Position numbers and translations under genes: made by a program. Positions 1 through 64,000 of a stretch of 64,000 nt of DNA are shown piece after piece. The stretch is taken from contig PBKD01000007.1 of NCBI GenBank assembly GCA_002722055.1, positions 124,001 to 188,000 on the forward strand, in the 5' to 3' direction. Position 1 is the stretch's first letter, and each line of letters starts with the position of its first letter. The DNA is from Rhodospirillaceae bacterium (GTDB taxonomy: Bacteria; Pseudomonadota; Alphaproteobacteria; SHVP01). The notes beneath the pieces were generated by a model, which saw nothing but the letters and a program-made list of their open reading frames with translations, did no database searches and had not been told where the DNA came from.

Positions 1-1314
1 ATAACTATAGGATCCTATTTTTTTTATTTCTTTATTTAACATATTTTCTAGTTGACTAATATTACCTAATATTGAAATATTTTTTAACTCATCATAGCGC
101 AATGTATTTTTCAGTGTCTTAAATTTCCATATATTAGGAATCAAATAGGGAGGTACTTTCAAATCCTTTATAGTTTCGGAGGTTTTGCTCAGAGTGGATC
201 TTATGTACCTAGAGTAACCCAGGAAAAGCTCATCAGCTCCTTCTCCAGTAAGAATTACTTTAGATGTCTCTTTAGCATAGATACATAGAAGCATTAAGAA
301 AACGCATGCTCCATGAATTACAGGCATATCCATATGCCAGGTTGCTTTTTCAAGACTGCCTATAAAGTCATTTTCATTTAGAACTAATTCAAAATGTTTT
401 GTGCCATATTTATTTTTAATATAGTCTTGATATTTTTTTTCGCTGTTTGCATCTTCCAATGCCACAGAATATGTTCGAATATTTGAGTCATTTTTTGAGA
501 GTAATGCTGTAATATAGCTAGAATCTAGCCCGCCACTTAGTTGTATATTATATCCGACGTCACTTCTTGTATGTCTGATTATGCTATTATCTAATTCATA
601 TTCTATTTTTTCATAATCAATATAAGATGTAGGTTTAGATAGAGTATCTAAGTGATTATAGTACTCATAATTTCTTTTTTCTTCTTCTCTTTGAATTTGA
701 ATGTAGTTTCCAGCATTGACTCTTTTTACATCATTATAGATAGTTTCTTCGCCAGAAATATATCTGTACATTATTTGTTCATAGATTTTTTTCTCATTTA
801 TAGAAAGATTTTTTATATTAAGAAAAGCTTTTATTTCGCTTGAAAAAACTATACCTTCGTTTGTTTCTAGGTAAAAAAGTGGTTTTATACCTAATTGATC
901 TCTTACAGCGTAAGCTGTATATTTTTTATTGTCTACTAGAACAAATGCGAACATGCCTTCAAAAATATTAAAACTTTCTATACCCCATTTATCAAAAGCA
1001 TTTATTATTACTTCCGTATCGCCCTTTGACTTAAAAGTATAGCCCATTTTTATTAAGTCTGACCTTATCTCAAGATAATTATATATTTCTCCATTAAAAG
1101 TAATAGAATACCTATTATCTAAACTATAAAATGGTTGAGAGCTTTTTTTTAAGTCAATAATTGACAATCTTTTATGTGCTAATCCATACCAATCTTCTAT
1201 TGCTATTCCTTCTCCATCTGGTCCTCGATGGCTTAATGAGTCAATTATTTTTTTTAAAACTATTTTGTTAACTTTAAAATTTTTTTTTGGAAATACAGCA
1301 ACTATACCGCACAT
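1..1314 (-). CDS. asnB: Asparagine synthase (glutamine-hydrolysing), 3' end cut by window edge
   Basis: Reading the minus strand from the ATG at 1312-1314 gives 438 open codons that run to base 1 with no stop, so the C-terminus lies outside the window. Cys2 is the N-terminal nucleophile of a class II glutamine amidotransferase domain (MCGI start, then SHRGPDGEG and NGEIYNY motifs). A synthetase domain follows with the PP-loop SGGLDS at about residues 260-265 and a TGEGADEL motif. Family members are about 590-640 residues, so roughly 150-200 are missing. Such enzymes make asparagine, but copies inside O-antigen or capsule clusters often amidate sugars. Lying next to two glycosyltransferases, this copy could do either. 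Confidence 0.93.
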   Translation of the reverse strand, partial: MCGIVAVFPKKNFKVNKIVLKKIIDSLSHRGPDGEGIAIEDWYGLAHKRLSIIDLKKSSQPFYSLDNRYSITFNGEIYNYLEIRSDLIKMGYTFKSKGDTEVIINAFDKWGIESFNIFEGMFAFVLVDNKKYTAYAVRDQLGIKPLFYLETNEGIVFSSEIKAFLNIKNLSINEKKIYEQIMYRYISGEETIYNDVKRVNAGNYIQIQREEEKRNYEYYNHLDTLSKPTSYIDYEKIEYELDNSIIRHTRSDVGYNIQLSGGLDSSYITALLSKNDSNIRTYSVALEDANSEKKYQDYIKNKYGTKHFELVLNENDFIGSLEKATWHMDMPVIHGACVFLMLLCIYAKETSKVILTGEGADELFLGYSRYIRSTLSKTSETIKDLKVPPYLIPNIWKFKTLKNTLRYDELKNISILGNISQLENMLNKEIKKIGSYSY

Positions 1315-1352
1315 AAATGTTACCCTTTTTGATAAGTGTATATCTAAATTAA

Positions 1353-2438
1353 TTAAGAATTAAGAATATTATAAAATCTCATACAAAACTCTTGCTTAGC
1401 TTCAACAGATTTTAAATAATATAGATATTTACTTTGAGCTACCTCAGCTATTCTTATTGTTTCGCTATAATTGTCAATTGTTTCTTCCAATTTTTCAATC
1501 AAGTCAGAAAAATCCCAATTAAATGGTATATAAGTCTCATTCTGAATATAAAAATTAGGGTAAGTTTCAAGATGTTCCATATTAGGTTTAAGCAATATTC
1601 CCCCTTCTATAAAAGTCTCAAAATCTCTAAGTGAAAATTCACCCCAACCAAATGGTGAAACAACTATTTTACTATTTTTTATCTCTTTTATATACTTATA
1701 AATTGAAACTCTATCCAATTGATATTTTCTTTCCAATTTTTTTTTTAATAGTTTTCTATGAAATGCGATTGTCTCTCTGCTGTAATTTGTAGATATTCTA
1801 CAGAAAACGTCAATATCTCTTTCTATGCTTGGGCTTTTAAATAATTGAGGCCAATTTAAAAGTTGTTTGATTGGAATTTTTTTATATAAATTTGCTATGC
1901 GCCTTCCTATAAAACCATAATTTGCCAGACCATAGTTCCAAGAAACTTTAATTTTATCAATATATTCATTTTTAAGTATAGGTGTTGAATAAAATTCATC
2001 TGTATCAGTTACTTTAAAATTATTAAAGTAATAATCCGTATGTATTCTGCCTCCATAAAATTTATTCTTATATAAATCTTTATTTTTTAAAATCATATTT
2101 TTTAAGTAAATGTCAATATATGGCAGAACCTGTGTTTTGATTGGAGAAGTACTATCATAGTTATCGCAGTAAAATATCTTTATTTTTTTTTTATTTAATT
2201 TATCTAGAGTTTCAATCACATAATTAGGTCTAAGAGTCCAATCCTTTCCAAAAAATTTCGCATTTATTAGTAAATAATCACAGTTAGTAATAGTCTCATT
2301 TAAATTATTATATAGTTTAAAGCTAATACCAATATCATTTAATATATCCTTATTTGTAATTATCGGCGATAAAAATCCTATAATATTTTGTGTTTTAATT
2401 TGAGGTGTAAGTATATGAAGCTTTATGTTATCAGTCAT
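1353..2438 (-). CDS. Putative glycosyltransferase, CgeB/group 1-like
   Basis: 361 residues, no signal peptide or membrane segment. The C-terminal third contains a stretch (FGWGEFSLRDFE, then EGGILLKP) that resembles the nucleotide-sugar-binding half of CgeB-like and exostosin-like GT-B transferases. The N-terminal half is divergent and I do not recognise it. It lies 6 bases downstream of the GT4 gene on the same strand and upstream of asnB, so it is probably the last or near-last sugar transferase of this operon. Donor and acceptor cannot be read from the sequence. The glycosyltransferase call rests on one motif region plus context. Confidence 0.62.
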   Translation of the reverse strand: MTDNIKLHILTPQIKTQNIIGFLSPIITNKDILNDIGISFKLYNNLNETITNCDYLLINAKFFGKDWTLRPNYVIETLDKLNKKKIKIFYCDNYDSTSPIKTQVLPYIDIYLKNMILKNKDLYKNKFYGGRIHTDYYFNNFKVTDTDEFYSTPILKNEYIDKIKVSWNYGLANYGFIGRRIANLYKKIPIKQLLNWPQLFKSPSIERDIDVFCRISTNYSRETIAFHRKLLKKKLERKYQLDRVSIYKYIKEIKNSKIVVSPFGWGEFSLRDFETFIEGGILLKPNMEHLETYPNFYIQNETYIPFNWDFSDLIEKLEETIDNYSETIRIAEVAQSKYLYYLKSVEAKQEFCMRFYNILNS

Positions 2439-2444
2439 AATAAT

Positions 2445-3530
2445 TTAATCTACTAAATCAATCCAGTGTGAATCAAAGTCAGATTTAGAATAATGCATAC
2501 TATAATCTATCATTAAATTCTTAGATAATTTAGATTTAAAATTATAATCATTTGATAGTTTTTCCATAGATCTAGTGAGTAAATCTATATCATTAATTGG
2601 AAAAATAATACAATTATGGTTATTTTTTAAAAAATTTATTGAATCAGAAGCTTGGTTCGAGACGATTATTGGTTTGGCTGCAGATATTGCTTCTAATAAT
2701 GCGTTAGAAGTTCCTTCATACCTTGATGATAGTATAAAAATAGAGTGTTTTTTTAGTAATTCATATATATTCGCATTATAAACCCAGAAAATATTTTTAT
2801 CTATACCAAGAGAAGATGCAAGTTTTTGGAGATTTCGTTTTTCTTTTCCAATACCAGCTATAGTTAAGGAGTAAGAGGAGAAGGACTTATTATTATTTAT
2901 TAAATTAGCAAAAGCCTTGATTAATATATCGTGACCTTTTTGCTCAGTTAATTTTCCAACTGAAAGAAAGTTTTTTTTGTTAGTGTATGAAAGATTTTGT
3001 GGAATAGGAAGAGGGTTTGGTGAGTATATTATTTTTTTTAAAAAAATATTTTTTTTATAATATTTTATTGCAAGCTTTGAATTAGCAGTCAGAATATCAG
3101 CTAGAGGGTAAGTAAGAAACTTGAGTAAATGCCAAATAAACTTTTGATCTTGTTTATAAGGATTATTTCTTTCACTAATAATAATCTTATTTTTCAAGAA
3201 TAAAGAAGCAATAATAGTAATTATATTTGTTTCTGTAACAAAAGATATACAAGTTTCGAATTTTTGATTTTTCAAGGTTTTTCTTAACGTCTTTATTCTA
3301 GAATAATTATTAATTATTGCATTAAAAATATTTTTTGAGTTAGATAATTTATCTAACGGTATTCTTTTTATTTTTTCATTCAATTTATAAAAATCAGATT
3401 TTTTACTAGAAAAAGTTATTATAGTAACGTCATAGCCTATAGATACTAGTTTTTCACTGGTCAGAGTTACAACGTTTTGAGCACCTCCTGCACTTAAATT
3501 GCTACATATAAAAACAATTCTTTTTTTCAT
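2445..3530 (-). CDS. Glycosyltransferase family 4
   Basis: 361 residues. The N-terminus (SNLSAGGAQNVV) is the typical first Rossmann unit of GT4 enzymes with its Gly-Gly-Ala/Glu acceptor loop. The C-terminal half carries SVGKLTEQKGHD, the usual start of the donor domain, and SSRYEGTSNALLEA, which contains the E-x7-E-type retaining-transferase motif. It is cytoplasmic or peripheral to the inner membrane and transfers a sugar from a nucleotide donor to a growing lipid-linked glycan. It sits 25 bases downstream of neuA, within a short AAAGATA repeat tract that contains a decoy ATG just before the true start. The linkage it makes is unknown. Confidence 0.88.
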   Translation of the reverse strand: MKKRIVFICSNLSAGGAQNVVTLTSEKLVSIGYDVTIITFSSKKSDFYKLNEKIKRIPLDKLSNSKNIFNAIINNYSRIKTLRKTLKNQKFETCISFVTETNIITIIASLFLKNKIIISERNNPYKQDQKFIWHLLKFLTYPLADILTANSKLAIKYYKKNIFLKKIIYSPNPLPIPQNLSYTNKKNFLSVGKLTEQKGHDILIKAFANLINNNKSFSSYSLTIAGIGKEKRNLQKLASSLGIDKNIFWVYNANIYELLKKHSIFILSSRYEGTSNALLEAISAAKPIIVSNQASDSINFLKNNHNCIIFPINDIDLLTRSMEKLSNDYNFKSKLSKNLMIDYSMHYSKSDFDSHWIDLVD

Positions 3531-3538
3531 TTATCTTT

Positions 3539-3564
3539 CATTTATCTTTTATCTTTTATCTTTT
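3539..3564 (-). repeat. AAAGATA heptamer repeats at the neuA/GT4 junction, with a 4-codon decoy ORF
   Basis: On the minus strand the heptamer AAAGATA occurs three times in a row from the last codons of neuA, then once more after a 4-base break. The unit AAAGATAAATG is present twice. The first ATG (3539-3541) opens a mini-ORF of four codons whose TGA overlaps the real GT4 ATG at 3528-3530. Seen directly; any regulatory role is inference. Confidence 0.7.
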
Positions 3565-4248
3565 ATTATAACCATAATGCTTCATTAGTGCCTCGGCAGT
3601 TAAAAGGTCTTCTATAGTATCAATATCAATAGATTCCCAGAATGCCATTTCATAAGTAAATATTTTGTTAGAATATAGTTTGCCAGACAAAATTGTCTTA
3701 GTTGAATTAATAAGAATTGCTGGACCATTACGAACAACTATTTGTTGTGAATTATTATCTTCAAAATTTTTTGCTTCTCCGTTACTATCAATTCTATATA
3801 ATTTATTTGAATAAAATTTAGAAGGAAGCTTAGATACACTAACAACTGTGCAATCTTTGTTCTGGTTGAATAGATTAAGAGAGTCATCTATATGATTTTC
3901 TTTTCTTAATGGTGATGTAGGTTGTAATAAAGTAATTGAATTTATTTTAATTTGCTTTTTAAGATAATAGTCTAAAGCATTTTTAATGACAGGTAACGTT
4001 TTGGTATCATCTTTTGCAAGTTCTTTTGGTCTTAAAAATGGTACTTCTAATCCAAGTTGCTGACCAGTTTTTGCGATCTTTTCATTATCCGTTGATAGCA
4101 TTACAATATCAAGTTTACTAAGCAATGCTGATTTTGCTGTCCAATAAATAAGGGGCATACCAGCGCAAGGATAAATATTTTTATTCTTGAGTCTCTTTGA
4201 TTCTCCTCTAGCTGTTATTATGCCTAAATTTATTCCTATATTATGCAT
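3556..4248 (-). CDS. neuA: Acylneuraminate (nonulosonate) cytidylyltransferase
   Basis: 230 residues, the normal length for a single-domain CMP-sialic acid synthetase. It activates a nonulosonic acid with CTP to give the CMP-sugar used by glycosyltransferases. Visible family motifs are ITARGESKRL near the N-terminus (nucleotide loop), LQPTSPLR at about 110, and RNGPAI and ESIDIDTIEDL near the C-terminus. The loop reads RGESK where the usual form is RGGSK. It lies 15 bases after neuC on the same strand, completing neuB-neuC-neuA. Whether the substrate is Neu5Ac, legionaminate or pseudaminate cannot be decided by eye. Confidence 0.87.
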   Translation of the reverse strand: MHNIGINLGIITARGESKRLKNKNIYPCAGMPLIYWTAKSALLSKLDIVMLSTDNEKIAKTGQQLGLEVPFLRPKELAKDDTKTLPVIKNALDYYLKKQIKINSITLLQPTSPLRKENHIDDSLNLFNQNKDCTVVSVSKLPSKFYSNKLYRIDSNGEAKNFEDNNSQQIVVRNGPAILINSTKTILSGKLYSNKIFTYEMAFWESIDIDTIEDLLTAEALMKHYGYNKR

Positions 4249-4263
4249 ATAAAATCTACTTTT

Positions 4264-5421
4264 TTAGTAAGTGATCCTTTTTTGGATAGATACTTTTTTT
4301 GAAGAGAGAATTTTAGCTATTTTTTCTCCACTAAATCCATCACCGTAAATTTTTTTTGATTGAAATGGCCCGTGGTCAATTTGAGACTTTATAGCTTTTA
4401 TAATATTATTTTCAGAGTAATCTATATCTAAAACATTTTCTCCTCTTTCTCTACCTGCTTGTCTTGTTCCAATGTTTACAGCAGGAGTTCCTATAAATGC
4501 TCCCTCACGTATACCGCTAGAAGAATTCCCTACTAAACACAAAGTCCTTTTCATTAGTTGTATATAAATTTCCATTGGAAGGTTTTTAAAAAAATGAATT
4601 TTTGCAGAGTCTCCTCTCTCCCTCCATGTTCTTATTCCTTTTGCTAAGTCTTCAGATCCTGCGTCAGCATTTGGCCATAAAACTATTGCTGGAAAACCTA
4701 TTTTTTTTACTGCATTAAGAGTATTAAGTATTTGCTCCTTTCCATGCCCATATTCTGTTGTAACTGGATGTTGAGAAACAAGTATAAACTCACTATCAAT
4801 ATCTATTTTTTCTCCTACGCCCTGATCAAATATTCTATTTGATATTTTTGTGTATGGTTCTGCTTCTGTTAAAATATCTTTAACTATATCAATTCTAGGG
4901 CATCCTACTAAATGAACATTTTCTTTTTCTTCACCCATCCTCACAATTCTATCATAGGCTTGTTTAGACGATGGAAAATGTATATGGGCAAATTTTGTAA
5001 TTGCATGCCGAATTGACTCATCAATAGTTCCGCTTACTTCCCCACCCATTGTATGAGCTAATGGAATATTCATGTATGCTGCAGATATAGCTGTGGCCAT
5101 GGTCTCAAATCTATCTCCAACTGTTAATACTATATCTGGTTCAAGATCTTCAAATAATGGTGGTATATTTAGTAAACCAACTCCTGTTGATTGAGCCATT
5201 GTGGTAGGGGACTCTCCTTCTATGAGCATATTTACTTTTCCATCTATATTAAAACCATCTTTCCTAATTAAATCAATAACCGAACCATAACGACTTAACA
5301 ATGCAGATGCTCCAACGATTAATTGTAATTGAAGGTTAGAATCTAGAGATATAGATTTTAATACTGATCTTATGCTAGAGTAATTTGCCCTAGAACCAAT
5401 AACAACACAAATTTTTTTCAT
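4264..5421 (-). CDS. neuC: UDP-N-acetylglucosamine 2-epimerase, hydrolysing (NeuC/LegG type)
   Basis: 385 residues, the usual length of the hydrolysing 2-epimerase. It converts a UDP-HexNAc to free ManNAc (NeuC) or the 2,4-diacetamido-trideoxy analogue (LegG). Family signatures are visible: TVGDRFETMA, AHTMGGEVSGTIDES followed by RHAITK and HIHFPSS, and GNSSSGIREG with a later NIGTRQAGRERG. The ATG overlaps the neuB stop by four bases, so neuB and neuC are translationally coupled. Its product would be condensed with PEP by the neighbouring synthase. NeuC versus LegG is left open. Confidence 0.9.
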   Translation of the reverse strand: MKKICVVIGSRANYSSIRSVLKSISLDSNLQLQLIVGASALLSRYGSVIDLIRKDGFNIDGKVNMLIEGESPTTMAQSTGVGLLNIPPLFEDLEPDIVLTVGDRFETMATAISAAYMNIPLAHTMGGEVSGTIDESIRHAITKFAHIHFPSSKQAYDRIVRMGEEKENVHLVGCPRIDIVKDILTEAEPYTKISNRIFDQGVGEKIDIDSEFILVSQHPVTTEYGHGKEQILNTLNAVKKIGFPAIVLWPNADAGSEDLAKGIRTWRERGDSAKIHFFKNLPMEIYIQLMKRTLCLVGNSSSGIREGAFIGTPAVNIGTRQAGRERGENVLDIDYSENNIIKAIKSQIDHGPFQSKKIYGDGFSGEKIAKILSSKKVSIQKRITY

Positions 5422-6410
5422 TCTAAATCATCCCAAGTCAATAATTGGTCTACTTGAATTTCTTTCTTTACTTTTTTATTAATTACACTTTTATATTTAT
5501 TAGCATTAATTCCAGTTCCAGGTTTTTTAAAATTTAAATCTTTTATTTCAAGAATTTTTCCTATTGGTAAATTTCTTGAGGCAACAATACTTTTTTCAAA
5601 TATTTCTTTCATTTCTTTATAATCAGATATATCATCTTTATCAATTTTAGAATTAATTATAATTGATGTCTCTCTAATCATTTCAACAAAAGATTTGAAT
5701 TTATCTACTTCCATAGCATTGGGTGCATCACTTCCATACATCATATTAGATAGAGTTAAATGTTTTTCAATTACCTCTGCTCCTTTTACAACGGCAGATA
5801 TTCCAGCAGCAAATCCAAGTGTATGATCTGAAAAACCTATTTTTGCAATGTGTGAGTATTTTGACTTCATTGATTCAATTACATTAAGACCTACCTTTTC
5901 TGGTGGGCATGGATAAATTGAACTACATTGCATTACAGTAAGATGCTGCGTGGACTTAAGAATACTTAAAGCTTGATCAATTTCATTAAAATTACTCATG
6001 CCAGTAGAAATAAAAACTTCTTTTTTTGTAGACATTATTTTTTCAATTAAAGGAAAATTTGTTACTTCACCAGATGCGATTTTATAAGCATCAATATTTA
6101 TTGATTCAAGCAACTCAACTGCTTTAATTGAAAATGGGGAAGATAGAAATGATAAGTTATTCTTGTTTGCTATTTCTTTCAATTTTGCCCATTGATATAC
6201 CGAAAAAGATGTTCTTTCAAAATATGAATATCTATCTTCATCGGAAAAATAAGATGGTGATGGGGCATTTCTCAAAGTTTCTTCATTAGCTATATGCGTC
6301 TGAAATTTTACAATATCAGCCCCTACTTCTGCAGCAGCTTCAATCAATTTACAAGCATTACCGAATGATCCATCGTGAACTGAACCAATTTCAGCTATTA
6401 TTTTAACCAT
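5418..6410 (-). CDS. neuB: N-acetylneuraminate/nonulosonate synthase (first copy)
   Basis: 330 residues. The N-terminal NeuB TIM barrel is followed by a C-terminal SAF (antifreeze-like) domain from about residue 265. It condenses a six-carbon N-acyl-mannosamine-type sugar with phosphoenolpyruvate to a nine-carbon acid. The two metal-ligand histidines sit in GFSDHTLG and VIEKHLTL. Where many relatives have NHNG near the N-terminus this protein reads VHDG, and the loop after the second His reads MYGSDA, unlike the second copy at 7253-8311. First gene of a neuB-neuC-neuA run with overlapping ends. The 154 bases upstream should contain its promoter. Confidence 0.9.
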   Translation of the reverse strand: MVKIIAEIGSVHDGSFGNACKLIEAAAEVGADIVKFQTHIANEETLRNAPSPSYFSDEDRYSYFERTSFSVYQWAKLKEIANKNNLSFLSSPFSIKAVELLESINIDAYKIASGEVTNFPLIEKIMSTKKEVFISTGMSNFNEIDQALSILKSTQHLTVMQCSSIYPCPPEKVGLNVIESMKSKYSHIAKIGFSDHTLGFAAGISAVVKGAEVIEKHLTLSNMMYGSDAPNAMEVDKFKSFVEMIRETSIIINSKIDKDDISDYKEMKEIFEKSIVASRNLPIGKILEIKDLNFKKPGTGINANKYKSVINKKVKKEIQVDQLLTWDDLE

Positions 6411-6564
6411 AGTCTACCAAACCCGATAATTATAAAGTTATATATTAATATATGTTTTCTTAATTATATACAAAATTTTAACAAAATATTTTTTCTATTT
6501 TAAATTTTCTATGCAAGGTATCTTAAAAAATTATATAAAGAATAAAAAAAAGAATTTGTGATGT

Positions 6565-7245
6565 TTAATCAAAATATTTTGAGGGCCTATCTATGTTCAT
6601 TAGGAGGTCTATTACGCTCATATTAGCCTCAAATCCCTTATAATTCTGGCTGTAAAAAGGATGTATAAAATTATGATATTCAATATTGATAGATTCATTT
6701 TCAAATTTTTTTTCATTTAAGTAATTTTTTCCATTAGGGCCAGATAAATATTTTGAAGTATCAAAGTGCTTGCAAATTTCTAATATAAGGTCAGATTTAT
6801 TTTCTTTGAAAGGTTTTAGTTCCGAAGTTCTTATAATTTTAGTATCTATTTCTAAGATGTCAAAAAAGCAAATAGTTGTTTCATAACTTAAATCAGCTAG
6901 ATTTAACCATTTTTTTTTAAGAATATTTTCTATTAAAGGGAATATTTTTTCAAAGTTTTTAGCTTTTGTGTAGACCTGTTTAATTGATTTTAAATGCTTA
7001 ATATTCCAGTTTTGACTGTAGTCTATTTCAATCTGATTAATATTTTTTTCGTAAAGTATTTTCTTTGTAATAACTGGAACAGTAATCCAGGACCAGCCAA
7101 TATTTGTACGAATTTTGTTTCTATTTTGAAAACTATTTTTTTGATATTGTACTGTGTCTAAGATTATGAAAATGTCACTTTTTGCTATACGATCGTAATA
7201 TCCTAGCCAAGGAAAATATGCAGGTTGATGAATACTTAAAATCAT
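6565..7245 (-). CDS. WbqC family protein
   Basis: 226 residues, soluble. The N-terminus (ILSIHQPAYFPWLGYYDRI) is the diagnostic start of the WbqC family, and the downstream NSFQNRNKI and YLSGPNGKNYL pieces also match it. The family occurs in O-antigen, capsule and nonulosonate gene clusters. Its biochemical role is not established to my knowledge; proposals include transfer of an acyl or amino-acid group to a sugar. It lies 7 bases after the second synthase and is surely cotranscribed with it, which ties it to nonulosonate modification in this organism. Confidence 0.85.
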   Translation of the reverse strand: MILSIHQPAYFPWLGYYDRIAKSDIFIILDTVQYQKNSFQNRNKIRTNIGWSWITVPVITKKILYEKNINQIEIDYSQNWNIKHLKSIKQVYTKAKNFEKIFPLIENILKKKWLNLADLSYETTICFFDILEIDTKIIRTSELKPFKENKSDLILEICKHFDTSKYLSGPNGKNYLNEKKFENESINIEYHNFIHPFYSQNYKGFEANMSVIDLLMNIDRPSKYFD

Positions 7246-7252
7246 TTTTTTA

Positions 7253-8311
7253 TCAGGAAAAAAGTAAATCAGATAATTCTATTCCAGTATTTTCAGATAT
7301 ATTATGTTTAACCTTTTGGCCAACCATTAAATCCCAGTTTTCTAAAAAGCTTCCTGAATCAGATCTTTTAAATTTTACAGTTTCTTCAGATAGCAGTTCC
7401 CCAGGCTTAATATCTCTAGCAGCAACAATTCTTCTGCGCATTATTTTTTTAACTTCTAATTCTTTTTCAGACGGGTTAATTTTACCGTTACCTATGGCTT
7501 TTTCTGCAAATCTAATTCCATCAACTAGCTCTTTCATTTCGCTAGTATCAAGCGAGAACCAATGGTCTGGACCAGGAAGGTTATGATCGAGTGTAAAATG
7601 TTTTTCAATTACTTTTGCTCCTAATGAAACTGATATTATTGAAGCTAATGGGCCAATAGAATGATCTGAAAAGCCCCAAATGATTTCAGGGTATAGTTTC
7701 TTTAGAGTGATTATTTGGCTTATATTTAATAGTGAAGGTTCTGTGGGATAAAGAGAAACACAATGAAGAACAATTAATTTAGATGTATATTTACTTACTG
7801 TATTTATAATCCTATCAACTTCACTAACAGTTGCCATTCCTTTAGATAGAATTATAGGCAGACCACTTTTAGCATATTCAATTATATTTGGGAGATTATC
7901 AAAATCATCAGAACCTACTTTAATTCCTTTTAGTCCTAAATCTAACATCATATTTAAATTAGGTTTGTCTTGGACAGTAGTTAAGAAAAGTATACCAGTC
8001 TCATCGCAATATTCCATTAACTCAATCCATTGACTTCGTGAGAATTCAAGGTTTTTGAACATTTCAAATTCACTAACTGTAACTTCTTTCCCTTGAGATT
8101 GAAAAGTAAATTTCTTAGTTTTATCAGCACAAAATTCCTCTGCTGTATAAGTTTGGAATTTAATACAATCACAGCCTAATTCATAAGCTTTCTTAACCAT
8201 TTTTTTGGCTAAAGATAGATCGCCATTATGGTTACTTCCAGCTTCAGCAATTATAAAAGTTGGTGAATTTTCGCTAATAATATGTTTGCCAATTTTGATC
8301 ATACTAGTCAT
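7253..8311 (-). CDS. neuB: Nonulosonate synthase, NeuB/LegI type (second copy, with SAF domain)
   Basis: 352 residues, NeuB barrel plus C-terminal SAF domain. The N-terminal AEAGSNHNGD is the canonical form and the metal histidines lie in GFSDHSIG and VIEKHFTL. The loop after the second His reads LPGPDHWFSLD, which looks more like Neu/Leg synthases than pseudaminate synthases, where the equivalent is usually a PDS-AFS type. Two in-frame ATGs, at 8311 and 8302, are possible starts. It is divergent from pseB across 159-171 bases. With the copy at 5418 this window encodes two different synthases but only one cytidylyltransferase. Confidence 0.88.
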   Translation of the reverse strand: MTSMIKIGKHIISENSPTFIIAEAGSNHNGDLSLAKKMVKKAYELGCDCIKFQTYTAEEFCADKTKKFTFQSQGKEVTVSEFEMFKNLEFSRSQWIELMEYCDETGILFLTTVQDKPNLNMMLDLGLKGIKVGSDDFDNLPNIIEYAKSGLPIILSKGMATVSEVDRIINTVSKYTSKLIVLHCVSLYPTEPSLLNISQIITLKKLYPEIIWGFSDHSIGPLASIISVSLGAKVIEKHFTLDHNLPGPDHWFSLDTSEMKELVDGIRFAEKAIGNGKINPSEKELEVKKIMRRRIVAARDIKPGELLSEETVKFKRSDSGSFLENWDLMVGQKVKHNISENTGIELSDLLFS

Positions 8312-8367
8312 ACTCTTAACATCTTAAACTCTAAAATCAATATTTGGGAGTGTTTATTATATATTAT

Positions 8368-8397
8368 AGTCCTCAAATTAAGGACTTTTAGGTCCTT
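8368..8397. promoter_or_regulatory. Overlapping inverted repeats between divergent synthase and pseB genes
   Basis: AGTCCT (8368-8373) pairs with AGGACT (8381-8386) across a 7-base loop. The same middle segment, AAGGAC (8380-8385), can instead pair with GTCCTT (8392-8397). The two hairpins exclude each other. Equally, the three segments could be alternating operator half-sites between two divergent operons. Seen directly; the regulatory role is inference. Confidence 0.4.
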
Positions 8398-8482
8398 GTA
8401 GGTAAAAAAAGCAGAAATTAGACTTTAAATCAGTATTCTGTCAGTATAATAAGCTATAAATTAATTTTTCTTGAGTATTTAT

Positions 8483-9508
8483 ATGATGAAAAATAAAGAA
8501 TTCAAAATTTCAGATATAGATTTAAATGGTGCTTCAATACTTATAACAGGCGCAACAGGTTCTTTTGGACAACACTGTTTATACTATCTTAGTAAAAATT
8601 TCAAATTGGGAAGAATAGTGATTTTTTCAAGAGATGAGCTTAAACAATCCGAGATGCAATTAAATTTAGATAAAGAAACAAGTAATATTACTAGGTTTTT
8701 TATAGGTGATGTAAGAGATAGAAATAGACTTGAAATGGCAATGCAAGGGATAGATATAGTAATTCATGCCGCCGCATTAAAACAAGTAATTACAGCAGAA
8801 TACAATCCTATTGAGTGCATTCATACAAACATATTAGGAGCTGAGAATATTGTTCATGCCGCGTTTGCTAATAAAGTTTCTAAAGTAATAGCGCTCTCAA
8901 CAGATAAAGCGGCTAGTCCTGTAAACTTATACGGGGCAAGTAAGTTAGCTGCTGATAAGGTTTTTGTTGCGGCAAATCATTTGGGTGGAGAGGGTGGTAC
9001 AAAATTTTCGGTTGTTAGATATGGAAATGTGATTGGTTCAAGAGGAAGCGTTATCCCACTTTTTAAAAAAATGATTAACGAAGGTTCTGAATATCTTCCA
9101 ATTACTGATAATAGAATGACTCGTTTTTGGATAACTTTAAATCAAGGTGTTAAGTTTGTCTTATCTTGTTTAGCTATAATGAGAGGTGGTGAGATATTTA
9201 TTCCTAAAATACCTAGTATGCATGTAGCAGAAATTGCTAAAATCCTAGCCCCAGATTTGAAGCATAAAATTACAGGTATAAGGCCTGGCGAAAAGTTGCA
9301 CGAAATGATGATTACCTCAGAGGACTCAAGGACAACCTTAGATTTGGGTGATAGATTTGTTATTGAACCATCAGTTTCTTTATGGGGCAGGAAGAGTTTT
9401 ATTGATGATGGTGCGGTTCCAGTAGAAGAGGGTTTTTCTTATTCTAGTGATACAAATGAATCATGGTTAGATAAAGATATGTTTTTATCTATGTTAGATG
9501 ATATGTAG
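8483..9508 (+). CDS. pseB: UDP-N-acetylglucosamine 4,6-dehydratase (inverting), PseB
   Basis: About 341 residues, an extended SDR. The first enzyme of pseudaminate-type pathways, it dehydrates UDP-GlcNAc and inverts C5 to give the 4-keto-6-deoxy-L-arabino sugar. The NAD loop is TGATGSFG. The catalytic region has STDKA followed by YGASK with the active-site Lys, and RYGNVIGSRGSV is typical of PseB/FlaA1-type dehydratases. The frame is open from a TTG at 8471, but two ATGs at 8483 and 8486 are better starts. First gene of a plus-strand run with an RmlD-like reductase, a PIG-L deacetylase and pseG. No pseC aminotransferase follows. Confidence 0.9.
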   Translation: MMKNKEFKISDIDLNGASILITGATGSFGQHCLYYLSKNFKLGRIVIFSRDELKQSEMQLNLDKETSNITRFFIGDVRDRNRLEMAMQGIDIVIHAAALKQVITAEYNPIECIHTNILGAENIVHAAFANKVSKVIALSTDKAASPVNLYGASKLAADKVFVAANHLGGEGGTKFSVVRYGNVIGSRGSVIPLFKKMINEGSEYLPITDNRMTRFWITLNQGVKFVLSCLAIMRGGEIFIPKIPSMHVAEIAKILAPDLKHKITGIRPGEKLHEMMITSEDSRTTLDLGDRFVIEPSVSLWGRKSFIDDGAVPVEEGFSYSSDTNESWLDKDMFLSMLDDM

Positions 9509-9517
9509 GAGAAAAAG

Positions 9518-10393
9518 TTGACTTTAAGCACTCTGCTTACGGGTTCTTCAGGCTTGTTAGGTTATTATATATCCAAAGAGCTATATAATATGAACTATTC
9601 AGTATCAAATTTATGTTTTTTAAATAAAAAAAGTCCAGACTTTATTTCAATTGATCTAAGAGATAAAACAAAAACATTTGAATTGTTAAATAGTCTTAAC
9701 CCATCTTTAATAATTCATACTGCTGCATTAGTAAATGTAGATGTTTGTCAAAATGACATGCAATCTGCATATTTATCAAATGTAAAGGTAACTAGAAATT
9801 TAGTTGATTGGGTTAATCAAAAAGAAAAAAAAGTAAAATTGATATATTTCTCATCTGATCAAGTTTATAGTGGAGACGGGCCGCATAATGAAATTCAAGT
9901 GAACCCTCTAAATTTTTATGGAATGACAAAATTATGGAGTGAGGATATTGTCAGCACATGCCGTGAATCCCTAATATTAAGGATTAACTTTGTTGGTCTA
10001 GGTAACAGTTATCATAAGGGGTTTGCAAGATGGATATTAAAATCTTTAAATGAAGAGAAAGAGTTTTATGGGTTTGAAGATATAAAATTTAACCCATTGC
10101 ATGGATCTGTTTTAGCAAAAGTTTTAATTGATTCTCTGAAAGAAAATCTATCAGGGGTATTTAATATTGGTTCTGTGGGAGGGATATCTAAGGCTGATTT
10201 TATAATTGAGCTTGCAAAAGAACTTAATTTAAGCTCTGCTTTCATAAGAAAGATCAGTTATAAATCAATCAATAGTCTAACGCCACGTCCTTATGATATG
10301 AGGATGAATATAGATAATATAACTAATATGCTTAATTTCAAATTTCCAAATGTTGAGCAATCAATTAATTTGATAGCTAAAGAAATCGAGTAA
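9518..10393 (+). CDS. RmlD-like NAD(P)-dependent sugar nucleotide reductase (SDR)
   Basis: 291 residues. An N-terminal Rossmann loop (LTGSSGLLG) is followed by HTAALVNVDVC, FSSDQVYSG and YGMTK, which together match the RmlD (dTDP-4-dehydrorhamnose reductase) family. It starts at a TTG preceded at good spacing by AGGAG in the gap after pseB. It would reduce a 4-keto nucleotide sugar to the alcohol. In this position the natural substrate is the 4-keto product of PseB, which in standard pseudaminate synthesis is transaminated instead. The family call is firm; the substrate is inference. Confidence 0.82.
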   Translation: MTLSTLLTGSSGLLGYYISKELYNMNYSVSNLCFLNKKSPDFISIDLRDKTKTFELLNSLNPSLIIHTAALVNVDVCQNDMQSAYLSNVKVTRNLVDWVNQKEKKVKLIYFSSDQVYSGDGPHNEIQVNPLNFYGMTKLWSEDIVSTCRESLILRINFVGLGNSYHKGFARWILKSLNEEKEFYGFEDIKFNPLHGSVLAKVLIDSLKENLSGVFNIGSVGGISKADFIIELAKELNLSSAFIRKISYKSINSLTPRPYDMRMNIDNITNMLNFKFPNVEQSINLIAKEIE

Positions 10394-10426
10394 ATATAAT
10401 TTTTTATTTTAATAAGAAAGAAAGAA

Positions 10427-11125
10427 ATGAAAAGAATTTTAATTATAGCCTCCCATCCTGATGATGAAGTACTTGGTTGTGGAGGTGTAATAGCTCTGGC
10501 TTCACAAAAGGGCTACTCTGTTCGTGTGATTTTCTTAGCAGAAGGTGTGAGTGCAAGGTATAATGAAGAAGATTTTAAAGATAATAAGATCATTAAAGAG
10601 ATAGAGAATCGAAATAAAAATGCATATAAGGCTTTAGGTTATCTTGGGGTTTCTGAAAAAGAAATTTTTACCAGCAATAGATATTGTTGTCGTTTAGACA
10701 CATTGCCTCAAATTGAATTAATAAAGGATATAGAAAGTCATCTTGAAGATTTTAGGCCAAGTATGGTTTTCACTCATTCTGGTGATGATGTTAACATTGA
10801 TCATAGAGTAGCTTTTATGTCAAGTTTAGCAGCTCTCCGACCTATCAAAAAATCAAATGTTTCTGACTTTTTAACGTTTGAGGTTTTATCAAGTTCAGAG
10901 TGGAATACATTAAGACCTTTTAAGCCAAACTATTTTGTTGATATAACAAAAGTACTTGAATTAAAAATAGAGGCCCTTAAACTTTATGATAAAGAAGTCA
11001 AAGATTACCCTCATTCCAGATCTACTGAGATGTTAACTGCATTGGCAAGGTATAGAGGATCTCAGTCTTATTTTAAAGCTGCAGAGGCATTTTGTATTGT
11101 TCGTAAAATAGAGAATTCATTATAA
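10427..11125 (+). CDS. PIG-L/LmbE family N-acetyl-sugar deacetylase
   Basis: 232 residues. The zinc motif SHPDDE near the N-terminus and HSGDDVNIDHR at about residue 120 are the hallmark of the PIG-L (GlcNAc-PI de-N-acetylase) fold. Members remove acetyl groups from N-acetylated sugars or related amides. Its position between an RmlD-like reductase and pseG, with pseG starting one base after its stop (TAAAATG), suggests that it acts on the same nucleotide-sugar or nonulosonate intermediate. That would allow replacement of an acetyl by another N-substituent. The substrate is not visible in the sequence. Confidence 0.85.
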   Translation: MKRILIIASHPDDEVLGCGGVIALASQKGYSVRVIFLAEGVSARYNEEDFKDNKIIKEIENRNKNAYKALGYLGVSEKEIFTSNRYCCRLDTLPQIELIKDIESHLEDFRPSMVFTHSGDDVNIDHRVAFMSSLAALRPIKKSNVSDFLTFEVLSSSEWNTLRPFKPNYFVDITKVLELKIEALKLYDKEVKDYPHSRSTEMLTALARYRGSQSYFKAAEAFCIVRKIENSL

Positions 11126-11126
11126 A

Positions 11127-12125
11127 ATGATTTTATTTAGGTGTGATGCAGGTCCAGAAGTAGGTCTTGGCCATTTAATCAGATCCAGTGTATTGGGGGT
11201 TGAACTCTCTAAAATTACTAATAAAAAAATAACATTTGTAATTAATTCGTCTGAAAAAATAATCTCAAAGTATTTAGATAGAAATTATTTCAATATTATT
11301 CAATCTTATACCAAAATTGGAACAGATGATGATTTTAAATTTTTTAAAAACTATATGCAAGATGACTGCTTATTAATTGTAGATAGCAGATTTGTAAGGC
11401 AAAAAGATATTAATTATTGGTCTAGCTATTCTTATCTAATTGGAATAAATGATGGTATTAATAAATTAAGTTGGCCAATTATCCTAGACTATAACTTAGA
11501 TGCTAAGAAAAGAAACTCTTATGATTTAATAGGACCAAAATATAATCTAATTAATTCTAATTTTTTTTATGAGATAGAAAAAAATCAAGGCCTTCCTAGG
11601 GTATTGATAACTATGGGAGGAGAAGATCCAGAAAACTTAACTAGCTGGATTATAAAAAATGGTGCAAAAGCATTAGAGAAGTTTGATGTAAGGGTGATAA
11701 TAGGTGCGGCGCATCCTGATAGTCAAACGGTAAAATCAGATATATCAAAATATCTACCAAAAGCAGATATTATTGATAGCCCTCCCAATTTAGTTGATCA
11801 TGCAATTTGGTCTAATTTTGCAATTACAGCAGGAGGTATGTCAGCTTATGAGTTGGCTGCATCAGGAAATACTCTTATAGGAATAGCTTTAGAAAAACAT
11901 CAGGTTCCTCTTCTTAAAAGTATGGATGAGATAGGTGCTTTGGACTATTTAGGCGAATACAGGGATATTACTGAAGCAAAATTAATAACTTGCTTGGGAA
12001 AATTATTTGATGATTCTGTAAAAGCTGATAAATTGAGGAATTCAGCAAAAAAAATTTTTCCTAGCTCAGGTTCTCACTTGGCAGCAGCTAGAATTCTTGA
12101 TCTTTGGAGGCATAAATTAGTATAG
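11127..12125 (+). CDS. pseG: UDP-2,4-diacetamido-2,4,6-trideoxy-altropyranose hydrolase-like, PseG
   Basis: 332 residues, GT-B-like hydrolase fold. The N-terminal RCDAGPEVGLGHLIR holds the G-x-G-H-x-x-R signature of PseG with its catalytic His. AITAGGMSAYELAASG near residue 240 matches the C-terminal UDP-binding segment. In known pathways it removes UDP from the diacetamido-trideoxy sugar before the synthase step. Here the genes normally supplying that sugar (pseC, pseH) are absent from the window, so its true substrate may differ. Coupled to the preceding deacetylase. Confidence 0.85.
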   Translation: MILFRCDAGPEVGLGHLIRSSVLGVELSKITNKKITFVINSSEKIISKYLDRNYFNIIQSYTKIGTDDDFKFFKNYMQDDCLLIVDSRFVRQKDINYWSSYSYLIGINDGINKLSWPIILDYNLDAKKRNSYDLIGPKYNLINSNFFYEIEKNQGLPRVLITMGGEDPENLTSWIIKNGAKALEKFDVRVIIGAAHPDSQTVKSDISKYLPKADIIDSPPNLVDHAIWSNFAITAGGMSAYELAASGNTLIGIALEKHQVPLLKSMDEIGALDYLGEYRDITEAKLITCLGKLFDDSVKADKLRNSAKKIFPSSGSHLAAARILDLWRHKLV

Positions 12126-12157
12126 TGAGACAAATAAATAATTTTTAAACCGATAAA

Positions 12158-12994
12158 GTGATGTTACTCCCAAATTTTATAGTAGTTGGTGCAGCAAAAT
12201 CAGGAACCACTTCGTTGTGGCATTATTTAATGTCGCACCCTGAAATTTTTATGTCATCTATAAAAGAAACAAATTTTTTTTCTAATGACTTAATGACAAG
12301 AAATAACCCTATTAAAAATTTAGAACAGTATAAATTATTATTTAATGACAAAGGGGGTTACAAGTTAAGAGGTGAGGTTTCTAATTCATATTTAACTTTC
12401 GCAAAAGTTGTTGCTCCAAGAATAAAAGAAAAAATTCCTGAGTGTCTTATCCTTATTATTTTAAGGCATCCAGTTGATAGGCTATATTCAAGATACTGGC
12501 ATGCAGTGAGAGACCAATACATTAAAGAAACGTTTTCTGAATTTTCTAAATCTTTTAAGGAAACTGAATTGATTAGTGATAAAATACAAATTTATATTGA
12601 TACTTTTGGTAAAAGCAAAGTTAGAGTAGTGTTCCTGGAAGATTTTGAAAAAAAATCAGATATATTTTTTCAATCACTGTTTTCTTTTTTAGATGTAGAA
12701 AAAATTTCTATTTCTAGTTCGCGTTTAAATAAAAGCGGATCTACTAAATGGAAATTTTTTAATGATTATATTTTAAATGGTCCGGCGATAGTAAGATTAC
12801 CGGCAAAAATTTTACCTACGAAGTATCGGGCTAATTTCAGAGAATATATAAAAATGTTAAATACAGTTAGTAAGCCTAAAATTGACAAGAATATTGAAGA
12901 GGATTTATCAATTTTTTATAAAAATGATATAAATAAAATTAAAGATATTACTGGAAGGCTCCCCTCTTCATGGATTGACAGAAATCTTAAGTAA
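12158..12994 (+). CDS. Sulfotransferase domain protein
   Basis: 278 residues. The 5'-phosphosulfate loop is clear near the N-terminus (VGAAKSGTTSLWHYL, followed by HPEIF and KETNFF), and the 3'-phosphate-binding segment is ILRHPVDRLYSRYWH at about residue 105. It would transfer sulfate from PAPS to a carbohydrate, probably part of the surface glycan made by this island. GTG at 12158 and ATG at 12161 are adjacent starts; the ATG is more likely. It ends 2 bases before the converging methyltransferase gene. No sulfate activation genes are in the window. Confidence 0.87.
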   Translation: MMLLPNFIVVGAAKSGTTSLWHYLMSHPEIFMSSIKETNFFSNDLMTRNNPIKNLEQYKLLFNDKGGYKLRGEVSNSYLTFAKVVAPRIKEKIPECLILIILRHPVDRLYSRYWHAVRDQYIKETFSEFSKSFKETELISDKIQIYIDTFGKSKVRVVFLEDFEKKSDIFFQSLFSFLDVEKISISSSRLNKSGSTKWKFFNDYILNGPAIVRLPAKILPTKYRANFREYIKMLNTVSKPKIDKNIEEDLSIFYKNDINKIKDITGRLPSSWIDRNLK

Positions 12995-12996
12995 TC

Positions 12997-13824
12997 TTAT
13001 TCTGCAATTATTCCAACTTTAAGAAAATAGTCTGATTCTTCTAAGTAATTACTCCAATACTTATCAATATTTAACTCAAAATTTTCTTCAAAATAGTAAT
13101 ATGGAACTAGACTAGGACTATTAAAACCTGTTTTAGTGAACAAATTCAACATCTTCGATGGAGGTATCAGATTAATTTTACTTCCATGCTTAATTTTAAA
13201 CTTTGAGGGCGTAGAGTTATAAATTTCTATGAAAGGGTTATTGGTTTGCATGTGGTTGCCGAAATCAATGGCATGTATATACCTTCCATTAGGAGCCATT
13301 AACTTTTTTAAATCAATAAGGACGTTTTCCAAGTCTTGAATATGTTCTAGGCATGAATTGCTAAGTTGAATATCAATACTAGAATATAAATCCTTTGGAA
13401 TAGATTTTGTATCATTATAAAAGATTGTTTTATTTTTTAGTTCTTGGAAAAAAACACCAAAGGAAATTTGTTTTCTAAATATCCCCTTATAATCCTTAAA
13501 TGCAAGTCTGAAATATTTATCAAGTAATATTTTGGAATCATATATCTTTCTATTTGCTGTTGGATCTACAGCTATAAATTTTTTTGCTCCAAGGTATATT
13601 GCCAATGGGCCGAAACCAAGGTGTGGCCCGCAACCTAATTCCATAACAGTTTTATTATTAAAATCTAAGTCATCCCATTTAATTGCATTCTTTAGAATAT
13701 TTTCATATCTCGTCAGGAAGTCATATGGCGCTTGCGGTCTTTTTTTAAGAGCCTGGAGTATACTTTTTTCTTCTTTACTTAAGTTATTAAATAACCTATT
13801 CAATATTTTTTTTACAGTTTTCAT
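12997..13824 (-). CDS. Class I SAM-dependent methyltransferase
   Basis: 275 residues, no membrane segment. SAM-binding motif I reads VMELGCGPHLG at about residue 62, followed by an acidic strand end in IAVDP. QLSNSCLEHIQD resembles motif II/post-I of methyltransferase 11/23 types. It points against its neighbours and has its own upstream region, so it is expressed separately from the pse genes. The target could be a sugar hydroxyl or a lipid carrier; nothing in the sequence decides this. Confidence 0.75.
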   Translation of the reverse strand: MKTVKKILNRLFNNLSKEEKSILQALKKRPQAPYDFLTRYENILKNAIKWDDLDFNNKTVMELGCGPHLGFGPLAIYLGAKKFIAVDPTANRKIYDSKILLDKYFRLAFKDYKGIFRKQISFGVFFQELKNKTIFYNDTKSIPKDLYSSIDIQLSNSCLEHIQDLENVLIDLKKLMAPNGRYIHAIDFGNHMQTNNPFIEIYNSTPSKFKIKHGSKINLIPPSKMLNLFTKTGFNSPSLVPYYYFEENFELNIDKYWSNYLEESDYFLKVGIIAE

Positions 13825-13972
13825 TGCTTGCTATTTACAAGTTTATATTAATTAATATTTATAAAATAAAATAATGTAATATAATAAAACATTTAAACTT
13901 ATAGTTTGCAAGAAAGTAATTTTTAAGGTTATATTTATAAAACTTTCTAATATTACATTTTATGGATTAAAT

Positions 13973-14962
13973 ATGAAAGCAGTTGTAACCGGAGGGGCCG
14001 GTTTTATTGGAAGTCACTTAGTAGAAAGATTAATTTCTGATGGTTTTGACGTCGTTGTCATAGATAACCTTTCAACAGGTCACGCGGAAAACATAGAAAC
14101 ATTTAAGTCTAGAATAACTTTTGAGAATGCGGATATTTCTGAAGGAGGTTCTTGGATTGATCATTTTAAGGGTGCAAATTATGTCTTTCATTTAGCTGCT
14201 TTGGCAGATATTGTGCCTTCAATTCAGAATCCAAGAAAATATTTCAAGTCTAATGTGAATGGTACATTCAATGTGCTAGAAGCTATTAGGGGTGTTAATG
14301 TAAATAAATTTGTGTATTCAGCATCATCATCTTGTTATGGTATTCCTTCAATCTATCCGACTCCAGAGAGTGAAGCAATTAACCCTATGTTTCCGTATGC
14401 ATTAACAAAGTATATTGGTGAAAATCTTGTCATGCATTGGTCAAAGGTATATGGCATTCCTTCCATTTCTCTCCGCTTCTTTAATGTTTATGGTCCAAGA
14501 TCAAGAACTTCAGGAACCTATGGTGCGATGTTTGGAGTTTTTCTTGCACAAAAATTAGCAAATAAACCATACACCATTGTAGGTGATGGTAGCCAAAAAA
14601 GAGATTTTACTTTTGTAACAGATGTAGTTGAAGCAATAGTATGCGCAGCAGGATCTAATATCGAATCCAAAATCTATAATGTTGGATCAGGATCAGCTGT
14701 TTCAGTAAATAGAGTAGTAGAATTACTTGAAGGTAATAAAGTATATATACCAAAGAGGCCTGGTGAGCCCGATACCACCTTCGCAGATATTGCTAGAATA
14801 AGTAATGATTTAGGTTGGAGGCCTAAAATACGTATAGAACTTGGTATTGATACTCTATTAAAGAATATAAACTATTGGAAAAAAGCTCCAGTTTGGGAGC
14901 CTGAATCTATAAAAGAAGCAACTAAAGACTGGTTTTTATACCTAGGTAAAAATAAAAAATGA
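13973..14962 (+). CDS. NAD-dependent nucleotide-sugar epimerase/dehydratase (extended SDR)
   Basis: 329 residues. The NAD loop TGGAGFIGSH is at the N-terminus, SASSSCYG holds the catalytic Ser, YALTK the Tyr/Lys pair, and RFFNVYGPRS the substrate-side motif. This is the GalE/WbpP-type epimerase pattern (UDP-Glc/GlcNAc 4-epimerase or a related 4,6-dehydratase). Its end overlaps the gmhA start by four bases, so it belongs to the LPS/heptose side rather than the pse operon. A GDP- or ADP-heptose substrate cannot be excluded. Confidence 0.8.
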   Translation: MKAVVTGGAGFIGSHLVERLISDGFDVVVIDNLSTGHAENIETFKSRITFENADISEGGSWIDHFKGANYVFHLAALADIVPSIQNPRKYFKSNVNGTFNVLEAIRGVNVNKFVYSASSSCYGIPSIYPTPESEAINPMFPYALTKYIGENLVMHWSKVYGIPSISLRFFNVYGPRSRTSGTYGAMFGVFLAQKLANKPYTIVGDGSQKRDFTFVTDVVEAIVCAAGSNIESKIYNVGSGSAVSVNRVVELLEGNKVYIPKRPGEPDTTFADIARISNDLGWRPKIRIELGIDTLLKNINYWKKAPVWEPESIKEATKDWFLYLGKNKK

Positions 14963-15540
14963 TTAACTTATCTGAATTTTTTTTTAGTGAACTTGATGAA
15001 CACCAAAAAATATTAAATTTAACTAGAGAAAAACTGGAAACAGAATTTATAAATTTAGTTAAATGTTGTAAATTGAGTATTGAAAATGGCGGTAAAATAA
15101 TTTTTTTTGGTAATGGTGGTAGTGCTGCTGACTCTCAGCACTTATCAACAGAATTAACAGTAAAATTCTCTAAAGTGAGAGATCCTATAGCGGCCATTGC
15201 TCTAACAACAGATACTTCAACCTTAACGGCTATTGGTAATGATTTTGGCTTTGAAAAAATTTTTTCTCGTCAAATAGAAGCAATAGGAAACCAAAATGAT
15301 ACTGCTATAGCTATTTCAACTTCTGGAAATAGTAATAATGTAATAGAAGGCGCCAAGTCAGCTAAATCAATTGGTATGACTGTTGTTGGTTTTACTGGAA
15401 TGTCTGGTGGTGATCTCTCAAAATTTTCTGATATAAATATTATGATTCCTTCAAATACCGTTTCTAGAATTCAAGAAATGCATATAACCATAGGACAAAT
15501 GTTATGTAATGCTTTAGAAATTAATTTAGGTTTAGTATGA
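14959..15540 (+). CDS. gmhA: Phosphoheptose isomerase, SIS domain
   Basis: 193 residues, the full length of GmhA. It isomerises sedoheptulose 7-phosphate to D-glycero-D-manno-heptose 7-phosphate, the first step to LPS-core or S-layer heptose. Visible are FFGNGGSAADSQHLS (phosphate loop and active site), AISTSGNSNNV (second phosphate loop) and the C-terminal QEMHITIGQMLCN helix with the catalytic His. The ATGA overlap at both ends couples it to the epimerase before it and waaA after it. The next phosphatase, gmhB, is 4.4 kb downstream; no hldE/hddA kinase is in the window. Confidence 0.92.
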   Translation: MINLSEFFFSELDEHQKILNLTREKLETEFINLVKCCKLSIENGGKIIFFGNGGSAADSQHLSTELTVKFSKVRDPIAAIALTTDTSTLTAIGNDFGFEKIFSRQIEAIGNQNDTAIAISTSGNSNNVIEGAKSAKSIGMTVVGFTGMSGGDLSKFSDINIMIPSNTVSRIQEMHITIGQMLCNALEINLGLV

Positions 15541-16829
15541 CCAATTACCCAATTGGAATTTTAATTTATAAATTTTTCTGCTTTTCATTTTTTCCTTTAA
15601 TTTCAAATTTTTATGTAATCAGAAAGTTTAAAGGAAAAGAAGATGCTAATCGTTTTATTGAAAGAAAAGGTATAGCTTCAATTGAAAGGCCTTCTGGCAA
15701 ATTAGTTTGGGCTCATTGCGCCAGTGTTGGAGAAATTCAATCTGCTTTACCTCTGATAAATAAATTAAATAAGAAAATTGATGCTAATTTTCTTATTACT
15801 ACCGGAACTATTTCTTCATATCAAGCAATCAAAAACAAAATTCCCAAGGGGGTTTATCATCAATATATTCCTATTGATTTAAATAAATATAATAAAAAAT
15901 TCTTAAACTATTGGGAGCCAGATTTAGTTTTGTGGTTTGAATCAGAATTATGGCCTAATATTTTATTACTTTTACAAAAAAGAAATATAAAACATCTGAT
16001 TATTAATGCCAGAATGTCAGAAAAGTCCTTTCAAAAGTGGAAATACTTTCCTCGTACACTTAACAAAATACTAAGTGGGTTTGATTTGTGTATAGCTCAG
16101 TCAAGGGAAGATTCACTCAAATTTAAATTCTTTGGTACTGAAAACGTCATTGACCTGGTTAATATTAAATATTTTTCACCAAAGTTAAATGTTGACCTAG
16201 ATCAATTAAACTTGCTAACAAATTTATTTAAAGGTAGGAATGTTTGGTTAGCGGCAAGCACTCACGAAGGTGAAGAGTCTGTAGTAGCTGAAATTCATGT
16301 CAACTTATCAAAAAAAATACCGAATTTATTAACAATTATTGCTCCAAGACACCCAAATAGAAAAAAGTCAATAGAAAGAATGCTTAAAAGTAAAAAAGTT
16401 GAATTTACAACTAGAAGTGAAGGTAATGTTCCAAATACTAATACTGATATCTATTTAGCTGATAGTATCGGTGAGATGGGATTGTGGTATAGTATTTGTA
16501 AGATAGTGTTTCTAGGTAAATCAATAATTGGAAAAGGTGGTCAAAACCCTATAGAACCATCTTTATTTGGTTGCGCAGTGATTTGTGGAAACAATGTAGA
16601 AAATTTTTCGGAAGTAGTTAATGATCTCTTAGATGTTGAGGGAATTATTAAAGTAAACAGCATAGAAGATATACAGAATGAGGTTTTTATGTTATTAAGT
16701 AATTTAAGTTATGCTGATGAGATTGGTATTAGAGCCAAGAATTTTGTAATTAATCAATCCCGATTAATAGATAAATTTTTTAATACAATAATGCCAGAGA
16801 TTGCAAAATGTCAAATAAAGTTAAAATAA
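15537..16829 (+). CDS. waaA: 3-deoxy-D-manno-octulosonate (Kdo) transferase
   Basis: 430 residues. It transfers Kdo from CMP-Kdo to lipid A at the inner membrane. An N-terminal hydrophobic anchor (residues about 5-22) precedes the glycosyltransferase-N domain with WAHCASVGEIQSA, which carries the conserved catalytic Glu. The second half has APRHPNR and KSIIGKGGQNPIEPS, both typical of KdtA/WaaA. Overlaps gmhA by four bases. Its presence shows the organism makes a Kdo-bearing LPS. Confidence 0.92.
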   Translation: MTNYPIGILIYKFFCFSFFPLISNFYVIRKFKGKEDANRFIERKGIASIERPSGKLVWAHCASVGEIQSALPLINKLNKKIDANFLITTGTISSYQAIKNKIPKGVYHQYIPIDLNKYNKKFLNYWEPDLVLWFESELWPNILLLLQKRNIKHLIINARMSEKSFQKWKYFPRTLNKILSGFDLCIAQSREDSLKFKFFGTENVIDLVNIKYFSPKLNVDLDQLNLLTNLFKGRNVWLAASTHEGEESVVAEIHVNLSKKIPNLLTIIAPRHPNRKKSIERMLKSKKVEFTTRSEGNVPNTNTDIYLADSIGEMGLWYSICKIVFLGKSIIGKGGQNPIEPSLFGCAVICGNNVENFSEVVNDLLDVEGIIKVNSIEDIQNEVFMLLSNLSYADEIGIRAKNFVINQSRLIDKFFNTIMPEIAKCQIKLK

Positions 16830-16864
16830 TATTCAAATAAACTTTTAATTAAAGGCTACGTATT

Positions 16865-17890
16865 TTGAAAATTGAAGTTTTTTTATTATGTATTATATCT
16901 TTAATTTTTTGCTTTTATTCCTATCCAATAGGTAAATTTCTCTCTGTGATAGATATTCCTGATGGAAAAAGGAAACTGCATGAAAATCCAGTTCCTCAAA
17001 TAGGTGGATTAGCAATAATGATCCCAGTAGTTTTGATAGCATTCTATCTCTCAATTTTCACAGCATTAACCAAATTATATATAACTCTAGCTCTAGCAAG
17101 TGGGTTAATTACAGTTTTGGGTTTTTTTGATGATAGAAAAAATTTGCCGGCATTAATGCGCCTATTTATATCAATTATTGTATCTTTCCTTGCTTTAAAG
17201 TATGTATCAGGTTTAGCAGTTATATTTCTTTTTTTTAGTAGCGACTTACAGTCTTTTATCGGAGGCCCTTACTTTTTTGGGAGTCTTAATGGCTATATAT
17301 TTACTATTATTTGTCTAGTTGGTCTCCAAAACGCTGTGAATATGGCAGATGGCCATAATGGAATAGTTACAGGAATGTGCTTGGTATGGTCTTTATTACT
17401 AATTTCCTATGCGCCTGATCACATGTTACCTTTGCTTTTTGCTTTTTCATTATGTCTTGGAATAATTTTGATCTTTAATTTGTCAGGAAAAATTTTTCTT
17501 GGAGATGCAGGGACATATGGTATCAGTATGATGGTAGGCCTAATGACTATATATATATATAACATAAATTTTAATAACCTTACTGCTGATAAAATCATTT
17601 TAATGTTCATAATACCTATTATTGACACGATTAGGCTTATGGTGCAGAGAGTATTGAGTGGGAGGTCTCCACTATCATCTGATAGGAATCATTTTCATCA
17701 CATATTGAGTAATATTTTAAAAAATCATCATTCAATTGTAGTTTATATTTCCATAGTAGCTATACCCAGTATTTTTTCAATATTCTGGCCGAACCTAACA
17801 TTTGTATGGCTTATATTGGTGATATTGGTATATTTTTTCTTTTTGATAATCTATTATTTTTTTAGGAATTGGCTTTTAAGACAGGTTTAA
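16865..17890 (+). CDS. wecA: Undecaprenyl-phosphate sugar-1-phosphate transferase, WecA/MraY family
   Basis: 341 residues, about ten hydrophobic segments. It starts glycan assembly by moving GlcNAc-1-P or another HexNAc-1-P onto undecaprenyl phosphate. Typical pieces are KLHENPVPQIGG, the acidic FFDDRKNLPAL loop, NAVNMADGHNG and FLGDAGTYG, plus the histidine-rich DRNHFHHIL loop common to WecA enzymes. It opens at a TTG at 16865 since no ATG is nearby. It follows waaA by 35 bases. This is the likely initiating transferase for the glycan of the island to its left. Confidence 0.9.
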   Translation: MKIEVFLLCIISLIFCFYSYPIGKFLSVIDIPDGKRKLHENPVPQIGGLAIMIPVVLIAFYLSIFTALTKLYITLALASGLITVLGFFDDRKNLPALMRLFISIIVSFLALKYVSGLAVIFLFFSSDLQSFIGGPYFFGSLNGYIFTIICLVGLQNAVNMADGHNGIVTGMCLVWSLLLISYAPDHMLPLLFAFSLCLGIILIFNLSGKIFLGDAGTYGISMMVGLMTIYIYNINFNNLTADKIILMFIIPIIDTIRLMVQRVLSGRSPLSSDRNHFHHILSNILKNHHSIVVYISIVAIPSIFSIFWPNLTFVWLILVILVYFFFLIIYYFFRNWLLRQV

Positions 17891-17902
17891 TAAAATTTAA
17901 AA

Positions 17903-19756
17903 GTGGAAGAATACTATCTTGATATATTAAATAACTATCCCCATGCGGTGGCCTATTTCAATAAAAAGGGTGATATATTATTTTACAATAAAATTTTTAA
18001 TGATAATTATATTATAGAAACATTAGACATAAGAACTATTTCCTTTAAAGAAATTATTGAAGAAAATATTTTAAAAAGAATAATTATCCATCAAAATATT
18101 AGTAGTAAAAATTTTATTAATAAAATTTTTAGTGAATTTGATTCTCCATCAGAAAAATTTATTATTGAATTTAAATCAGGAAAAATATTTGAAGTTTTCT
18201 TTAAGATCAGCTCACATGAAAACAGAATTATGTACCATAATGATATTACTGATCTAAAAAGAACTTTTGAAATTACCTCAGTAAAACTTAGTAAGTTAGA
18301 ATTAATTATGGAAACAATTTTCAGTGGGGTAATATCATTCAATAACATTGGTGAAATTGATTATATAAATAAATCAGCTAAACTAATATTTTCTGATAAA
18401 CAAAAAAGAACTAATTTTAATGATTTAAATTTAGAATCTTTATTTCAAGGTATTTCTATCGAAGATATATTAGATAGTGATAAATACGGTATAATTCGTG
18501 AATTAAAGGGAAAAAGATTAAGTGGAAATATTTTTCCAATTCAGGTTATTGTAAATAAATTAGATTCTAAATGGTCATTGGTAGACAGAAGAAAAGAATC
18601 ACGAGACCATTTTATAGCAACATTAAATGATATATCAGAATCAAAGAAACTTGCATTTGAGTTACAACAATCTCAAAAAATGGATGCTATAGGCAGTTTA
18701 GCTAGTGGAATTGCTCATGATTTTAATAATATATTATCTATAATAATCGGATCTAGTTCTCTATTAAGAAATAAGGATAGTGGTTACGAAGAAAATATAG
18801 ATAATATAACTAATGCTGCTCATAGAGCAAAAAATTTAATAAAGCAAATACTCAATTATAGTAAACCAAGTTATAGTAAAAATGAATATCTAGATTTGAC
18901 GAATATTATAAATGAGGTAGCTCAATTTATAAAACAAACTACACCTGAAAAAATTGATATAAATATTTCTATTCAAGGTAAAGATATATTTATATATGGA
19001 GATGAGACTGATATTCACAGATGTTTACTTAATTTATTAACTAATTCTGTTAGTGCTATCAAAAACTCAAAAGGTGAGATTAATATCAACTTAAAAGTTA
19101 TAAAAAAAGAAAGAATTGTCAGTTTGACTATATCTGATAATGGTATTGGAATAAAGCCAGATATACAGGATAGAATTTTTGATCCATTCTTCTCTACCAA
19201 AGATAAAAGTGAAGGAACAGGTTTGGGTCTATCTATGGTGCAAAGGATAATTAAGGATCATAATGGTAAAATATCATTTAAAAGTGAATTTAAACATGGC
19301 ACTACATTCGAGATAACATTGCCATTAATTTCTAAAAAAATTAATAATAATGAGGGGGTAAAGAATCAAATAGAATTAAGAAAAAGTAGATTAAAAGAGA
19401 CTATAATTTTTTTGGATGATGAAGAGCTAATTGTAAAAGTTTCTTCTAAAATTCTTGCTAATGCTGGATATGATGTGCAAGGAATGACTGATAGTACTGA
19501 GACCCTAAATCTAATACAAAGAAATTCAGAAAAATATTCTTTATTAATTACTGATCAAAATATGCCAAATATTAATGGTCTAGAGCTTACAAAAGAAATA
19601 AGAAAAAATAATAAGAACTTAAAAATTATTATCTGTTCAGGTTATACTGAAGGAATTGATAAATCTGAGTTAGAACAAATTGGAATAGGTGGAGTTTTAT
19701 CAAAACCAGTAAGTACAGAAAAATTGTTAGAAATCGTAAATAAACTTTTATCCTAG
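17903..19756 (+). CDS. Soluble hybrid histidine kinase, CckA-like (PAS-HisKA-HATPase-receiver)
   Basis: 617 residues with no transmembrane segment. Residues about 1-120 and 130-250 are two PAS-like sensor regions. The HisKA phospho-His is H272 in GIAHDFNN, the form used by CckA and other HDFNN kinases. The HATPase N, G1 and G2 boxes lie near 370-460 ([22 protein letters not shown]). The C-terminal receiver has its phospho-Asp at about 551 (ITDQNMP). It starts at a GTG 12 bases after wecA. CckA proper has N-terminal membrane helices, so this may be a divergent orthologue or a separate soluble kinase. Confidence 0.83.
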
Positions 19757-19817
19757 GGCTTGTAAAATATATAATTACGTGCAATTTAAAGTAGAAATAA
19801 TTATAATTAACCTCAAT

Positions 19818-19891
19818 TGGGGCGTAGCCAAGCGGTAAGGCATCGGGTTTTGATCCCGTGATCGCAGGTTCGAATCCTGCCGCCCCAGCCA
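19818..19891 (+). tRNA. tRNA-Gln (anticodon UUG)
   Basis: The 74 bases fold as a tRNA. The acceptor stem TGGGGCG pairs with CGCCCCA, the discriminator is G, and CCA is encoded at 19889-19891. The D arm is GCCAAGCGGTAAGGC. The anticodon loop TTTTGAT has TTG at 19850-19852, and the T arm has GCAGG-TTCGAAT-CCTGC. The top pair of the anticodon stem is a U-U mismatch, which I recall also in rhizobial tRNA-Gln. Confidence 0.97.
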
Positions 19892-19928
19892 AATTATTTA
19901 AAGTCCAACTTATGTTTATTCGTGAACT

Positions 19929-20441
19929 ATGGTTATGAAAATTGAAAAACCTGCTGTTTTTTTGGATAGAGATGGAGTGCTAAATGAAGATCTGGGCTAT
20001 GTCTTTGAGCCAAAGAAATTCCATTGGATTGACGGCGCTATAGAAACAATTAAATACATAAACAATATGAACTTTTTTGTTTTTGTGATTTCTAATCAGT
20101 CTGGATTAGCCCGGGGCTATTTTTATAAAAATGATATAGAGATGCTTCATAATTGGATCAATGAGGAACTTTTAAAAAATGATGCAAAGATTGACAAATT
20201 TTATTACTGTCCTCATCACCCTCAAGGGATTATTAAAGAATATAGTTTCACCTGTAGGTGCAGAAAACCTGAGCCTGGAATGATACTTAATGCATTCAAG
20301 GAGTGGCCAATCGTAAAATCAAAAAGTTTTATGATAGGTGATAAAGCTAGTGATATTAAAGCCGCTAATTCTGCTGGAATTGCAGGCCATCTTTTTAAAG
20401 GTGGTAATTTACTAAATTTTTTTAAAAATATTCTTATTTAG
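19929..20441 (+). CDS. gmhB: D-glycero-D-manno-heptose 1,7-bisphosphate 7-phosphatase (HAD family)
   Basis: 170 residues. HAD motif I is FLDRDGVLNED with the nucleophilic Asp and the acid/base Asp. SNQSG carries motif II, and CRKPEPGM with GDKASDIKAA carries motifs III and IV. Cys/His residues in YYCPHHP and FTCRCRKP form the zinc site typical of GmhB/HisB-N proteins. It removes the 7-phosphate in heptose activation and pairs with gmhA at 14959. Stands just after the tRNA gene and 2 bases before a GNAT gene. Confidence 0.9.
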   Translation: MVMKIEKPAVFLDRDGVLNEDLGYVFEPKKFHWIDGAIETIKYINNMNFFVFVISNQSGLARGYFYKNDIEMLHNWINEELLKNDAKIDKFYYCPHHPQGIIKEYSFTCRCRKPEPGMILNAFKEWPIVKSKSFMIGDKASDIKAANSAGIAGHLFKGGNLLNFFKNILI

Positions 20442-20443
20442 TT

Positions 20444-20938
20444 ATGTTTAGAATTATAGAAGAGAAATCAGTTCATATTGCTGAAAGAGAAAAGTTGCTC
20501 GATGAAGTTTTTGGCATAGAAAGGACTAAATTAACTACCTATTCATTAAGGGAAGGTGTGAAAGCTGTTGACGGCCTGTCATTTGTAGCTCTTGTAGATA
20601 ACAAATTTAGAGGAAGCATTAGATTCTGGCCTGTAGTAATCAATAAGGTGAATAAATCTCTTTTGCTCGGGCCTTTAGCTGTAGATCCAAAAGGTCATGG
20701 CAAAGCAATAGGTGTAGCTTTAGTAAGAAAAGGAATAATTAAAGCAGAAAAACTTGGGTATAAACTAATAATTCTTGTAGGTGATTATGATTATTATAAA
20801 AGATTTGGTTTTGAAAAAGCTGAGCCCCTAGGCTTAAAGCTTTTAGGAAAGTATGATCCCTCACGATTACTATACAGAACTATACCTAGAGGTTTAAGTT
20901 TAAACTTTTCTGGCTTTGTAAAAAAATTTACTAAGTAA
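20444..20938 (+). CDS. GNAT family N-acetyltransferase
   Basis: 164 residues. The acetyl-CoA-binding signature is GPLAVDPKGHGKAIG at about 80-95, with the second core strand VGDYDYYKRFGFEKA at about 115-129, a form seen in YhbS-like GNATs. It would acetylate an amine on a small molecule or protein. Its place among gmhB and DUF1285 does not identify a substrate. It does not look like PseH and is well separated from the pse genes. Confidence 0.82.
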   Translation: MFRIIEEKSVHIAEREKLLDEVFGIERTKLTTYSLREGVKAVDGLSFVALVDNKFRGSIRFWPVVINKVNKSLLLGPLAVDPKGHGKAIGVALVRKGIIKAEKLGYKLIILVGDYDYYKRFGFEKAEPLGLKLLGKYDPSRLLYRTIPRGLSLNFSGFVKKFTK

Positions 20939-20969
20939 ATAGATAGTATATAAATAGGGAAACAATTAT

Positions 20970-21512
20970 ATGAAAAGAGGATTAAGTAAAGCATATACAG
21001 ATAAAGGTAAAAAAACTCAATTTCCATTATATAAAAATTTAAAGTGTGGCCATTTTGGAATAAAAATTTTAAGAGATGGTTCTTGGACGTATCATAATTC
21101 TCCAATTAAAAGAATAGAAATTGTAAGGTTATTTTCTACTGTATTAAAGTTTGATAATGGAGTGTACTATCTTGAAACGCCAGTAGAGAAAGGGGTTATA
21201 GATGTTGAGGATGCTCCATTTACTGCAACCAATATGCATGTTGAGATAACAAATGGTGTTCAAAACTTGATTTTTTTTACAAATTTAGGTGATAAAATTA
21301 ATGTGAATAAAAAAAATCCGATATATATGGGTTTTAATCAAGAGAAAAAAGATTACTTTCCTTACGTGATTGTTAGAAAAAATTTAAAAGCTCTAATTAT
21401 AAGATCTGTTTATTATGAACTAGTAAATTTAGCTGTGAATGAACCTAAGGATCAAAAGTTATATGGTGTATGGAGTAATAATACTTTTTTTAAACTAGGT
21501 AGGGTAGATTGA
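20970..21512 (+). CDS. DUF1285 family protein
   Basis: 180 residues, soluble. The segment CGHFGIKILRDGSWTYHNSP followed by I-x-R and a later VEDAPF is the conserved core of DUF1285, a family of unknown function common in alphaproteobacteria upstream of a CoA-type Nudix hydrolase. Its end overlaps the Nudix start by four bases, as expected for that conserved pair. No catalytic motif is apparent. Confidence 0.83.
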   Translation: MKRGLSKAYTDKGKKTQFPLYKNLKCGHFGIKILRDGSWTYHNSPIKRIEIVRLFSTVLKFDNGVYYLETPVEKGVIDVEDAPFTATNMHVEITNGVQNLIFFTNLGDKINVNKKNPIYMGFNQEKKDYFPYVIVRKNLKALIIRSVYYELVNLAVNEPKDQKLYGVWSNNTFFKLGRVD

Positions 21513-22141
21513 CAATAAAACACATAAGCTTATCAGAATTAGAAGGTTTAGAAGCAAAAGATTTTATTGCAAAAAAAATTGGTTCGAAAAAATCTTTATT
21601 AAAAGGTGATTTTGAAGTCTGTAAATTGATAAATAAAGGTATAACAGAAAAATTAATCCCAGCAGCTGTATTAATTCCAATAATTGAGCGAAATAATAAA
21701 TTAAGTGTGATTTTTACGAAAAGGAATGCTAAACTAAAAAATCATGCAGGTCAGATAAGTTTCCCTGGTGGAAAAAAGGATTCTACTGATATTTCAATTG
21801 AACAAACAGCTGTAAGAGAAACTTGTGAAGAGATAGGGCTGATAATCAAACAAAGTGAAATAATTGGAAAAATGAGTACATGGGAGACAAGAACTGGGTT
21901 TCTAATTACGCCAGTATTAGCTTTTATTTCTGACCCTCCCAAGCTAAAAAAAAATAACTTTGAAGTTGATGAAATATTCGAAGTACCGCTTAGATATTTA
22001 TTTAATCCAAATAATTTTATACTTGAAAAGCTTTGTTTTGAAAAAAAACATTATGAATTTTATGCAATTAAATATTTAAACTATTATATATGGGGCGCAA
22101 CAGCAGGTTTAATTGTAAATTTATATAACTTACTTAGGTGA
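21509..22141 (+). CDS. CoA pyrophosphohydrolase, Nudix family
   Basis: 210 residues. The Nudix box runs from about 85 to 115 (FPGGKKDSTD, then AVRETCEEIGL with the metal-binding glutamates). The preceding KNHAGQISFPGG is the extra signature of the CoA/acyl-CoA diphosphatase subgroup (UPF0035, NUDT7/YeaB-like). It starts at a TTG overlapping the DUF1285 stop. Likely hydrolyses CoA or acyl-CoA to 4'-phosphopantetheine and 3',5'-ADP in the cytoplasm. Confidence 0.87.
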   Translation: MTIKHISLSELEGLEAKDFIAKKIGSKKSLLKGDFEVCKLINKGITEKLIPAAVLIPIIERNNKLSVIFTKRNAKLKNHAGQISFPGGKKDSTDISIEQTAVRETCEEIGLIIKQSEIIGKMSTWETRTGFLITPVLAFISDPPKLKKNNFEVDEIFEVPLRYLFNPNNFILEKLCFEKKHYEFYAIKYLNYYIWGATAGLIVNLYNLLR

Positions 22142-22144
22142 ACT

Positions 22145-22405
22145 ATGTTAGGTAAAATACTTTTAATAACACCTATAATTATTTTTTTTATATTATTTTT
22201 TGCATTTAATTATATAGGTTTTTTAAAAAAATTTAATTCCAAATCAAAAAGTTTTCCTCTTATATTAACTTCTATGTTGATAATGATTTTTTTTATTTCA
22301 TTGCTAACTTTTTTTGCAATATTTGATGGATATAGTATTAAATCAAAATATACACCTCCTTATTATGAAAATGGAAAACTAATTCAGGGTAAATTTGAAG
22401 AATAA
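22145..22405 (+). CDS. DUF6111-like small membrane protein
   Basis: 86 residues with two hydrophobic segments (about 5-26 and 39-63). The tail ends in YTPPYYENGKLIQGKF, which fits the proline-rich, P-P-x-x-x-(D/N)-G pattern of DUF6111, a short alphaproteobacterial family found between the Nudix and CCA-adding genes. That is exactly its place here: 3 bases after the Nudix stop and just before cca. Function unknown. Confidence 0.72.
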   Translation: MLGKILLITPIIIFFILFFAFNYIGFLKKFNSKSKSFPLILTSMLIMIFFISLLTFFAIFDGYSIKSKYTPPYYENGKLIQGKFEE

Positions 22406-22409
22406 GATT

Positions 22410-23645
22410 ATGAAATATATTTTGCCTAATAAATTTTTTGAAATTGAAGAAGTAAAATTATTAATTAGTCTTTTATCTGAAGAAAATGAAGAATCAATGT
22501 TTGTAGGTGGTATTGTCAGAGATTTAATTAAATATAATGAATGTAATAGAAATGATATAGATATAGCTACGACACTGGTTCCAAAAAAGGTAGTTGAAAT
22601 ATTAACTAAAAATAATATAAAACCAATAACTATTGGTATGGAATTCGGATCTGTATCAGCTATCATAAATGATTATAACTTTGATATTACCACACTTCGT
22701 TCAGAATTGAGTTATTATGGGAGGAAACCGAATGTAGTTTTCACAAAAGATTGGTTATCAGATGCAAATAGGAGAGATTTTACAATTAACGCAATATATT
22801 TAAATTTTGAAGGAGAAATATTTGATCCTTTTGATGGCAAGAACGATTTACTTAATGGGGAAGTTAAATTTATAGGTCAATCAAATGATAGGATAAATGA
22901 AGACCCATTGAGGGTATTTAGGTACTTTAGATTTTTAGGCGAATACTCAAAAACTGCACCTGATAAGAATTCATTGCTCGCATGTTCTGAATTGTCTTTT
23001 CTAATATCAAATCTTTCAAAGAATAGAATAACAAGTGAGTTTTTTAAGATATTGAAAATTGCAAATCCAATGTATGCCATTGATCTAATGATTGAGGCAG
23101 GTGTTCTACAGGAGTTTTTTCCACAAGCTTCAAGGCCAGATAGACTAGAATTTTTATGTAATTTAGAGAGTTCTGCAGGTATCTCACCAGATCCGATATT
23201 AAGACTTGCTTCGTTAATTCATGTTCCAGATAAAGGAAAAAAAATTATCATAAACAAATTAAAAAATATTTTTATCTTTACAAAAAAAGATCTTGAAAAA
23301 TTAAGTATTTTATTGGAGAAATATACAAATTTTTCAGAAAACATGGATATAGTAGATATAAAGAAGTATTTGTACAAGCTAAATTCCCACAAAATTTTTT
23401 TTGATGTTCTTCTAATTAATTGGGTTAAGGATGGCCCAAGTAAGGATTATAGAAATATTATTGAAAAAGTTGCAAACTTAGAAGTTCCAAAATTTCCAAT
23501 TCCTAGAAAAAAGTTACATTCATTAGTAGAAAAGAAAGAAAGTATATCCAGTATATATAAAGAATTAGAAAATTTTTGGATTGAGAGTGGTTTTGAAAAA
23601 AATCAAAAAGAATGTATTAGTTTTTTAAAAAAACATATTAAATAA
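22410..23645 (+). CDS. cca: CCA tRNA nucleotidyltransferase / poly(A) polymerase family
   Basis: About 411 residues. It adds or repairs the 3' CCA of tRNAs. The nucleotidyltransferase head has FVGGIVRDLI, with the metal pair in NDIDIATT, then TTLRSE, and DANRRDFTINAIY, the class II signature. The helical body follows from about residue 140 with RINEDPLRVFRYFRF. The frame is open from a TTG at 22395 that overlaps the upstream gene, but the ATG at 22410 is the better start. Confidence 0.9.
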   Translation: MKYILPNKFFEIEEVKLLISLLSEENEESMFVGGIVRDLIKYNECNRNDIDIATTLVPKKVVEILTKNNIKPITIGMEFGSVSAIINDYNFDITTLRSELSYYGRKPNVVFTKDWLSDANRRDFTINAIYLNFEGEIFDPFDGKNDLLNGEVKFIGQSNDRINEDPLRVFRYFRFLGEYSKTAPDKNSLLACSELSFLISNLSKNRITSEFFKILKIANPMYAIDLMIEAGVLQEFFPQASRPDRLEFLCNLESSAGISPDPILRLASLIHVPDKGKKIIINKLKNIFIFTKKDLEKLSILLEKYTNFSENMDIVDIKKYLYKLNSHKIFFDVLLINWVKDGPSKDYRNIIEKVANLEVPKFPIPRKKLHSLVEKKESISSIYKELENFWIESGFEKNQKECISFLKKHIK

Positions 23646-23658
23646 TTATATTAATATA

Positions 23659-24498
23659 TTAAGGCCAGCTAGCATGAGGAGGTAAAGACATTAAAATAGC
23701 CTCAGTATTGCCATCAGTTTCAAGGCCGAATTTAGTCCCCCTATCATGGATCAAATTAAATTCAACATAACGACCTCTTTTTATTAGTTGTTTTCTTTTT
23801 TCTTCATCTGTCCAGGTATTATTAAGTTTATTATTAATTATTTTAGGAAAAATATTTTTAAAACCTTTTCCAACTTCCTTAACAAATGAGAAATCTTTTT
23901 CCCAGTTTCCACAATTTAACTGATCAAAGAAAATTCCGCCTACTCCTCGAGGCTCTTTTCGATGAGGTAGAAAAAAATAATCATCGCACCATTTGCTATA
24001 TTTTTCATAACTTTTAGCATTATATGTGTTACATATTTTTTTTAATTCATTATGAAAAAAACTAGTTTCTTTTTCTTCTGGGAAAGTAGGAGTTAGATCA
24101 ATTCCCCCTCCAAACCAGTTCTCAGTTGTTGAAATAAATCTAGTATTCATATGCGCAGCCGGTATATGAGGGGAATTCATATGGGCTACTATAGAAATAC
24201 CCGATGCCCAAAAAGTTGGATCTTTTGCAGCTCCTGGAATTTTATTTTGAAATTGAGGAGAAAGTTTCCCATAAACTTTGGAATAATTTACTCCTACCTT
24301 TTCAAAAACCCTTCCTCTCATAATTGAAATTTCACCACCACCACCACCTGGTCTTTCCCAAATTTTTCTTTGAAATTTACCAGGTTGGAGTGTGGTCATG
24401 TTTCCAGAATAATTTTTTTCAATTTCCTCAAAACAATTACAAATTTTATTTCTAAGATTTTTAAACCATTCGGAAGCTTTATTCTTATATATTTCCAT
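23659..24498 (-). CDS. hemF: Oxygen-dependent coproporphyrinogen III oxidase
   Basis: 279 residues, the normal HemF length. It makes protoporphyrinogen IX from coproporphyrinogen III using O2, in the cytoplasm. The sequence carries the family's RPGGGGGEISIM, AAHMNTRFI, WFGGGIDLTP, PRGVGGIFFD and GRYVEFNLIHDRGT motifs in order. Lies downstream of trmL on the same strand with a 16-base gap. It indicates an aerobic life style and supplies heme for the bc1 complex encoded nearby. Confidence 0.96.
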   Translation of the reverse strand: MEIYKNKASEWFKNLRNKICNCFEEIEKNYSGNMTTLQPGKFQRKIWERPGGGGGEISIMRGRVFEKVGVNYSKVYGKLSPQFQNKIPGAAKDPTFWASGISIVAHMNSPHIPAAHMNTRFISTTENWFGGGIDLTPTFPEEKETSFFHNELKKICNTYNAKSYEKYSKWCDDYFFLPHRKEPRGVGGIFFDQLNCGNWEKDFSFVKEVGKGFKNIFPKIINNKLNNTWTDEEKRKQLIKRGRYVEFNLIHDRGTKFGLETDGNTEAILMSLPPHASWP

Positions 24499-24514
24499 TA
24501 TTTATCCAAAATTT

Positions 24515-24973
24515 TTAATGATTAAAATATTCATTTTGGCGCATTGCTTCAGCTAATACAATTGAGGCAGCAGAAACTATATTTAGTGATCTAGCATTTT
24601 TATTCATTGGTATTTTTACTGTAAAATTAACATCATACAGAACAAATTCAGGAACACCTGAAGATTCACTTCCAAGTATTAAATAATCATCTGATTTAAA
24701 GGTAAATTTAGAATAATTATTAGTACTTTTAGTTGTTAATAATACTCTTCTACTATTATAATTTTGATTTTCAATAAAATTTTTCCAAGATTTGAAAATG
24801 GTTATATTCGACTCTTCTAAGTAATCCATACTTACCCTACGTAAACCTTTATCACCAAGAGGAAATCCACATGGCTCAATTATTGATAATTTTGCCCCTA
24901 AGCAAGAAGTTAATCTAATTAATCCGCCTAAATTCTGAGGAATATCAGGTTGGAAGGAAACAATATTAATCAT
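24515..24973 (-). CDS. trmL: tRNA (cytidine(34)-2'-O)-methyltransferase, SPOUT fold
   Basis: 152 residues, the minimal TrmL/CspR type of SPOUT methyltransferase. It starts with the family's typical F-x-P-x-I-P-Q-N (FQPDIPQNLGGLIRL). It ends with the knotted SAM site LGSESSGVP and MNKNARSLNI. It methylates the wobble ribose of tRNA-Leu in characterised members. It diverges from petA across 184 bases, an arrangement I recall from other alphaproteobacteria. Confidence 0.92.
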   Translation of the reverse strand: MINIVSFQPDIPQNLGGLIRLTSCLGAKLSIIEPCGFPLGDKGLRRVSMDYLEESNITIFKSWKNFIENQNYNSRRVLLTTKSTNNYSKFTFKSDDYLILGSESSGVPEFVLYDVNFTVKIPMNKNARSLNIVSAASIVLAEAMRQNEYFNH

Positions 24974-25157
24974 AAAAAAGTCATAAGAATCAAAGGTATG
25001 TATAATTATACACTCAAAAAAGTATTATTTGAAAATAAAAAAGTTTTTTTTTTTTTATTAGCACAATTTATTTAATTCCTTTTATAGACATATGTGGAAA
25101 ATAATGAAATAAAGACTATATTAAATTATTGTTACTCGAATATTATAGGGGTTACTG

Positions 25158-25703
25158 ATGTCTTCAACAGTAGGTAAAGACCATGATAAAGAGGCTTCTA
25201 GAAGAGACTTCTTGTTTATTACGGCGGGTGCTGCTTCTTTAGTTGGCGCTGGAATGGCAGTTTGGCCTTTTATTAATTCTATGAATCCTGCAAAGGATAC
25301 TTTAGCTCTTGCCTCAACTGAGGTGGACCTTTCTCCAATAGAAGAGGGACAGAGGCTAACTGTTATGTGGAGGAAAAAACCAGTATTCATTGACCACAGA
25401 ACTAAAGATCAAATTGATCAAGCAAGAAATGTTGAGTTATCAACTTTAAAAGATCCTCAATCAGATAGTGAGCGAGTTCAAAGACCTGAATGGCTGGTTA
25501 TGGTCGGTATTTGTACGCATTTAGGTTGTATCCCTAAAGGCCAGCGAACAGGTGATCAACTTGGGGAATATAAAGGTTGGTTCTGCCCTTGTCATGGTTC
25601 TCATTATGATACCTCTGGAAGAATTAGGAAAGGCCCTGCACCAACCAACCTTCCTGTTCCTCCCTACAAATTTACAAATGAAACAACTATTCAAATAGGT
25701 TAA
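25158..25703 (+). CDS. petA: Ubiquinol-cytochrome c reductase iron-sulfur (Rieske) subunit
   Basis: 181 residues. A twin-arginine signal anchor (SRRDFL, residues 14-19, then a hydrophobic helix to about 40) places the Rieske head in the periplasm. The 2Fe-2S ligands are C119/H121 in CTHLGC and C143/H146 in CPCHGS, with the disulfide cysteines C124 and C145. A good AGGGG ribosome site precedes the ATG. First gene of petABC, which passes electrons from ubiquinol to cytochrome c. Confidence 0.97.
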
Positions 25704-25714
25704 GGAGTTTTTTT

Positions 25715-26983
25715 ATGGCTGGAGGCCCTAGACGACAATATAATAACCCAATAATTCGATGGATTGAATACCGTCTCCCAATAGTAAGTACTATGGAAGC
25801 AACTCTAGGAAGAGATATGCCCACACCCAGAAATCTTAATTATTGGTGGTCGATGGGTATGATATTAACTGTCGCTCTAGCAATTCAAATTTTGACTGGA
25901 ATTTTTTTAGCAATGCATTACGTGCCCACAGCTGAAGGTGCATTTGATTCTGTCGAGAGAATAATGAGGGATGTCAATAATGGTTGGATGATAAGATATA
26001 TGCACGCTAACGGTGCATCACTTTTTTTTGCTGCAGTTTATATTCATATTATGAGGGGACTTTATTATGGATCTTACAAAGCACCGAGAGAGTTATTATG
26101 GATACTTGGTGTTTTACTTCTTTTTATAATGATGGCAACAGCATTCATTGGTTATGTTTTACCTTGGGGACAAATGAGTTTTTGGGGTGCAACAGTTATC
26201 ACTAACCTTTTCTCGGCAATACCCCTAATTGGTGAGACACTAACCACCTGGATTTGGGGAGGCTTTGCTGTTGATAATCCAACTTTGAACAGGTTTTTTA
26301 GTCTTCACTATTTGTTGCCTTTTGTTATTGCTGGGATTACAGTTTTACATATTTGGGCCCTTCATGTTCATGGTCCTTCAAACCCATTGGGAATAAGTCC
26401 TAAAGGTAAACACGATACACTTCCATACCATCCTTATTATACAACAAAATACTTAACTGTTTTTGGTATAACTTTGATAATTTTTGCCTTTTTTGTATTT
26501 TATGAGCCTTTATACTTAAATCATCCTGACTCATTTAAGCCGGCAGATCCTCTTTCTACTCCATCACATATAGTTCCTGAATGGTATTTCTTGCCTTTCT
26601 ATGCAATTTTAAGGGCTATACCAGACAAACTAGGTGGAGTTATTATGTTTATAGCTTCAGTGGCTATTCTTTTTCTTGTTCCGTTTTTAGATACTTCCAA
26701 AGTTAGGTCCGCAAGGTTCAGGCCAATCTACAAACAATTTTATTGGATCTTTATAGCTGATGTTCTTCTCCTAGGCTGGTGTGGCTCTCAGCCTGCTGGT
26801 GGAATAGCACTTTTACTAGCTAGGCTAGGTACAGTTTATTATTTTGCTCACTTCCTATTGGTTATGCCATTAGTAGGTTGGTTTGAGAAACCTCGCGCAA
26901 TTCCTGAGGGAATAAGTAAACCAGTTATTCCAAAAGAACGCGCTGGATTCACCGCTGAGACATCTCCGGAGGCAGCAGAATGA
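25715..26983 (+). CDS. petB: Cytochrome b of the bc1 complex
   Basis: 422 residues with about eight transmembrane helices. Heme ligands are the pairs H97/H111 and H198/H212. The quinol-oxidation (Qo) loop carries PEWY at 288-291. The preceding [17 protein letters not shown] segment is nearly invariant in the family. It lies 11 bases after petA and overlaps petC by four bases. It catalyses ubiquinol oxidation and the Q cycle in the inner membrane. Confidence 0.98.
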
Positions 26984-27750
26984 AACTAAATTACTATCTA
27001 AAGATCATTTTTCCTATTTCTATTATTTTAGTAACTAACTTCGCTTTTGCTGCAGGCGATGCTCCAGTCCCTCCTAAGCGTCAATGGTCTTTTAACGGTA
27101 TGTTTGGGACTTTTGAGAGGGATAAATTACAAAGAGGTTTCAAGGTATACCAGGAAGTATGCGCAAGTTGTCATTCACTAAAATATATTAACTTTAGAAA
27201 CTTAACTGAAATTGGTTTTACTAATGATGAAGCTAAATTTATTGCTTCTCAAGCAACCGTCCCAGGTGGTATTGACGACGAAGGTGAAGCCTTTGAAAGG
27301 CCAGGCCGTCTATCAGATCCTCTCCCCAGGCCTTTTCCAAACGATAATGCAGCTAGAGCGGCTAATGGTGGTGCTTTGCCGCCAGATCTATCATTAATTA
27401 CAAAAAATAGAAATTATGGGCCTAATTATATATTTGCTCTTCTAACTGGTTATGTCGATCCACCAGATGGGTATGAATTATCTCCTGGCATGAGTTATAA
27501 TGAATGGTATCCAGGCCATCAGATAGCGATGGCGTCGCCTTTATCGGATGAAATCGTTGATTATCCCGATGGAACAAAAGCTACTATAAGTCAAATGGCT
27601 GAAGATATTACTCATTTCCTTCATTGGGCAGCTAATCCAGAACTGGAAGAGAGGCACTCTCTTGGATTTCAGGTTTTAATTTTTTTAACACTTCTTACTG
27701 TACTTTTTTGGTTTGTAAAGAGAGCGGTCTGGAGAAAAATAGACCACTAA
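26980..27750 (+). CDS. petC: Cytochrome c1 of the bc1 complex
   Basis: 256 residues. A cleavable signal (residues 1-25, ending AFA) precedes the mature periplasmic protein. The heme-c motif is CASCH at 61-65, followed by [10 protein letters not shown] late Met in [10 protein letters not shown] is the probable axial ligand. A C-terminal membrane anchor spans about 232-250. Start overlaps the petB stop (ATGA). Completes petABC. Confidence 0.97.
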
Positions 27751-27795
27751 TTTATGCAAAAAATTTTTTTATAATTAAAAATAAGGTCGATCATA

Positions 27796-28668
27796 TTGTT
27801 AGGAATTATTGGTGGGTCAGGTTTGTATGATATTGAGGGTTTGACTCATATCGAATGGCTAGATGTTGAATCTGCTTTTGGAAAACCTTCCGATAGACTT
27901 CTCAAGGGCAAGTTAAATGGTTCTGATATTGTTTTCTTACCAAGGCATGGGAGAGAACATACCCTTTCCCCATCAAAAATTAATTATAGGGCTAATATTG
28001 ATGTTCTCAAAAAAGTTGGGGTCAATAGTATAGTTTCAGTATCAGCTGTAGGGTCACTTAGTGATAAACTAAATCCTGGTTCAGTAGTTATTGTAGATCA
28101 ATTTATTGATAGAACTTTTGCAAGAGAAAAATCATTTTTTTCGGATTGCATTGCTGCCCATGTTTCCATGGCTGACCCAGTTTGCGCATGTTTAGCAGAA
28201 AAAATAGAAATTTCTGCTAAAAAATTTACTCAAGATGTAACAAAAGGAGGGACTTACCTGGTAATGGAGGGGCCACAATTTTCAACAAGGGCAGAGTCAA
28301 GACTCTATAGGTCGTGGCAGTGTGATGTAATTGGAATGACGAACATGCCAGAAGCAAAGTTAGCAAGAGAAGCAGAGATTTGCTATGCAACTATTGCAAT
28401 GGTAACGGATTATGATTGCTGGCACCCTGATCATGATGATGTAGACGTAAATGAAGTAATAAAAAATTTGAAAAATAATATTCATATAGCAAAAAAAATC
28501 ATCCACGATTTAGTTGTTTCTTTAGATATTAATTTTGCAACAAAATGTGATCGTGGTTGCAATAATTCTTTAGATAATGCAGTGATGACCTCTCCAAGTT
28601 CTTTTAGGCAAGATACTTTAAAAGCACTTGAAGCCGTTGCTGGAAGAGTGCTAAAAAAAGAAAATTAA
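27796..28668 (+). CDS. mtnP: S-methyl-5'-thioadenosine phosphorylase
   Basis: 290 residues. It cleaves methylthioadenosine to adenine and methylthioribose-1-phosphate for salvage. The phosphate and substrate loops IIGGSGLYDI, LPRHGREHTLSPS and the signature MTNMPEAKLAREAEICYA identify the MTAP branch of the PNP family rather than general purine phosphorylases. It opens at a TTG. It sits 45 bases after petC and may share its transcript. Confidence 0.94.
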   Translation: MLGIIGGSGLYDIEGLTHIEWLDVESAFGKPSDRLLKGKLNGSDIVFLPRHGREHTLSPSKINYRANIDVLKKVGVNSIVSVSAVGSLSDKLNPGSVVIVDQFIDRTFAREKSFFSDCIAAHVSMADPVCACLAEKIEISAKKFTQDVTKGGTYLVMEGPQFSTRAESRLYRSWQCDVIGMTNMPEAKLAREAEICYATIAMVTDYDCWHPDHDDVDVNEVIKNLKNNIHIAKKIIHDLVVSLDINFATKCDRGCNNSLDNAVMTSPSSFRQDTLKALEAVAGRVLKKEN

Positions 28669-28674
28669 TATTTT

Positions 28675-29343
28675 TTATAAGTTGTTATCTAAAAATTCTA
28701 ATGTACGTTCTAGTGCTAGCTTAGAGCTATTAGCGTCATAACTTTTTCTTAAATCACAGTTGAAGCCATGATCTGCGTTCTCGTATAAGTGACATTTTAC
28801 GTCAGGGTGTTCATCCATAATTTTTGTAACATCTGATAGAGGTATAGTTGAATCTTTTTCACCAAAATGGAGCATACATGGTACATTTGGTTTCTCTTTA
28901 ACAAAGTTTATTATATTTCCTCCATAGTACCCTACAGAAGCATTAATACCAGAGTCTCTTGTTGCTGCTATCCATGCTATTGAACCGCCCATACAATAAC
29001 CAACTAATCCTACGCTACCATAGTCTCTAATAAAATTAGCTGTAGCTCTTATGTCGACAATTGAATCATCCCAAGAGAATTTAGATTTTAACGATTTTCC
29101 TTTTTCAACTGAGTTTGATGAGTAATCTAAATCAATGTCTTTTTCAATCCTATCAAAAAAAGCTGGAGCTATTGTCGCGTAACCTCTTGTTGCAAAATTA
29201 TTTGTTAAGTTTTGAATATGTTTATTTACACCAAAAATTTCTTGCACAATTATTATAGCAGCTTTACTAGGTCCGCTTGGCGTTGAGAGATAAGCACTAA
29301 ATTCATGTCCGTCAGATGCTGTTATTGATATTTTTTCACCCAT
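28675..29343 (-). CDS. Dienelactone hydrolase family protein
   Basis: 222 residues, alpha/beta hydrolase. The nucleophile is the Cys in LVGYCMGGS, with the rest of the triad in HFGEKDSTIP (Asp) and ADHGFNCD (His). This Cys-Asp-His set is that of carboxymethylenebutenolidase-like enzymes. No chlorocatechol genes are near, so a broad esterase or lactonase role is more likely than aromatic degradation. Converges on mtnP with 6 bases between. Confidence 0.86.
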   Translation of the reverse strand: MGEKISITASDGHEFSAYLSTPSGPSKAAIIIVQEIFGVNKHIQNLTNNFATRGYATIAPAFFDRIEKDIDLDYSSNSVEKGKSLKSKFSWDDSIVDIRATANFIRDYGSVGLVGYCMGGSIAWIAATRDSGINASVGYYGGNIINFVKEKPNVPCMLHFGEKDSTIPLSDVTKIMDEHPDVKCHLYENADHGFNCDLRKSYDANSSKLALERTLEFLDNNL

Positions 29344-29366
29344 TGATTTTCCTTATATTCAAATAT

Positions 29367-29825
29367 TTATTTGGTTATATTAACTGGATTTTTAACGGGA
29401 ACAAAGCCATTAGTGTACATAGTAAGTACTGTCTCATGATTTTGGTTAATTACTTCACAAAAATTTTTAATAATACCTCTATTTGGTTTTGATTTAGAAC
29501 GCCTGATAGATGATACAGTAACCCTAACAGATAGAGTATCTCCAGGTTTTACAGGTTTTAGCCAGCTTATATTATCTACTCCAGGGGATGGCATTCCATT
29601 TCCTCCATCGAGGTACTCATCTACAAAAAGTCTCATAAAAATTGCACATGTATGCCAACCGCTAGCAATTAGAGTTCCAATAGCTGATGTTTTTGCTTTT
29701 TCTTTATCAGTATGAAAAGGTTGGGGGTCAAATTTTTTTCCGAAATCTATAATTTCTTCTTCTGTAATAGAGTATTTGCCAAAACTCTGTTCATCTCCAA
29801 TTTGAATATCTTCAAAATATCTCAT
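29367..29825 (-). CDS. MaoC-like hot-dog dehydratase
   Basis: 152 residues. It begins RYFEDIQIGDEQSFG, the usual MaoC start, and carries FDPQPFHTDKEKAK with the catalytic Asp/His pair of R-specific enoyl-CoA hydratases, and then ASGWHTCAIFMRL. The ATG at 29825 has AGGGG upstream. An earlier in-frame ATG at 29840 overlaps the ychF stop and is less likely. Probable substrate: a 2-enoyl-CoA or related thioester. Cotranscribed with ychF. Confidence 0.86.
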   Translation of the reverse strand: MRYFEDIQIGDEQSFGKYSITEEEIIDFGKKFDPQPFHTDKEKAKTSAIGTLIASGWHTCAIFMRLFVDEYLDGGNGMPSPGVDNISWLKPVKPGDTLSVRVTVSSIRRSKSKPNRGIIKNFCEVINQNHETVLTMYTNGFVPVKNPVNITK

Positions 29826-29832
29826 GACACCC

Positions 29833-30933
29833 CTACACATTAAACCTAAATGTTATTACATCACCGTCTTGAACGATATAATCTTTACCTTCTGAACGCA
29901 TTTTACCCTGATTCTTAGATTCTAACTCACCATTACAATTAATGTAATCACTATAAGCTATAGTTTCTGCTCGAATAAAGCCTCTTTCAAAATCAGTATG
30001 AATTTTTCCTGCTGCCCTAGATGCATTTGTACCGTTTGTAATATTCCAAGCTTTTGTTTCTTTTGGACCTGAAGTAAAGAAAGTAATTAAATTTAAAAGA
30101 CTATAGCCTGATTTAATAATTCTTGTCAGGCCACTTTCTGAAATATTTAATTCTTCAAGAAATAGTTTCTTTTCATCAAGTTCTTTAATTAATGAAATTT
30201 GTGATTCAATTTCTGCAGAAATTATAATTGATTCTCGCTTATATTTTTCAGCATATAAATAAATTTCATTAGAATATTCATTACCATTGATAATGCTATT
30301 TTCATCTACATTGCAAACATAAATTATAGGCTTAGAGGTTATTAAATTTAATTTGTTAATTTCATTAAACTCTTTATTTGTAAAATTAGAAATATTCACT
30401 GGCTCACCTTTTTTTAATAAATCAATAGCTTTATCTATGACTTCTAATAATGATTTATTTTCTTTATCAGTAATATTTAATTTTTTTTTGTTTGATAATT
30501 TTATTTTCTCTAACATATCTAGATCTGCTAGCATTAGTTCTGTCTCAACTATTTCTAAATCATCTAATGGGTTAATTTGATTGTTTACATGTGTAATATT
30601 TTTATCATCAAAACATCTTAAAACATGGATAACTGCATCCACCTGTCTAATATGAGATAGGAATTTGTTGCCTAACCCCTCACCTTTGCTAGCTCCCTTG
30701 ACTAAGCCAGCGATGTCAGAAAAATCTAAAGTGGTTGGGAGTTTTTGTTTAGAATTGTTAATCTTTGACAATTTCTCTATTCTCTCATCTGGCACGAATA
30801 CTCTACCCTGATTAGGTTCTATTGTACAAAAAGGGTAATTGGCGGCCTCTGCCGAAGAAGAAGAAGTTAGAGCATTAAATATTGTTGATTTCCCCACATT
30901 TGGTAATCCTACTATTCCGCATTTAAAACCCAT
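29833..30933 (-). CDS. ychF: YchF/Obg-family redox-regulated ATPase
   Basis: 366 residues. P-loop GLPNVGKST at the N-terminus, switch II DIAGLVKGASKGEGLG, an NVDE in place of the G4 NKxD (the change that favours ATP over GTP), and a C-terminal TGS domain with FIRAETIAY. Ribosome-associated and universally conserved. First gene of a minus-strand pair with the MaoC gene, and 37 bases downstream of pth. Confidence 0.96.
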   Translation of the reverse strand: MGFKCGIVGLPNVGKSTIFNALTSSSSAEAANYPFCTIEPNQGRVFVPDERIEKLSKINNSKQKLPTTLDFSDIAGLVKGASKGEGLGNKFLSHIRQVDAVIHVLRCFDDKNITHVNNQINPLDDLEIVETELMLADLDMLEKIKLSNKKKLNITDKENKSLLEVIDKAIDLLKKGEPVNISNFTNKEFNEINKLNLITSKPIIYVCNVDENSIINGNEYSNEIYLYAEKYKRESIIISAEIESQISLIKELDEKKLFLEELNISESGLTRIIKSGYSLLNLITFFTSGPKETKAWNITNGTNASRAAGKIHTDFERGFIRAETIAYSDYINCNGELESKNQGKMRSEGKDYIVQDGDVITFRFNV

Positions 30934-30970
30934 TCAAACTCCTTTTAACTTATAAATTATTTAATTGAGG

Positions 30971-31522
30971 TTATTTTGATTCTTCGTTAAAGAGGTTTAT
31001 TTCATTATTCATTAAAAAATAAATATTTTCTCTAATATATGTTATATTTTTTTCAAGGAGATTAAATTCATCTTCTTTGAAATTTTCTAAAACATATTTG
31101 CTTACATAATCTTTTCCTGGATGACCTATTCCAATTCTTATTCTTAAATAGTTGTTTCCAATAAGTTTACTTATATTATTTAGTCCTTTGTGGCCAGCGT
31201 TACCCCCAGAAAACTTTGCTTTTATTTTTCCGATAGATAGATCTAGGTCATCATGAATGACAATAATATTTTCAGTTGGAATTTTAAGATAGTTTTTTAT
31301 TTGTAAAACAGATTCTCCAGAAAGATTCATGAAGGTTGATGGCTTCAAAAAAATAACAGATTTATTATTTATCAATCCTGTTGAAATAGAACCTTTAAAT
31401 TTTTTTTTCCAAGAGCTTGAGCCAATATTGGAAACTAATTCATCAACAACAATATAACCAGCATTATGTCTGTTTTGTGAATATTCTTTTCCGGGGTTAC
31501 CAAGTCCAACTATTGAGTACAT
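30971..31522 (-). CDS. pth: Peptidyl-tRNA hydrolase
   Basis: 183 residues. It recycles peptidyl-tRNA dropped from ribosomes. Active-site residues are in GLGNPGKEYSQNRHNAGY (Asn and catalytic His), FMNLSGESV and VIHDDLDL (Asp), and GGNAGHKGLNNI. It follows rplY by 17 bases, the conserved rplY-pth-ychF order of alphaproteobacteria. Confidence 0.96.
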   Translation of the reverse strand: MYSIVGLGNPGKEYSQNRHNAGYIVVDELVSNIGSSSWKKKFKGSISTGLINNKSVIFLKPSTFMNLSGESVLQIKNYLKIPTENIIVIHDDLDLSIGKIKAKFSGGNAGHKGLNNISKLIGNNYLRIRIGIGHPGKDYVSKYVLENFKEDEFNLLEKNITYIRENIYFLMNNEINLFNEESK

Positions 31523-31539
31523 TAATTTTACTGGTTAGT

Positions 31540-32217
31540 TTAGTCTTCTTTTTTCTTTTCAGTGTCACTGGAAGTTTTATCTGCCTCTGTCTCTGTCTCA
31601 GTCTCTGATGCTGTGTCACTATCAGACTCCGAAGCAGTTTCTTCTTCTTGCACAACAGTAGGCGCTGCAATAGTTGCTATAATAAAATCTCTTTTAATTA
31701 TAGGTTTTGTTCCGTCTGGTAAGTCGATGTTGCTGATTCTTATAGAATCACCAATTTCCAGTCCTGACAAAGATGCAATAATATATTCAGGAATTGATGC
31801 AGCCTTACAGCTTAATTCTACAGAACGTCTGACAACATTTAAAACTCCACCTTTCTTAATACCAGGGGAATCTGTATCATTTTCAAATTGGACATTAACG
31901 TTAACTGCAATTCTTGTATTTTCAGTAACTCGCAAAAAATCTATATGTAGTGGTTGATCTGTAACAGGATGGTATTGAATATCACGCGGAACAACTGTTT
32001 CAATATTTCCTTCTATATCAACAGTATAAAGCTTACTAAAGAAGTTCCCTTTTTGTAGCTCGGATTTTAAAATTTTACCTTCAATATTAAGATGAACTGG
32101 TTTTTTTGTTCCACCGTAGACAACCCCAGGTGTCTGGCCATTACTTCGGTGAGCATTAACATTCTCTTTACCAGCCTTTTTTCTATTTTGGGCTGAAATT
32201 GTTGTATGCCCATCCAT
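31540..32217 (-). CDS. rplY: 50S ribosomal protein L25/general stress protein Ctc
   Basis: 225 residues, the long Ctc-type L25. The 5S-rRNA-binding domain is at the N-terminus (ISAQNRKKAGKENVNAHR, then NGQTPGVVYGG) and the beta-rich TL5 domain covers about 95-185. From about residue 190 a tail of Glu, Asp, Ser and Thr follows, ending in lysines and KED, a strongly acidic low-complexity extension. Upstream gene of pth. Confidence 0.94.
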   Translation of the reverse strand: MDGHTTISAQNRKKAGKENVNAHRSNGQTPGVVYGGTKKPVHLNIEGKILKSELQKGNFFSKLYTVDIEGNIETVVPRDIQYHPVTDQPLHIDFLRVTENTRIAVNVNVQFENDTDSPGIKKGGVLNVVRRSVELSCKAASIPEYIIASLSGLEIGDSIRISNIDLPDGTKPIIKRDFIIATIAAPTVVQEEETASESDSDTASETETETEADKTSSDTEKKKED

Positions 32218-32325
32218 TATTACTCTCCATATATATTTTTAGATAGATATTAGGGTATAAAATTTTAAAACAAATAATGTTTTTATACTTTTTTTTAGAG
32301 AATTAATAGTAAAATTTGATAAAAA

Positions 32326-33258
32326 TCAATCAAAAAGACTTGAAACGGACGTTTCTTCACTAATTCTCCTTATAGCTTCTGCTATTAGGGGAGCTATTGT
32401 TAATTGTTTAATATTTTCAGAAACTTTTAACGCCTCAGTTGCAATTATACTATCAGTGGTAATTAAAGCATTAAGTGAACTCCCATTTACCTTTGCAATA
32501 GCTCCTCCAGAAAGAACCCCATGAGTAATATATGCAACTACTGATCTAGCGCCTTTTTCCATCAGAACATTCGCTGCATTACATAAAGTCCCAGCAGAGT
32601 CCACAATATCATCAATTAATATACAATCCCGTTCATTCACATCCCCAATAATATTCATTACGGTGGATATTCCCGCTTTTTCCCTTCTTTTATCAACAAT
32701 AGCTAATTCAGCATTGAATCTACTTGCAACTGCACGTGCTCTGCCAACACCACCTGCATCTGGTGAAACAAAGGTGAGTTTTTCTGTTGTATAATTTTTA
32801 CTAATATCATTAGCAAAAATTGGAGCTGTAGATAAATTATCTGTTGGAATATCAAAGAACCCCTGTATTTGCCCCGCATGAAGATCCAGTGTAAGTATTC
32901 TATTTGCTCCAGCCTCTGTAATTAAATTTGCAACGAGTTTTGCTGAAATAGGTGTTCTTGAGCCAGATTTTCTATCCTGTCTAGCATAACCAAAGTAAGG
33001 TATTACGGCTGTTATTCTCCTCGCAGAAGCTCTTTTTATTGCGTCAATCATAACTAGAAGCTCCATCAAGTTATCATTAGCTGGATAGGAAGTTGACTGA
33101 ATAGCAAAAACATCTTCCCCCCTCATATTTTCATCTATCTCAACGAATACTTCCATATCAGCAAATCTTTTGATACTTGCTTTCACAAGAGACATATTTA
33201 GATATTTAGCAATATCTTCTGATAGTTTATTATTGCTATTTCCCGCTATAAGTTTCAT
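32326..33258 (-). CDS. prs: Ribose-phosphate pyrophosphokinase
   Basis: 310 residues, the usual length. It makes PRPP from ribose 5-phosphate and ATP for nucleotide, histidine and tryptophan synthesis. The binding site is [10 protein letters not shown], the metal site [14 protein letters not shown], the flexible catalytic loop [10 protein letters not shown] and the PRPP loop [12 protein letters not shown] 108-base gap separates it from rplY, so it may have its own transcript or be read through from upstream genes. Confidence 0.97.
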
Positions 33259-33351
33259 TTATATTATAACCCAAAAGTAGTTAAATAGATAAAATACAAA
33301 TTTATCAATTTGTTTTAAAGCTGTAAAATATAAAATTGATTTTAATATAAA

Positions 33352-34125
33352 TTAATCAACTATTGAAAGAATAGTTAGCTGTCTACCACAATCTGACTCT
33401 TTTTTATGGAAACTTCTTCTGTAGCTAAAAAAGTTGTTTTCGTTTGAGTAGGTATCAATATCAAGGATATATATATTTTTTAGTTCATTATTTAATAATT
33501 TTACCTTTATAAACAAAGGAAGGTTAAAGAAAACACTTTTATTATTTTTAAAAATAAAATAATCCTGAAAATTTTCTTCAGTATTTTTAAATTTGTTTAT
33601 GAAGTCATTCTTCACCTGATATGATTTCGGAGAAATACATGGTCCTATTGCAGCAATTAAATCTTTTTTCTCTGAGCCCATATCTATAAATTTTTCTATA
33701 GTATTTTCAACGATTCCATTCAATATCCCTTTCCATCCACAATGAACATTGGCAATTATTTTTTTATTTTTATCTACTATGAGTAAAGGTGCGCAATCAG
33801 CAGTTAAAATACCTAATACTATTCCTTTTTTATTAGTAATTAGTGCGTCAGCATATATTTTTATATTAAAATTTTTATTCTCTATCATCCATACTTTATT
33901 TCCATGAACTTGGTTAGGAATATAGAGTTTAGAATTTTGAATATTTAAAGATTTCAAAATTTGATTTCTATTTTTTAAAACATTTTGCTTGTTATCAGAA
34001 GATCCGAGAGAGCAATTTAAAGACTTAAAGACACCATTTGAAAAGCCACCATTTCTAGTAAAAAAACCATGCTTCAACCAAGGAATGTCAGTTAAATTTT
34101 GAGAGGTAAAGAATTTTTTATGCAT
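33352..34125 (-). CDS. pgeF: Peptidoglycan editing factor PgeF (YfiH/DUF152, LACC1-like)
   Basis: 257 residues. The laccase-domain zinc/catalytic residues are visible in TADCAPLLIVD (Cys), NVHCGWKGIL (His) and AIGPCISPKSYQV, the family core. Characterised members hydrolyse misincorporated amino acids from peptidoglycan precursors or act as purine nucleoside enzymes. The start overlaps the midA-like stop by one base (TAATG), so the two are coupled. Confidence 0.93.
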   Translation of the reverse strand: MHKKFFTSQNLTDIPWLKHGFFTRNGGFSNGVFKSLNCSLGSSDNKQNVLKNRNQILKSLNIQNSKLYIPNQVHGNKVWMIENKNFNIKIYADALITNKKGIVLGILTADCAPLLIVDKNKKIIANVHCGWKGILNGIVENTIEKFIDMGSEKKDLIAAIGPCISPKSYQVKNDFINKFKNTEENFQDYFIFKNNKSVFFNLPLFIKVKLLNNELKNIYILDIDTYSNENNFFSYRRSFHKKESDCGRQLTILSIVD

Positions 34126-35195
34126 TAAAACCCCGGTATATTTTCGAATAATTTATGTGAAATTGCAAAAACTTTAAATACTTCGCCCATTTCGTTGTTG
34201 TCAGTTAGTTTATCTCTCGAATTTATTAAATTATATTTCATTAAAGGATTACTATTTATTAGCATTTCTGTTCTAGGGATAATTCCCATATTATTTAAAA
34301 AAAAACCTTGGTTAATTATTCCATAATTATATATTCCAAGTCTCTCAGATAGTGATCTTAAAGCCCCAAAATTAACATATGCAGATAGATCTGTATTTCC
34401 TATATCTCTAAAAATATTTACAAACCTATGTCCAGATATAGATCTTATGGTTGATTTATAGGGATTTTTTTCATATCCATAATCTATAAATAAACCAAAT
34501 CCACCACTTGTCCTTAATTTTAAGGTTAATTCTTCAAAAAAGTAATTTAGTGATGGTGAGAATTCAAAAATAGATCCCTTAGATAAATTGTTCAAATCGG
34601 ATAAAAAATTTTTATTTACTTTATTATTAATCAAGCAAAAATCTTCTCTTTCATCTAATCCAATATATCTCTCAGCCCAGCCTTGGTCTGTTAATTCATA
34701 TTGGTGTATTGGAAATGTATCTAAGAATTCATTAGAAATTATTATGCTTGGATTATTTGGTATTGATGATAAATTTTTATGCCAAAAAATTTTAAGTTCA
34801 TTTTTTAAATTATTTTTTTGCATTCTCTGTAGATAATCACTGTTTTCTATTAAATGAATCTCTACTGAATTAATAAAATTTGGTATTATTTTTAATGTAC
34901 GTAAAACATCTTGCATCAATGTTCCGTTTCCTGGTCCTAATTCTACCAAATTAAATTTATTAGGAGATCCCATAAGAATCCAAATGTTTGCGCACCAAAT
35001 TCCAATTAACTCTCCAAAAACTTGTGAGATTTCTGGGGAAGTAATAAAGTCTCCTCTAGCACCAATTTTCTCTCTTTCATGCGCATAATAATTGAATTTA
35101 GGATTATTTGCGTGCTCTAACATAAATTGTGCAACACTAATTGGCCCACTTATTTTGATTATTTTTTTTAAGTATTCTTCAAATATATTTTTCAA
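34125..35195 (-). CDS. MidA/NDUFAF7-like SAM-dependent methyltransferase
   Basis: 356 residues. The conserved MidA region is visible: GDFITSPEISQVFGE near residue 48, LVELGPGNGTLM (SAM loop), and ISNEFLDTFPIHQ at about 138. The mitochondrial relative NDUFAF7 methylates an arginine of a complex I subunit; the bacterial target is presumed similar but unproven. Its start overlaps the lgt stop by four bases, in an lgt-midA-pgeF run. Confidence 0.92.
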   Translation of the reverse strand: MKNIFEEYLKKIIKISGPISVAQFMLEHANNPKFNYYAHEREKIGARGDFITSPEISQVFGELIGIWCANIWILMGSPNKFNLVELGPGNGTLMQDVLRTLKIIPNFINSVEIHLIENSDYLQRMQKNNLKNELKIFWHKNLSSIPNNPSIIISNEFLDTFPIHQYELTDQGWAERYIGLDEREDFCLINNKVNKNFLSDLNNLSKGSIFEFSPSLNYFFEELTLKLRTSGGFGLFIDYGYEKNPYKSTIRSISGHRFVNIFRDIGNTDLSAYVNFGALRSLSERLGIYNYGIINQGFFLNNMGIIPRTEMLINSNPLMKYNLINSRDKLTDNNEMGEVFKVFAISHKLFENIPGF

Positions 35196-36001
35196 TTTGA
35201 TTTATGTTTCCTATGAAAGTTTATAATAACTAATAATAATCCGAATATTAGAAGAGGAATTGATAATATTTGTCCCATCGAGAAAATATAGAACACATAG
35301 CCAAGATGACTGTCAGGTTCACGAAATATTTCTATAAAAATTCTAAAAATACTATAACCAGAGACAAAAATACCTGTAATCACTCCTGGTTTATATCTTA
35401 GCGTAGTAAAATTCCATAAAAGGTTTAAGATTAAAAAAAGAACTATCCCCTCAAGAAGAGCTTCATAAATTTGACTAGGGTGTCTTGGTAAATAGCCACC
35501 TAATGGAAATTCAACTGCCCAGGGAACCGAAGTTACTTTACCCCAGAGTTCCTGGTTAATAAAATTAGCTACTCTTCCAAAAAACAAACCAATTGGAGTA
35601 ACTATAGCTAACATATCAGAAATATTTAATATGTTTATTTTCCTAATTTTTGAAAAAATAATAGTACTAATCAAAACCCCTATTAAACCACCATGAAAAG
35701 ACATCCCCCCATTCCAAATTTCAACAATTTTAATTGGGTTTTGTAAATATTCCATTGGTTGATAAAATAATGCATAACCAAGCCTTCCTCCAATTATTAT
35801 ACCAAGAGTAATCCACACAACTAAGTCATCAATATTTTTTTTGGAGATAATTGCCGGGCTGTTTTTTGAAATTATTGATACATATTTCCAGCCCATAAGT
35901 ATTGATACGACATAAGCCAATCCGTACCATTTAATTGAAAACCCACCAATAGAGAAAATTTCTGGGCTTAGGTTTGGAAATGATATTGATAAAAAGTTCA
36001 T
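35192..36001 (-). CDS. lgt: Prolipoprotein diacylglyceryl transferase
   Basis: 269 residues, about seven membrane helices. It attaches diacylglycerol to the lipobox Cys of prolipoproteins at the inner membrane. Essential segments are MSFHGGLIGVLI, GRVANFINQELWG and RHPSQIYEALLEG. The ATG at 36001 has a good AGAGAAG ribosome site; the in-frame TTG 15 bases upstream lies in that site and is not the start. Divergent from ubiK. Confidence 0.97.
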   Translation of the reverse strand: MNFLSISFPNLSPEIFSIGGFSIKWYGLAYVVSILMGWKYVSIISKNSPAIISKKNIDDLVVWITLGIIIGGRLGYALFYQPMEYLQNPIKIVEIWNGGMSFHGGLIGVLISTIIFSKIRKINILNISDMLAIVTPIGLFFGRVANFINQELWGKVTSVPWAVEFPLGGYLPRHPSQIYEALLEGIVLFLILNLLWNFTTLRYKPGVITGIFVSGYSIFRIFIEIFREPDSHLGYVFYIFSMGQILSIPLLIFGLLLVIINFHRKHKSN

Positions 36002-36095
36002 AATATCTTCTCTCAAAATGTTATTGGTGGTTGAGGAATATATATTTGAGTGTTATTTTCTAATCTAACATATTATTTATTTTTTTGGAGAAGAG

Positions 36096-36371
36096 ATGTC
36101 CAGAGAAAAGCATTTTATTGATGATTTAACGCGTGTTGCTTCTGGTGCCATTGGTGCAATTGGAAATGTTAAAGGTGAAGTTGAATCAAAGTTTAAAGAT
36201 ATAATCCAAAAGTTCCTTGATGATATGGACTATGTATCTAGAGAAGAATTCGAAATTGTAAGAGAATTAGCTCAGAAATCCATGGAACAAAACTTAGTTT
36301 TTGAAAAGAAAGTGAAAGATTTAGAAGAAAAAATCAAAAATCTTAGCCAGGGGAATTCTGCTAAAAGTTAA
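36096..36371 (+). CDS. ubiK: UbiK/BMFP accessory factor for ubiquinone synthesis
   Basis: 91 residues. A short amphipathic N-terminal half is followed by a coiled coil (VSREEFEIVRELAQKSMEQN to the end) typical of the BMFP/YqiC family. In Escherichia coli the homologue UbiK helps assemble the aerobic ubiquinone biosynthesis complex. It has a GGAGAAG ribosome site before the ATG. Divergent from lgt across 94 bases. Confidence 0.88.
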   Translation: MSREKHFIDDLTRVASGAIGAIGNVKGEVESKFKDIIQKFLDDMDYVSREEFEIVRELAQKSMEQNLVFEKKVKDLEEKIKNLSQGNSAKS

Positions 36372-36521
36372 TAGGTGCAATAAGTTTGACATCATTGTTA
36401 AGCTTCCACATGCATTTATCTTTCTAAGTATCTGATATAAAATGTATAAAGTTTTAATATTATATAATTTCCTCAAATAAATTGATTTTAATAATAGTTT
36501 TCTTGACGAAACTAAATTCTG

Positions 36522-36550
36522 TTGGCAGATTTAGTATATGGTACTATTAA
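36522..36550 (+). promoter_or_regulatory. Candidate sigma-70 promoter for ybjN-proC
   Basis: A TTGGCA hexamer (36522-36527) and TATTAA (36545-36550) are separated by exactly 17 bases, about 50 bases before the ybjN-like start and inside the 227-base gap after ubiK. Match is 5/6 and 4/6 to consensus. In DNA this AT-rich such matches arise by chance, so this is only a suggestion. Confidence 0.3.
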
Positions 36551-36598
36551 ATCATCAACCTATAGTGTATTTTCCAATTTTATAACCTGAGAAAATAA

Positions 36599-37102
36599 AT
36601 GACCTTATTATCAATCAATAATTCTGAAGATAATGAAAACCCTCTTGATCTGATAGAAAAAGTAGTATCGGAGAATAATTGGCCTTTTGATAGGTATGAT
36701 AGTGAGGAAATAAATGTATCAGTCGAGGGTGCTTGGACCAGGTACCAGATGTGGTTTGCCTGGAAGATTGAGAATCAAGCACTTCAGTTTTCATGCGCTT
36801 TTGACTTCAAGGTGCCAAAAGATAAGTTATCAAGAATTTATGAACTATTGGCCTTTATTAATGAAAAATTATGGTTAGGTCATTTCGATATCTGGCCAGA
36901 GGAAGGAATGCTAATGTTTAGATACTCTTTGCTGTGTAGTGGAGGCGTGTCTGCAACCATAGAACAAATAGAGGACCTAGTTGAAGTTGCCCTTAGAGAG
37001 TGTGAAAAGTTTTATCCAGCGATCCATTTTATGCTTTGGGGAAACAAAACCCCCAAAGAAGCTTTAATTGCTGCCATGCTTGAAACTAAGGGTCAGGCAT
37101 AA
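36599..37102 (+). CDS. YbjN domain-containing protein
   Basis: 167 residues, soluble. The alternating strand pattern with WTRYQMWFAWKIENQALQFSC and a central R-I-Y-E-L-L-A-F-I-N-E motif matches the YbjN (type III chaperone-like) fold, which in alphaproteobacteria commonly sits directly before proC. It has no catalytic residues that I can name. YbjN in enterobacteria affects stress and motility; the role here is unknown. Confidence 0.85.
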   Translation: MTLLSINNSEDNENPLDLIEKVVSENNWPFDRYDSEEINVSVEGAWTRYQMWFAWKIENQALQFSCAFDFKVPKDKLSRIYELLAFINEKLWLGHFDIWPEEGMLMFRYSLLCSGGVSATIEQIEDLVEVALRECEKFYPAIHFMLWGNKTPKEALIAAMLETKGQA

Positions 37103-37112
37103 AGTTTTTGGG

Positions 37113-37931
37113 ATGGAACGTTCAATCCTTCTTATCGGGTGTGGAAAAATGGGCATGGCTTTGCTAAATGGCTGGCTAAATAAAAACTATAAAAAAAATA
37201 AAATTATAGTAATTGAGACAAATAGTACAATTCGTAATCTTTTAAAAAATAAAGGTATTAACTGCTATGAAAGTTTAGATGTTTATGCAGAAAAACAAAG
37301 TAATTTAATTATTATTTTTGCTGTAAAGCCTCAAAGTTTGGAAGAGGTTTTAATAAATTTGAAAAAAATTGATTTTAAAAACACTTTATATCTTTCTATT
37401 GTTGCAGGTGTAAGAGTTGACTATCTAACAAAGTACCTAGGAGAAGCTAGATATATCTATAGGGCAATGCCAAATATACCAGCTGAGGTTTTAGAGGGGG
37501 TAACTGCAATTTTCAAAAATAATAATTCTCTAAAACAAGACTCATTTTTTGTTGAGAATCTCATGAGTTCTGTTGGACAATCAATATGGGTTGAATCTGA
37601 AAAGGATATTGATATTGTTACTGCTATATCCGGTTCTGGACCAGCATATTTTTTCTATTTAACGGAATGTTTGATCAAAATATGTACTTTAATGGGACTT
37701 AATAGAGATTTATCCGAAAAACTATCTGTACAGACCATGATTGGTTCCGCAGCGCTATTGAAAGTTACAAATAAAAGCCCGGAAACCCTAAGAAATAATG
37801 TCACCAGTAAAGGAGGCACTACAGAAGCAGCTATAAGAGCTTTGAAGAATAATGATGCTTTTGAAGAAATAGTTAGAAGTGCTGTTTCATCTGCGAAAAA
37901 AAGATCAGAGGAATTATCTAAAAATAGTTAG
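37113..37931 (+). CDS. proC: Pyrroline-5-carboxylate reductase
   Basis: 272 residues from the ATG at 37113; the frame is open further upstream but that part overlaps ybjN. It carries out the last step of proline synthesis. Dinucleotide loop IGCGKMGMALLNGW, then SIVAGVRVDYL, RAMPNIPAEVLEG, SGSGPAYFFYLTE and the C-terminal VTSKGGTTEAAIRAL signature. It follows ybjN by 10 bases. Confidence 0.95.
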   Translation: MERSILLIGCGKMGMALLNGWLNKNYKKNKIIVIETNSTIRNLLKNKGINCYESLDVYAEKQSNLIIIFAVKPQSLEEVLINLKKIDFKNTLYLSIVAGVRVDYLTKYLGEARYIYRAMPNIPAEVLEGVTAIFKNNNSLKQDSFFVENLMSSVGQSIWVESEKDIDIVTAISGSGPAYFFYLTECLIKICTLMGLNRDLSEKLSVQTMIGSAALLKVTNKSPETLRNNVTSKGGTTEAAIRALKNNDAFEEIVRSAVSSAKKRSEELSKNS

Positions 37932-37940
37932 TAGATAATC

Positions 37941-39272
37941 TTATATAGGTAAAATTATTGTTGCCTTAAGTCCCCCTATATTTGATTTAGAAAGTTTTAA
38001 GTCTCCACCGTGATTTCTAGCAATATCTTTTGAAATAGTTAACCCTAATCCAACACCTGCATCAACTGGGCTAATTGTATTCTCTAATCTGTTAAATGGC
38101 ACGAATGCATCATTATATTTCTCTTTAGGTATACCTGGTCCATTATCATCGACAATGATATGAATTTGTTTTTCACTTTCAAAAGAGCTAATTCTAATAA
38201 TTATTTTTCTTTTATTTGGATTATTAGGTGCATATTTTATTGCGTTAAGTAATAGGTTTGAAATACATCTTTTTAGGGAATTAGGTTCAACAAAATAACT
38301 TTTAGAAAATTTTGTTTCATTTTCTATGCTATATCCATAAATATTTATTTCTTTAATTATTTGTTTTACTATTTTATTTATATCAGTTTTAATTCTTTTA
38401 TCTAAATTTTGTTCTTTAGCAAAATTTATATAAGTATTAATCATTTCCTCCATACTTCTTACATCGCTTTCTAAGTTACTGACATCAATCTTTTTTCCTA
38501 TTAAGGCAAGATCTAATTTCATTCTTGTCAGAGGTGTCCTTAGATCATGTGACACACCAGCTAACATTTCTGTTCTTTTTTCTACAGTTTTTTTTATTCT
38601 GTCACGCATAGCCATAAATGCAATCATAGCTTGTCTTATTTCAATTGCTCCAGAAGGTTTTATATTATTAACTTGGATTCCCTTGCCAAGCTTATCTGCT
38701 ACTAATGATAACTCTTTTATAGGTCTTAGTTGGTTTTTAAGAAAAATAATAGCAATAAAAATTAGTATAAGAGATGTTCCTACCATCCATAATACAAAGA
38801 TTATAGCACTTGTGCTATCTACTCTCTTTCTATTAGAAAGAAATTTTAGAACTCCGTATGATAGTTGCACCTCAATCTTTACTTGATTACCAAAATTTAC
38901 CGTATCAATAGAATAAGGTCTAAATATTTTTTCTCCCAATGCTTTTTCGAGCATTTTATCAGGAATATTTAATAGTGGTTTTTTCCTTATTACTGTTTTT
39001 GTAATTTCTTCATTTGGTATAAAAGTAAATCTTAGATCCATAAACCTTTTGGCTATTTCTTGAATTTCATTTTTACTATTTTCTTTTTTCTCAAGTAAAT
39101 TAATTATAGTAGCAATATCACCGCCAATTGCTAGTGATAGTCTCCTTGTTATATTATCCCAATGATTATTGAAAAAGATTATTGCAATAATTATCTGAAG
39201 CATAATTACTGGTGTTACCACTATTAACATTGATCTTCCAAATAAAGTGCGAGGCGTAAAATTTTTTAACAT
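37941..39272 (-). CDS. Sensor histidine kinase, EnvZ-like
   Basis: 443 residues. Two membrane helices (about 12-34 and 155-177) bracket a 120-residue periplasmic sensor. A HAMP linker follows, then the phospho-His H242 in GVSHDLRTPLTRMK and the HATPase boxes NLLLNAIKYAPN, DNGPGIP and GVGLGLTI. The ATG at 39272 comes one base after the response regulator stop; the longer open frame overlaps that gene and is unlikely. Pairs with the OmpR-type regulator upstream. Confidence 0.93.
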   Translation of the reverse strand: MLKNFTPRTLFGRSMLIVVTPVIMLQIIIAIIFFNNHWDNITRRLSLAIGGDIATIINLLEKKENSKNEIQEIAKRFMDLRFTFIPNEEITKTVIRKKPLLNIPDKMLEKALGEKIFRPYSIDTVNFGNQVKIEVQLSYGVLKFLSNRKRVDSTSAIIFVLWMVGTSLILIFIAIIFLKNQLRPIKELSLVADKLGKGIQVNNIKPSGAIEIRQAMIAFMAMRDRIKKTVEKRTEMLAGVSHDLRTPLTRMKLDLALIGKKIDVSNLESDVRSMEEMINTYINFAKEQNLDKRIKTDINKIVKQIIKEINIYGYSIENETKFSKSYFVEPNSLKRCISNLLLNAIKYAPNNPNKRKIIIRISSFESEKQIHIIVDDNGPGIPKEKYNDAFVPFNRLENTISPVDAGVGLGLTISKDIARNHGGDLKLSKSNIGGLKATIILPI

Positions 39273-39273
39273 T

Positions 39274-39984
39274 TTAGTCTGGTATAAGTGAGTACCCTGA
39301 ACCCCAAACAGTTTGAAGGAATCTTGGGTTTTTCGGGTCAATTTCTATTTTTTTTCTTAACCTAGTCACTTGAACATCAATTGATCTTTCACTGACTCCT
39401 GTATCGTTTGATAACTTATGTCTTGCAACAGTTTTCCCTTTTTTTGAAGCAAGAATTTTAAGCAATGTCAATTCAGTAGAAGTGATTTTTACAATCTTAT
39501 TATCCTTAAAAAGCTCTCCTCTATTTAAATCAAAAGAGACATTACCCATCGAAATCCTACTTTTACTTTTATTCAGATTTATTCTATTTCTTTTTAAGAT
39601 AGATTTTACTCTTAATAATAGTTCTCTTGGCTCAAAGGGTTTCGCTAGGTAATCATCAGCACCTGATTCAAAACCTAAAATTCTATCTTTAGGATCCCCC
39701 CTTGCTGTAAGTAGAAGAATAGGTACTTCATTATTTTTCCTTATCGACTTAGTGAGACTTAAACCATCTTCTCCAGGCATCATAATATCAAGGATTATCA
39801 AACTAAAACTAAAATTTTTTAGTTTTATTCTTGCTTCGACTGCGCTTGAGGCTGTGGATATATAAAATGATTGTTCAAGAAGGTAGTCTTTGATAAGTTC
39901 TCTGATACGATTATCATCATCAACAATTAATAAATGATCATCGTAGTTATTTAGCGCTTGGTTAGTCAGCAAAGTTTGTCTCAT
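39274..39984 (-). CDS. petR: OmpR-family response regulator (PetR-like)
   Basis: 236 residues. Receiver with acidic pocket VDDD and phospho-Asp at about 66 (ILDIMMPGEDG), Lys in DDYLAKPFEPREL, and a C-terminal winged helix with TSTELTLLKIL and RSIDVQVTRLRKKIE. The ATG at 39984 overlaps the MarR gene by 23 bases; a TTG at 40005 is the alternative start. The MarR-OmpR pair matches petP-petR of Rhodobacter capsulatus, which is needed for cytochrome bc1 expression. Whether it controls petABC at 25 kb here is inference. Confidence 0.88.
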   Translation of the reverse strand: MRQTLLTNQALNNYDDHLLIVDDDNRIRELIKDYLLEQSFYISTASSAVEARIKLKNFSFSLIILDIMMPGEDGLSLTKSIRKNNEVPILLLTARGDPKDRILGFESGADDYLAKPFEPRELLLRVKSILKRNRINLNKSKSRISMGNVSFDLNRGELFKDNKIVKITSTELTLLKILASKKGKTVARHKLSNDTGVSERSIDVQVTRLRKKIEIDPKNPRFLQTVWGSGYSLIPD

Positions 39985-40489
39985 TTTTTTTTTGAGGTTT
40001 TTCAATTAACTCAATAACGGATACTCTATCTTTCTCATTTATCATCTTGATTAGTAATTCTCTATAATTTTCAACTGCATCAGCACCAGATGACCTAAAA
40101 GCTTCAGCTAATTTTCTTAATTGCGGTTCTGAAAGTTTTTTTTCTAATAATAACCCTTTTTCAGTAAGGTATAATCTCTTTTGCCTTCTATCTTTCGTTC
40201 CTTGTATTTGATCAATATATTTATCATTTACTAATTGAGTTAGAACCCTACTAAGACTTTGCTTGGTAATTTTAAGAATTTTTAGCAATTCGGTTACAGA
40301 TATTCCTTCATTTCTATATACAAAGTGAATTACCCTATGATGAGCTCTCCCAAATCCAACTTCTGCTAAAATTTTATCTGGCCCTTCAGTAAAGTCCCTA
40401 TAGGCAAAAAAAAGTAATTCAATTGTTTGTCTAAGGTCTTCTTCTCTTAGAAAAAGTGGATTTGGCACTCTTGATTTCACATCAACCAT
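39962..40489 (-). CDS. petP: MarR-family transcriptional regulator (PetP-like)
   Basis: 175 residues. A winged helix-turn-helix spans about 55-125, with GISVTELLKILKITKQSLSRV as recognition region and the wing DRRQKRLYLTEKG. The flanking helices would dimerise. It is the first gene of a MarR, response regulator, sensor kinase run and diverges from ilvE across 122 bases, an arrangement I recall as conserved in alphaproteobacteria. Confidence 0.88.
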   Translation of the reverse strand: MVDVKSRVPNPLFLREEDLRQTIELLFFAYRDFTEGPDKILAEVGFGRAHHRVIHFVYRNEGISVTELLKILKITKQSLSRVLTQLVNDKYIDQIQGTKDRRQKRLYLTEKGLLLEKKLSEPQLRKLAEAFRSSGADAVENYRELLIKMINEKDRVSVIELIEKPQKKNETNFAD

Positions 40490-40611
40490 ATTGACTCACA
40501 TCACTTTAAGGTCTAAAGCCAAGGCTAAAATATAAAAAGTTCTAGTGTTATGACAGGTTTTAATTTATGAATCAATTTTATTATATTTAATTGAGATAAA
40601 TAAGGGATTTA

Positions 40612-41487
40612 ATGATGAGCTTATTGCCTTTTGATAGCAGGGATGGCCATATATGGCTAGATGGCAATTTTATTCAGTGGAGAGATGCCAAACTTCATGT
40701 TCTTTCTCATGCCTTACACTATGCAAGTGCAGTTTTTGAGGGAGAAAGAGTATATAAAGGTAAGATTTTCAAGCTTGAAGAGCATACTGCTAGACTATAT
40801 GAATCAGCTGAATATCTTGGTTTTGAAATTCCTTTTGAACAAAAAATAATTAATGAAGCTTCAAATCAACTTGTAAAAAAACTATCTATTTCTGACGGAT
40901 ATCTTAGACCAATAGCTTGGAGAGGTAGTGAGATGATGGGGGTTTCTGCTCAGGAAACAACTATTCATTTGGCCATAGCAGGCTGGGCTTGGCCATCTTA
41001 TTTTGACCCTGAACAGCGGATGAAGGGGATTAGGCTTAAATTATCAGATTGGAGGAGGCCGGCACCAGAAACAGCTCCCGTTCAAAGCAAAGCTGCTGGA
41101 TTATACATGATTTGTACCTTGAGTAAGCACAAGGCCGAAGAAGAGGGTTATGATGATGCTTTAATGCTAGATTGGCGAGGTAATATAGCTGAGGCAACTG
41201 GTGCTAATGTATTTTTTGTATTTAATAACGAATTGCACACTCCCTTAGCAGATTGTTTTCTAAATGGAATTACTAGGAGAACAATTATTGATCTAGCTAA
41301 AGAAAGGGGAATTAAAGTTATAGAAAGAACTATAAAATTAACAGAACTCAGTTCTGCCAATGAAGTCTTTTTGACTGGCACAGCAGCTGAGGTTACTCCT
41401 GTTGGTCAGATTGAAGAAATAAAATTTACCGTCGGCGAAGTAACAAAATCTTTAATGGATGATTATCAAAAAATAACTAATTCATGA
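40612..41487 (+). CDS. ilvE: Branched-chain amino acid aminotransferase
   Basis: 291 residues, fold-type IV PLP enzyme. The Schiff-base Lys is in VQSKAAGLYM, followed by the signature EATGANVFFVF and a phosphate-binding NGITRRTI. It interconverts Val/Leu/Ile and their 2-oxo acids. An AGGG ribosome site lies 5 bases before the first of two adjacent ATGs. Confidence 0.93.
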   Translation: MMSLLPFDSRDGHIWLDGNFIQWRDAKLHVLSHALHYASAVFEGERVYKGKIFKLEEHTARLYESAEYLGFEIPFEQKIINEASNQLVKKLSISDGYLRPIAWRGSEMMGVSAQETTIHLAIAGWAWPSYFDPEQRMKGIRLKLSDWRRPAPETAPVQSKAAGLYMICTLSKHKAEEEGYDDALMLDWRGNIAEATGANVFFVFNNELHTPLADCFLNGITRRTIIDLAKERGIKVIERTIKLTELSSANEVFLTGTAAEVTPVGQIEEIKFTVGEVTKSLMDDYQKITNS

Positions 41488-41619
41488 TAATAATCAGATA
41501 TTTACGTCCTTAATTTAATGCAAACATAATAGTGACTCCAATCACTTCAAAGTTAATTAACTATATTTTTCTCAGTTTTCTGTAGTATATTATGGTTAAC
41601 AAAAATTGGAGGAATTATT

Positions 41620-41916
41620 TTGTTTGCCAAATACTCGTCAGAAAAATTTCCGATGGCTTTTATTTATCAAGTTTTAAAATTTGAAAAAAATATTGGTATT
41701 CTATCTGCCGTCTCAGAAAATTCTACAAAAAGAGTGAATCCTATTTTAAAGACTGACTTAAATTTTCTTAATCCGGAAAGCGCTTATTATTTTTTCTTAA
41801 TTATTGAAAATTTGAGAAAAAAAGGCAAAAAAGAAATCAATCAAAATAAAAATAAAATTAGAAAAATATATACTGTTAAATCTGTTTTAGGTTTATCTAA
41901 TGATTTAAGTGTTTAA
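41620..41916 (+). CDS. Small hypothetical protein
   Basis: 98 residues, not recognised. It starts at a TTG preceded at correct spacing by a near-perfect GGAGG, which supports real translation. The protein is basic at the C-terminus (KKGKKEINQNKNKIRK) and predicted soluble, with mixed helix and strand. Its stop overlaps the converging moaE stop by four bases. No motif or neighbour suggests a role. Confidence 0.6.
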   Translation: MFAKYSSEKFPMAFIYQVLKFEKNIGILSAVSENSTKRVNPILKTDLNFLNPESAYYFFLIIENLRKKGKKEINQNKNKIRKIYTVKSVLGLSNDLSV

Positions 41917-42335
41917 TTTTTTTCAGGTTTAAGCCAATATTTTTTATTTAAAGTTTCTTCTAATTTCCAAAATGTAGCTTTAGTCTTCAGTTTTTCTACA
42001 ATAAATTCAGTGGCCTTAAATGAAGTTTTTCGATGAGCAGATGATGTCATAACTAAAACAATATTATCACCAGGAAATAACTTTCCGTATCTATGAATTA
42101 TAAGAGATGAATTAATTGGCCATTTATTTAAAGCTTCAAGCTCTATAGTCTCGAGCTGTTTCTCGGTCATAATTGGGTAATGTTCTATTTCAAGACTTTT
42201 TATAATTAAATCATTATTTTTTTCTCTAACTTTACCTATAAATATTACACAACCTCCAGAATTATTTTTCTTTAAATTTAAAAGTTTTAATTCATCTGCA
42301 ATATCAAAATCTTCTTTCTGAACTTTTACTACCAA
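41913..42335 (-). CDS. moaE: Molybdopterin synthase catalytic (large) subunit
   Basis: 140 residues from a TTG at 42335, chosen because a perfect GGAGG lies 5 bases upstream and the moaD stop is one base away. Longer versions would lie inside moaD. It transfers sulfur from MoaD thiocarboxylate to precursor Z. Family pieces visible are GGCVIFIGKVR, LEIEHYPIMTEKQLE, HRYGKLFPGD, and the active-site region SSAHRKTSFKATEF with the catalytic lysines in KTKATFWK. Confidence 0.93.
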   Translation of the reverse strand: MVVKVQKEDFDIADELKLLNLKKNNSGGCVIFIGKVREKNNDLIIKSLEIEHYPIMTEKQLETIELEALNKWPINSSLIIHRYGKLFPGDNIVLVMTSSAHRKTSFKATEFIVEKLKTKATFWKLEETLNKKYWLKPEKN

Positions 42336-42336
42336 T

Positions 42337-42588
42337 TCAGCCTCCAGTAACTGGAGGAAAAATAGCAATTTCATCATCATTTTTTATCTTATGAGTAATA
42401 TCAACAAATTCAAAATTTACTGAAAATTTTAATACTTTCTTATTTGATAGTGCATCTTTATAGCCTGAACCTTTATGTGATAAAAAGTCCAATAATTTTT
42501 CTATATTGTTTATATCTTTAGGTAAGTTAATTATTTCATGGTTAATTCCTATTCTTTCTCTTACCCAGGAAAAATAAATAATCTTCAT
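42337..42588 (-). CDS. moaD: Molybdopterin synthase sulfur carrier (small) subunit
   Basis: 83 residues, ubiquitin-like fold. The C-terminus ends in PPVTGG, the Gly-Gly tail that is adenylated and thiocarboxylated. EIAIFPPVTGG is the standard ending of MoaD. The two Gly codons (GGA GGC) also form the Shine-Dalgarno sequence of moaE. Two bases after moeA. Confidence 0.92.
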   Translation of the reverse strand: MKIIYFSWVRERIGINHEIINLPKDINNIEKLLDFLSHKGSGYKDALSNKKVLKFSVNFEFVDITHKIKNDDEIAIFPPVTGG

Positions 42589-42590
42589 AG

Positions 42591-43824
42591 CTAGCCTTCA
42601 TTAAATGGGATAAATTTTATTGACATGCCTTTTTCAATATAATTAACATTTTCTTCCAATTCAACCAAGCCATCTGACTCGATAAATGATTGAAAAACTC
42701 CAGATGTTTGTTTGATGTGTTTATATGCAATTATTTTATTATTTTTCCTAATTAGTTTGACTCTTAGAAACTCTGTTCTATTTGATTTTTTATTATAAGA
42801 GAAACCAGACTCAACATAATAATAATTAGATAAATAATTCGAAGCCCCAGATAAGATTAAGACTATAGGTTTTATAACCCTTAAGAATATTGTAAACATA
42901 GCTGAAGTATTCCCAGGTAATCCTACAACCAATGATTTCTTTACCTTTCCAATTACTAACGGTTTACCTGGTTTAACTCTTATCCTATTTATATATACTT
43001 TTCCAATTTGTCGAATAATATTATTGATATAATCCTCCTCGCCCTTAGATGCGCTTCCCGAGGTAATTATAATATCACTATCAAATGAATTATTAACTAT
43101 AGCCTGTTTGATTAATTCTAAATTATCTTTTATAATCTTTAGATCTATCAACGTACAGTTAAGTTCTTTAAGAAGTGAAGATAATATAAATCTATTTGAG
43201 TCATATCTCTTGCCCTCATTAATTTTGTTGCCTGGAGTTAAAAGTTCATTTCCTGTAGAAAAGATAACAATTTTTAATGGTTTATACACTCTAATTTTTT
43301 TTAACCCTATAGCCGCAATCTGACCTATATCCTGGGGTTTTAAAATTTTTCCCTTTTCCAATATTTTTTTATTTCTTGAGACATCCTCACCTTTCATTCT
43401 AATATTTTGGCCTAGAATTGTATTAAAAGGGAAAGAAATTTTAGATCCATTATTTTCACAATTTTCATGCATGACAACTGTATCAAAAAAATCAGGAACA
43501 TGTGAGCCAGTATATACTTTCAATGCAGATAGAGGTTCAATTTCTCTTTTAAAAATTTTTCCTGGGGGATTTTTCCCAATAAGCTTGAGTTCAAAATTGG
43601 AATTAACTAGTTCATCAAATTTAATAGCATAACCATCAACAGCTGAACAGTTATATTGAGGTATGTAAATATTGGAGTAGATGTCATCTGCTAAAATTCT
43701 GTTAAGTGTATTATTTATAAATACCTCTTCAGTTGCAGGTTTATCTATTGGAAGTTTTTTTATAAGTTCAATAGTTTCAAAGATATTTAAATTTGTATGT
43801 ATTTTCCTAAACCCCGATAACCAT
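42591..43824 (-). CDS. moeA: Molybdopterin molybdenumtransferase MoeA, 5' end lacks an in-frame normal start
   Basis: The minus-strand frame is open from 43826 to 42591 (about 411 codons, the full MoeA length), and the whole stretch reads as MoeA. NRILADDIYSNIYIPQYN leads into CSAVDGYA at the N-terminus, then TGSHVPDFFDTVVMHE, FSTGNELLTPG, SGSASKGEEDY and GLPGNTSAMF. It inserts molybdate into adenylated molybdopterin. Upstream of the TTG at 43523, in the middle of the conserved domain, I found no ATG, GTG or TTG in this frame. An ATG at 43822-43824 is out of frame by one base, just before GGGGTTT. A one-base indel there, or an ATA/ATT start, would explain it. Confidence 0.85.
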
Positions 43825-43838
43825 AATTAAAATAATAA

Positions 43839-44396
43839 TTATTTAAATTTTTTTAAAATTCTTAAACCCCGACTTATATACGAAACTCCAGATATTATAG
43901 TTATTAATGCAGTAAGCCAAAGCAATAAGGTGCCTATTTGATAAATAATACTTATATTTGACGCATACGCTAATAGAAGTACTCCCAAAGATATAAATTG
44001 TATTACAGTTTTTATTTTACCTAATCTATTAACTGGTAAAGATTGATTGTAGCCAGACAGGAACTCTCGTAGCCCTGATATAAGTAATTCTCTAAATATA
44101 ATTAGAAATGCAGCAACAAATGAGAGGCCATCAATTACTCCCACATATATAAGAACCAATAAAATAGAGACAGTGAGGATTTTGTCTGCAATTGGATCCA
44201 TTAATTTACCAAACAAAGTTACCTGATTTTTTTTTCTTGCTAAGTAGCCGTCAAGATAATCTGTAATACCACAATAGATAAAAATAAAAAAAACTAAGAG
44301 GTTTGTAGCAGAGTGATTATATAATGAGAGGATAATAATTATAGGAATCATTATTATTCTTGAAAGTGTCAATATATTTGGAATATTAATTAACAT
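43839..44396 (-). CDS. pgsA: CDP-diacylglycerol-glycerol-3-phosphate 3-phosphatidyltransferase
   Basis: 185 residues with about five membrane helices. The CDP-alcohol phosphotransferase motif is complete: TDYLDGYLARKKN followed by G-K-L-M-D-P-I-A-D-K. It makes phosphatidylglycerol phosphate. The N-terminal NIPNILTLSRI is characteristic of PgsA. It follows uvrC by 14 bases, an arrangement widespread in proteobacteria. Confidence 0.95.
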   Translation of the reverse strand: MLINIPNILTLSRIIMIPIIIILSLYNHSATNLLVFFIFIYCGITDYLDGYLARKKNQVTLFGKLMDPIADKILTVSILLVLIYVGVIDGLSFVAAFLIIFRELLISGLREFLSGYNQSLPVNRLGKIKTVIQFISLGVLLLAYASNISIIYQIGTLLLWLTALITIISGVSYISRGLRILKKFK

Positions 44397-44410
44397 ATAT
44401 TAAAAATATA

Positions 44411-46240
44411 CTATTTTTCATTATGAAAAAAGTTATAAATAGTATTTGCCATTACTTTGCTTATTCCGTCTACTCTTTCTAAATCAACTAATCCTGCACG
44501 TTTTGCTTCTTCTGCTGATCCAAAATGATACAATAAAGCCTTTTTTCTTTTCACCCCGATACCAGGGATTTGATCTAAAGGGTTTGAAATTAAATTTTTT
44601 ATTCTTTTTGATCTGTGAAAATTTATAGCAAACCTATGCGATTCATCTCTTAGTCTTTGAATAAAGAAAAAAACGGAGCTTTTGTTATCAATATATATAT
44701 ATTCACCGTTTAAGTTTAAAATCTTTTCTTCTCCTGGCTTTCTGTCTTTCCCTTTAGAGATTGATATATAATTTATATCATTAATATTATATTTTAATAA
44801 AATATTTTTGAGTACATTTAGTTGCCCCTTTCCACCATCAATGATAATTAGATTTGGTTTGCTAGCTTTATCTTTTATTAATCTTTCAATTCTTCTAGTA
44901 ATAACCTCTTGCATCATTCCATAGTCATCTCCTGGACTGATTTTACTATTTATATTAAATTTTCTATATTGATTTTTTTCAAAGCCGTTTTTTCCAAAGA
45001 CTATCATTGCTCCAACTTGGTTTGATCCACTAATATGACTATTATCAAATACTTCTATCCTATTGATTTGTTTTTTAATTTTTAGAATTTCCTGTAATTT
45101 ACGCAATAAATTTAAATTAGAAATTTTTTCATTTTTTTTTCTTATTAATGCATTTTTTGAATTATTAAATGAATCTAAAATTATTTGTTTTTTATACCCA
45201 CGAATAGGTTGTTCTATTTTTACTGTTTTTAATTTTATTTTAGAGAGAGTTTTCTCAATTAATTCTTTTTGGTTGAGGTCTGTATTAATGATTATTAATT
45301 TTGGAGGGTTATTATCTTGATAAAATTGCAAAATAAAAGCCTCAACAATTAATTCGTTATTCATATTTTTAATATTACTAAAAAAATAATTTTTACTTCC
45401 ATAATTTTGTCCGGATCGAAAAATAGTTAAGTTTATACATGCATCGTTACCCTCAGTGTACAAACCAATAACATCTGCTTCGGTATTTGAATTTAGATTA
45501 ATATTTTGATTTGTTTGAATAAAAGTTAATGCTTGAAGCCTATCACGATATGAAGCTGCAGCCTCAAAGTCTTCATCACTAGAGGCTTTTATCATTTTTT
45601 CTGATAATTTTTCTTGTATGTATTTAGTTCTTCCTTTTAAGAAATTTCTAGCATCTTTTACTATTTGATCATATTTATTCTTGGCAATTTTGTTTACACA
45701 AGGTGCTGTACATCTTTTTATTTGATACTCTAGGCATGGTCGATTTCTATTATTTAAAATTTGATCTGTGCAAGATCTTAAAGGAAAAGCTTTTTGTAAT
45801 ACTGAAACTGCTTTATTTACTGCAACTGCTGAAGCGAAAGGGCCATAATATTCTTCATTAGAGTGCCTCTTTCCTCTATGCTTAGATATTTGAGGCCATT
45901 TATGATTCTTTCGTAATACAATATAAGGAAATGATTTATCATCTCTCAATAAAATATTAAAACGAGGTTTATTTTTTTTTATTAAATTTGATTCAAGGAG
46001 TATTGCTTCTACTTCAGTTTTTGTGATTGTTATATCTATGGAAAAAACCATTGATACCATTTTTTTTATTCTTGGGTTTAAATTTTTGATTTTAGTATAG
46101 CTATTAATCCTTTTTTTTAAGTTTTTAGCTTTTCCTATATATAGGCACCCTCTGTCTTGGCCAAGCATTTTATAAACGCCTGGTGAGTTAGGTATTGTCT
46201 TTACAATTTGCAAAATAACATTATTTTCAGGATGTTTCAT
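44411..46240 (-). CDS. uvrC: Excinuclease ABC subunit C
   Basis: 609 residues. The N-terminal GIY-YIG nuclease (SPGVYKMLG, then CLYIGKAKNLKKR) makes the 3' incision. A UVR domain lies near 195-230 and the RNase H-like 5' nuclease with DNSHISGSN and IIDGGKGQLN at about 400-480. A C-terminal double helix-hairpin-helix (IPGIGVKRKKALL) closes the protein. It works with UvrB, encoded at 48782-50902, in nucleotide excision repair. Confidence 0.97.
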   Translation of the reverse strand: MKHPENNVILQIVKTIPNSPGVYKMLGQDRGCLYIGKAKNLKKRINSYTKIKNLNPRIKKMVSMVFSIDITITKTEVEAILLESNLIKKNKPRFNILLRDDKSFPYIVLRKNHKWPQISKHRGKRHSNEEYYGPFASAVAVNKAVSVLQKAFPLRSCTDQILNNRNRPCLEYQIKRCTAPCVNKIAKNKYDQIVKDARNFLKGRTKYIQEKLSEKMIKASSDEDFEAAASYRDRLQALTFIQTNQNINLNSNTEADVIGLYTEGNDACINLTIFRSGQNYGSKNYFFSNIKNMNNELIVEAFILQFYQDNNPPKLIIINTDLNQKELIEKTLSKIKLKTVKIEQPIRGYKKQIILDSFNNSKNALIRKKNEKISNLNLLRKLQEILKIKKQINRIEVFDNSHISGSNQVGAMIVFGKNGFEKNQYRKFNINSKISPGDDYGMMQEVITRRIERLIKDKASKPNLIIIDGGKGQLNVLKNILLKYNINDINYISISKGKDRKPGEEKILNLNGEYIYIDNKSSVFFFIQRLRDESHRFAINFHRSKRIKNLISNPLDQIPGIGVKRKKALLYHFGSAEEAKRAGLVDLERVDGISKVMANTIYNFFHNEK

Positions 46241-46586
46241 GTTCTCTGGACTTATTAATTAACCAAAATTTATAAATATTTATATTACTATTCCGCTAGA
46301 TATCTGAATAAATTTATTAAACTCACTTAATTGTGGATAACTCTGTGGGTATAGTGCCTGTAGAAAATATAATCTGCCAAAAAACCTTTAGCACCCTCTA
46401 AATACCTATAAAATAAGCAATTTTTTAAACCATTGAAAAATATAGGAAATTTATATAATTGAGTAAAATTTTGAATAAAAACAACCATTTGTTCAAGTTT
46501 TCTTAGTGTTGAAAGTTATCGATTATAACATGTGTACAAAACACTTATTTTAACTAAATTATATAGGAAAAACCCTTAACATATTA
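46241..46586. other. 346-base intergenic region with a perfect DnaA-box 9-mer
   Basis: The longest gap in the window, between the folB end and the uvrC start. It is very AT-rich. It contains TGTGGATAA at 46332-46340, the complement of the DnaA box TTATCCACA. Two weaker 7/9 matches follow at 46344-46352 and 46531-46539, and a short inverted repeat (GTTAT, 5 bases, ATAAC) lies at 46515-46529. It must also hold the uvrC promoter. I see no tRNA or ORF in it. Origin-type function is not supported by the neighbours. Confidence 0.4.
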
Positions 46587-47003
46587 TTATAAATGGTTTT
46601 TTTTATACTCAATCTCTATTCCCACACTTTCTGTCTCATCTATTATTTCAAGTTTCTCTATTTTTATAATTACTGATTGAGCCATTTTATATATGAGGCA
46701 TAGGTTAGCAATTTTTTGGGCTAAGACCTCTACCAAGTTTGTGTGCTCTTTTGATACTAAATTTTTAACTCCGTTAACAATTTTTTCATAATCAACTATA
46801 TTTTTGATTGATTCGTCATTAAAAATATTTGGAGGTGTGATGAAAACATTAATATTGATTTTTATTGGTTGTTTCGTTATTTTTTCATAGCTATGGATAC
46901 CTATCCTTGCGTCAAGTATTAGGTTATTGATTTGAACTGAGTATTTATTAGTTTCTAGAGTAAAACTTCTTTTTTTATCAAGAGAAATTAACTTCTTTAT
47001 CAT
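46587..47003 (-). CDS. folB: Dihydroneopterin aldolase
   Basis: 138 residues. It splits dihydroneopterin to 6-hydroxymethyl-dihydropterin in folate synthesis. Family features are the start ILDARIGIHSYEKITKQPI, in which the YE pair binds substrate, the VDYEKIVNGVKNLVS helix and the catalytic Lys region VIIKIEKLEI near the C-terminus. Its start overlaps the preceding SDR gene by four bases. Confidence 0.9.
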   Translation of the reverse strand: MIKKLISLDKKRSFTLETNKYSVQINNLILDARIGIHSYEKITKQPIKININVFITPPNIFNDESIKNIVDYEKIVNGVKNLVSKEHTNLVEVLAQKIANLCLIYKMAQSVIIKIEKLEIIDETESVGIEIEYKKNHL

Positions 47004-47746
47004 TCTTTAAAGTCCTCATATTTCCAAGACAAATGTGCTCCCCCATCTAAAGCAATCATTTGACCAGTCATCCCTTCAACCGAAATAATAAATTGAATTG
47101 CCTTACAAATCTCTTCAACTGTTGATGCCTTCTCAAGAGGTGTAGACATACTTTGCTTTTTAAATTCCTCCAAAGTTTGTCTAGAGCTAGGCAAAATCGG
47201 TCCTGGGCCTATAGCATTTACTCTGATTCTAGGCGCTAGGGCTAATGCAGAAATTTGAGTAAAGTTCCATAAACCAGTTTTACTTAGTGTATAAGAGACA
47301 AAATGTGGAGTTAAGTTCCAAACCCTTTGATCAACTATATTTATTATATTCCCATTAAGAGCTTGCGGTAGCTGTTTTTCAAAATATTTTGTAAGTAGAA
47401 CGGGTGATCTTAAGTTAGAGTTAATATGGCTATCCCATGATTCAATAGAAATATTATTTACTTCATCTCTTTCAAATATGGAAGCATTATTAATTAGACA
47501 ATTGATGTTACCTATTTTATTTACTACATCATATATAAGTTTTTTTGATTCTTCGCCAATAGATAAATCTGCTTGAAATGAAAAAGCATTCAATCCTTTA
47601 TCATTTATTTCTTTAGCTAATTTCTCAGCTTCATCTTTAGATTCATTATAATGAATTGCTATATTCCATTTTTTTTTAGCAAAATCTATTGCAATTGCTT
47701 TGCCAATTCTTTTTGCTCCTCCAGTTATAAGAACAGTTTTGGTCAT
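47000..47746 (-). CDS. SDR oxidoreductase, pteridine reductase/FolM-like
   Basis: 248 residues, classical SDR. The cofactor loop TGGAKRIGKAIA has the basic residue pattern of NADPH-dependent pteridine reductases. The catalytic YTLSK is present, and the usual Ser is replaced by an Asp in NIVDQRVWN, as in FolM/PTR1. Coupling to folB by a four-base overlap fits a role in reducing dihydrofolate or dihydropterin. General SDR activity cannot be excluded. Confidence 0.85.
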   Translation of the reverse strand: MTKTVLITGGAKRIGKAIAIDFAKKKWNIAIHYNESKDEAEKLAKEINDKGLNAFSFQADLSIGEESKKLIYDVVNKIGNINCLINNASIFERDEVNNISIESWDSHINSNLRSPVLLTKYFEKQLPQALNGNIINIVDQRVWNLTPHFVSYTLSKTGLWNFTQISALALAPRIRVNAIGPGPILPSSRQTLEEFKKQSMSTPLEKASTVEEICKAIQFIISVEGMTGQMIALDGGAHLSWKYEDFKE

Positions 47747-47763
47747 TAAATTTTCCCTATCTT

Positions 47764-48717
47764 TTAAAGGTTTTTATCATATATAAAAATTGTATATATG
47801 TATGTTATATAAGAAATAAAAAATAAAATTCCAATATACTTACTAATTTTAATTTTTAATAAAAATAAAGGCACAAGAAATATTAATGATAAAAACATTA
47901 TAGATAAGTCAAATAGAACTATTTCCTTTTTAACAGGTATACTAACTACTAAGCTAGTTATGCCTGCTACCCCAAGGGTATTGAATATATTGCTACCAAT
48001 GACATTGCCAATAATAAAATCACTTTGTTTTTTTAATGCAGCAATAATTGAGGTTGAAAGTTCTGGAAGTGAAGTGCCTATAGCAAGTAGGGATAGTCCT
48101 ATAATCTCTTTTGGAACATTAAAATCTGATGCTATGCCTATAGCTCCCTTGATTAATAAGTCTGACCCAAAGAATAATCCTAATAAGCCAACAACAAGTA
48201 AAATTATAATAATAAATAATTTATTTGATGATTCTAGTGAATTTACTTCACTAGATATAGACTGAAATTTTTTTCTATCTTTTTTCCCTTGAATATATGA
48301 ATTAAATAAAAATAAGACTAACAAAAAAGAGAGAATTATTCCTTCAAATTTGTTAATCTCAAAATTAAGGGAAAAAATAATGAATAGAATATATGCTACT
48401 ATAAGAATTAAGTAATTTTTAATATTTTCATAGCCTAATACAATTGGGGCTATTAATGCAGGAAGCCCTAATATAAGAAGAATATTTGCAATATTACTTC
48501 CTACTATATTGCCAATTGTTAATTCTGGAGAACCCGATATAGCAGCATCTAAGCTTACTAGTAATTCTGGCATAGATGTCCCAAATGCAACAACTGTAAG
48601 CGCTATCAATAAGGTTGATACTTTAAGTCTAAGGGCAAGCGAGACAGCTCCTCTTACTAAAAATTCTCCGCCTAATATTAATAATGATAATCCGATAGCG
48701 ACAAAAAAATAATTCAT
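47764..48717 (-). CDS. Calcium/sodium antiporter, CaCA family (YrbG-like)
   Basis: 317 residues, about ten membrane helices in two homologous halves. Each half carries the ion-binding alpha repeat: GTSMPELLVSLDAA with GNIVGSNIANILLILG in the first, and GTSLPELSTSIIAAL with GNVIGSNIFNTLGVAG in the second. It exchanges Ca2+ for Na+ or H+ across the inner membrane. Same strand as the SDR and folB, 17 bases upstream. Confidence 0.94.
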   Translation of the reverse strand: MNYFFVAIGLSLLILGGEFLVRGAVSLALRLKVSTLLIALTVVAFGTSMPELLVSLDAAISGSPELTIGNIVGSNIANILLILGLPALIAPIVLGYENIKNYLILIVAYILFIIFSLNFEINKFEGIILSFLLVLFLFNSYIQGKKDRKKFQSISSEVNSLESSNKLFIIIILLVVGLLGLFFGSDLLIKGAIGIASDFNVPKEIIGLSLLAIGTSLPELSTSIIAALKKQSDFIIGNVIGSNIFNTLGVAGITSLVVSIPVKKEIVLFDLSIMFLSLIFLVPLFLLKIKISKYIGILFFISYITYIYTIFIYDKNL

Positions 48718-48781
48718 TTAGTTATTATAAAATTATCAATAAATAAAGTCGAGAAATGAAATTTATACATTATTAATAATG

Positions 48782-50902
48782 TTATAGTTTGATTATTTTT
48801 TTCTTCTTTTTGGTTCGAGTGCCCGGCATGCCGCCAGTAGATCTAGCTTTACCAGTTTTTTTATCTATGAATAAGCCGTTATTCTCAAGATTTTTAATAT
48901 CATCTCTTATTTTTGCAGCTTCCTCAAATTCAAGATTAGATGCGTGTTCTAGCATAACCTTTTTTAAAGAAGAAATATGTTTCTTTAGGTTATCTCCATA
49001 CTGGTGTTTTTTTAATTTATAATTTTTTTCTAAATCAGGAGAAAAATAATCACTTTCGTATACACTTTCCAAAATATCACCTATATTTTTTTTAATTGTT
49101 TTTGGCTCTATTCCATTTAATTGGTTGTATTTTTCTTGTTTTGTTCTTCTTCTCTTTGTTTCAGTAATTGCATATTGAATTGAGTCTGTAACAGTATCAG
49201 CGTAAAGTATGACCTTGCTATCTAAATTTCTTGCGGCCCTGCCAATAATCTGAACAAGAGATGTTTTTGATCTAAGAAAACCTTCCTTATCTGCGTCGAG
49301 TATAGCTACTAAGCCACACTCAGGTATGTCTAGCCCTTCTCTTAACAAATTTATACCAATTAAAACATCAAAGGACCCAAGTCTTAAATCCCTAATAATT
49401 TCGATTCTTTCAAGGGTGTCAATATCTGAATGTAGGTATCTCACTTTAATATTAGAATCATGAAGGTATTCTGTAAGATCTTCAGCCATTTTCTTTGTAA
49501 GCGTAGTCGCTAGAACTCTATAACCTTTTTCAATAGTTTTTTTACACTCATCAATTAGATTGTCTACCTGATTTTCAACTGGTCGTATATCAGTTTCAGG
49601 GTCAATTAGTCCTGTTGGTCTGATTAATTGTTCTACTACTACACCATTAGTTGAGTTAATTTCCCAGGGGCCAGGTGTAGCAGACACATAAATAGTTTGA
49701 GGCCTCATTTTATTCCATTCTTCAAACTTTAGTGGTCTATTATCTATACAAGAAGGGAGTCTGAAACCATATTCAGCTAATACCGATTTTCTGCTTAAAT
49801 CACCTTTTGACATTCCACCGATTTGAGGAACGGTTACATGACTTTCATCAATAAATAACACTGCTTTATCAGGAATATATTCAAATAAGGTTGGCGGAGC
49901 TTTACCTGCTTTTCTTCCCGTAAGATATCTAGAATAATTTTCTATACCCGCACAAGTACCAGTAGTTTCGATCATTTCAATATCAAATTTTGTTCTTTCC
50001 TCTAATCTTTGGGCTTCAAGCAATTTTTTTTCTTTATGAAATTTTTCTAATTGTATTTGAAGATCAATTTTAATTTTTTTAATTGCTTGATTTATTGTTG
50101 GCCTAGGAGTGACATAGTGTGAGTTAGCGAAAACACGAATATTTTCAAGGGCCTGAGTTTTCTCTCCAATTAGGGGATCAAATTCGTAAATTGACTCAAC
50201 CTCATCACCAAATAGTGAAATTTTCCATGCTCTATCCTCTAAATGAGCTGGGAAAATTTCAATTATATCTCCATTTGATCTAAATGTTCCTCTAACCAAA
50301 TTTATATTATTTCTTTGATATTGAAGTTCTACAAGAGTTTTTAAAATTTTTTCTCTTTCTATTATTTGTCCTTTATAGAGTGGTAGTGTCATTTTTATAT
50401 AAGTTTCTGGGCTACCCATCCCATATATACATGATACGCTAGCAACAATTATTACATCTTTTCTTTCAAAAAGAGATCTTGTTGCTGAGTGACGTAGTCT
50501 ATCTATTTGTTCATTTATGCTCGCATCTTTCTCTATATATGAGTCTGTACGTGGAACATATGCCTCTGGTTGGTAATAATCATAATATGATACAAAGTAC
50601 TCTACGGCATTTTGAGGAAATAGATTTTTCATTTCCCCATATAGTTGTGCGGCTAAAGTTTTATTTGGAGCCATTATCAATGCAGGTCTTTGAATTTTTT
50701 CAATAATATGAGCCATTGTAAATGTTTTCCCCGAACCAGTTACTCCTAATAAGACTTGCTCCTCCTCATTTTTTTTTAGGCCATTTACAAGATCTTCTAT
50801 TGCCCTAGGCTGATCTCCAGCAGGTTTAAAATCAGATTCAATTTTAAATTTATGATCTAAAATTTTAGATTCGGAAACATTTAGTGATCTTGAAGAACTC
50901 AT
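48782..50902 (-). CDS. uvrB: Excinuclease ABC subunit B
   Basis: 706 residues. A helicase-like damage-recognition subunit: Walker [11 protein letters not shown], the DNA-clamping beta-hairpin near [19 protein letters not shown]-type box FIDESH, and helicase motif [13 protein letters not shown]-terminal UVR domain ([14 protein letters not shown]) contacts UvrC. A lysine-rich tail follows. It is divergent from the aminotransferase at 51031. Confidence 0.98.
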
Positions 50903-51030
50903 TTCTGTATATTAACCTTGAAAAAAATTAACTTCTGTTGCTTTAATGTAAGATATATTGTTTTTATTTATATTGTAAGTTAAGTTTACCTTTTTTTTGC
51001 AATTATTAAATTTCTAAAGGAGACATAATT

Positions 51031-52236
51031 ATGGCATTTATTGCCGATTCTTTAAATCGTATCAAAGTTTCACCTACCATGGCTGTTACAACTTTGGCTG
51101 CCCAACTTAAAGCTGAGGGTAAGAGTATAATTTCTTTAGGTGCAGGTGAGCCCGATTTTGATACCCCAAATAATATAAAAGAAGCAGCCAAAAAAGCGAT
51201 AGATGATGGTCAAACAAAATATACTCCAGTTGGAGGCACGGCAATTTTAAAAAAAGCAATTTCTGATAAATTCAAAAATGAAAATAATTTAATATATAAC
51301 CCTAGTGATCAAATTACAGTAAGTAATGGCGGTAAACATATTATTTTTAATGCATTTGTATCTACAATAAATAAAGGTGATGAAGTTATAATACCTGCTC
51401 CTTATTGGGTGTCCTACCCTGATATGGTTCTTTTTTCAGGAGGCAAGCCTGTAATTCTTCACACATCTATTGATTCAGGTTTTAAAGTCTCACCCGAGTC
51501 GATAGGAAAATTAGTTACAGAAAAAACTAAATGGATCATATTAAATTCTCCTAGCAATCCGACTGGAGCTTCATATACCTATGAAGAGTTGAGGTTAATT
51601 GGTGATGTTTTAAAAAAATATCCAAATATATGGATTCTATCAGATGATATTTATGAGCATTTAGTATATGACGATTTTAAATACCATACATTTGCAGAGG
51701 TAGTGCCAGAGCTTTTTGATAGAACTCTTACTGTAAATGGTTGCTCAAAAGCTTTCGCAATGACAGGGTGGAGAATTGGCTTTGCAGGCGGTAGTGCTGA
51801 TTTAATTAAAGCAATGGAAAAACTTCAATCTCAAAGCACTACAAATCCCAGTTCTATAAGTCAGGCAGCTGCTGTTGAGGCATTAACTGGAGATAAAATT
51901 TATCTGACTGAAAGATCTAAAAAATTCTGTGAGAGAAGAGATATTGTTGTTGAACTTCTAAATAAGATTCCTGGAATTGACTGTTTAAAACCTGAGGGTG
52001 CCTTCTATGTTTATCCTTCGTGTTCTGAGTTAATTGGAAAAACGACTTATGATGGTAAAACAATAAAGAATGATGAAGATTTCTGTAAATTTTTACTTGA
52101 AAGTGAGGGTGTTGCTGTTGTTCAAGGTTCAGCTTTTGGTTTGGAGCCACACTTTAGGATATCATATGCTACATCAAATCATTTATTAATAGAAGCATGT
52201 AAAAGAATTGATAGTTTTTGTTCCAGCCTTAAATAA
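51031..52236 (+). CDS. aspC: Class I aspartate-type aminotransferase
   Basis: 401 residues, fold-type I PLP enzyme. It begins ADSLNRIKVSPTMAV, typical of the I-beta (AspC/prephenate aminotransferase) subgroup. SPSNPTGA binds PLP, and the Schiff-base Lys is in NGCSKAFAMTGWRIGF. A clear AAGGAG ribosome site precedes the ATG. In many alphaproteobacteria this protein uses aspartate and also prephenate, so a role in tyrosine/phenylalanine synthesis is possible. Confidence 0.93.
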   Translation: MAFIADSLNRIKVSPTMAVTTLAAQLKAEGKSIISLGAGEPDFDTPNNIKEAAKKAIDDGQTKYTPVGGTAILKKAISDKFKNENNLIYNPSDQITVSNGGKHIIFNAFVSTINKGDEVIIPAPYWVSYPDMVLFSGGKPVILHTSIDSGFKVSPESIGKLVTEKTKWIILNSPSNPTGASYTYEELRLIGDVLKKYPNIWILSDDIYEHLVYDDFKYHTFAEVVPELFDRTLTVNGCSKAFAMTGWRIGFAGGSADLIKAMEKLQSQSTTNPSSISQAAAVEALTGDKIYLTERSKKFCERRDIVVELLNKIPGIDCLKPEGAFYVYPSCSELIGKTTYDGKTIKNDEDFCKFLLESEGVAVVQGSAFGLEPHFRISYATSNHLLIEACKRIDSFCSSLK

Positions 52237-52284
52237 ATTATAATTATTTTAATTAGTATAAGCCCATCAAATAAGAGTAAAAAA

Positions 52285-53478
52285 TTGAAAAGTAAGAGTA
52301 ATAAGAGCGATATCTTGTTGATCATGCTGATGCTGAATGCAATCGAAATTTTTGCAATGCAGCTTCTTGTGCCTTCAATGCCTGATCTAAAAAATTACTT
52401 CACGACATCAGACTATAATGTCCAACTAACATTAACAGTATTTATGTTTGGTTTTGCTGTATCTCAAATATTGTACGGGCCTTTATCAGATAAATATGGA
52501 AGAAAGCCTTTAATATTACTATCAATCTTTATTTTTATAATTGGTTCTATATTAGGATTTTTTTCTCAATCCATTGAAACTCTAATAATATCAAGACTCA
52601 TTCAATCAATTGGTGCTGCAGGAGGCATGGTTCTCCCCCCGGCTGTAATAAGAGATGTATATGGCGAATCTGGTTCTACAAGGGCTATAGGCTGGTTAAG
52701 TATTGTTGCAGGAATAGCTGCTTTATTAGCCCCTTACATTGGTGGTTTGCTAAATGATACGTATGGCTGGAGATCCGGTATGCTTGTTTTGGTCATCATT
52801 GGAATAATTATTTTTATTGTCTCACTAATTTTTTATCCAGAAAGTCTGAAAAGTAAAGAAAAAAACAATTTTAGTTTGCTTGCTATATTTTTAGATTATT
52901 ATGAATTATTCTCCCTTAGGGTTTTTTGTATATTTTTTATAATTTTATCCTCCATAAATGGAGTATTTTATGCTTTTTTTGCTGGAGGTGTTTATGTTGT
53001 TGTAGAAAATTTAGGTCTACAATCAACAGACTTTGGTTTGATAATGGTTCCTCTAGTTGTCTCCTTCGTAATAAGTGCTTATATTAGTGTTAGAGTAAAT
53101 AAATTTTTTAACCCTCTTATTATTATCTTTCTAGGTTCTTTATTTTCTTTTTTCTCTGCAATTATGATTTATATTTTGTTCATAACAGGTAATTTAACTT
53201 TTTTTACACTTACTTTTTTTGGTTTGTTTCTAGGGTGGGGTAATGGTCAAGTAATACCATTATCTACTTCTTTAGCAATAAATCTTTTTCCTTCAAAAGC
53301 AGGCACAGTGTCTGCAGCAATAGGAACAGGTTCTATGCTTGCTGGAGCTATTATTAGTTTGTTGTATGGGCTTATTTATAGTGGTAGCCCGAATTCTATG
53401 TCTATTTTAATGATATCTACTAGTTTATTAGCGGTAGTGTTTTGTAGTCTAATTTTATTTAAAAAAGAGAGATTATAA
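52285..53478 (+). CDS. Bcr/CflA-type MFS drug exporter
   Basis: 397 residues, 12 membrane helices. The N-terminal LLVPSMPDLKNYF and FGFAVSQILYGPLSDKYGRK (motif A) are the standard start of the Bcr/CflA family, followed by RLIQSIGAAGGMVLPPAVIRD. It would export drugs or metabolites by proton antiport. It begins at a TTG and ends 2 bases before the ASCH-like gene. Confidence 0.9.
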   Translation: MKSKSNKSDILLIMLMLNAIEIFAMQLLVPSMPDLKNYFTTSDYNVQLTLTVFMFGFAVSQILYGPLSDKYGRKPLILLSIFIFIIGSILGFFSQSIETLIISRLIQSIGAAGGMVLPPAVIRDVYGESGSTRAIGWLSIVAGIAALLAPYIGGLLNDTYGWRSGMLVLVIIGIIIFIVSLIFYPESLKSKEKNNFSLLAIFLDYYELFSLRVFCIFFIILSSINGVFYAFFAGGVYVVVENLGLQSTDFGLIMVPLVVSFVISAYISVRVNKFFNPLIIIFLGSLFSFFSAIMIYILFITGNLTFFTLTFFGLFLGWGNGQVIPLSTSLAINLFPSKAGTVSAAIGTGSMLAGAIISLLYGLIYSGSPNSMSILMISTSLLAVVFCSLILFKKERL

Positions 53479-53480
53479 AA

Positions 53481-53993
53481 ATGTATAGAAAATTTGATCT
53501 TACGAATGAACATTTAAAATTTTTGGTTAAATTTTCAGACAAAATGAACTTTCAAGTTGATGCAAATTTCAAAATAAGATGCATTGGATGGAATCAGGAA
53601 GTTTCAAAAAAAATTTTATTTTATATAGTTAATAATGAGAAGGTTGGAACATACTCTCTTCCTTGGTTGCATGAGAGGTATCCCTGGTCAAAATCAAATA
53701 TTGGTGATTATATATTACACGTAGATTTCAAGGGTAAACCATTTGCTATAGTTCAAATTATAAAATTAGAATTATTGTGTTTCAAAGATATTACGCAAAA
53801 TCATACAAACTTTGATGGACCTCCTGTGCGAGATATTAATATTTGGAAAAAATTGCATCAAGAATATTGGTCAAGAGAATTAAAAGCAATAAATAAAAAA
53901 ACTACACCAGAGATGCCTGTAGTTATAGAAGAATTTAAATGTATTTTTTTTATAGAGGATGACTTATCAGATGAAAATAGTAAAAAAGAATAA
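53481..53993 (+). CDS. ASCH domain-like protein
   Basis: 170 residues. The region around GTYSLPWLHERYPWSKSNIG, then D-Y-I-L-H-V-D-F-K-G-K-P and the late HQEYWSREL matches the ASCH (ASC-1 homology) beta-barrel, an RNA-binding or amidohydrolase fold. The family call rests on pattern memory. It is translationally close to the MFS gene (2 bases) and overlaps the msrP start, so all three are probably cotranscribed. Confidence 0.65.
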   Translation: MYRKFDLTNEHLKFLVKFSDKMNFQVDANFKIRCIGWNQEVSKKILFYIVNNEKVGTYSLPWLHERYPWSKSNIGDYILHVDFKGKPFAIVQIIKLELLCFKDITQNHTNFDGPPVRDINIWKKLHQEYWSRELKAINKKTTPEMPVVIEEFKCIFFIEDDLSDENSKKE

Positions 53994-54930
53994 ATGGAAT
54001 ATTTCAGAAAATCTGGTTACACCTGAGGCTTGTTTTTATAATAGAAGAAAATTTCTTTCGTCCTCCATGATAGCCATTACTTCAACTGGTTTTTCGCTTA
54101 AAGGTTTTCCAACTTTGGCAAGAGCAAACAACTTTTCATTGTCTTTCAAAAATAATGGTAAATATGAAGTCGAGAGAGATATTACACCTGAAGAGATAAA
54201 CGGGAAATATAATAATTTTTTTGAATTTGGTTCTCATAAACAGATATGGAAAAAAGCGAGTAAATTAAAACTTAGACCTTGGCAAATAATTATTGATGGT
54301 ATGGTTGAAAACAAAATTACTATTGATGTAGATAATTTGATTAAGTTGATGCCTTTAGAAGAGAGAATTTATCGTCATAGATGTGTAGAAGCATGGTCTA
54401 TGGTAGTGCCATGGGTAGGTTTTGAGATTAATCATTTAATTAAATTGGCTAAACCTATTGGTAAACCTAAGTTTATTCAATTTGAATCATTTTTAGATCC
54501 GTCTATTGCTTCAGGACAAAAACAGTTTTGGTACCCATGGCCTTATACAGAAAGTCTTACATACACTGAAGCTAAAAATGAATTATCTTTTATGGTTGTT
54601 GGAGCTTACGGCAAAAGTCTTGTTGCGCAACATGGAGGTCCACTAAGATTAGCTGTCCCCTGGAAATATGGTTTTAAATCAATTAAATCTATTGCAAGAA
54701 TAACATTTTCCGATAAGAGGTCTGAAACATTTTGGGAGTCACTTCAACCAAAAGAATATGGTTTTTGGGCTAATGTGAATCCTGATTTCCCTCATCCAAG
54801 ATGGAGTCAAGAAACTGAGAGAGTATTAGGAACAGATAAAAGAGTACCGACCTTAATTTATAATGGGTATGAAGAGTTCGTCTCAAAAATTTATTCTAGA
54901 ATGGCCAAAAATAAACAATTATTTATGTAA
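53971..54930 (+). CDS. msrP: Periplasmic protein-methionine-sulfoxide reductase, molybdopterin subunit
   Basis: 319 residues from the ATG at 53971; an earlier ATG at 53959 gives four extra residues that the family lacks. A twin-arginine signal (NRRKFLSS, RR at 25-26) exports the folded protein. The molybdenum-ligating Cys is C138 in YRHRCVEAW, followed by MVVPWVGF, and GQKQFWYPWPY and AQHGGPLRLAVPWKYG complete the SUOX-fold site. It repairs oxidised methionines in periplasmic proteins. It depends on moaD, moaE and moeA encoded 11 kb away. Confidence 0.95.
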   Translation: MKIVKKNKWNISENLVTPEACFYNRRKFLSSSMIAITSTGFSLKGFPTLARANNFSLSFKNNGKYEVERDITPEEINGKYNNFFEFGSHKQIWKKASKLKLRPWQIIIDGMVENKITIDVDNLIKLMPLEERIYRHRCVEAWSMVVPWVGFEINHLIKLAKPIGKPKFIQFESFLDPSIASGQKQFWYPWPYTESLTYTEAKNELSFMVVGAYGKSLVAQHGGPLRLAVPWKYGFKSIKSIARITFSDKRSETFWESLQPKEYGFWANVNPDFPHPRWSQETERVLGTDKRVPTLIYNGYEEFVSKIYSRMAKNKQLFM

Positions 54931-54932
54931 CA

Positions 54933-55418
54933 ATGTATTTAAGCTCTGAAAATATAGAACAAAAGTTTAAAGTAATTGCTTCTATCATTACCAGTGCTGG
55001 TGCCTTACCATTTATTACAGTTTCACTTTTTGTAATTTTTTCAGAAAATTATAATTTTCTACTATTTCCAATTATAATTTACTCTGGTCTGATTATATGT
55101 TTTGTTTGTGGTGCAAATTGGATGATTATTTTATCAGGTGCAACTAAAAGTAAAAGTGTAACTTTAAAAAATTATTTAATTTTTATTTTCAACTCCTTAA
55201 TTCCAATTTTGCTTTCAGGGGGAATAATTTTAAATGAAGGCCTGAATAAGGGAGAATATAATTTTGCTTTTGCTGGCTTATTGCTTATATCGCTTTTAAT
55301 TTTTGATATAATTTTTTTCTTTAATAATATGATTGAGGCATGGTGGTTTAAACTTCGTATCTTTGGATCTATGTTATCTGGCGTTTCTTTAATTGGAATT
55401 AATTTAATCTTAATCTAA
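54933..55418 (+). CDS. DUF3429-like membrane protein
   Basis: 161 residues with about five hydrophobic helices. The pattern A-G-A-L-P-F near residue 23 and Y-S-G-L-I-I-C-F-x-x-G-A-N-W fits DUF3429, a membrane family of unknown function. It lies 2 bases after msrP, the place normally taken by the heme protein MsrQ. It contains no histidine at all and so cannot bind heme in the MsrQ manner. Function unknown. Confidence 0.72.
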   Translation: MYLSSENIEQKFKVIASIITSAGALPFITVSLFVIFSENYNFLLFPIIIYSGLIICFVCGANWMIILSGATKSKSVTLKNYLIFIFNSLIPILLSGGIILNEGLNKGEYNFAFAGLLLISLLIFDIIFFFNNMIEAWWFKLRIFGSMLSGVSLIGINLILI

Positions 55419-55430
55419 AAAAATTAAATA

Positions 55431-56372
55431 TTATCTTTCTTCTGCAATAAGCTTACCTGCTTCCAAAGCAGCCATACAACCGGATCCAGCAGCTGTGACA
55501 GCTTGTCTAAAAATACTATCCTGCACATCGCCAGCAGCAAAAATTCCGTTAATATTTGTTTTTGTTGAGTCAGGTTTTGTAACTATATAACCAGCATCAT
55601 CCATTTTGATATACTCTCTAAATAATTCTGTATTGGGTATATGACCTATCGCAATAAATAGTCCTGATATGTCTAGGGAGGAATATTCGTTAGTAGAGAG
55701 ATTTTTTAATTTAACTTTTTCAACACTTAGTGGGTTTTCAGAGCCAATTACTTCTTCAACAACTGTATCCCAAATTATATCAATTTTATCATTTTTATGA
55801 AGTCTGTCTTGAAGAATTTTTTCTGCCCTTAATTCATTTCTCCTATGAATAAGAGTAACTTTTTTTGCATGACTAGTTAAATATAAAGCCTCTTCAACAG
55901 CAGTATTTCCTCCACCTACAACTGCTACATTTTTTTCTTTAAAAAAAAATCCATCGCAAGTAGCGCATGCAGAAACGCCAAAACCTTTATACTTTTCTTC
56001 ACTATTTAAACCCAACCAAGAAGCTTGGGCTCCAGTTGATATAATTATTATATCACTTACATACTTATTACCTGAATCTCCATAACATTTAAATGGTTTT
56101 TTTGTAAAATCAACTGATGAGATATTATCATTTATAAATTTTGTTCCTACTTTTTGAGCTTGTCTTTGCATTTGTTCCATTAACCAAGGACCCTGAATGA
56201 CATTCTCAAACCCTGGGTAATTTTCCACATCAGTAGTAATCGTCATTTGTCCACCAGGTTGTATTCCATGAATAAGTAATGGTTGGAGATTTGCTCTGGC
56301 ACAATAAATTGCCGCAGATAAGCCTGCTGGTCCAGAACCTAGAATGATAACTTTTGATTTATATTCATGCAT
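55431..56372 (-). CDS. trxB: Thioredoxin-disulfide reductase
   Basis: 313 residues. FAD loop LGSGPAGLSAAIY at the N-terminus, the redox pair C136/C139 in SACATCDGFF, NADPH loop VVGGGNTAVEEA, and C-terminal FAAGDVQDSIFRQ. It reduces thioredoxin with NADPH. It converges on the DUF3429 gene with a 12-base gap, and follows the ELM1-like gene on the same strand. Confidence 0.97.
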   Translation of the reverse strand: MHEYKSKVIILGSGPAGLSAAIYCARANLQPLLIHGIQPGGQMTITTDVENYPGFENVIQGPWLMEQMQRQAQKVGTKFINDNISSVDFTKKPFKCYGDSGNKYVSDIIIISTGAQASWLGLNSEEKYKGFGVSACATCDGFFFKEKNVAVVGGGNTAVEEALYLTSHAKKVTLIHRRNELRAEKILQDRLHKNDKIDIIWDTVVEEVIGSENPLSVEKVKLKNLSTNEYSSLDISGLFIAIGHIPNTELFREYIKMDDAGYIVTKPDSTKTNINGIFAAGDVQDSIFRQAVTAAGSGCMAALEAGKLIAEER

Positions 56373-56422
56373 TTCAATTAAGTTCCTAATTATAATTGTT
56401 ATAGAATTTCTTTAGTAGGTTT

Positions 56423-57394
56423 TTAAAAATAATTTGGGTAATTCTTTTTTAAATATGTCGCAACTTTATTTGTATCATTTAAAGTTTCATATTTCCATGG
56501 TTCTTCGATAATTCCCTTAAAATCTCTAATTGCTTTTCTATTGTAAAGTTGTTCATAAAATTTTTCAAATTTTTTACTTTTACCACTTAATCTAAATATA
56601 TAAACTGGTTTACCTGTAGAAGCTACCTCTGATACCATAGATATAGAGTCTTCTGTTACAATGAAGTAGTCAGCGTAGGCTAAATATCCAAAATACGAAT
56701 TTTTAATTTTTTGATTACAAGTTATATTTAGATAATTTTCTAAGTTTTTTTTAAAATAGTCTTTAATTTTCAAACTAGTTCTACGTGAGAATGTTATTAA
56801 TATCGTTATATTCTTATTTTTTTGGAGTTTATTAAGCATTAGAACAAGATTGCTAATTTCTTGTTCTCTCATTCTAAAATGTCTATTTTCTCCTCCAATC
56901 AGCAATGCAATTATTGGCTTTCTGATATTTGAGAATGTCTCTTGAAACTCTAATTTTGCCTTGGCAATAGTTTCAGTATTTATTCTATTAAGAGCCCCAA
57001 ATGTTTTGACTACATTTTCACCCACAGTGTTGTCGTGAAATGGGCTAGAAACAATGTCAAAATACTTCGATCTCACTCTAGGATCTTGTATTTGAATCAC
57101 CATTATTTTATTTTTTTTATTTTTTTTTAAAATAATTGAAATGCCTACGCTTGCTTTTCCAGAGGCAATTATAATTTTTGGCAGATTGATTGACAAAATT
57201 TCTCTATTTCCATATAAAAAAATTAAAGGTAATCTGCCTATTGGTAACGTCCAGAGAATGCTGGGTAGATGATTAATTCCAAAAAGAGGCTTTATTCGAA
57301 TCAATTTATATTGTTGCCCTAATGACTCGGCTAAACCTATACATTGATTTTCAGTGCCTTTTTTACCATCAGTAATTATCCAAGTATTTTTCAA
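56423..57394 (-). CDS. ELM1/DUF1022 family protein
   Basis: 323 residues, soluble or peripheral. The start WIITDGKKGTENQCIGLAE is the signature of the ELM1 family (PF06258), named after a plant mitochondrial fission factor. The C-terminal EDSISMVSEVASTGKPVYIF resembles the nucleotide-sugar site of GT-B glycosyltransferases. It begins at a TTG. The bacterial function is not established to my knowledge; a glycosyltransferase-like role in the envelope is plausible. Confidence 0.85.
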   Translation of the reverse strand: MKNTWIITDGKKGTENQCIGLAESLGQQYKLIRIKPLFGINHLPSILWTLPIGRLPLIFLYGNREILSINLPKIIIASGKASVGISIILKKNKKNKIMVIQIQDPRVRSKYFDIVSSPFHDNTVGENVVKTFGALNRINTETIAKAKLEFQETFSNIRKPIIALLIGGENRHFRMREQEISNLVLMLNKLQKNKNITILITFSRRTSLKIKDYFKKNLENYLNITCNQKIKNSYFGYLAYADYFIVTEDSISMVSEVASTGKPVYIFRLSGKSKKFEKFYEQLYNRKAIRDFKGIIEEPWKYETLNDTNKVATYLKKNYPNYF

Positions 57395-57471
57395 ATAAAC
57401 CTTCCAAAAATTTTTAAACTAACAAACAATAATTTTTAAAATAATTTGATTTTGGAAATAAAGAAAATTTT

Positions 57472-57945
57472 TTATATAAACTCAACTTTAATTATCTCGT
57501 AATCTTTCGTACCTTTAGGGGTTTTAACTTCAACATTATCTCCCTCAGATTTACCAATGAGTGCTCGCCCAACTGGAGAAGTTATAGATAGCATGCCATT
57601 TTTTATATCGGACTCATCAGTTCCAACAATTTGGTATTTAACTTCTTCATCTGTGTCTTCATCAATTAGAGTAACAGTTGCTCCAAAAGTAATATTTTCA
57701 CTTTTTAATTCAGAAGGATTAAAAACTTCTGCTCTGCTAAGTTTATCTTCAATTTCAACTATTCTTCCCTCAATAAGGCCTTGTTTTTCTTTAGCTGCAT
57801 GGTACTCAGCATTTTCTGATAGATCTCCGTGAGCTCTAGCTTCTTCAATAGCTTTAATTACACTTGGTCTTTCTTCTGACTTAAGCATTTTTAGTTCATC
57901 TTTTAACTTATTATAGCCTCTTACAGTCATTGGTTCACGTGCCAT
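57472..57945 (-). CDS. greA: Transcription elongation factor GreA
   Basis: 157 residues. The N-terminal coiled coil enters the RNA polymerase secondary channel and its acidic tip is in [18 protein letters not shown], the most conserved GreA segment. The C-terminal FKBP-like domain ends with [14 protein letters not shown]. It releases backtracked polymerase. It follows carB on the same strand after 55 bases. Confidence 0.96.
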
Positions 57946-58000
57946 AAGTTTATCCCTGTTTTATTGAACTATTCTTATGTCATTATTCTATTAATTTTTT

Positions 58001-61000
58001 TCAAATCTTAAAGTATTTTTGAATGGGATATACCTCAAGATTTCCTGTTTTTATCCTTTCTATTGCTTTTGTTGCAGCAATTCCGCCAGAAATTGTAGTA
58101 TAGTAGGGTATTCTTTGGTTTAATGCTTCTCTCCTAAGGGCATAACTATCTGATATTGCTTGTTTCCCCTCAGTAGTATTAAAAATAAGCTGAATTTTGC
58201 CATCTTTAATTAAATCAACGATATGTGGCCTACCTTCCTTTACTTTATTTATCGTAGTAAGAGATATTCCGTGTGAAAGTAGAAATTCTGATGTTCCTTT
58301 TGTGGCAATAATATGAAAACCAAGATCAACCAGTTTTTTAGCTGGTTCAATAACACTTTTTTTATCCCTATCTTTTACAGAAATAAAAACACTTCCTGAT
58401 ATAGGTAGGCTGATGCCTGCTGCAATTTGAGATTTTGCAAAGGCTCCCTCAAAATCCTTATCAATTCCCATTACTTCACCAGTAGATTTCATTTCTGGTC
58501 CTAGGATTGTATCTACACCAGGAAATTTGTTAAATGGGAAAACTGCTTCTTTAACAGAAGTATAATTTAGCGGAATATGAGCTAAATTGAACTCTTTAAG
58601 TTTTTTACCTGCAATAACTTTGGATGCTATTTTTGCAATTGGAACTCCTGTAGATTTAGCTACAAATGGAACTGTTCGGCTTGCTCTTGGGTTTACTTCT
58701 AAGATAAATATTTCATCTTCTTTGATGGCAAACTGAATATTCATAAGCCCAATAACATTTAATTTTCTTGCAAGAATTTTAGTTTGTCTTTTTATTTCTT
58801 TTGTAGTAGTAGCATCAAGTGAAAATGGTGGAAGAGAGCAAGCAGAATCACCAGAGTGTATGCCTGCTTCTTCTATATGTTGCATAATACCTGCAACAAA
58901 AACATCATCACCATCACTAATAGAATCGACGTCAACTTCTATTGCATCTTCAATATATTTATCGATAAGAACTGGATTTTTACCGGATACTTTAGTTGCT
59001 TTACTATAAAAATTTAATAACTCTTCTTCATCATGAACAATATTCATTGCCTGACCTCCTAAAACATAAGAAGGTCTAATCACAACCGGAAATTTAATTT
59101 TTTTTGCAATTGAACATGCCTCATCAGATGAGAAAGCAATTCCGTTTTTTGGTTGTTTTAATTTCAATTCTTTGAGAAGTTTCTGAAACCTATCTCTATC
59201 CTCCGCAATATCAATTGCATCTGAAGATGTGCCAAGAATATTAATACCATATTCTTGAAGGTCCTTTGCTAATTTTAATGGTGTTTGACCGCCAAGTTGA
59301 ACTATAACGCCTTTGAGGTTTCCGTTTTGTTTTTCCTTTTTGACAATTTCAATTACATTTTCTGTGTTAAGAGGCTCAAAATAGAGTCTATGTGAGGTAT
59401 CATAATCGGTAGAGACTGTTTCTGGATTGCAATTTATCATTATTGTTTCAAAACCTATTTCAGCGAGTGCATAACATGCATGTACACAACAATAATCAAA
59501 CTCAATTCCTTGGCCTATTCTATTTGGACCTCCTCCAAGAATAATTATTTTATTGTTATTTGTTGGGTTCGCCTCGCAATTAGAAGGCCCATCTGAATTA
59601 AGAGAAGTGGTTTCATAAGTTGAATATAGATAAGGGGTTTTTGCTTCAAATTCTCCAGCACATGTATCAATAGTTTTAAAACATGGTTTTAAAAAAAGAT
59701 CACTTCTGTGTTTCCTAATAGTTTCCTCTGAGCTATTGGTTAGTTCAGCTATCCTGGCATCAGTGAATCCATTAGTCTTATATTTAAAAAAATCTTCATA
59801 GTTTGATGGAATACCTGATTTAATTAATTCATTTTCTAAGGATATAATTTCAGATATTTGTTCAAGAAACCATGGGTCGAATTTGGTAGCTTTTACAATC
59901 TTTTCCAATGGAACTTTTTGTCTAAATGCTTCTGCAATTCTTAAAATTCTCTCAGGTGAAGGCTCAGCTAACCAATTTAAAATTACATCAAGGTTTGTTC
60001 CATTAAATTCATCACATTTTATATTATTTAAACCGGTAAGGCCAATTTCTAGTGATTGTAAAGCTTTTTGGAGGCTTTCTTTAAAGTTTCTTCCTAAGGC
60101 CATTGTCTCTCCAACAGATTTCATTGAAGTTGTTAATAATGGTTCACTCCCAGAAAATTTATCAAACGTGAATCTTGGTATCTTAGTTACAATATAATCA
60201 ATTGTAGGTTCAAAAGAGGCTGGTGTAGTTTCTGTAATATCATTGATAAGTTCATCAAGCGTATAACCTACTGCTAATTGAGCAGCAATTTTTGCAATAG
60301 GAAAGCCAGTGGCTTTAGATGCTAGTGCAGAAGATCTAGAAACTCTTGGGTTCATTTCAATAATTAACATTTTCCCATTTTCTGGATTTACAGCAAATTG
60401 AACATTAGAACCTCCAGTTTCAACCCCTATTTCTCTCATACAGTTTATTGATGCATTACGCATAACTTGGAACTCTTTATCAGTTAAAGTTAGGGCGGGG
60501 GCAACTGTAACTGAATCACCAGTGTGAATTCCCATTGGGTCTATATTTTCAATTGAGCAAATAATTATTGCATTATCATTTCTATCTCTTACTACCTCCA
60601 TTTCGTATTCTTTCCAACCAATTACAGACTCTTCAATTAAAATTTCCGAAATTGGAGAAGCTTCTAAGCCCTTTGCGGCTATTACTTTAAATTCATCTGT
60701 ATTATATGCAATGCCTCCGCCAGTACCCCCGAGTGTTAATGATGGTCTTATTACTGAAGGTAGGCCAATAGACTCTAATGCTTTTATAGCTTGACTTTCT
60801 GAACGTGCAATTGAGCTCTTCGGACTTTCAAGCCCTATTTTTTTCATTGCATTCTTAAAACTATTTCTATCTTCAGCTTTTAATATTGCCTCATAATTTG
60901 CTCCTATAAGTTCAATATCATATTTTTTTAAAATACCTTTTGATGCTAGCTCTAAAGCAGTATTTAATGCTGTCTGTCCTCCCATCGTAGGAAGAAGAGC

Positions 61001-61252
61001 GTCAGGTTTCTCAATTTTTATTATTTTTTCAGCCACTTCAACTGTTATTGGTTCTATATAAGTTGAATGAGCAAGATCAGGATCAGTCATTATAGTTGCT
61101 GGGTTTGAGTTTACTAAGATAATTCTGTAACCTTCTTTTTTAAGTATCTTGCATGCTTGAGATCCTGAGTAGTCAAATTCGCACGCCTGACCGATTATTA
61201 TTGGGCCAGCACCAAGAATGAAGATACTTTTTATATCATTTCTTTTTGGCAT
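58001..61252 (-). CDS. carB: Carbamoyl-phosphate synthase large subunit
   Basis: 1083 residues. Two homologous ATP-grasp halves are visible: [19 protein letters not shown] with MGGQTALN in the first, and [19 protein letters not shown] with QLGGQTPLK in the second. A C-terminal MGS-like allosteric domain follows from about residue 940. The ATG at 61252 overlaps carA by 17 bases; an in-frame TTG at 61261 is less likely. It makes carbamoyl phosphate for pyrimidines and arginine. Confidence 0.97.
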
Positions 61253-62417
61253 TGTTCTCAATCATTTTTGCAAAATTTTCAAAGAGAAAAAGTGAATCTT
61301 GTGGTCCCGGTGATGCTTCTGGGTGAAATTGGACACCAAAAAAAGGTCCATTTTTTGATTTTATTCCTTCTATACATTTATCAAATAATGAAATATGGGT
61401 AATTTCAACATTTGACGGAATAGAATTTGATTCTACTTCAAATCCATGATTTTGACTTGTAACAAGAACAGTCCCTGTATTTAAATCTTTTACGGGGTGG
61501 TTTGCTCCTCGATGCCCTTGAAACATTTTCTTTGTTTTTGCTCCTAATGCTAATGACAAAAGTTGATAACCAAGGCAAATGCCAAAAATGGGAAGCTTAA
61601 TTTTGATAATTTTTTTGATTAACGGTACTGCGTATTTGCCAGTTGCTGCTGGGTCTCCAGGTCCATTTGATAGAAAAATTCCATCAGGCTTTAAATTCAT
61701 TATTTCATTGAAATTTACTGAGGCTGGGACTACTTGAACTTCAAAATTACTAGAAACAAGTGATCTTAATATATTTTGTTTTAACCCATAATCGATGGCA
61801 ACTATTTTATAATTAAAGTTTGATGACTCCTCGTACTTATTTTTATTTGTCCATAAAGTTTGAGACCAATTATAGGGCTTTAAACAGCTTACAGTCCTAG
61901 CTAAATCAAGATTATTTAACTTAATGTGATCTTGGGCTTTTTTTCTTAATTTATCAATATCTTCATGATTTTTGACCCCGTTCAAAATAATTGCATTTTG
62001 GGGCCCACCTTTTTTGATTATCTTAGTTACAAGTCTAGTGTCTATCCCGCAAATACCGACTATTTTATTTATTTTTAACCATTCGTCTAAATCAATTTTA
62101 GATCTAAAATTTGATGGGGAGGTAGGTTTTGATCTTAGAATAACCCCAGATAATCTTGGTTTTTTTGACTCAATATCATCTAAATTAGTCCCGACATTGC
62201 CTATGTGGGGAAATGTAAAAGTTATTATTTGTCCTGCGTACGATGGATCTGTTATAATCTCCTGATATCCGGTCATACTAGTGTTGAAGCATAATTCACC
62301 TAAACATGAACCTTCAAAACCTAGACCTTGACCCAAAAAAAAGTTACCATCCTCGAGAACAAGAAGCCCCTGTGGATAGTTTTTTTTGTTTGTTTTATAA
62401 GAGTTTGGGGTTTTCAA
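61236..62417 (-). CDS. carA: Carbamoyl-phosphate synthase small subunit
   Basis: 393 residues. It hydrolyses glutamine and channels ammonia to CarB. The N-terminal CarA domain has [20 protein letters not shown]. The class I amidotransferase domain has the nucleophilic Cys in [12 protein letters not shown] and the His-Glu pair in [12 protein letters not shown]. The 186 bases upstream, shared with yqeY, should contain both divergent promoters, but I can name no clear boxes. Confidence 0.97.
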
Positions 62418-62603
62418 CGCTAAATACTCGCAAAATTTTGTGAAATTAGTATATATATAAATATCAATAAAAATACTTTAAATTACATAATTTGAAGCTA
62501 AAGGAAAAGTAATACTTTGTTTAATGAAGAATAAACATGATGAATTTAACTCGATTAAACCAGTTTTATCTAAGGATTTTTTTATAGTTGTAATGGAAAT
62601 GTT

Positions 62604-63059
62604 ATGCTAAGAGAAGAAATTAATACTAAATTAAAGGAAGCTTTAAAGGCTAAAGAGAGTAGAAGGGTTTCTACCTTGAGATTAGTTCTTGCAGCAATTA
62701 AAGACAGAGAAATCAAGGCCCGTGGGGACGGAAATCAATCAGTAGTTTCCGATGATGAAATTCTTCAGCTTTTAGAAACTATGGTGAGGCAAAGAGATGA
62801 AGCTATTGTTTTGTATGAAAAAGGAAATAGGCCAGAATTAGCCTCTCAAGAAAAAGAAGAAAAAATTATTATACAAGAATTCATGCCTGAGCAGCTAGCT
62901 GATGGAGATATTGAATCTGCTGTAATTGAGGCTATCAGTAGTATTAATGCAACCTCACTAAAAGATATGGGTTCTGTAATGGCTAAATTAAGAGAGAATT
63001 ATTCAGGTCAAATGGATTTCTCAAAAGCAGGGCAACTTGCTAAAGAAAGATTATCATAA
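62604..63059 (+). CDS. GatB/YqeY domain protein
   Basis: 151 residues, all helical. The YqeY pattern is clear: STLRLVLAAIKDREIKARG, RQRDEAIVLYEKGNRPELA and the C-terminal DMGSVMAKLRENYSGQMD with the helical tRNA-binding tail shared with GatB. Its role is uncertain; it may act in tRNA-dependent amidation. It precedes dnaG by 34 bases, a conserved arrangement. Confidence 0.94.
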   Translation: MLREEINTKLKEALKAKESRRVSTLRLVLAAIKDREIKARGDGNQSVVSDDEILQLLETMVRQRDEAIVLYEKGNRPELASQEKEEKIIIQEFMPEQLADGDIESAVIEAISSINATSLKDMGSVMAKLRENYSGQMDFSKAGQLAKERLS

Positions 63060-63093
63060 AAGAAATATAACATTTAGGTGTAATTAATAAAAT

Positions 63094-64000
63094 AATGAAA
63101 TTTTCTCAATCGTTAATAGAAGAGATTAAAAATAAAACATCATTATCAGGTGTTATATCTAAAAATGTTAAATTAATCCAAAAGGGAAATGAGTTTCTCG
63201 GTCTTTGCCCTTTTCATAAAGAAAAGACACCCTCATTTACAGTTTCTGATGATAAAGGTTTTTATCATTGTTTTGGCTGTCAAGCTCATGGCAATGTTAT
63301 TGATTATATAATGAAAACACAGGGTCTTTCTTTTCAAGATACCATTTTGACACTGGCTAAAGATCTTGGGATAAATATTAATACAAACCATTCAAATTTT
63401 TCTAAACAAAACAGCAAATACACACGTCTAACTAATTTAATACAAGAAGTATCTTCGTGGTTTCGTGACCAGCTTAGTTCAGAGTTAGGTTCAGTCGCCA
63501 GAAAATATATTAGATCTAGAGGGATATCAGAGGATATAATTGATAGATTTGAATTAGGTTTTGCTCCAAATGGTTGGAGCAATTTAAAAAATAGTTTTTT
63601 AAATAAAGGTTATACTGAGGAAGATCTGATTGATATAGGCGTTTTAATAGCAACGGATCACTCAAAAAAATCTTACGATAGATATAGGAATAGATTGATT
63701 TTTCCTATAAAATCTTATTCGGGCAAAGTAATAGGTTTTGGTGGTCGAGCTTTAGATGATGCTAAAGCAAAATATATTAACTCTCCTGAAACAGAACTTT
63801 ATAATAAAGGAAGTAATTTGTATGGCCTTTATGAGTCAAAGTCGCAGATTATCAAAAGTAAAAAATTAATAGTTGTTGAGGGATATTTTGATGCTTTATC
63901 TTTAGTAAATGCCGGTTTTGGTTGCACTATTGCAACTTTAGGAACGGCATTAACTGAGACACAAATGGAACTGCTATGGAAATTATCTAATGAACCTATT
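63094..64000 (+). CDS. dnaG: DNA primase, 3' part beyond the window
   Basis: 302 codons open to the window edge. The zinc-binding domain has CPFHKEKTPSFTVS and YHCFGCQAHGNVIDYI (Cys-His...Cys-Cys). The RNA-polymerase domain begins near residue 110 with ARKYIRSRGIS and contains RLIFPIKSYSGKVIGFGGRAL. The TOPRIM part has VVEGYFDALSL. About 600 residues are normal, so half the protein is missing here. It lays primers at the replication fork. Confidence 0.96.

What the first reader, a model, noticed from the sequence alone, without database searches (positions are those of the whole stretch)
5418..12125. Nonulosonate island with pseB and pseG but no pseC or pseH
PseB (8483-9508) and PseG (11127-12125) are both recognisable, yet the aminotransferase (PseC) and N-acetyltransferase (PseH) that act between them in known pseudaminate synthesis are not present anywhere in the window. 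The genes standing between pseB and pseG are an RmlD-like reductase and a PIG-L deacetylase. This may be a variant nine-carbon sugar pathway. The missing genes could lie left of base 1, which I cannot see.
Basis: partly seen in the sequence, partly recalled or inferred. Interest (0 to 1): 0.65.

Follow-up and report, generated by a model that had tools for sequence, protein, structure and literature searches.

The report
Sialic-acid-like sugar pathway using a reductase
A bacterium carries a gene set for a nine-carbon acidic surface sugar in which the usual amine-adding enzyme seems to be replaced by a reductase, and the same replacement recurs in unrelated bacteria, so the genes probably make a rare kind of sialic-acid-like sugar with a known structure but no known recipe.

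Summary
The window has PseB (8483-9508), an RmlD-like reductase (9518-10393), a PIG-L deacetylase (10427-11125), a divergent PseG (11127-12125) and a divergently transcribed NeuB-type synthase, NeuB2 (7253-8311), with no PseC or PseH. The 60 kb to the left hold no PseC either. A near-canonical pseB/pseC pair exists elsewhere in the genome (contig C8), so supply in trans is not excluded.

The run is a unit rather than a broken pse operon. A genome of another family in the same class (G474) has PseB, RmlD, PIG-L, PseG and NeuB2 together, without PseC. The reductase is not dTDP-rhamnose RmlD: it falls in a separate clade (100/100 support) that lies beside PseB and/or a NeuB in about 15 other genomes, including one of Fusobacteriaceae.

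Best reading: PseB makes the L-4-keto sugar, the reductase turns C4 into an alcohol, PseG cuts off UDP and NeuB2 adds PEP. The product would be a 3,5,9-trideoxy nonulosonic acid with oxygen at C7. F. nucleatum 25586 O-antigen contains both the predicted intermediate type (L-6dAltNAc) and a trideoxy nonulosonate; I found no published biosynthesis for either. Chemistry, stereochemistry and the PIG-L step are inferred. NeuC, NeuB1 and NeuA look like a separate Neu5Ac-type set.

The parts
3556..4248 (-). NeuA/PseF-like CMP-sugar cytidylyltransferase
   Evidence: CTP_transf_3 72.7 bits; best NCBIfam PseF 118.6, below its cutoff of 205.7
4264..5421 (-). NeuC: hydrolysing UDP-GlcNAc 2-epimerase (Neu5Ac-type set)
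   Evidence: TIGR03568 399 bits, above its cutoff of 235.9
5418..6410 (-). NeuB1: sialic-acid-type synthase, overlaps neuC by 4 bases
   Evidence: groups with N. meningitidis NeuB, 98/86 support; KIASGE motif
6565..7245 (-). WbqC-family protein, role unknown; recurs next to nonulosonate genes
   Evidence: PF08889 248 bits; near NeuB2-type or pse genes in L187, L140, L097, L159
7253..8311 (-). NeuB2: nonulosonate synthase assigned to the PseB-RmlD-PIG-L-PseG pathway
   Evidence: PF03102; clade with the G007 (60%) and G474 (50%) synthases, 100/100
8483..9508 (+). [quoted passage not shown]
   Evidence: TIGR03589 494.3 bits, above cutoff; phmmer match to UDP-GlcNAc C6 dehydratase 2gn4 at 2e-110
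9518..10393 (+). RmlD-like SDR, proposed UDP-4-keto-sugar C4 reductase in place of PseC
   Evidence: PF04321 121 bits; nonulosonate-linked clade split from dTDP-rhamnose RmlD at 100/100; Rossmann glycines, S/T, YxxxK conserved
10427..11125 (+). PIG-L/LmbE-type N-deacetylase
   Evidence: PF02585 75 bits; HPDDE motif and downstream His read from sequence; 50% identical homologue in the same position in L188
11127..12125 (+). divergent PseG: UDP-sugar hydrolase
   Evidence: TIGR03590 104.6 bits, below cutoff 153.55; family profile to C. jejuni PseG E=1.1e-27; invariant His16 in the GxGH motif

Best explanation
The genes 7253-12125 encode a variant nonulosonic acid pathway in which the C4 ketone made by PseB is reduced to an alcohol by an RmlD-like enzyme instead of being aminated by PseC and acetylated by PseH. 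Proposed route: UDP-GlcNAc goes by PseB to UDP-2-acetamido-2,6-dideoxy-L-arabino-hexos-4-ulose; the reductase makes UDP-2-acetamido-2,6-dideoxy-L-altrose (or its C4 epimer); PseG removes UDP; NeuB2 condenses the free sugar with PEP to a 3,5,9-trideoxy nonulosonic acid with OH rather than NH-acyl at C7; a NeuA/SpsF-type enzyme adds CMP. PIG-L removes an N-acetyl group somewhere on the route, giving a free amine or one open to another acyl group. Shown: gene content, conservation as a set, distinct reductase clade, purifying selection. Inferred: every chemical step, the stereochemistry, and the place and target of PIG-L.
For: (1) Locus L188 (G474, another family) has on one strand PseB 56% - RmlD 30% - PIG-L 50% - SpsF::aldo/keto reductase - SDR - PseG 29% - NeuB2 48-50%, with no PseC. 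(2) Same-genus G001 keeps the whole island at 74-93% identity; dN/dS 0.06-0.19. (3) The reductase clade is separated at 100/100 from dTDP-rhamnose RmlDs, and the genome has its own RmlD over the cutoff at C6:83250. (4) Clade members lie with PseB and/or a NeuB in G004, G006, G008, G052, G355, G367, G561, G596, G774, G536, G564 and Fusobacteriaceae G169, whereas 83 of 102 PseB loci examined have a DegT aminotransferase within 4 kb. (5) No genome with the set has a PseC over cutoff; G004, G008, G052, G367 and G474 have none even at 1e-75. (6) PseG family profile matches C. jejuni PseG. (7) F. nucleatum 25586 O-antigen contains L-6dAltNAc and a 5-acetimidoyl-3,5,9-trideoxy nonulosonate (PMC13014188), the sugars this logic predicts; the G169 locus also has an N-acetyl-sugar amidotransferase above cutoff.
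Against: The genome carries a near-canonical PseC with another PseB on contig C8. In G433 and G264 the RmlD-clade gene sits beside PseB and PseC, so it does not always replace PseC. NeuB2's nearest relatives beyond its own clade (L112, L140; 38-40%) lie in PseB-PseC-PseG loci. The recurrent RmlD-NeuB unit elsewhere uses a different synthase clade (MQCNTNYT), and no PseG was recognised near it. PseG is below its curated cutoff. F. nucleatum 25586's own genes were not seen; the G169 link is to another genome of the family, and its reductase reading frame is interrupted in that assembly.
Confidence: 0.6

Rival explanations
1. Branched use: PseB and the reductase make UDP-L-6dAltNAc that goes directly into a surface polysaccharide, while PseG and NeuB2 work on an aminated intermediate supplied by PseC from contig C8 (a split pseudaminate pathway).
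For: PseC exists on C8. RmlD-clade genes coexist with PseC in G433 and G264. NeuB2's next relatives are in PseC loci. L-6dAltNAc occurs as a separate residue in F. nucleatum 25586 O-antigen (PMC13014188).
Against: G474 has the full set PseB-RmlD-PIG-L-PseG-NeuB2 with no PseC hit at 1e-75 in a genome 89% complete. C8 has its own PseB, PseG-like genes and NeuB. No PseH was found.
Confidence: 0.22
2. Ordinary pseudaminate pathway whose pseC and pseH have been moved elsewhere in the genome; the reductase and PIG-L are unrelated passengers.
For: A near-cutoff PseC on C8 (414 of 423.5 bits).
Against: Reductase and PIG-L keep their place between PseB and PseG in G001 and G474 and are under purifying selection. 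No PseH in the genome. NeuB2 lies outside the clade of PseI 8H2C and most pse-locus synthases.
Confidence: 0.08
3. The plus-strand genes make an L-FucNAc/L-PneNAc-type UDP-sugar (FnlA-FnlB-like) and have nothing to do with nonulosonates.
For: FnlA and PseB are related; FnlB is also an SDR reductase (established knowledge).
Against: The dehydratase scores 494 bits for PseB against 227 of 730 for FnlA. No FnlC-type 2-epimerase adjoins. A PseG and a NeuB follow in L188. fnlABC-like clusters in Fusobacteriaceae look different.
Confidence: 0.05

Closest known systems
Pseudaminic acid pathway (PseB-PseC-PseH-PseG-PseI-PseF)
   Same: PseB first step, UDP-linked intermediates, PseG-type UDP removal, NeuB-family PEP condensation
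   Different: no PseC or PseH; an RmlD-clade reductase and a PIG-L deacetylase stand in the run; the synthase lies outside the clade of PseI 8H2C and most pse-locus synthases
Trideoxy nonulosonate (fusaminic-type) and L-6dAltNAc of F. nucleatum ATCC 25586 O-antigen
   Same: structures match what PseB plus a C4 reductase (with PseG and NeuB) would give
   Different: known as structures; I found no biosynthetic genes assigned in the held papers; genes of that strain not seen here; the C4 configuration may differ
B. subtilis sps legionaminate pathway (SpsM-C-D-G-E-F; PMC7439481)
   Same: UDP-linked route with a PseG-like SpsG, NeuB-like SpsE and SpsF
   Different: needs SpsC and SpsD (amination and acetylation steps) and a dehydratase without C5 inversion; its spsIJKL genes belong to dTDP-rhamnose synthesis
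FnlABC/CapEFG L-FucNAc pathway
   Same: inverting dehydratase followed by an SDR 4-keto reductase on a UDP-amino sugar
   Different: adds a 2-epimerase, has no PseG or NeuB; other dehydratase and reductase families

Membership tests
Pseudaminic acid (Pse) pathway | PseB inverting dehydratase | tested here: met
   TIGR03589 494.3 bits, above 407.75
Pseudaminic acid (Pse) pathway | PseC aminotransferase in the locus | tested here: not met
   none in the window or in the 60 kb to its left; nearest is C8:33088-34260 on another contig
Pseudaminic acid (Pse) pathway | PseH N-acetyltransferase | tested here: not met
   no genome match over cutoff; best 33.9 of 93.1 bits
Pseudaminic acid (Pse) pathway | PseG UDP-sugar hydrolase | tested here: inconclusive
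   104.6 bits, below the 153.55 cutoff; homology to PseG 3HBM clear by profile, E=1.1e-27
Pseudaminic acid (Pse) pathway | PseI-type synthase | tested here: not met
   NeuB2 234 of 340 bits, lacks the Pse-type Phe (KVGSDD instead of KIASFE), and falls outside the clade of PseI 8H2C
RmlD (dTDP-4-dehydrorhamnose reductase) | RmlD equivalog score and clade | tested here: not met
   116.6 of 224 bits; separate clade at 100/100; the genome's own RmlD is at C6:83250
Neu5Ac pathway (NeuC-NeuB-NeuA) | hydrolysing 2-epimerase plus Neu-type synthase plus CMP synthetase | tested here: met
   NeuC above cutoff; NeuB1 groups with N. meningitidis NeuB; NeuA only by PF02348; product not tested
PseB-RmlD-PIG-L-PseG-NeuB2 route proposed here | recurrence of the full set without PseC outside the genus | tested here: met
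   L188 of G474, another family; one independent case only
Fusaminic-type trideoxy nonulosonate | product is a 3,5,9-trideoxy nonulosonic acid | not testable with these tools
   needs enzymology or mass spectrometry/NMR

The most novel reading that the evidence does not exclude
A further route to nonulosonic acids, separate from the Neu, Leg and Pse routes: PseB plus an RmlD-clade C4 reductase feed NeuB-family synthases (two clades, NeuB2-like and a cross-phylum MQCNTNYT clade) to make C7-hydroxy 3,5,9-trideoxy nonulosonates. In this genus and in G474, PIG-L additionally frees the amine for unusual acyl groups.
Probability: 0.45. Interest if true: 0.72.

Novelty: new variant of a known kind. 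Interest (0 to 1): 0.6.

Why it matters
Trideoxy nonulosonates such as that of F. nucleatum are known as structures, and I found no genes assigned to them in the held papers. If the reductase replaces amination, a gene signature (PseB next to an RmlD-clade reductase and a NeuB, no PseC) would predict which bacteria make them, correct annotations that now read these loci as pseudaminate or rhamnose synthesis, and give enzymes for making rare sialic-acid analogues. The MQCNTNYT synthase clade, conserved from Pseudomonadota to Fusobacteriaceae, is a direct target for assay.

Tried and rejected
Window-edge artefact: rejected; 60 kb to the left hold no pseC or pseH. dTDP-rhamnose reductase: rejected by score, tree and a separate true RmlD. 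FnlABC: rejected by dehydratase scores. The genus-level search around F. gastrosuis held only 3 genomes, so the family was searched. Most family hits there are fnlABC-like; one true PseB locus was informative. Paper searches for PIG-L or LmbE with nonulosonates gave no link. Structure prediction was not used: relatives from the genome search are not on its list of admitted sequences, and a single-sequence model would not decide the substrate.

Full report
What is there. The window is G000:C7:124001-188000 of a 2.16 Mb, 15-contig genome that is 99% complete. Two gene groups diverge from the gap at 8312-8470. On the minus strand lie NeuB2 (7253-8311), WbqC (6565-7245), NeuB1 (5418-6410), NeuC (4264-5421) and NeuA (3556-4248). 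On the plus strand lie PseB (8483-9508), an RmlD-like reductase (9518-10393), PIG-L (10427-11125) and PseG (11127-12125), with gaps of a few to about 30 bases. PseB and NeuC are above their equivalog cutoffs; PseG, both NeuBs, NeuA and the reductase are below theirs. Pfam confirms the families except for PseG, which has no Pfam hit.

The missing genes. No PseC or PseH was found in this island. The 60 kb to the left hold two DegT enzymes, about 21-24 kb from the window edge, in a cluster that looks like another nucleotide-sugar route. The genome has four further full-length DegT enzymes on contigs C8 and C11. One (C8:33088-34260) scores 414 bits against 423.5 for PseC and stands next to a second PseB and PseG-like frames. 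No PseH match passes its cutoff anywhere.

The set is conserved. In a same-genus genome the island is kept gene for gene at 74-93% identity, with dN/dS between 0.06 and 0.19 for nine genes. Searching with NeuB2 found G474, of another family in the same class. There one strand reads PseB, RmlD-like, PIG-L, SpsF fused to an aldo/keto reductase, an SDR, PseG and a NeuB2-type synthase, with no aminotransferase in the run and no PseC match at 1e-75 in that 89%-complete genome. This is the strongest evidence that the five enzymes act together.

The reductase. In a tree with dTDP-rhamnose RmlDs of related genomes, the window protein and eleven others found beside nonulosonate genes form one group against all RmlDs with 100/100 support. 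One member, L052, is a truncated frame with a long branch. The genome's real RmlD is at C6:83250. The group keeps the nucleotide-binding glycines and the S/T, Y and K of an active SDR.

How common it is. In a class-wide draw, 103 of 387 genomes have a PseB at 1e-110 or better. Of 102 PseB loci examined (96 from that draw plus six found earlier), 83 have a DegT aminotransferase within 4 kb and 19 do not; eight of those 19 have the reductase clade. The six earlier loci were chosen because they carry the reductase, so the unbiased share is two of 96. Two loci have both PseC and the reductase (G433, G264). A phylum-wide search gave seven more reductases; five are adjacent to a NeuB, and four of those five also have a PseB match within the fetched region.

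Two synthase types. The NeuBs next to the reductase in eleven genomes, including Fusobacteriaceae G169, share the unusual motif MQCNTNYT and form a clade with 100/100 support. Window NeuB2 is not of that clade. It groups with G007 and G474, and beyond them with synthases from two PseB-PseC-PseG loci. NeuB1 groups with N. meningitidis NeuB, which together with NeuC suggests a separate Neu5Ac-type set. Published work ties residues near position 132 to substrate class, Gly for Neu and Leg and Phe for Pse (PMC7371886). NeuB2 has Asp there (KVGSDD) and NeuB1 has Gly. My residue numbering is offset by one from the paper's, so motifs are quoted rather than numbers.

Mechanism proposed. PseB is known to make the C5-inverted UDP-4-keto-6-deoxy-N-acetylhexosamine (established knowledge; PMC8987622). 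In known pathways PseC aminates C4. Here a reductase stands in its place; reduction would give UDP-6-deoxy-L-AltNAc or its C4 epimer. A profile of the PseG family matches C. jejuni PseG across nearly its whole length, so UDP removal is plausible, and a NeuB-family enzyme would add PEP. The product would carry OH at C7. PIG-L probably removes the N-acetyl group derived from C2 of the hexose, which becomes C5 of the nonulosonate. In G007 a formyltransferase, and in G474 an ATP-grasp protein, lie near the synthase, which would fit re-acylation, but no acyltransferase was identified in the window and the order of steps is open.

Link to known chemistry. F. [quoted passage not shown] By configurational reasoning of my own, the L-altro sugar extended by PEP gives this series, the C4 centre being set by the synthase. 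In Fusobacteriaceae genome G169 (unnamed, 3.30 Mb) PseB, SpsF, a reductase of this clade and an MQCNTNYT synthase lie together, with an N-acetyl-sugar amidotransferase above its cutoff 0.8 kb beyond the synthase, the right genes for an acetimidoyl trideoxy nonulosonate. That genome was not identified as strain 25586, and its reductase frame is interrupted in the assembly. I found no paper in the library that assigns genes to these sugars, or that links PIG-L/LmbE to nonulosonates; subscription journals are mostly not held.

Verdict. The variant-pathway reading is well supported by gene conservation but chemically untested. It is a new variant of nonulosonate synthesis, with a modest chance (about one in five) that the reductase feeds a separate UDP-sugar while PseC from contig C8 serves PseG and NeuB2.

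Noticed in passing
G000 contigs C7, C8, C11 (window; L016-L019): Seven NeuB-family synthases in a 2.16 Mb genome: two in the window, three on C8 (19161, 27361, 51553) and two on C11 (22376, 26174), so probably several different nonulosonates are made.
   Followed up: partly
L017 (G000:C8:34232-35216): The PseG-like gene between pseB and pseC on C8 is split into two overlapping frames (160 and 171 aa): a frameshift, an assembly error or a two-part form.
   Followed up: no
L029, L030, L031, L113, L161, L052, L202, L203, L206, L207, L208: A NeuB-family clade with motif MQCNTNYT, next to an RmlD-clade reductase, in Pseudomonadota and Fusobacteriaceae; no PseG was recognised nearby, so how UDP is removed there is unknown.
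   Followed up: partly
window 6565-7245; L187, L140, L097, L159: WbqC-family protein of unknown function recurs within a few kb of NeuB genes; may modify nonulosonates.
   Followed up: no
L018 (G000:C8:51553-53347) and L101: A second PIG-L gene lies beside a NeuB on C8, and a 51% identical PIG-L lies near PseB-PseG-PseC in G250, so PIG-L deacetylases look like a recurrent accessory of nonulosonate loci.
   Followed up: partly
L052 11474-12345: The reductase frame in Fusobacteriaceae G169 stops after 211 codons and continues in another frame: possible pseudogene, phase variation or sequencing error.
   Followed up: no
window 13973-15540 and 19929-20441: SDR followed by a SIS-domain protein like phosphoheptose isomerase, and a HAD phosphatase like GmhB further on: possible heptose-type sugar genes, read from sequence only.
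   Followed up: no
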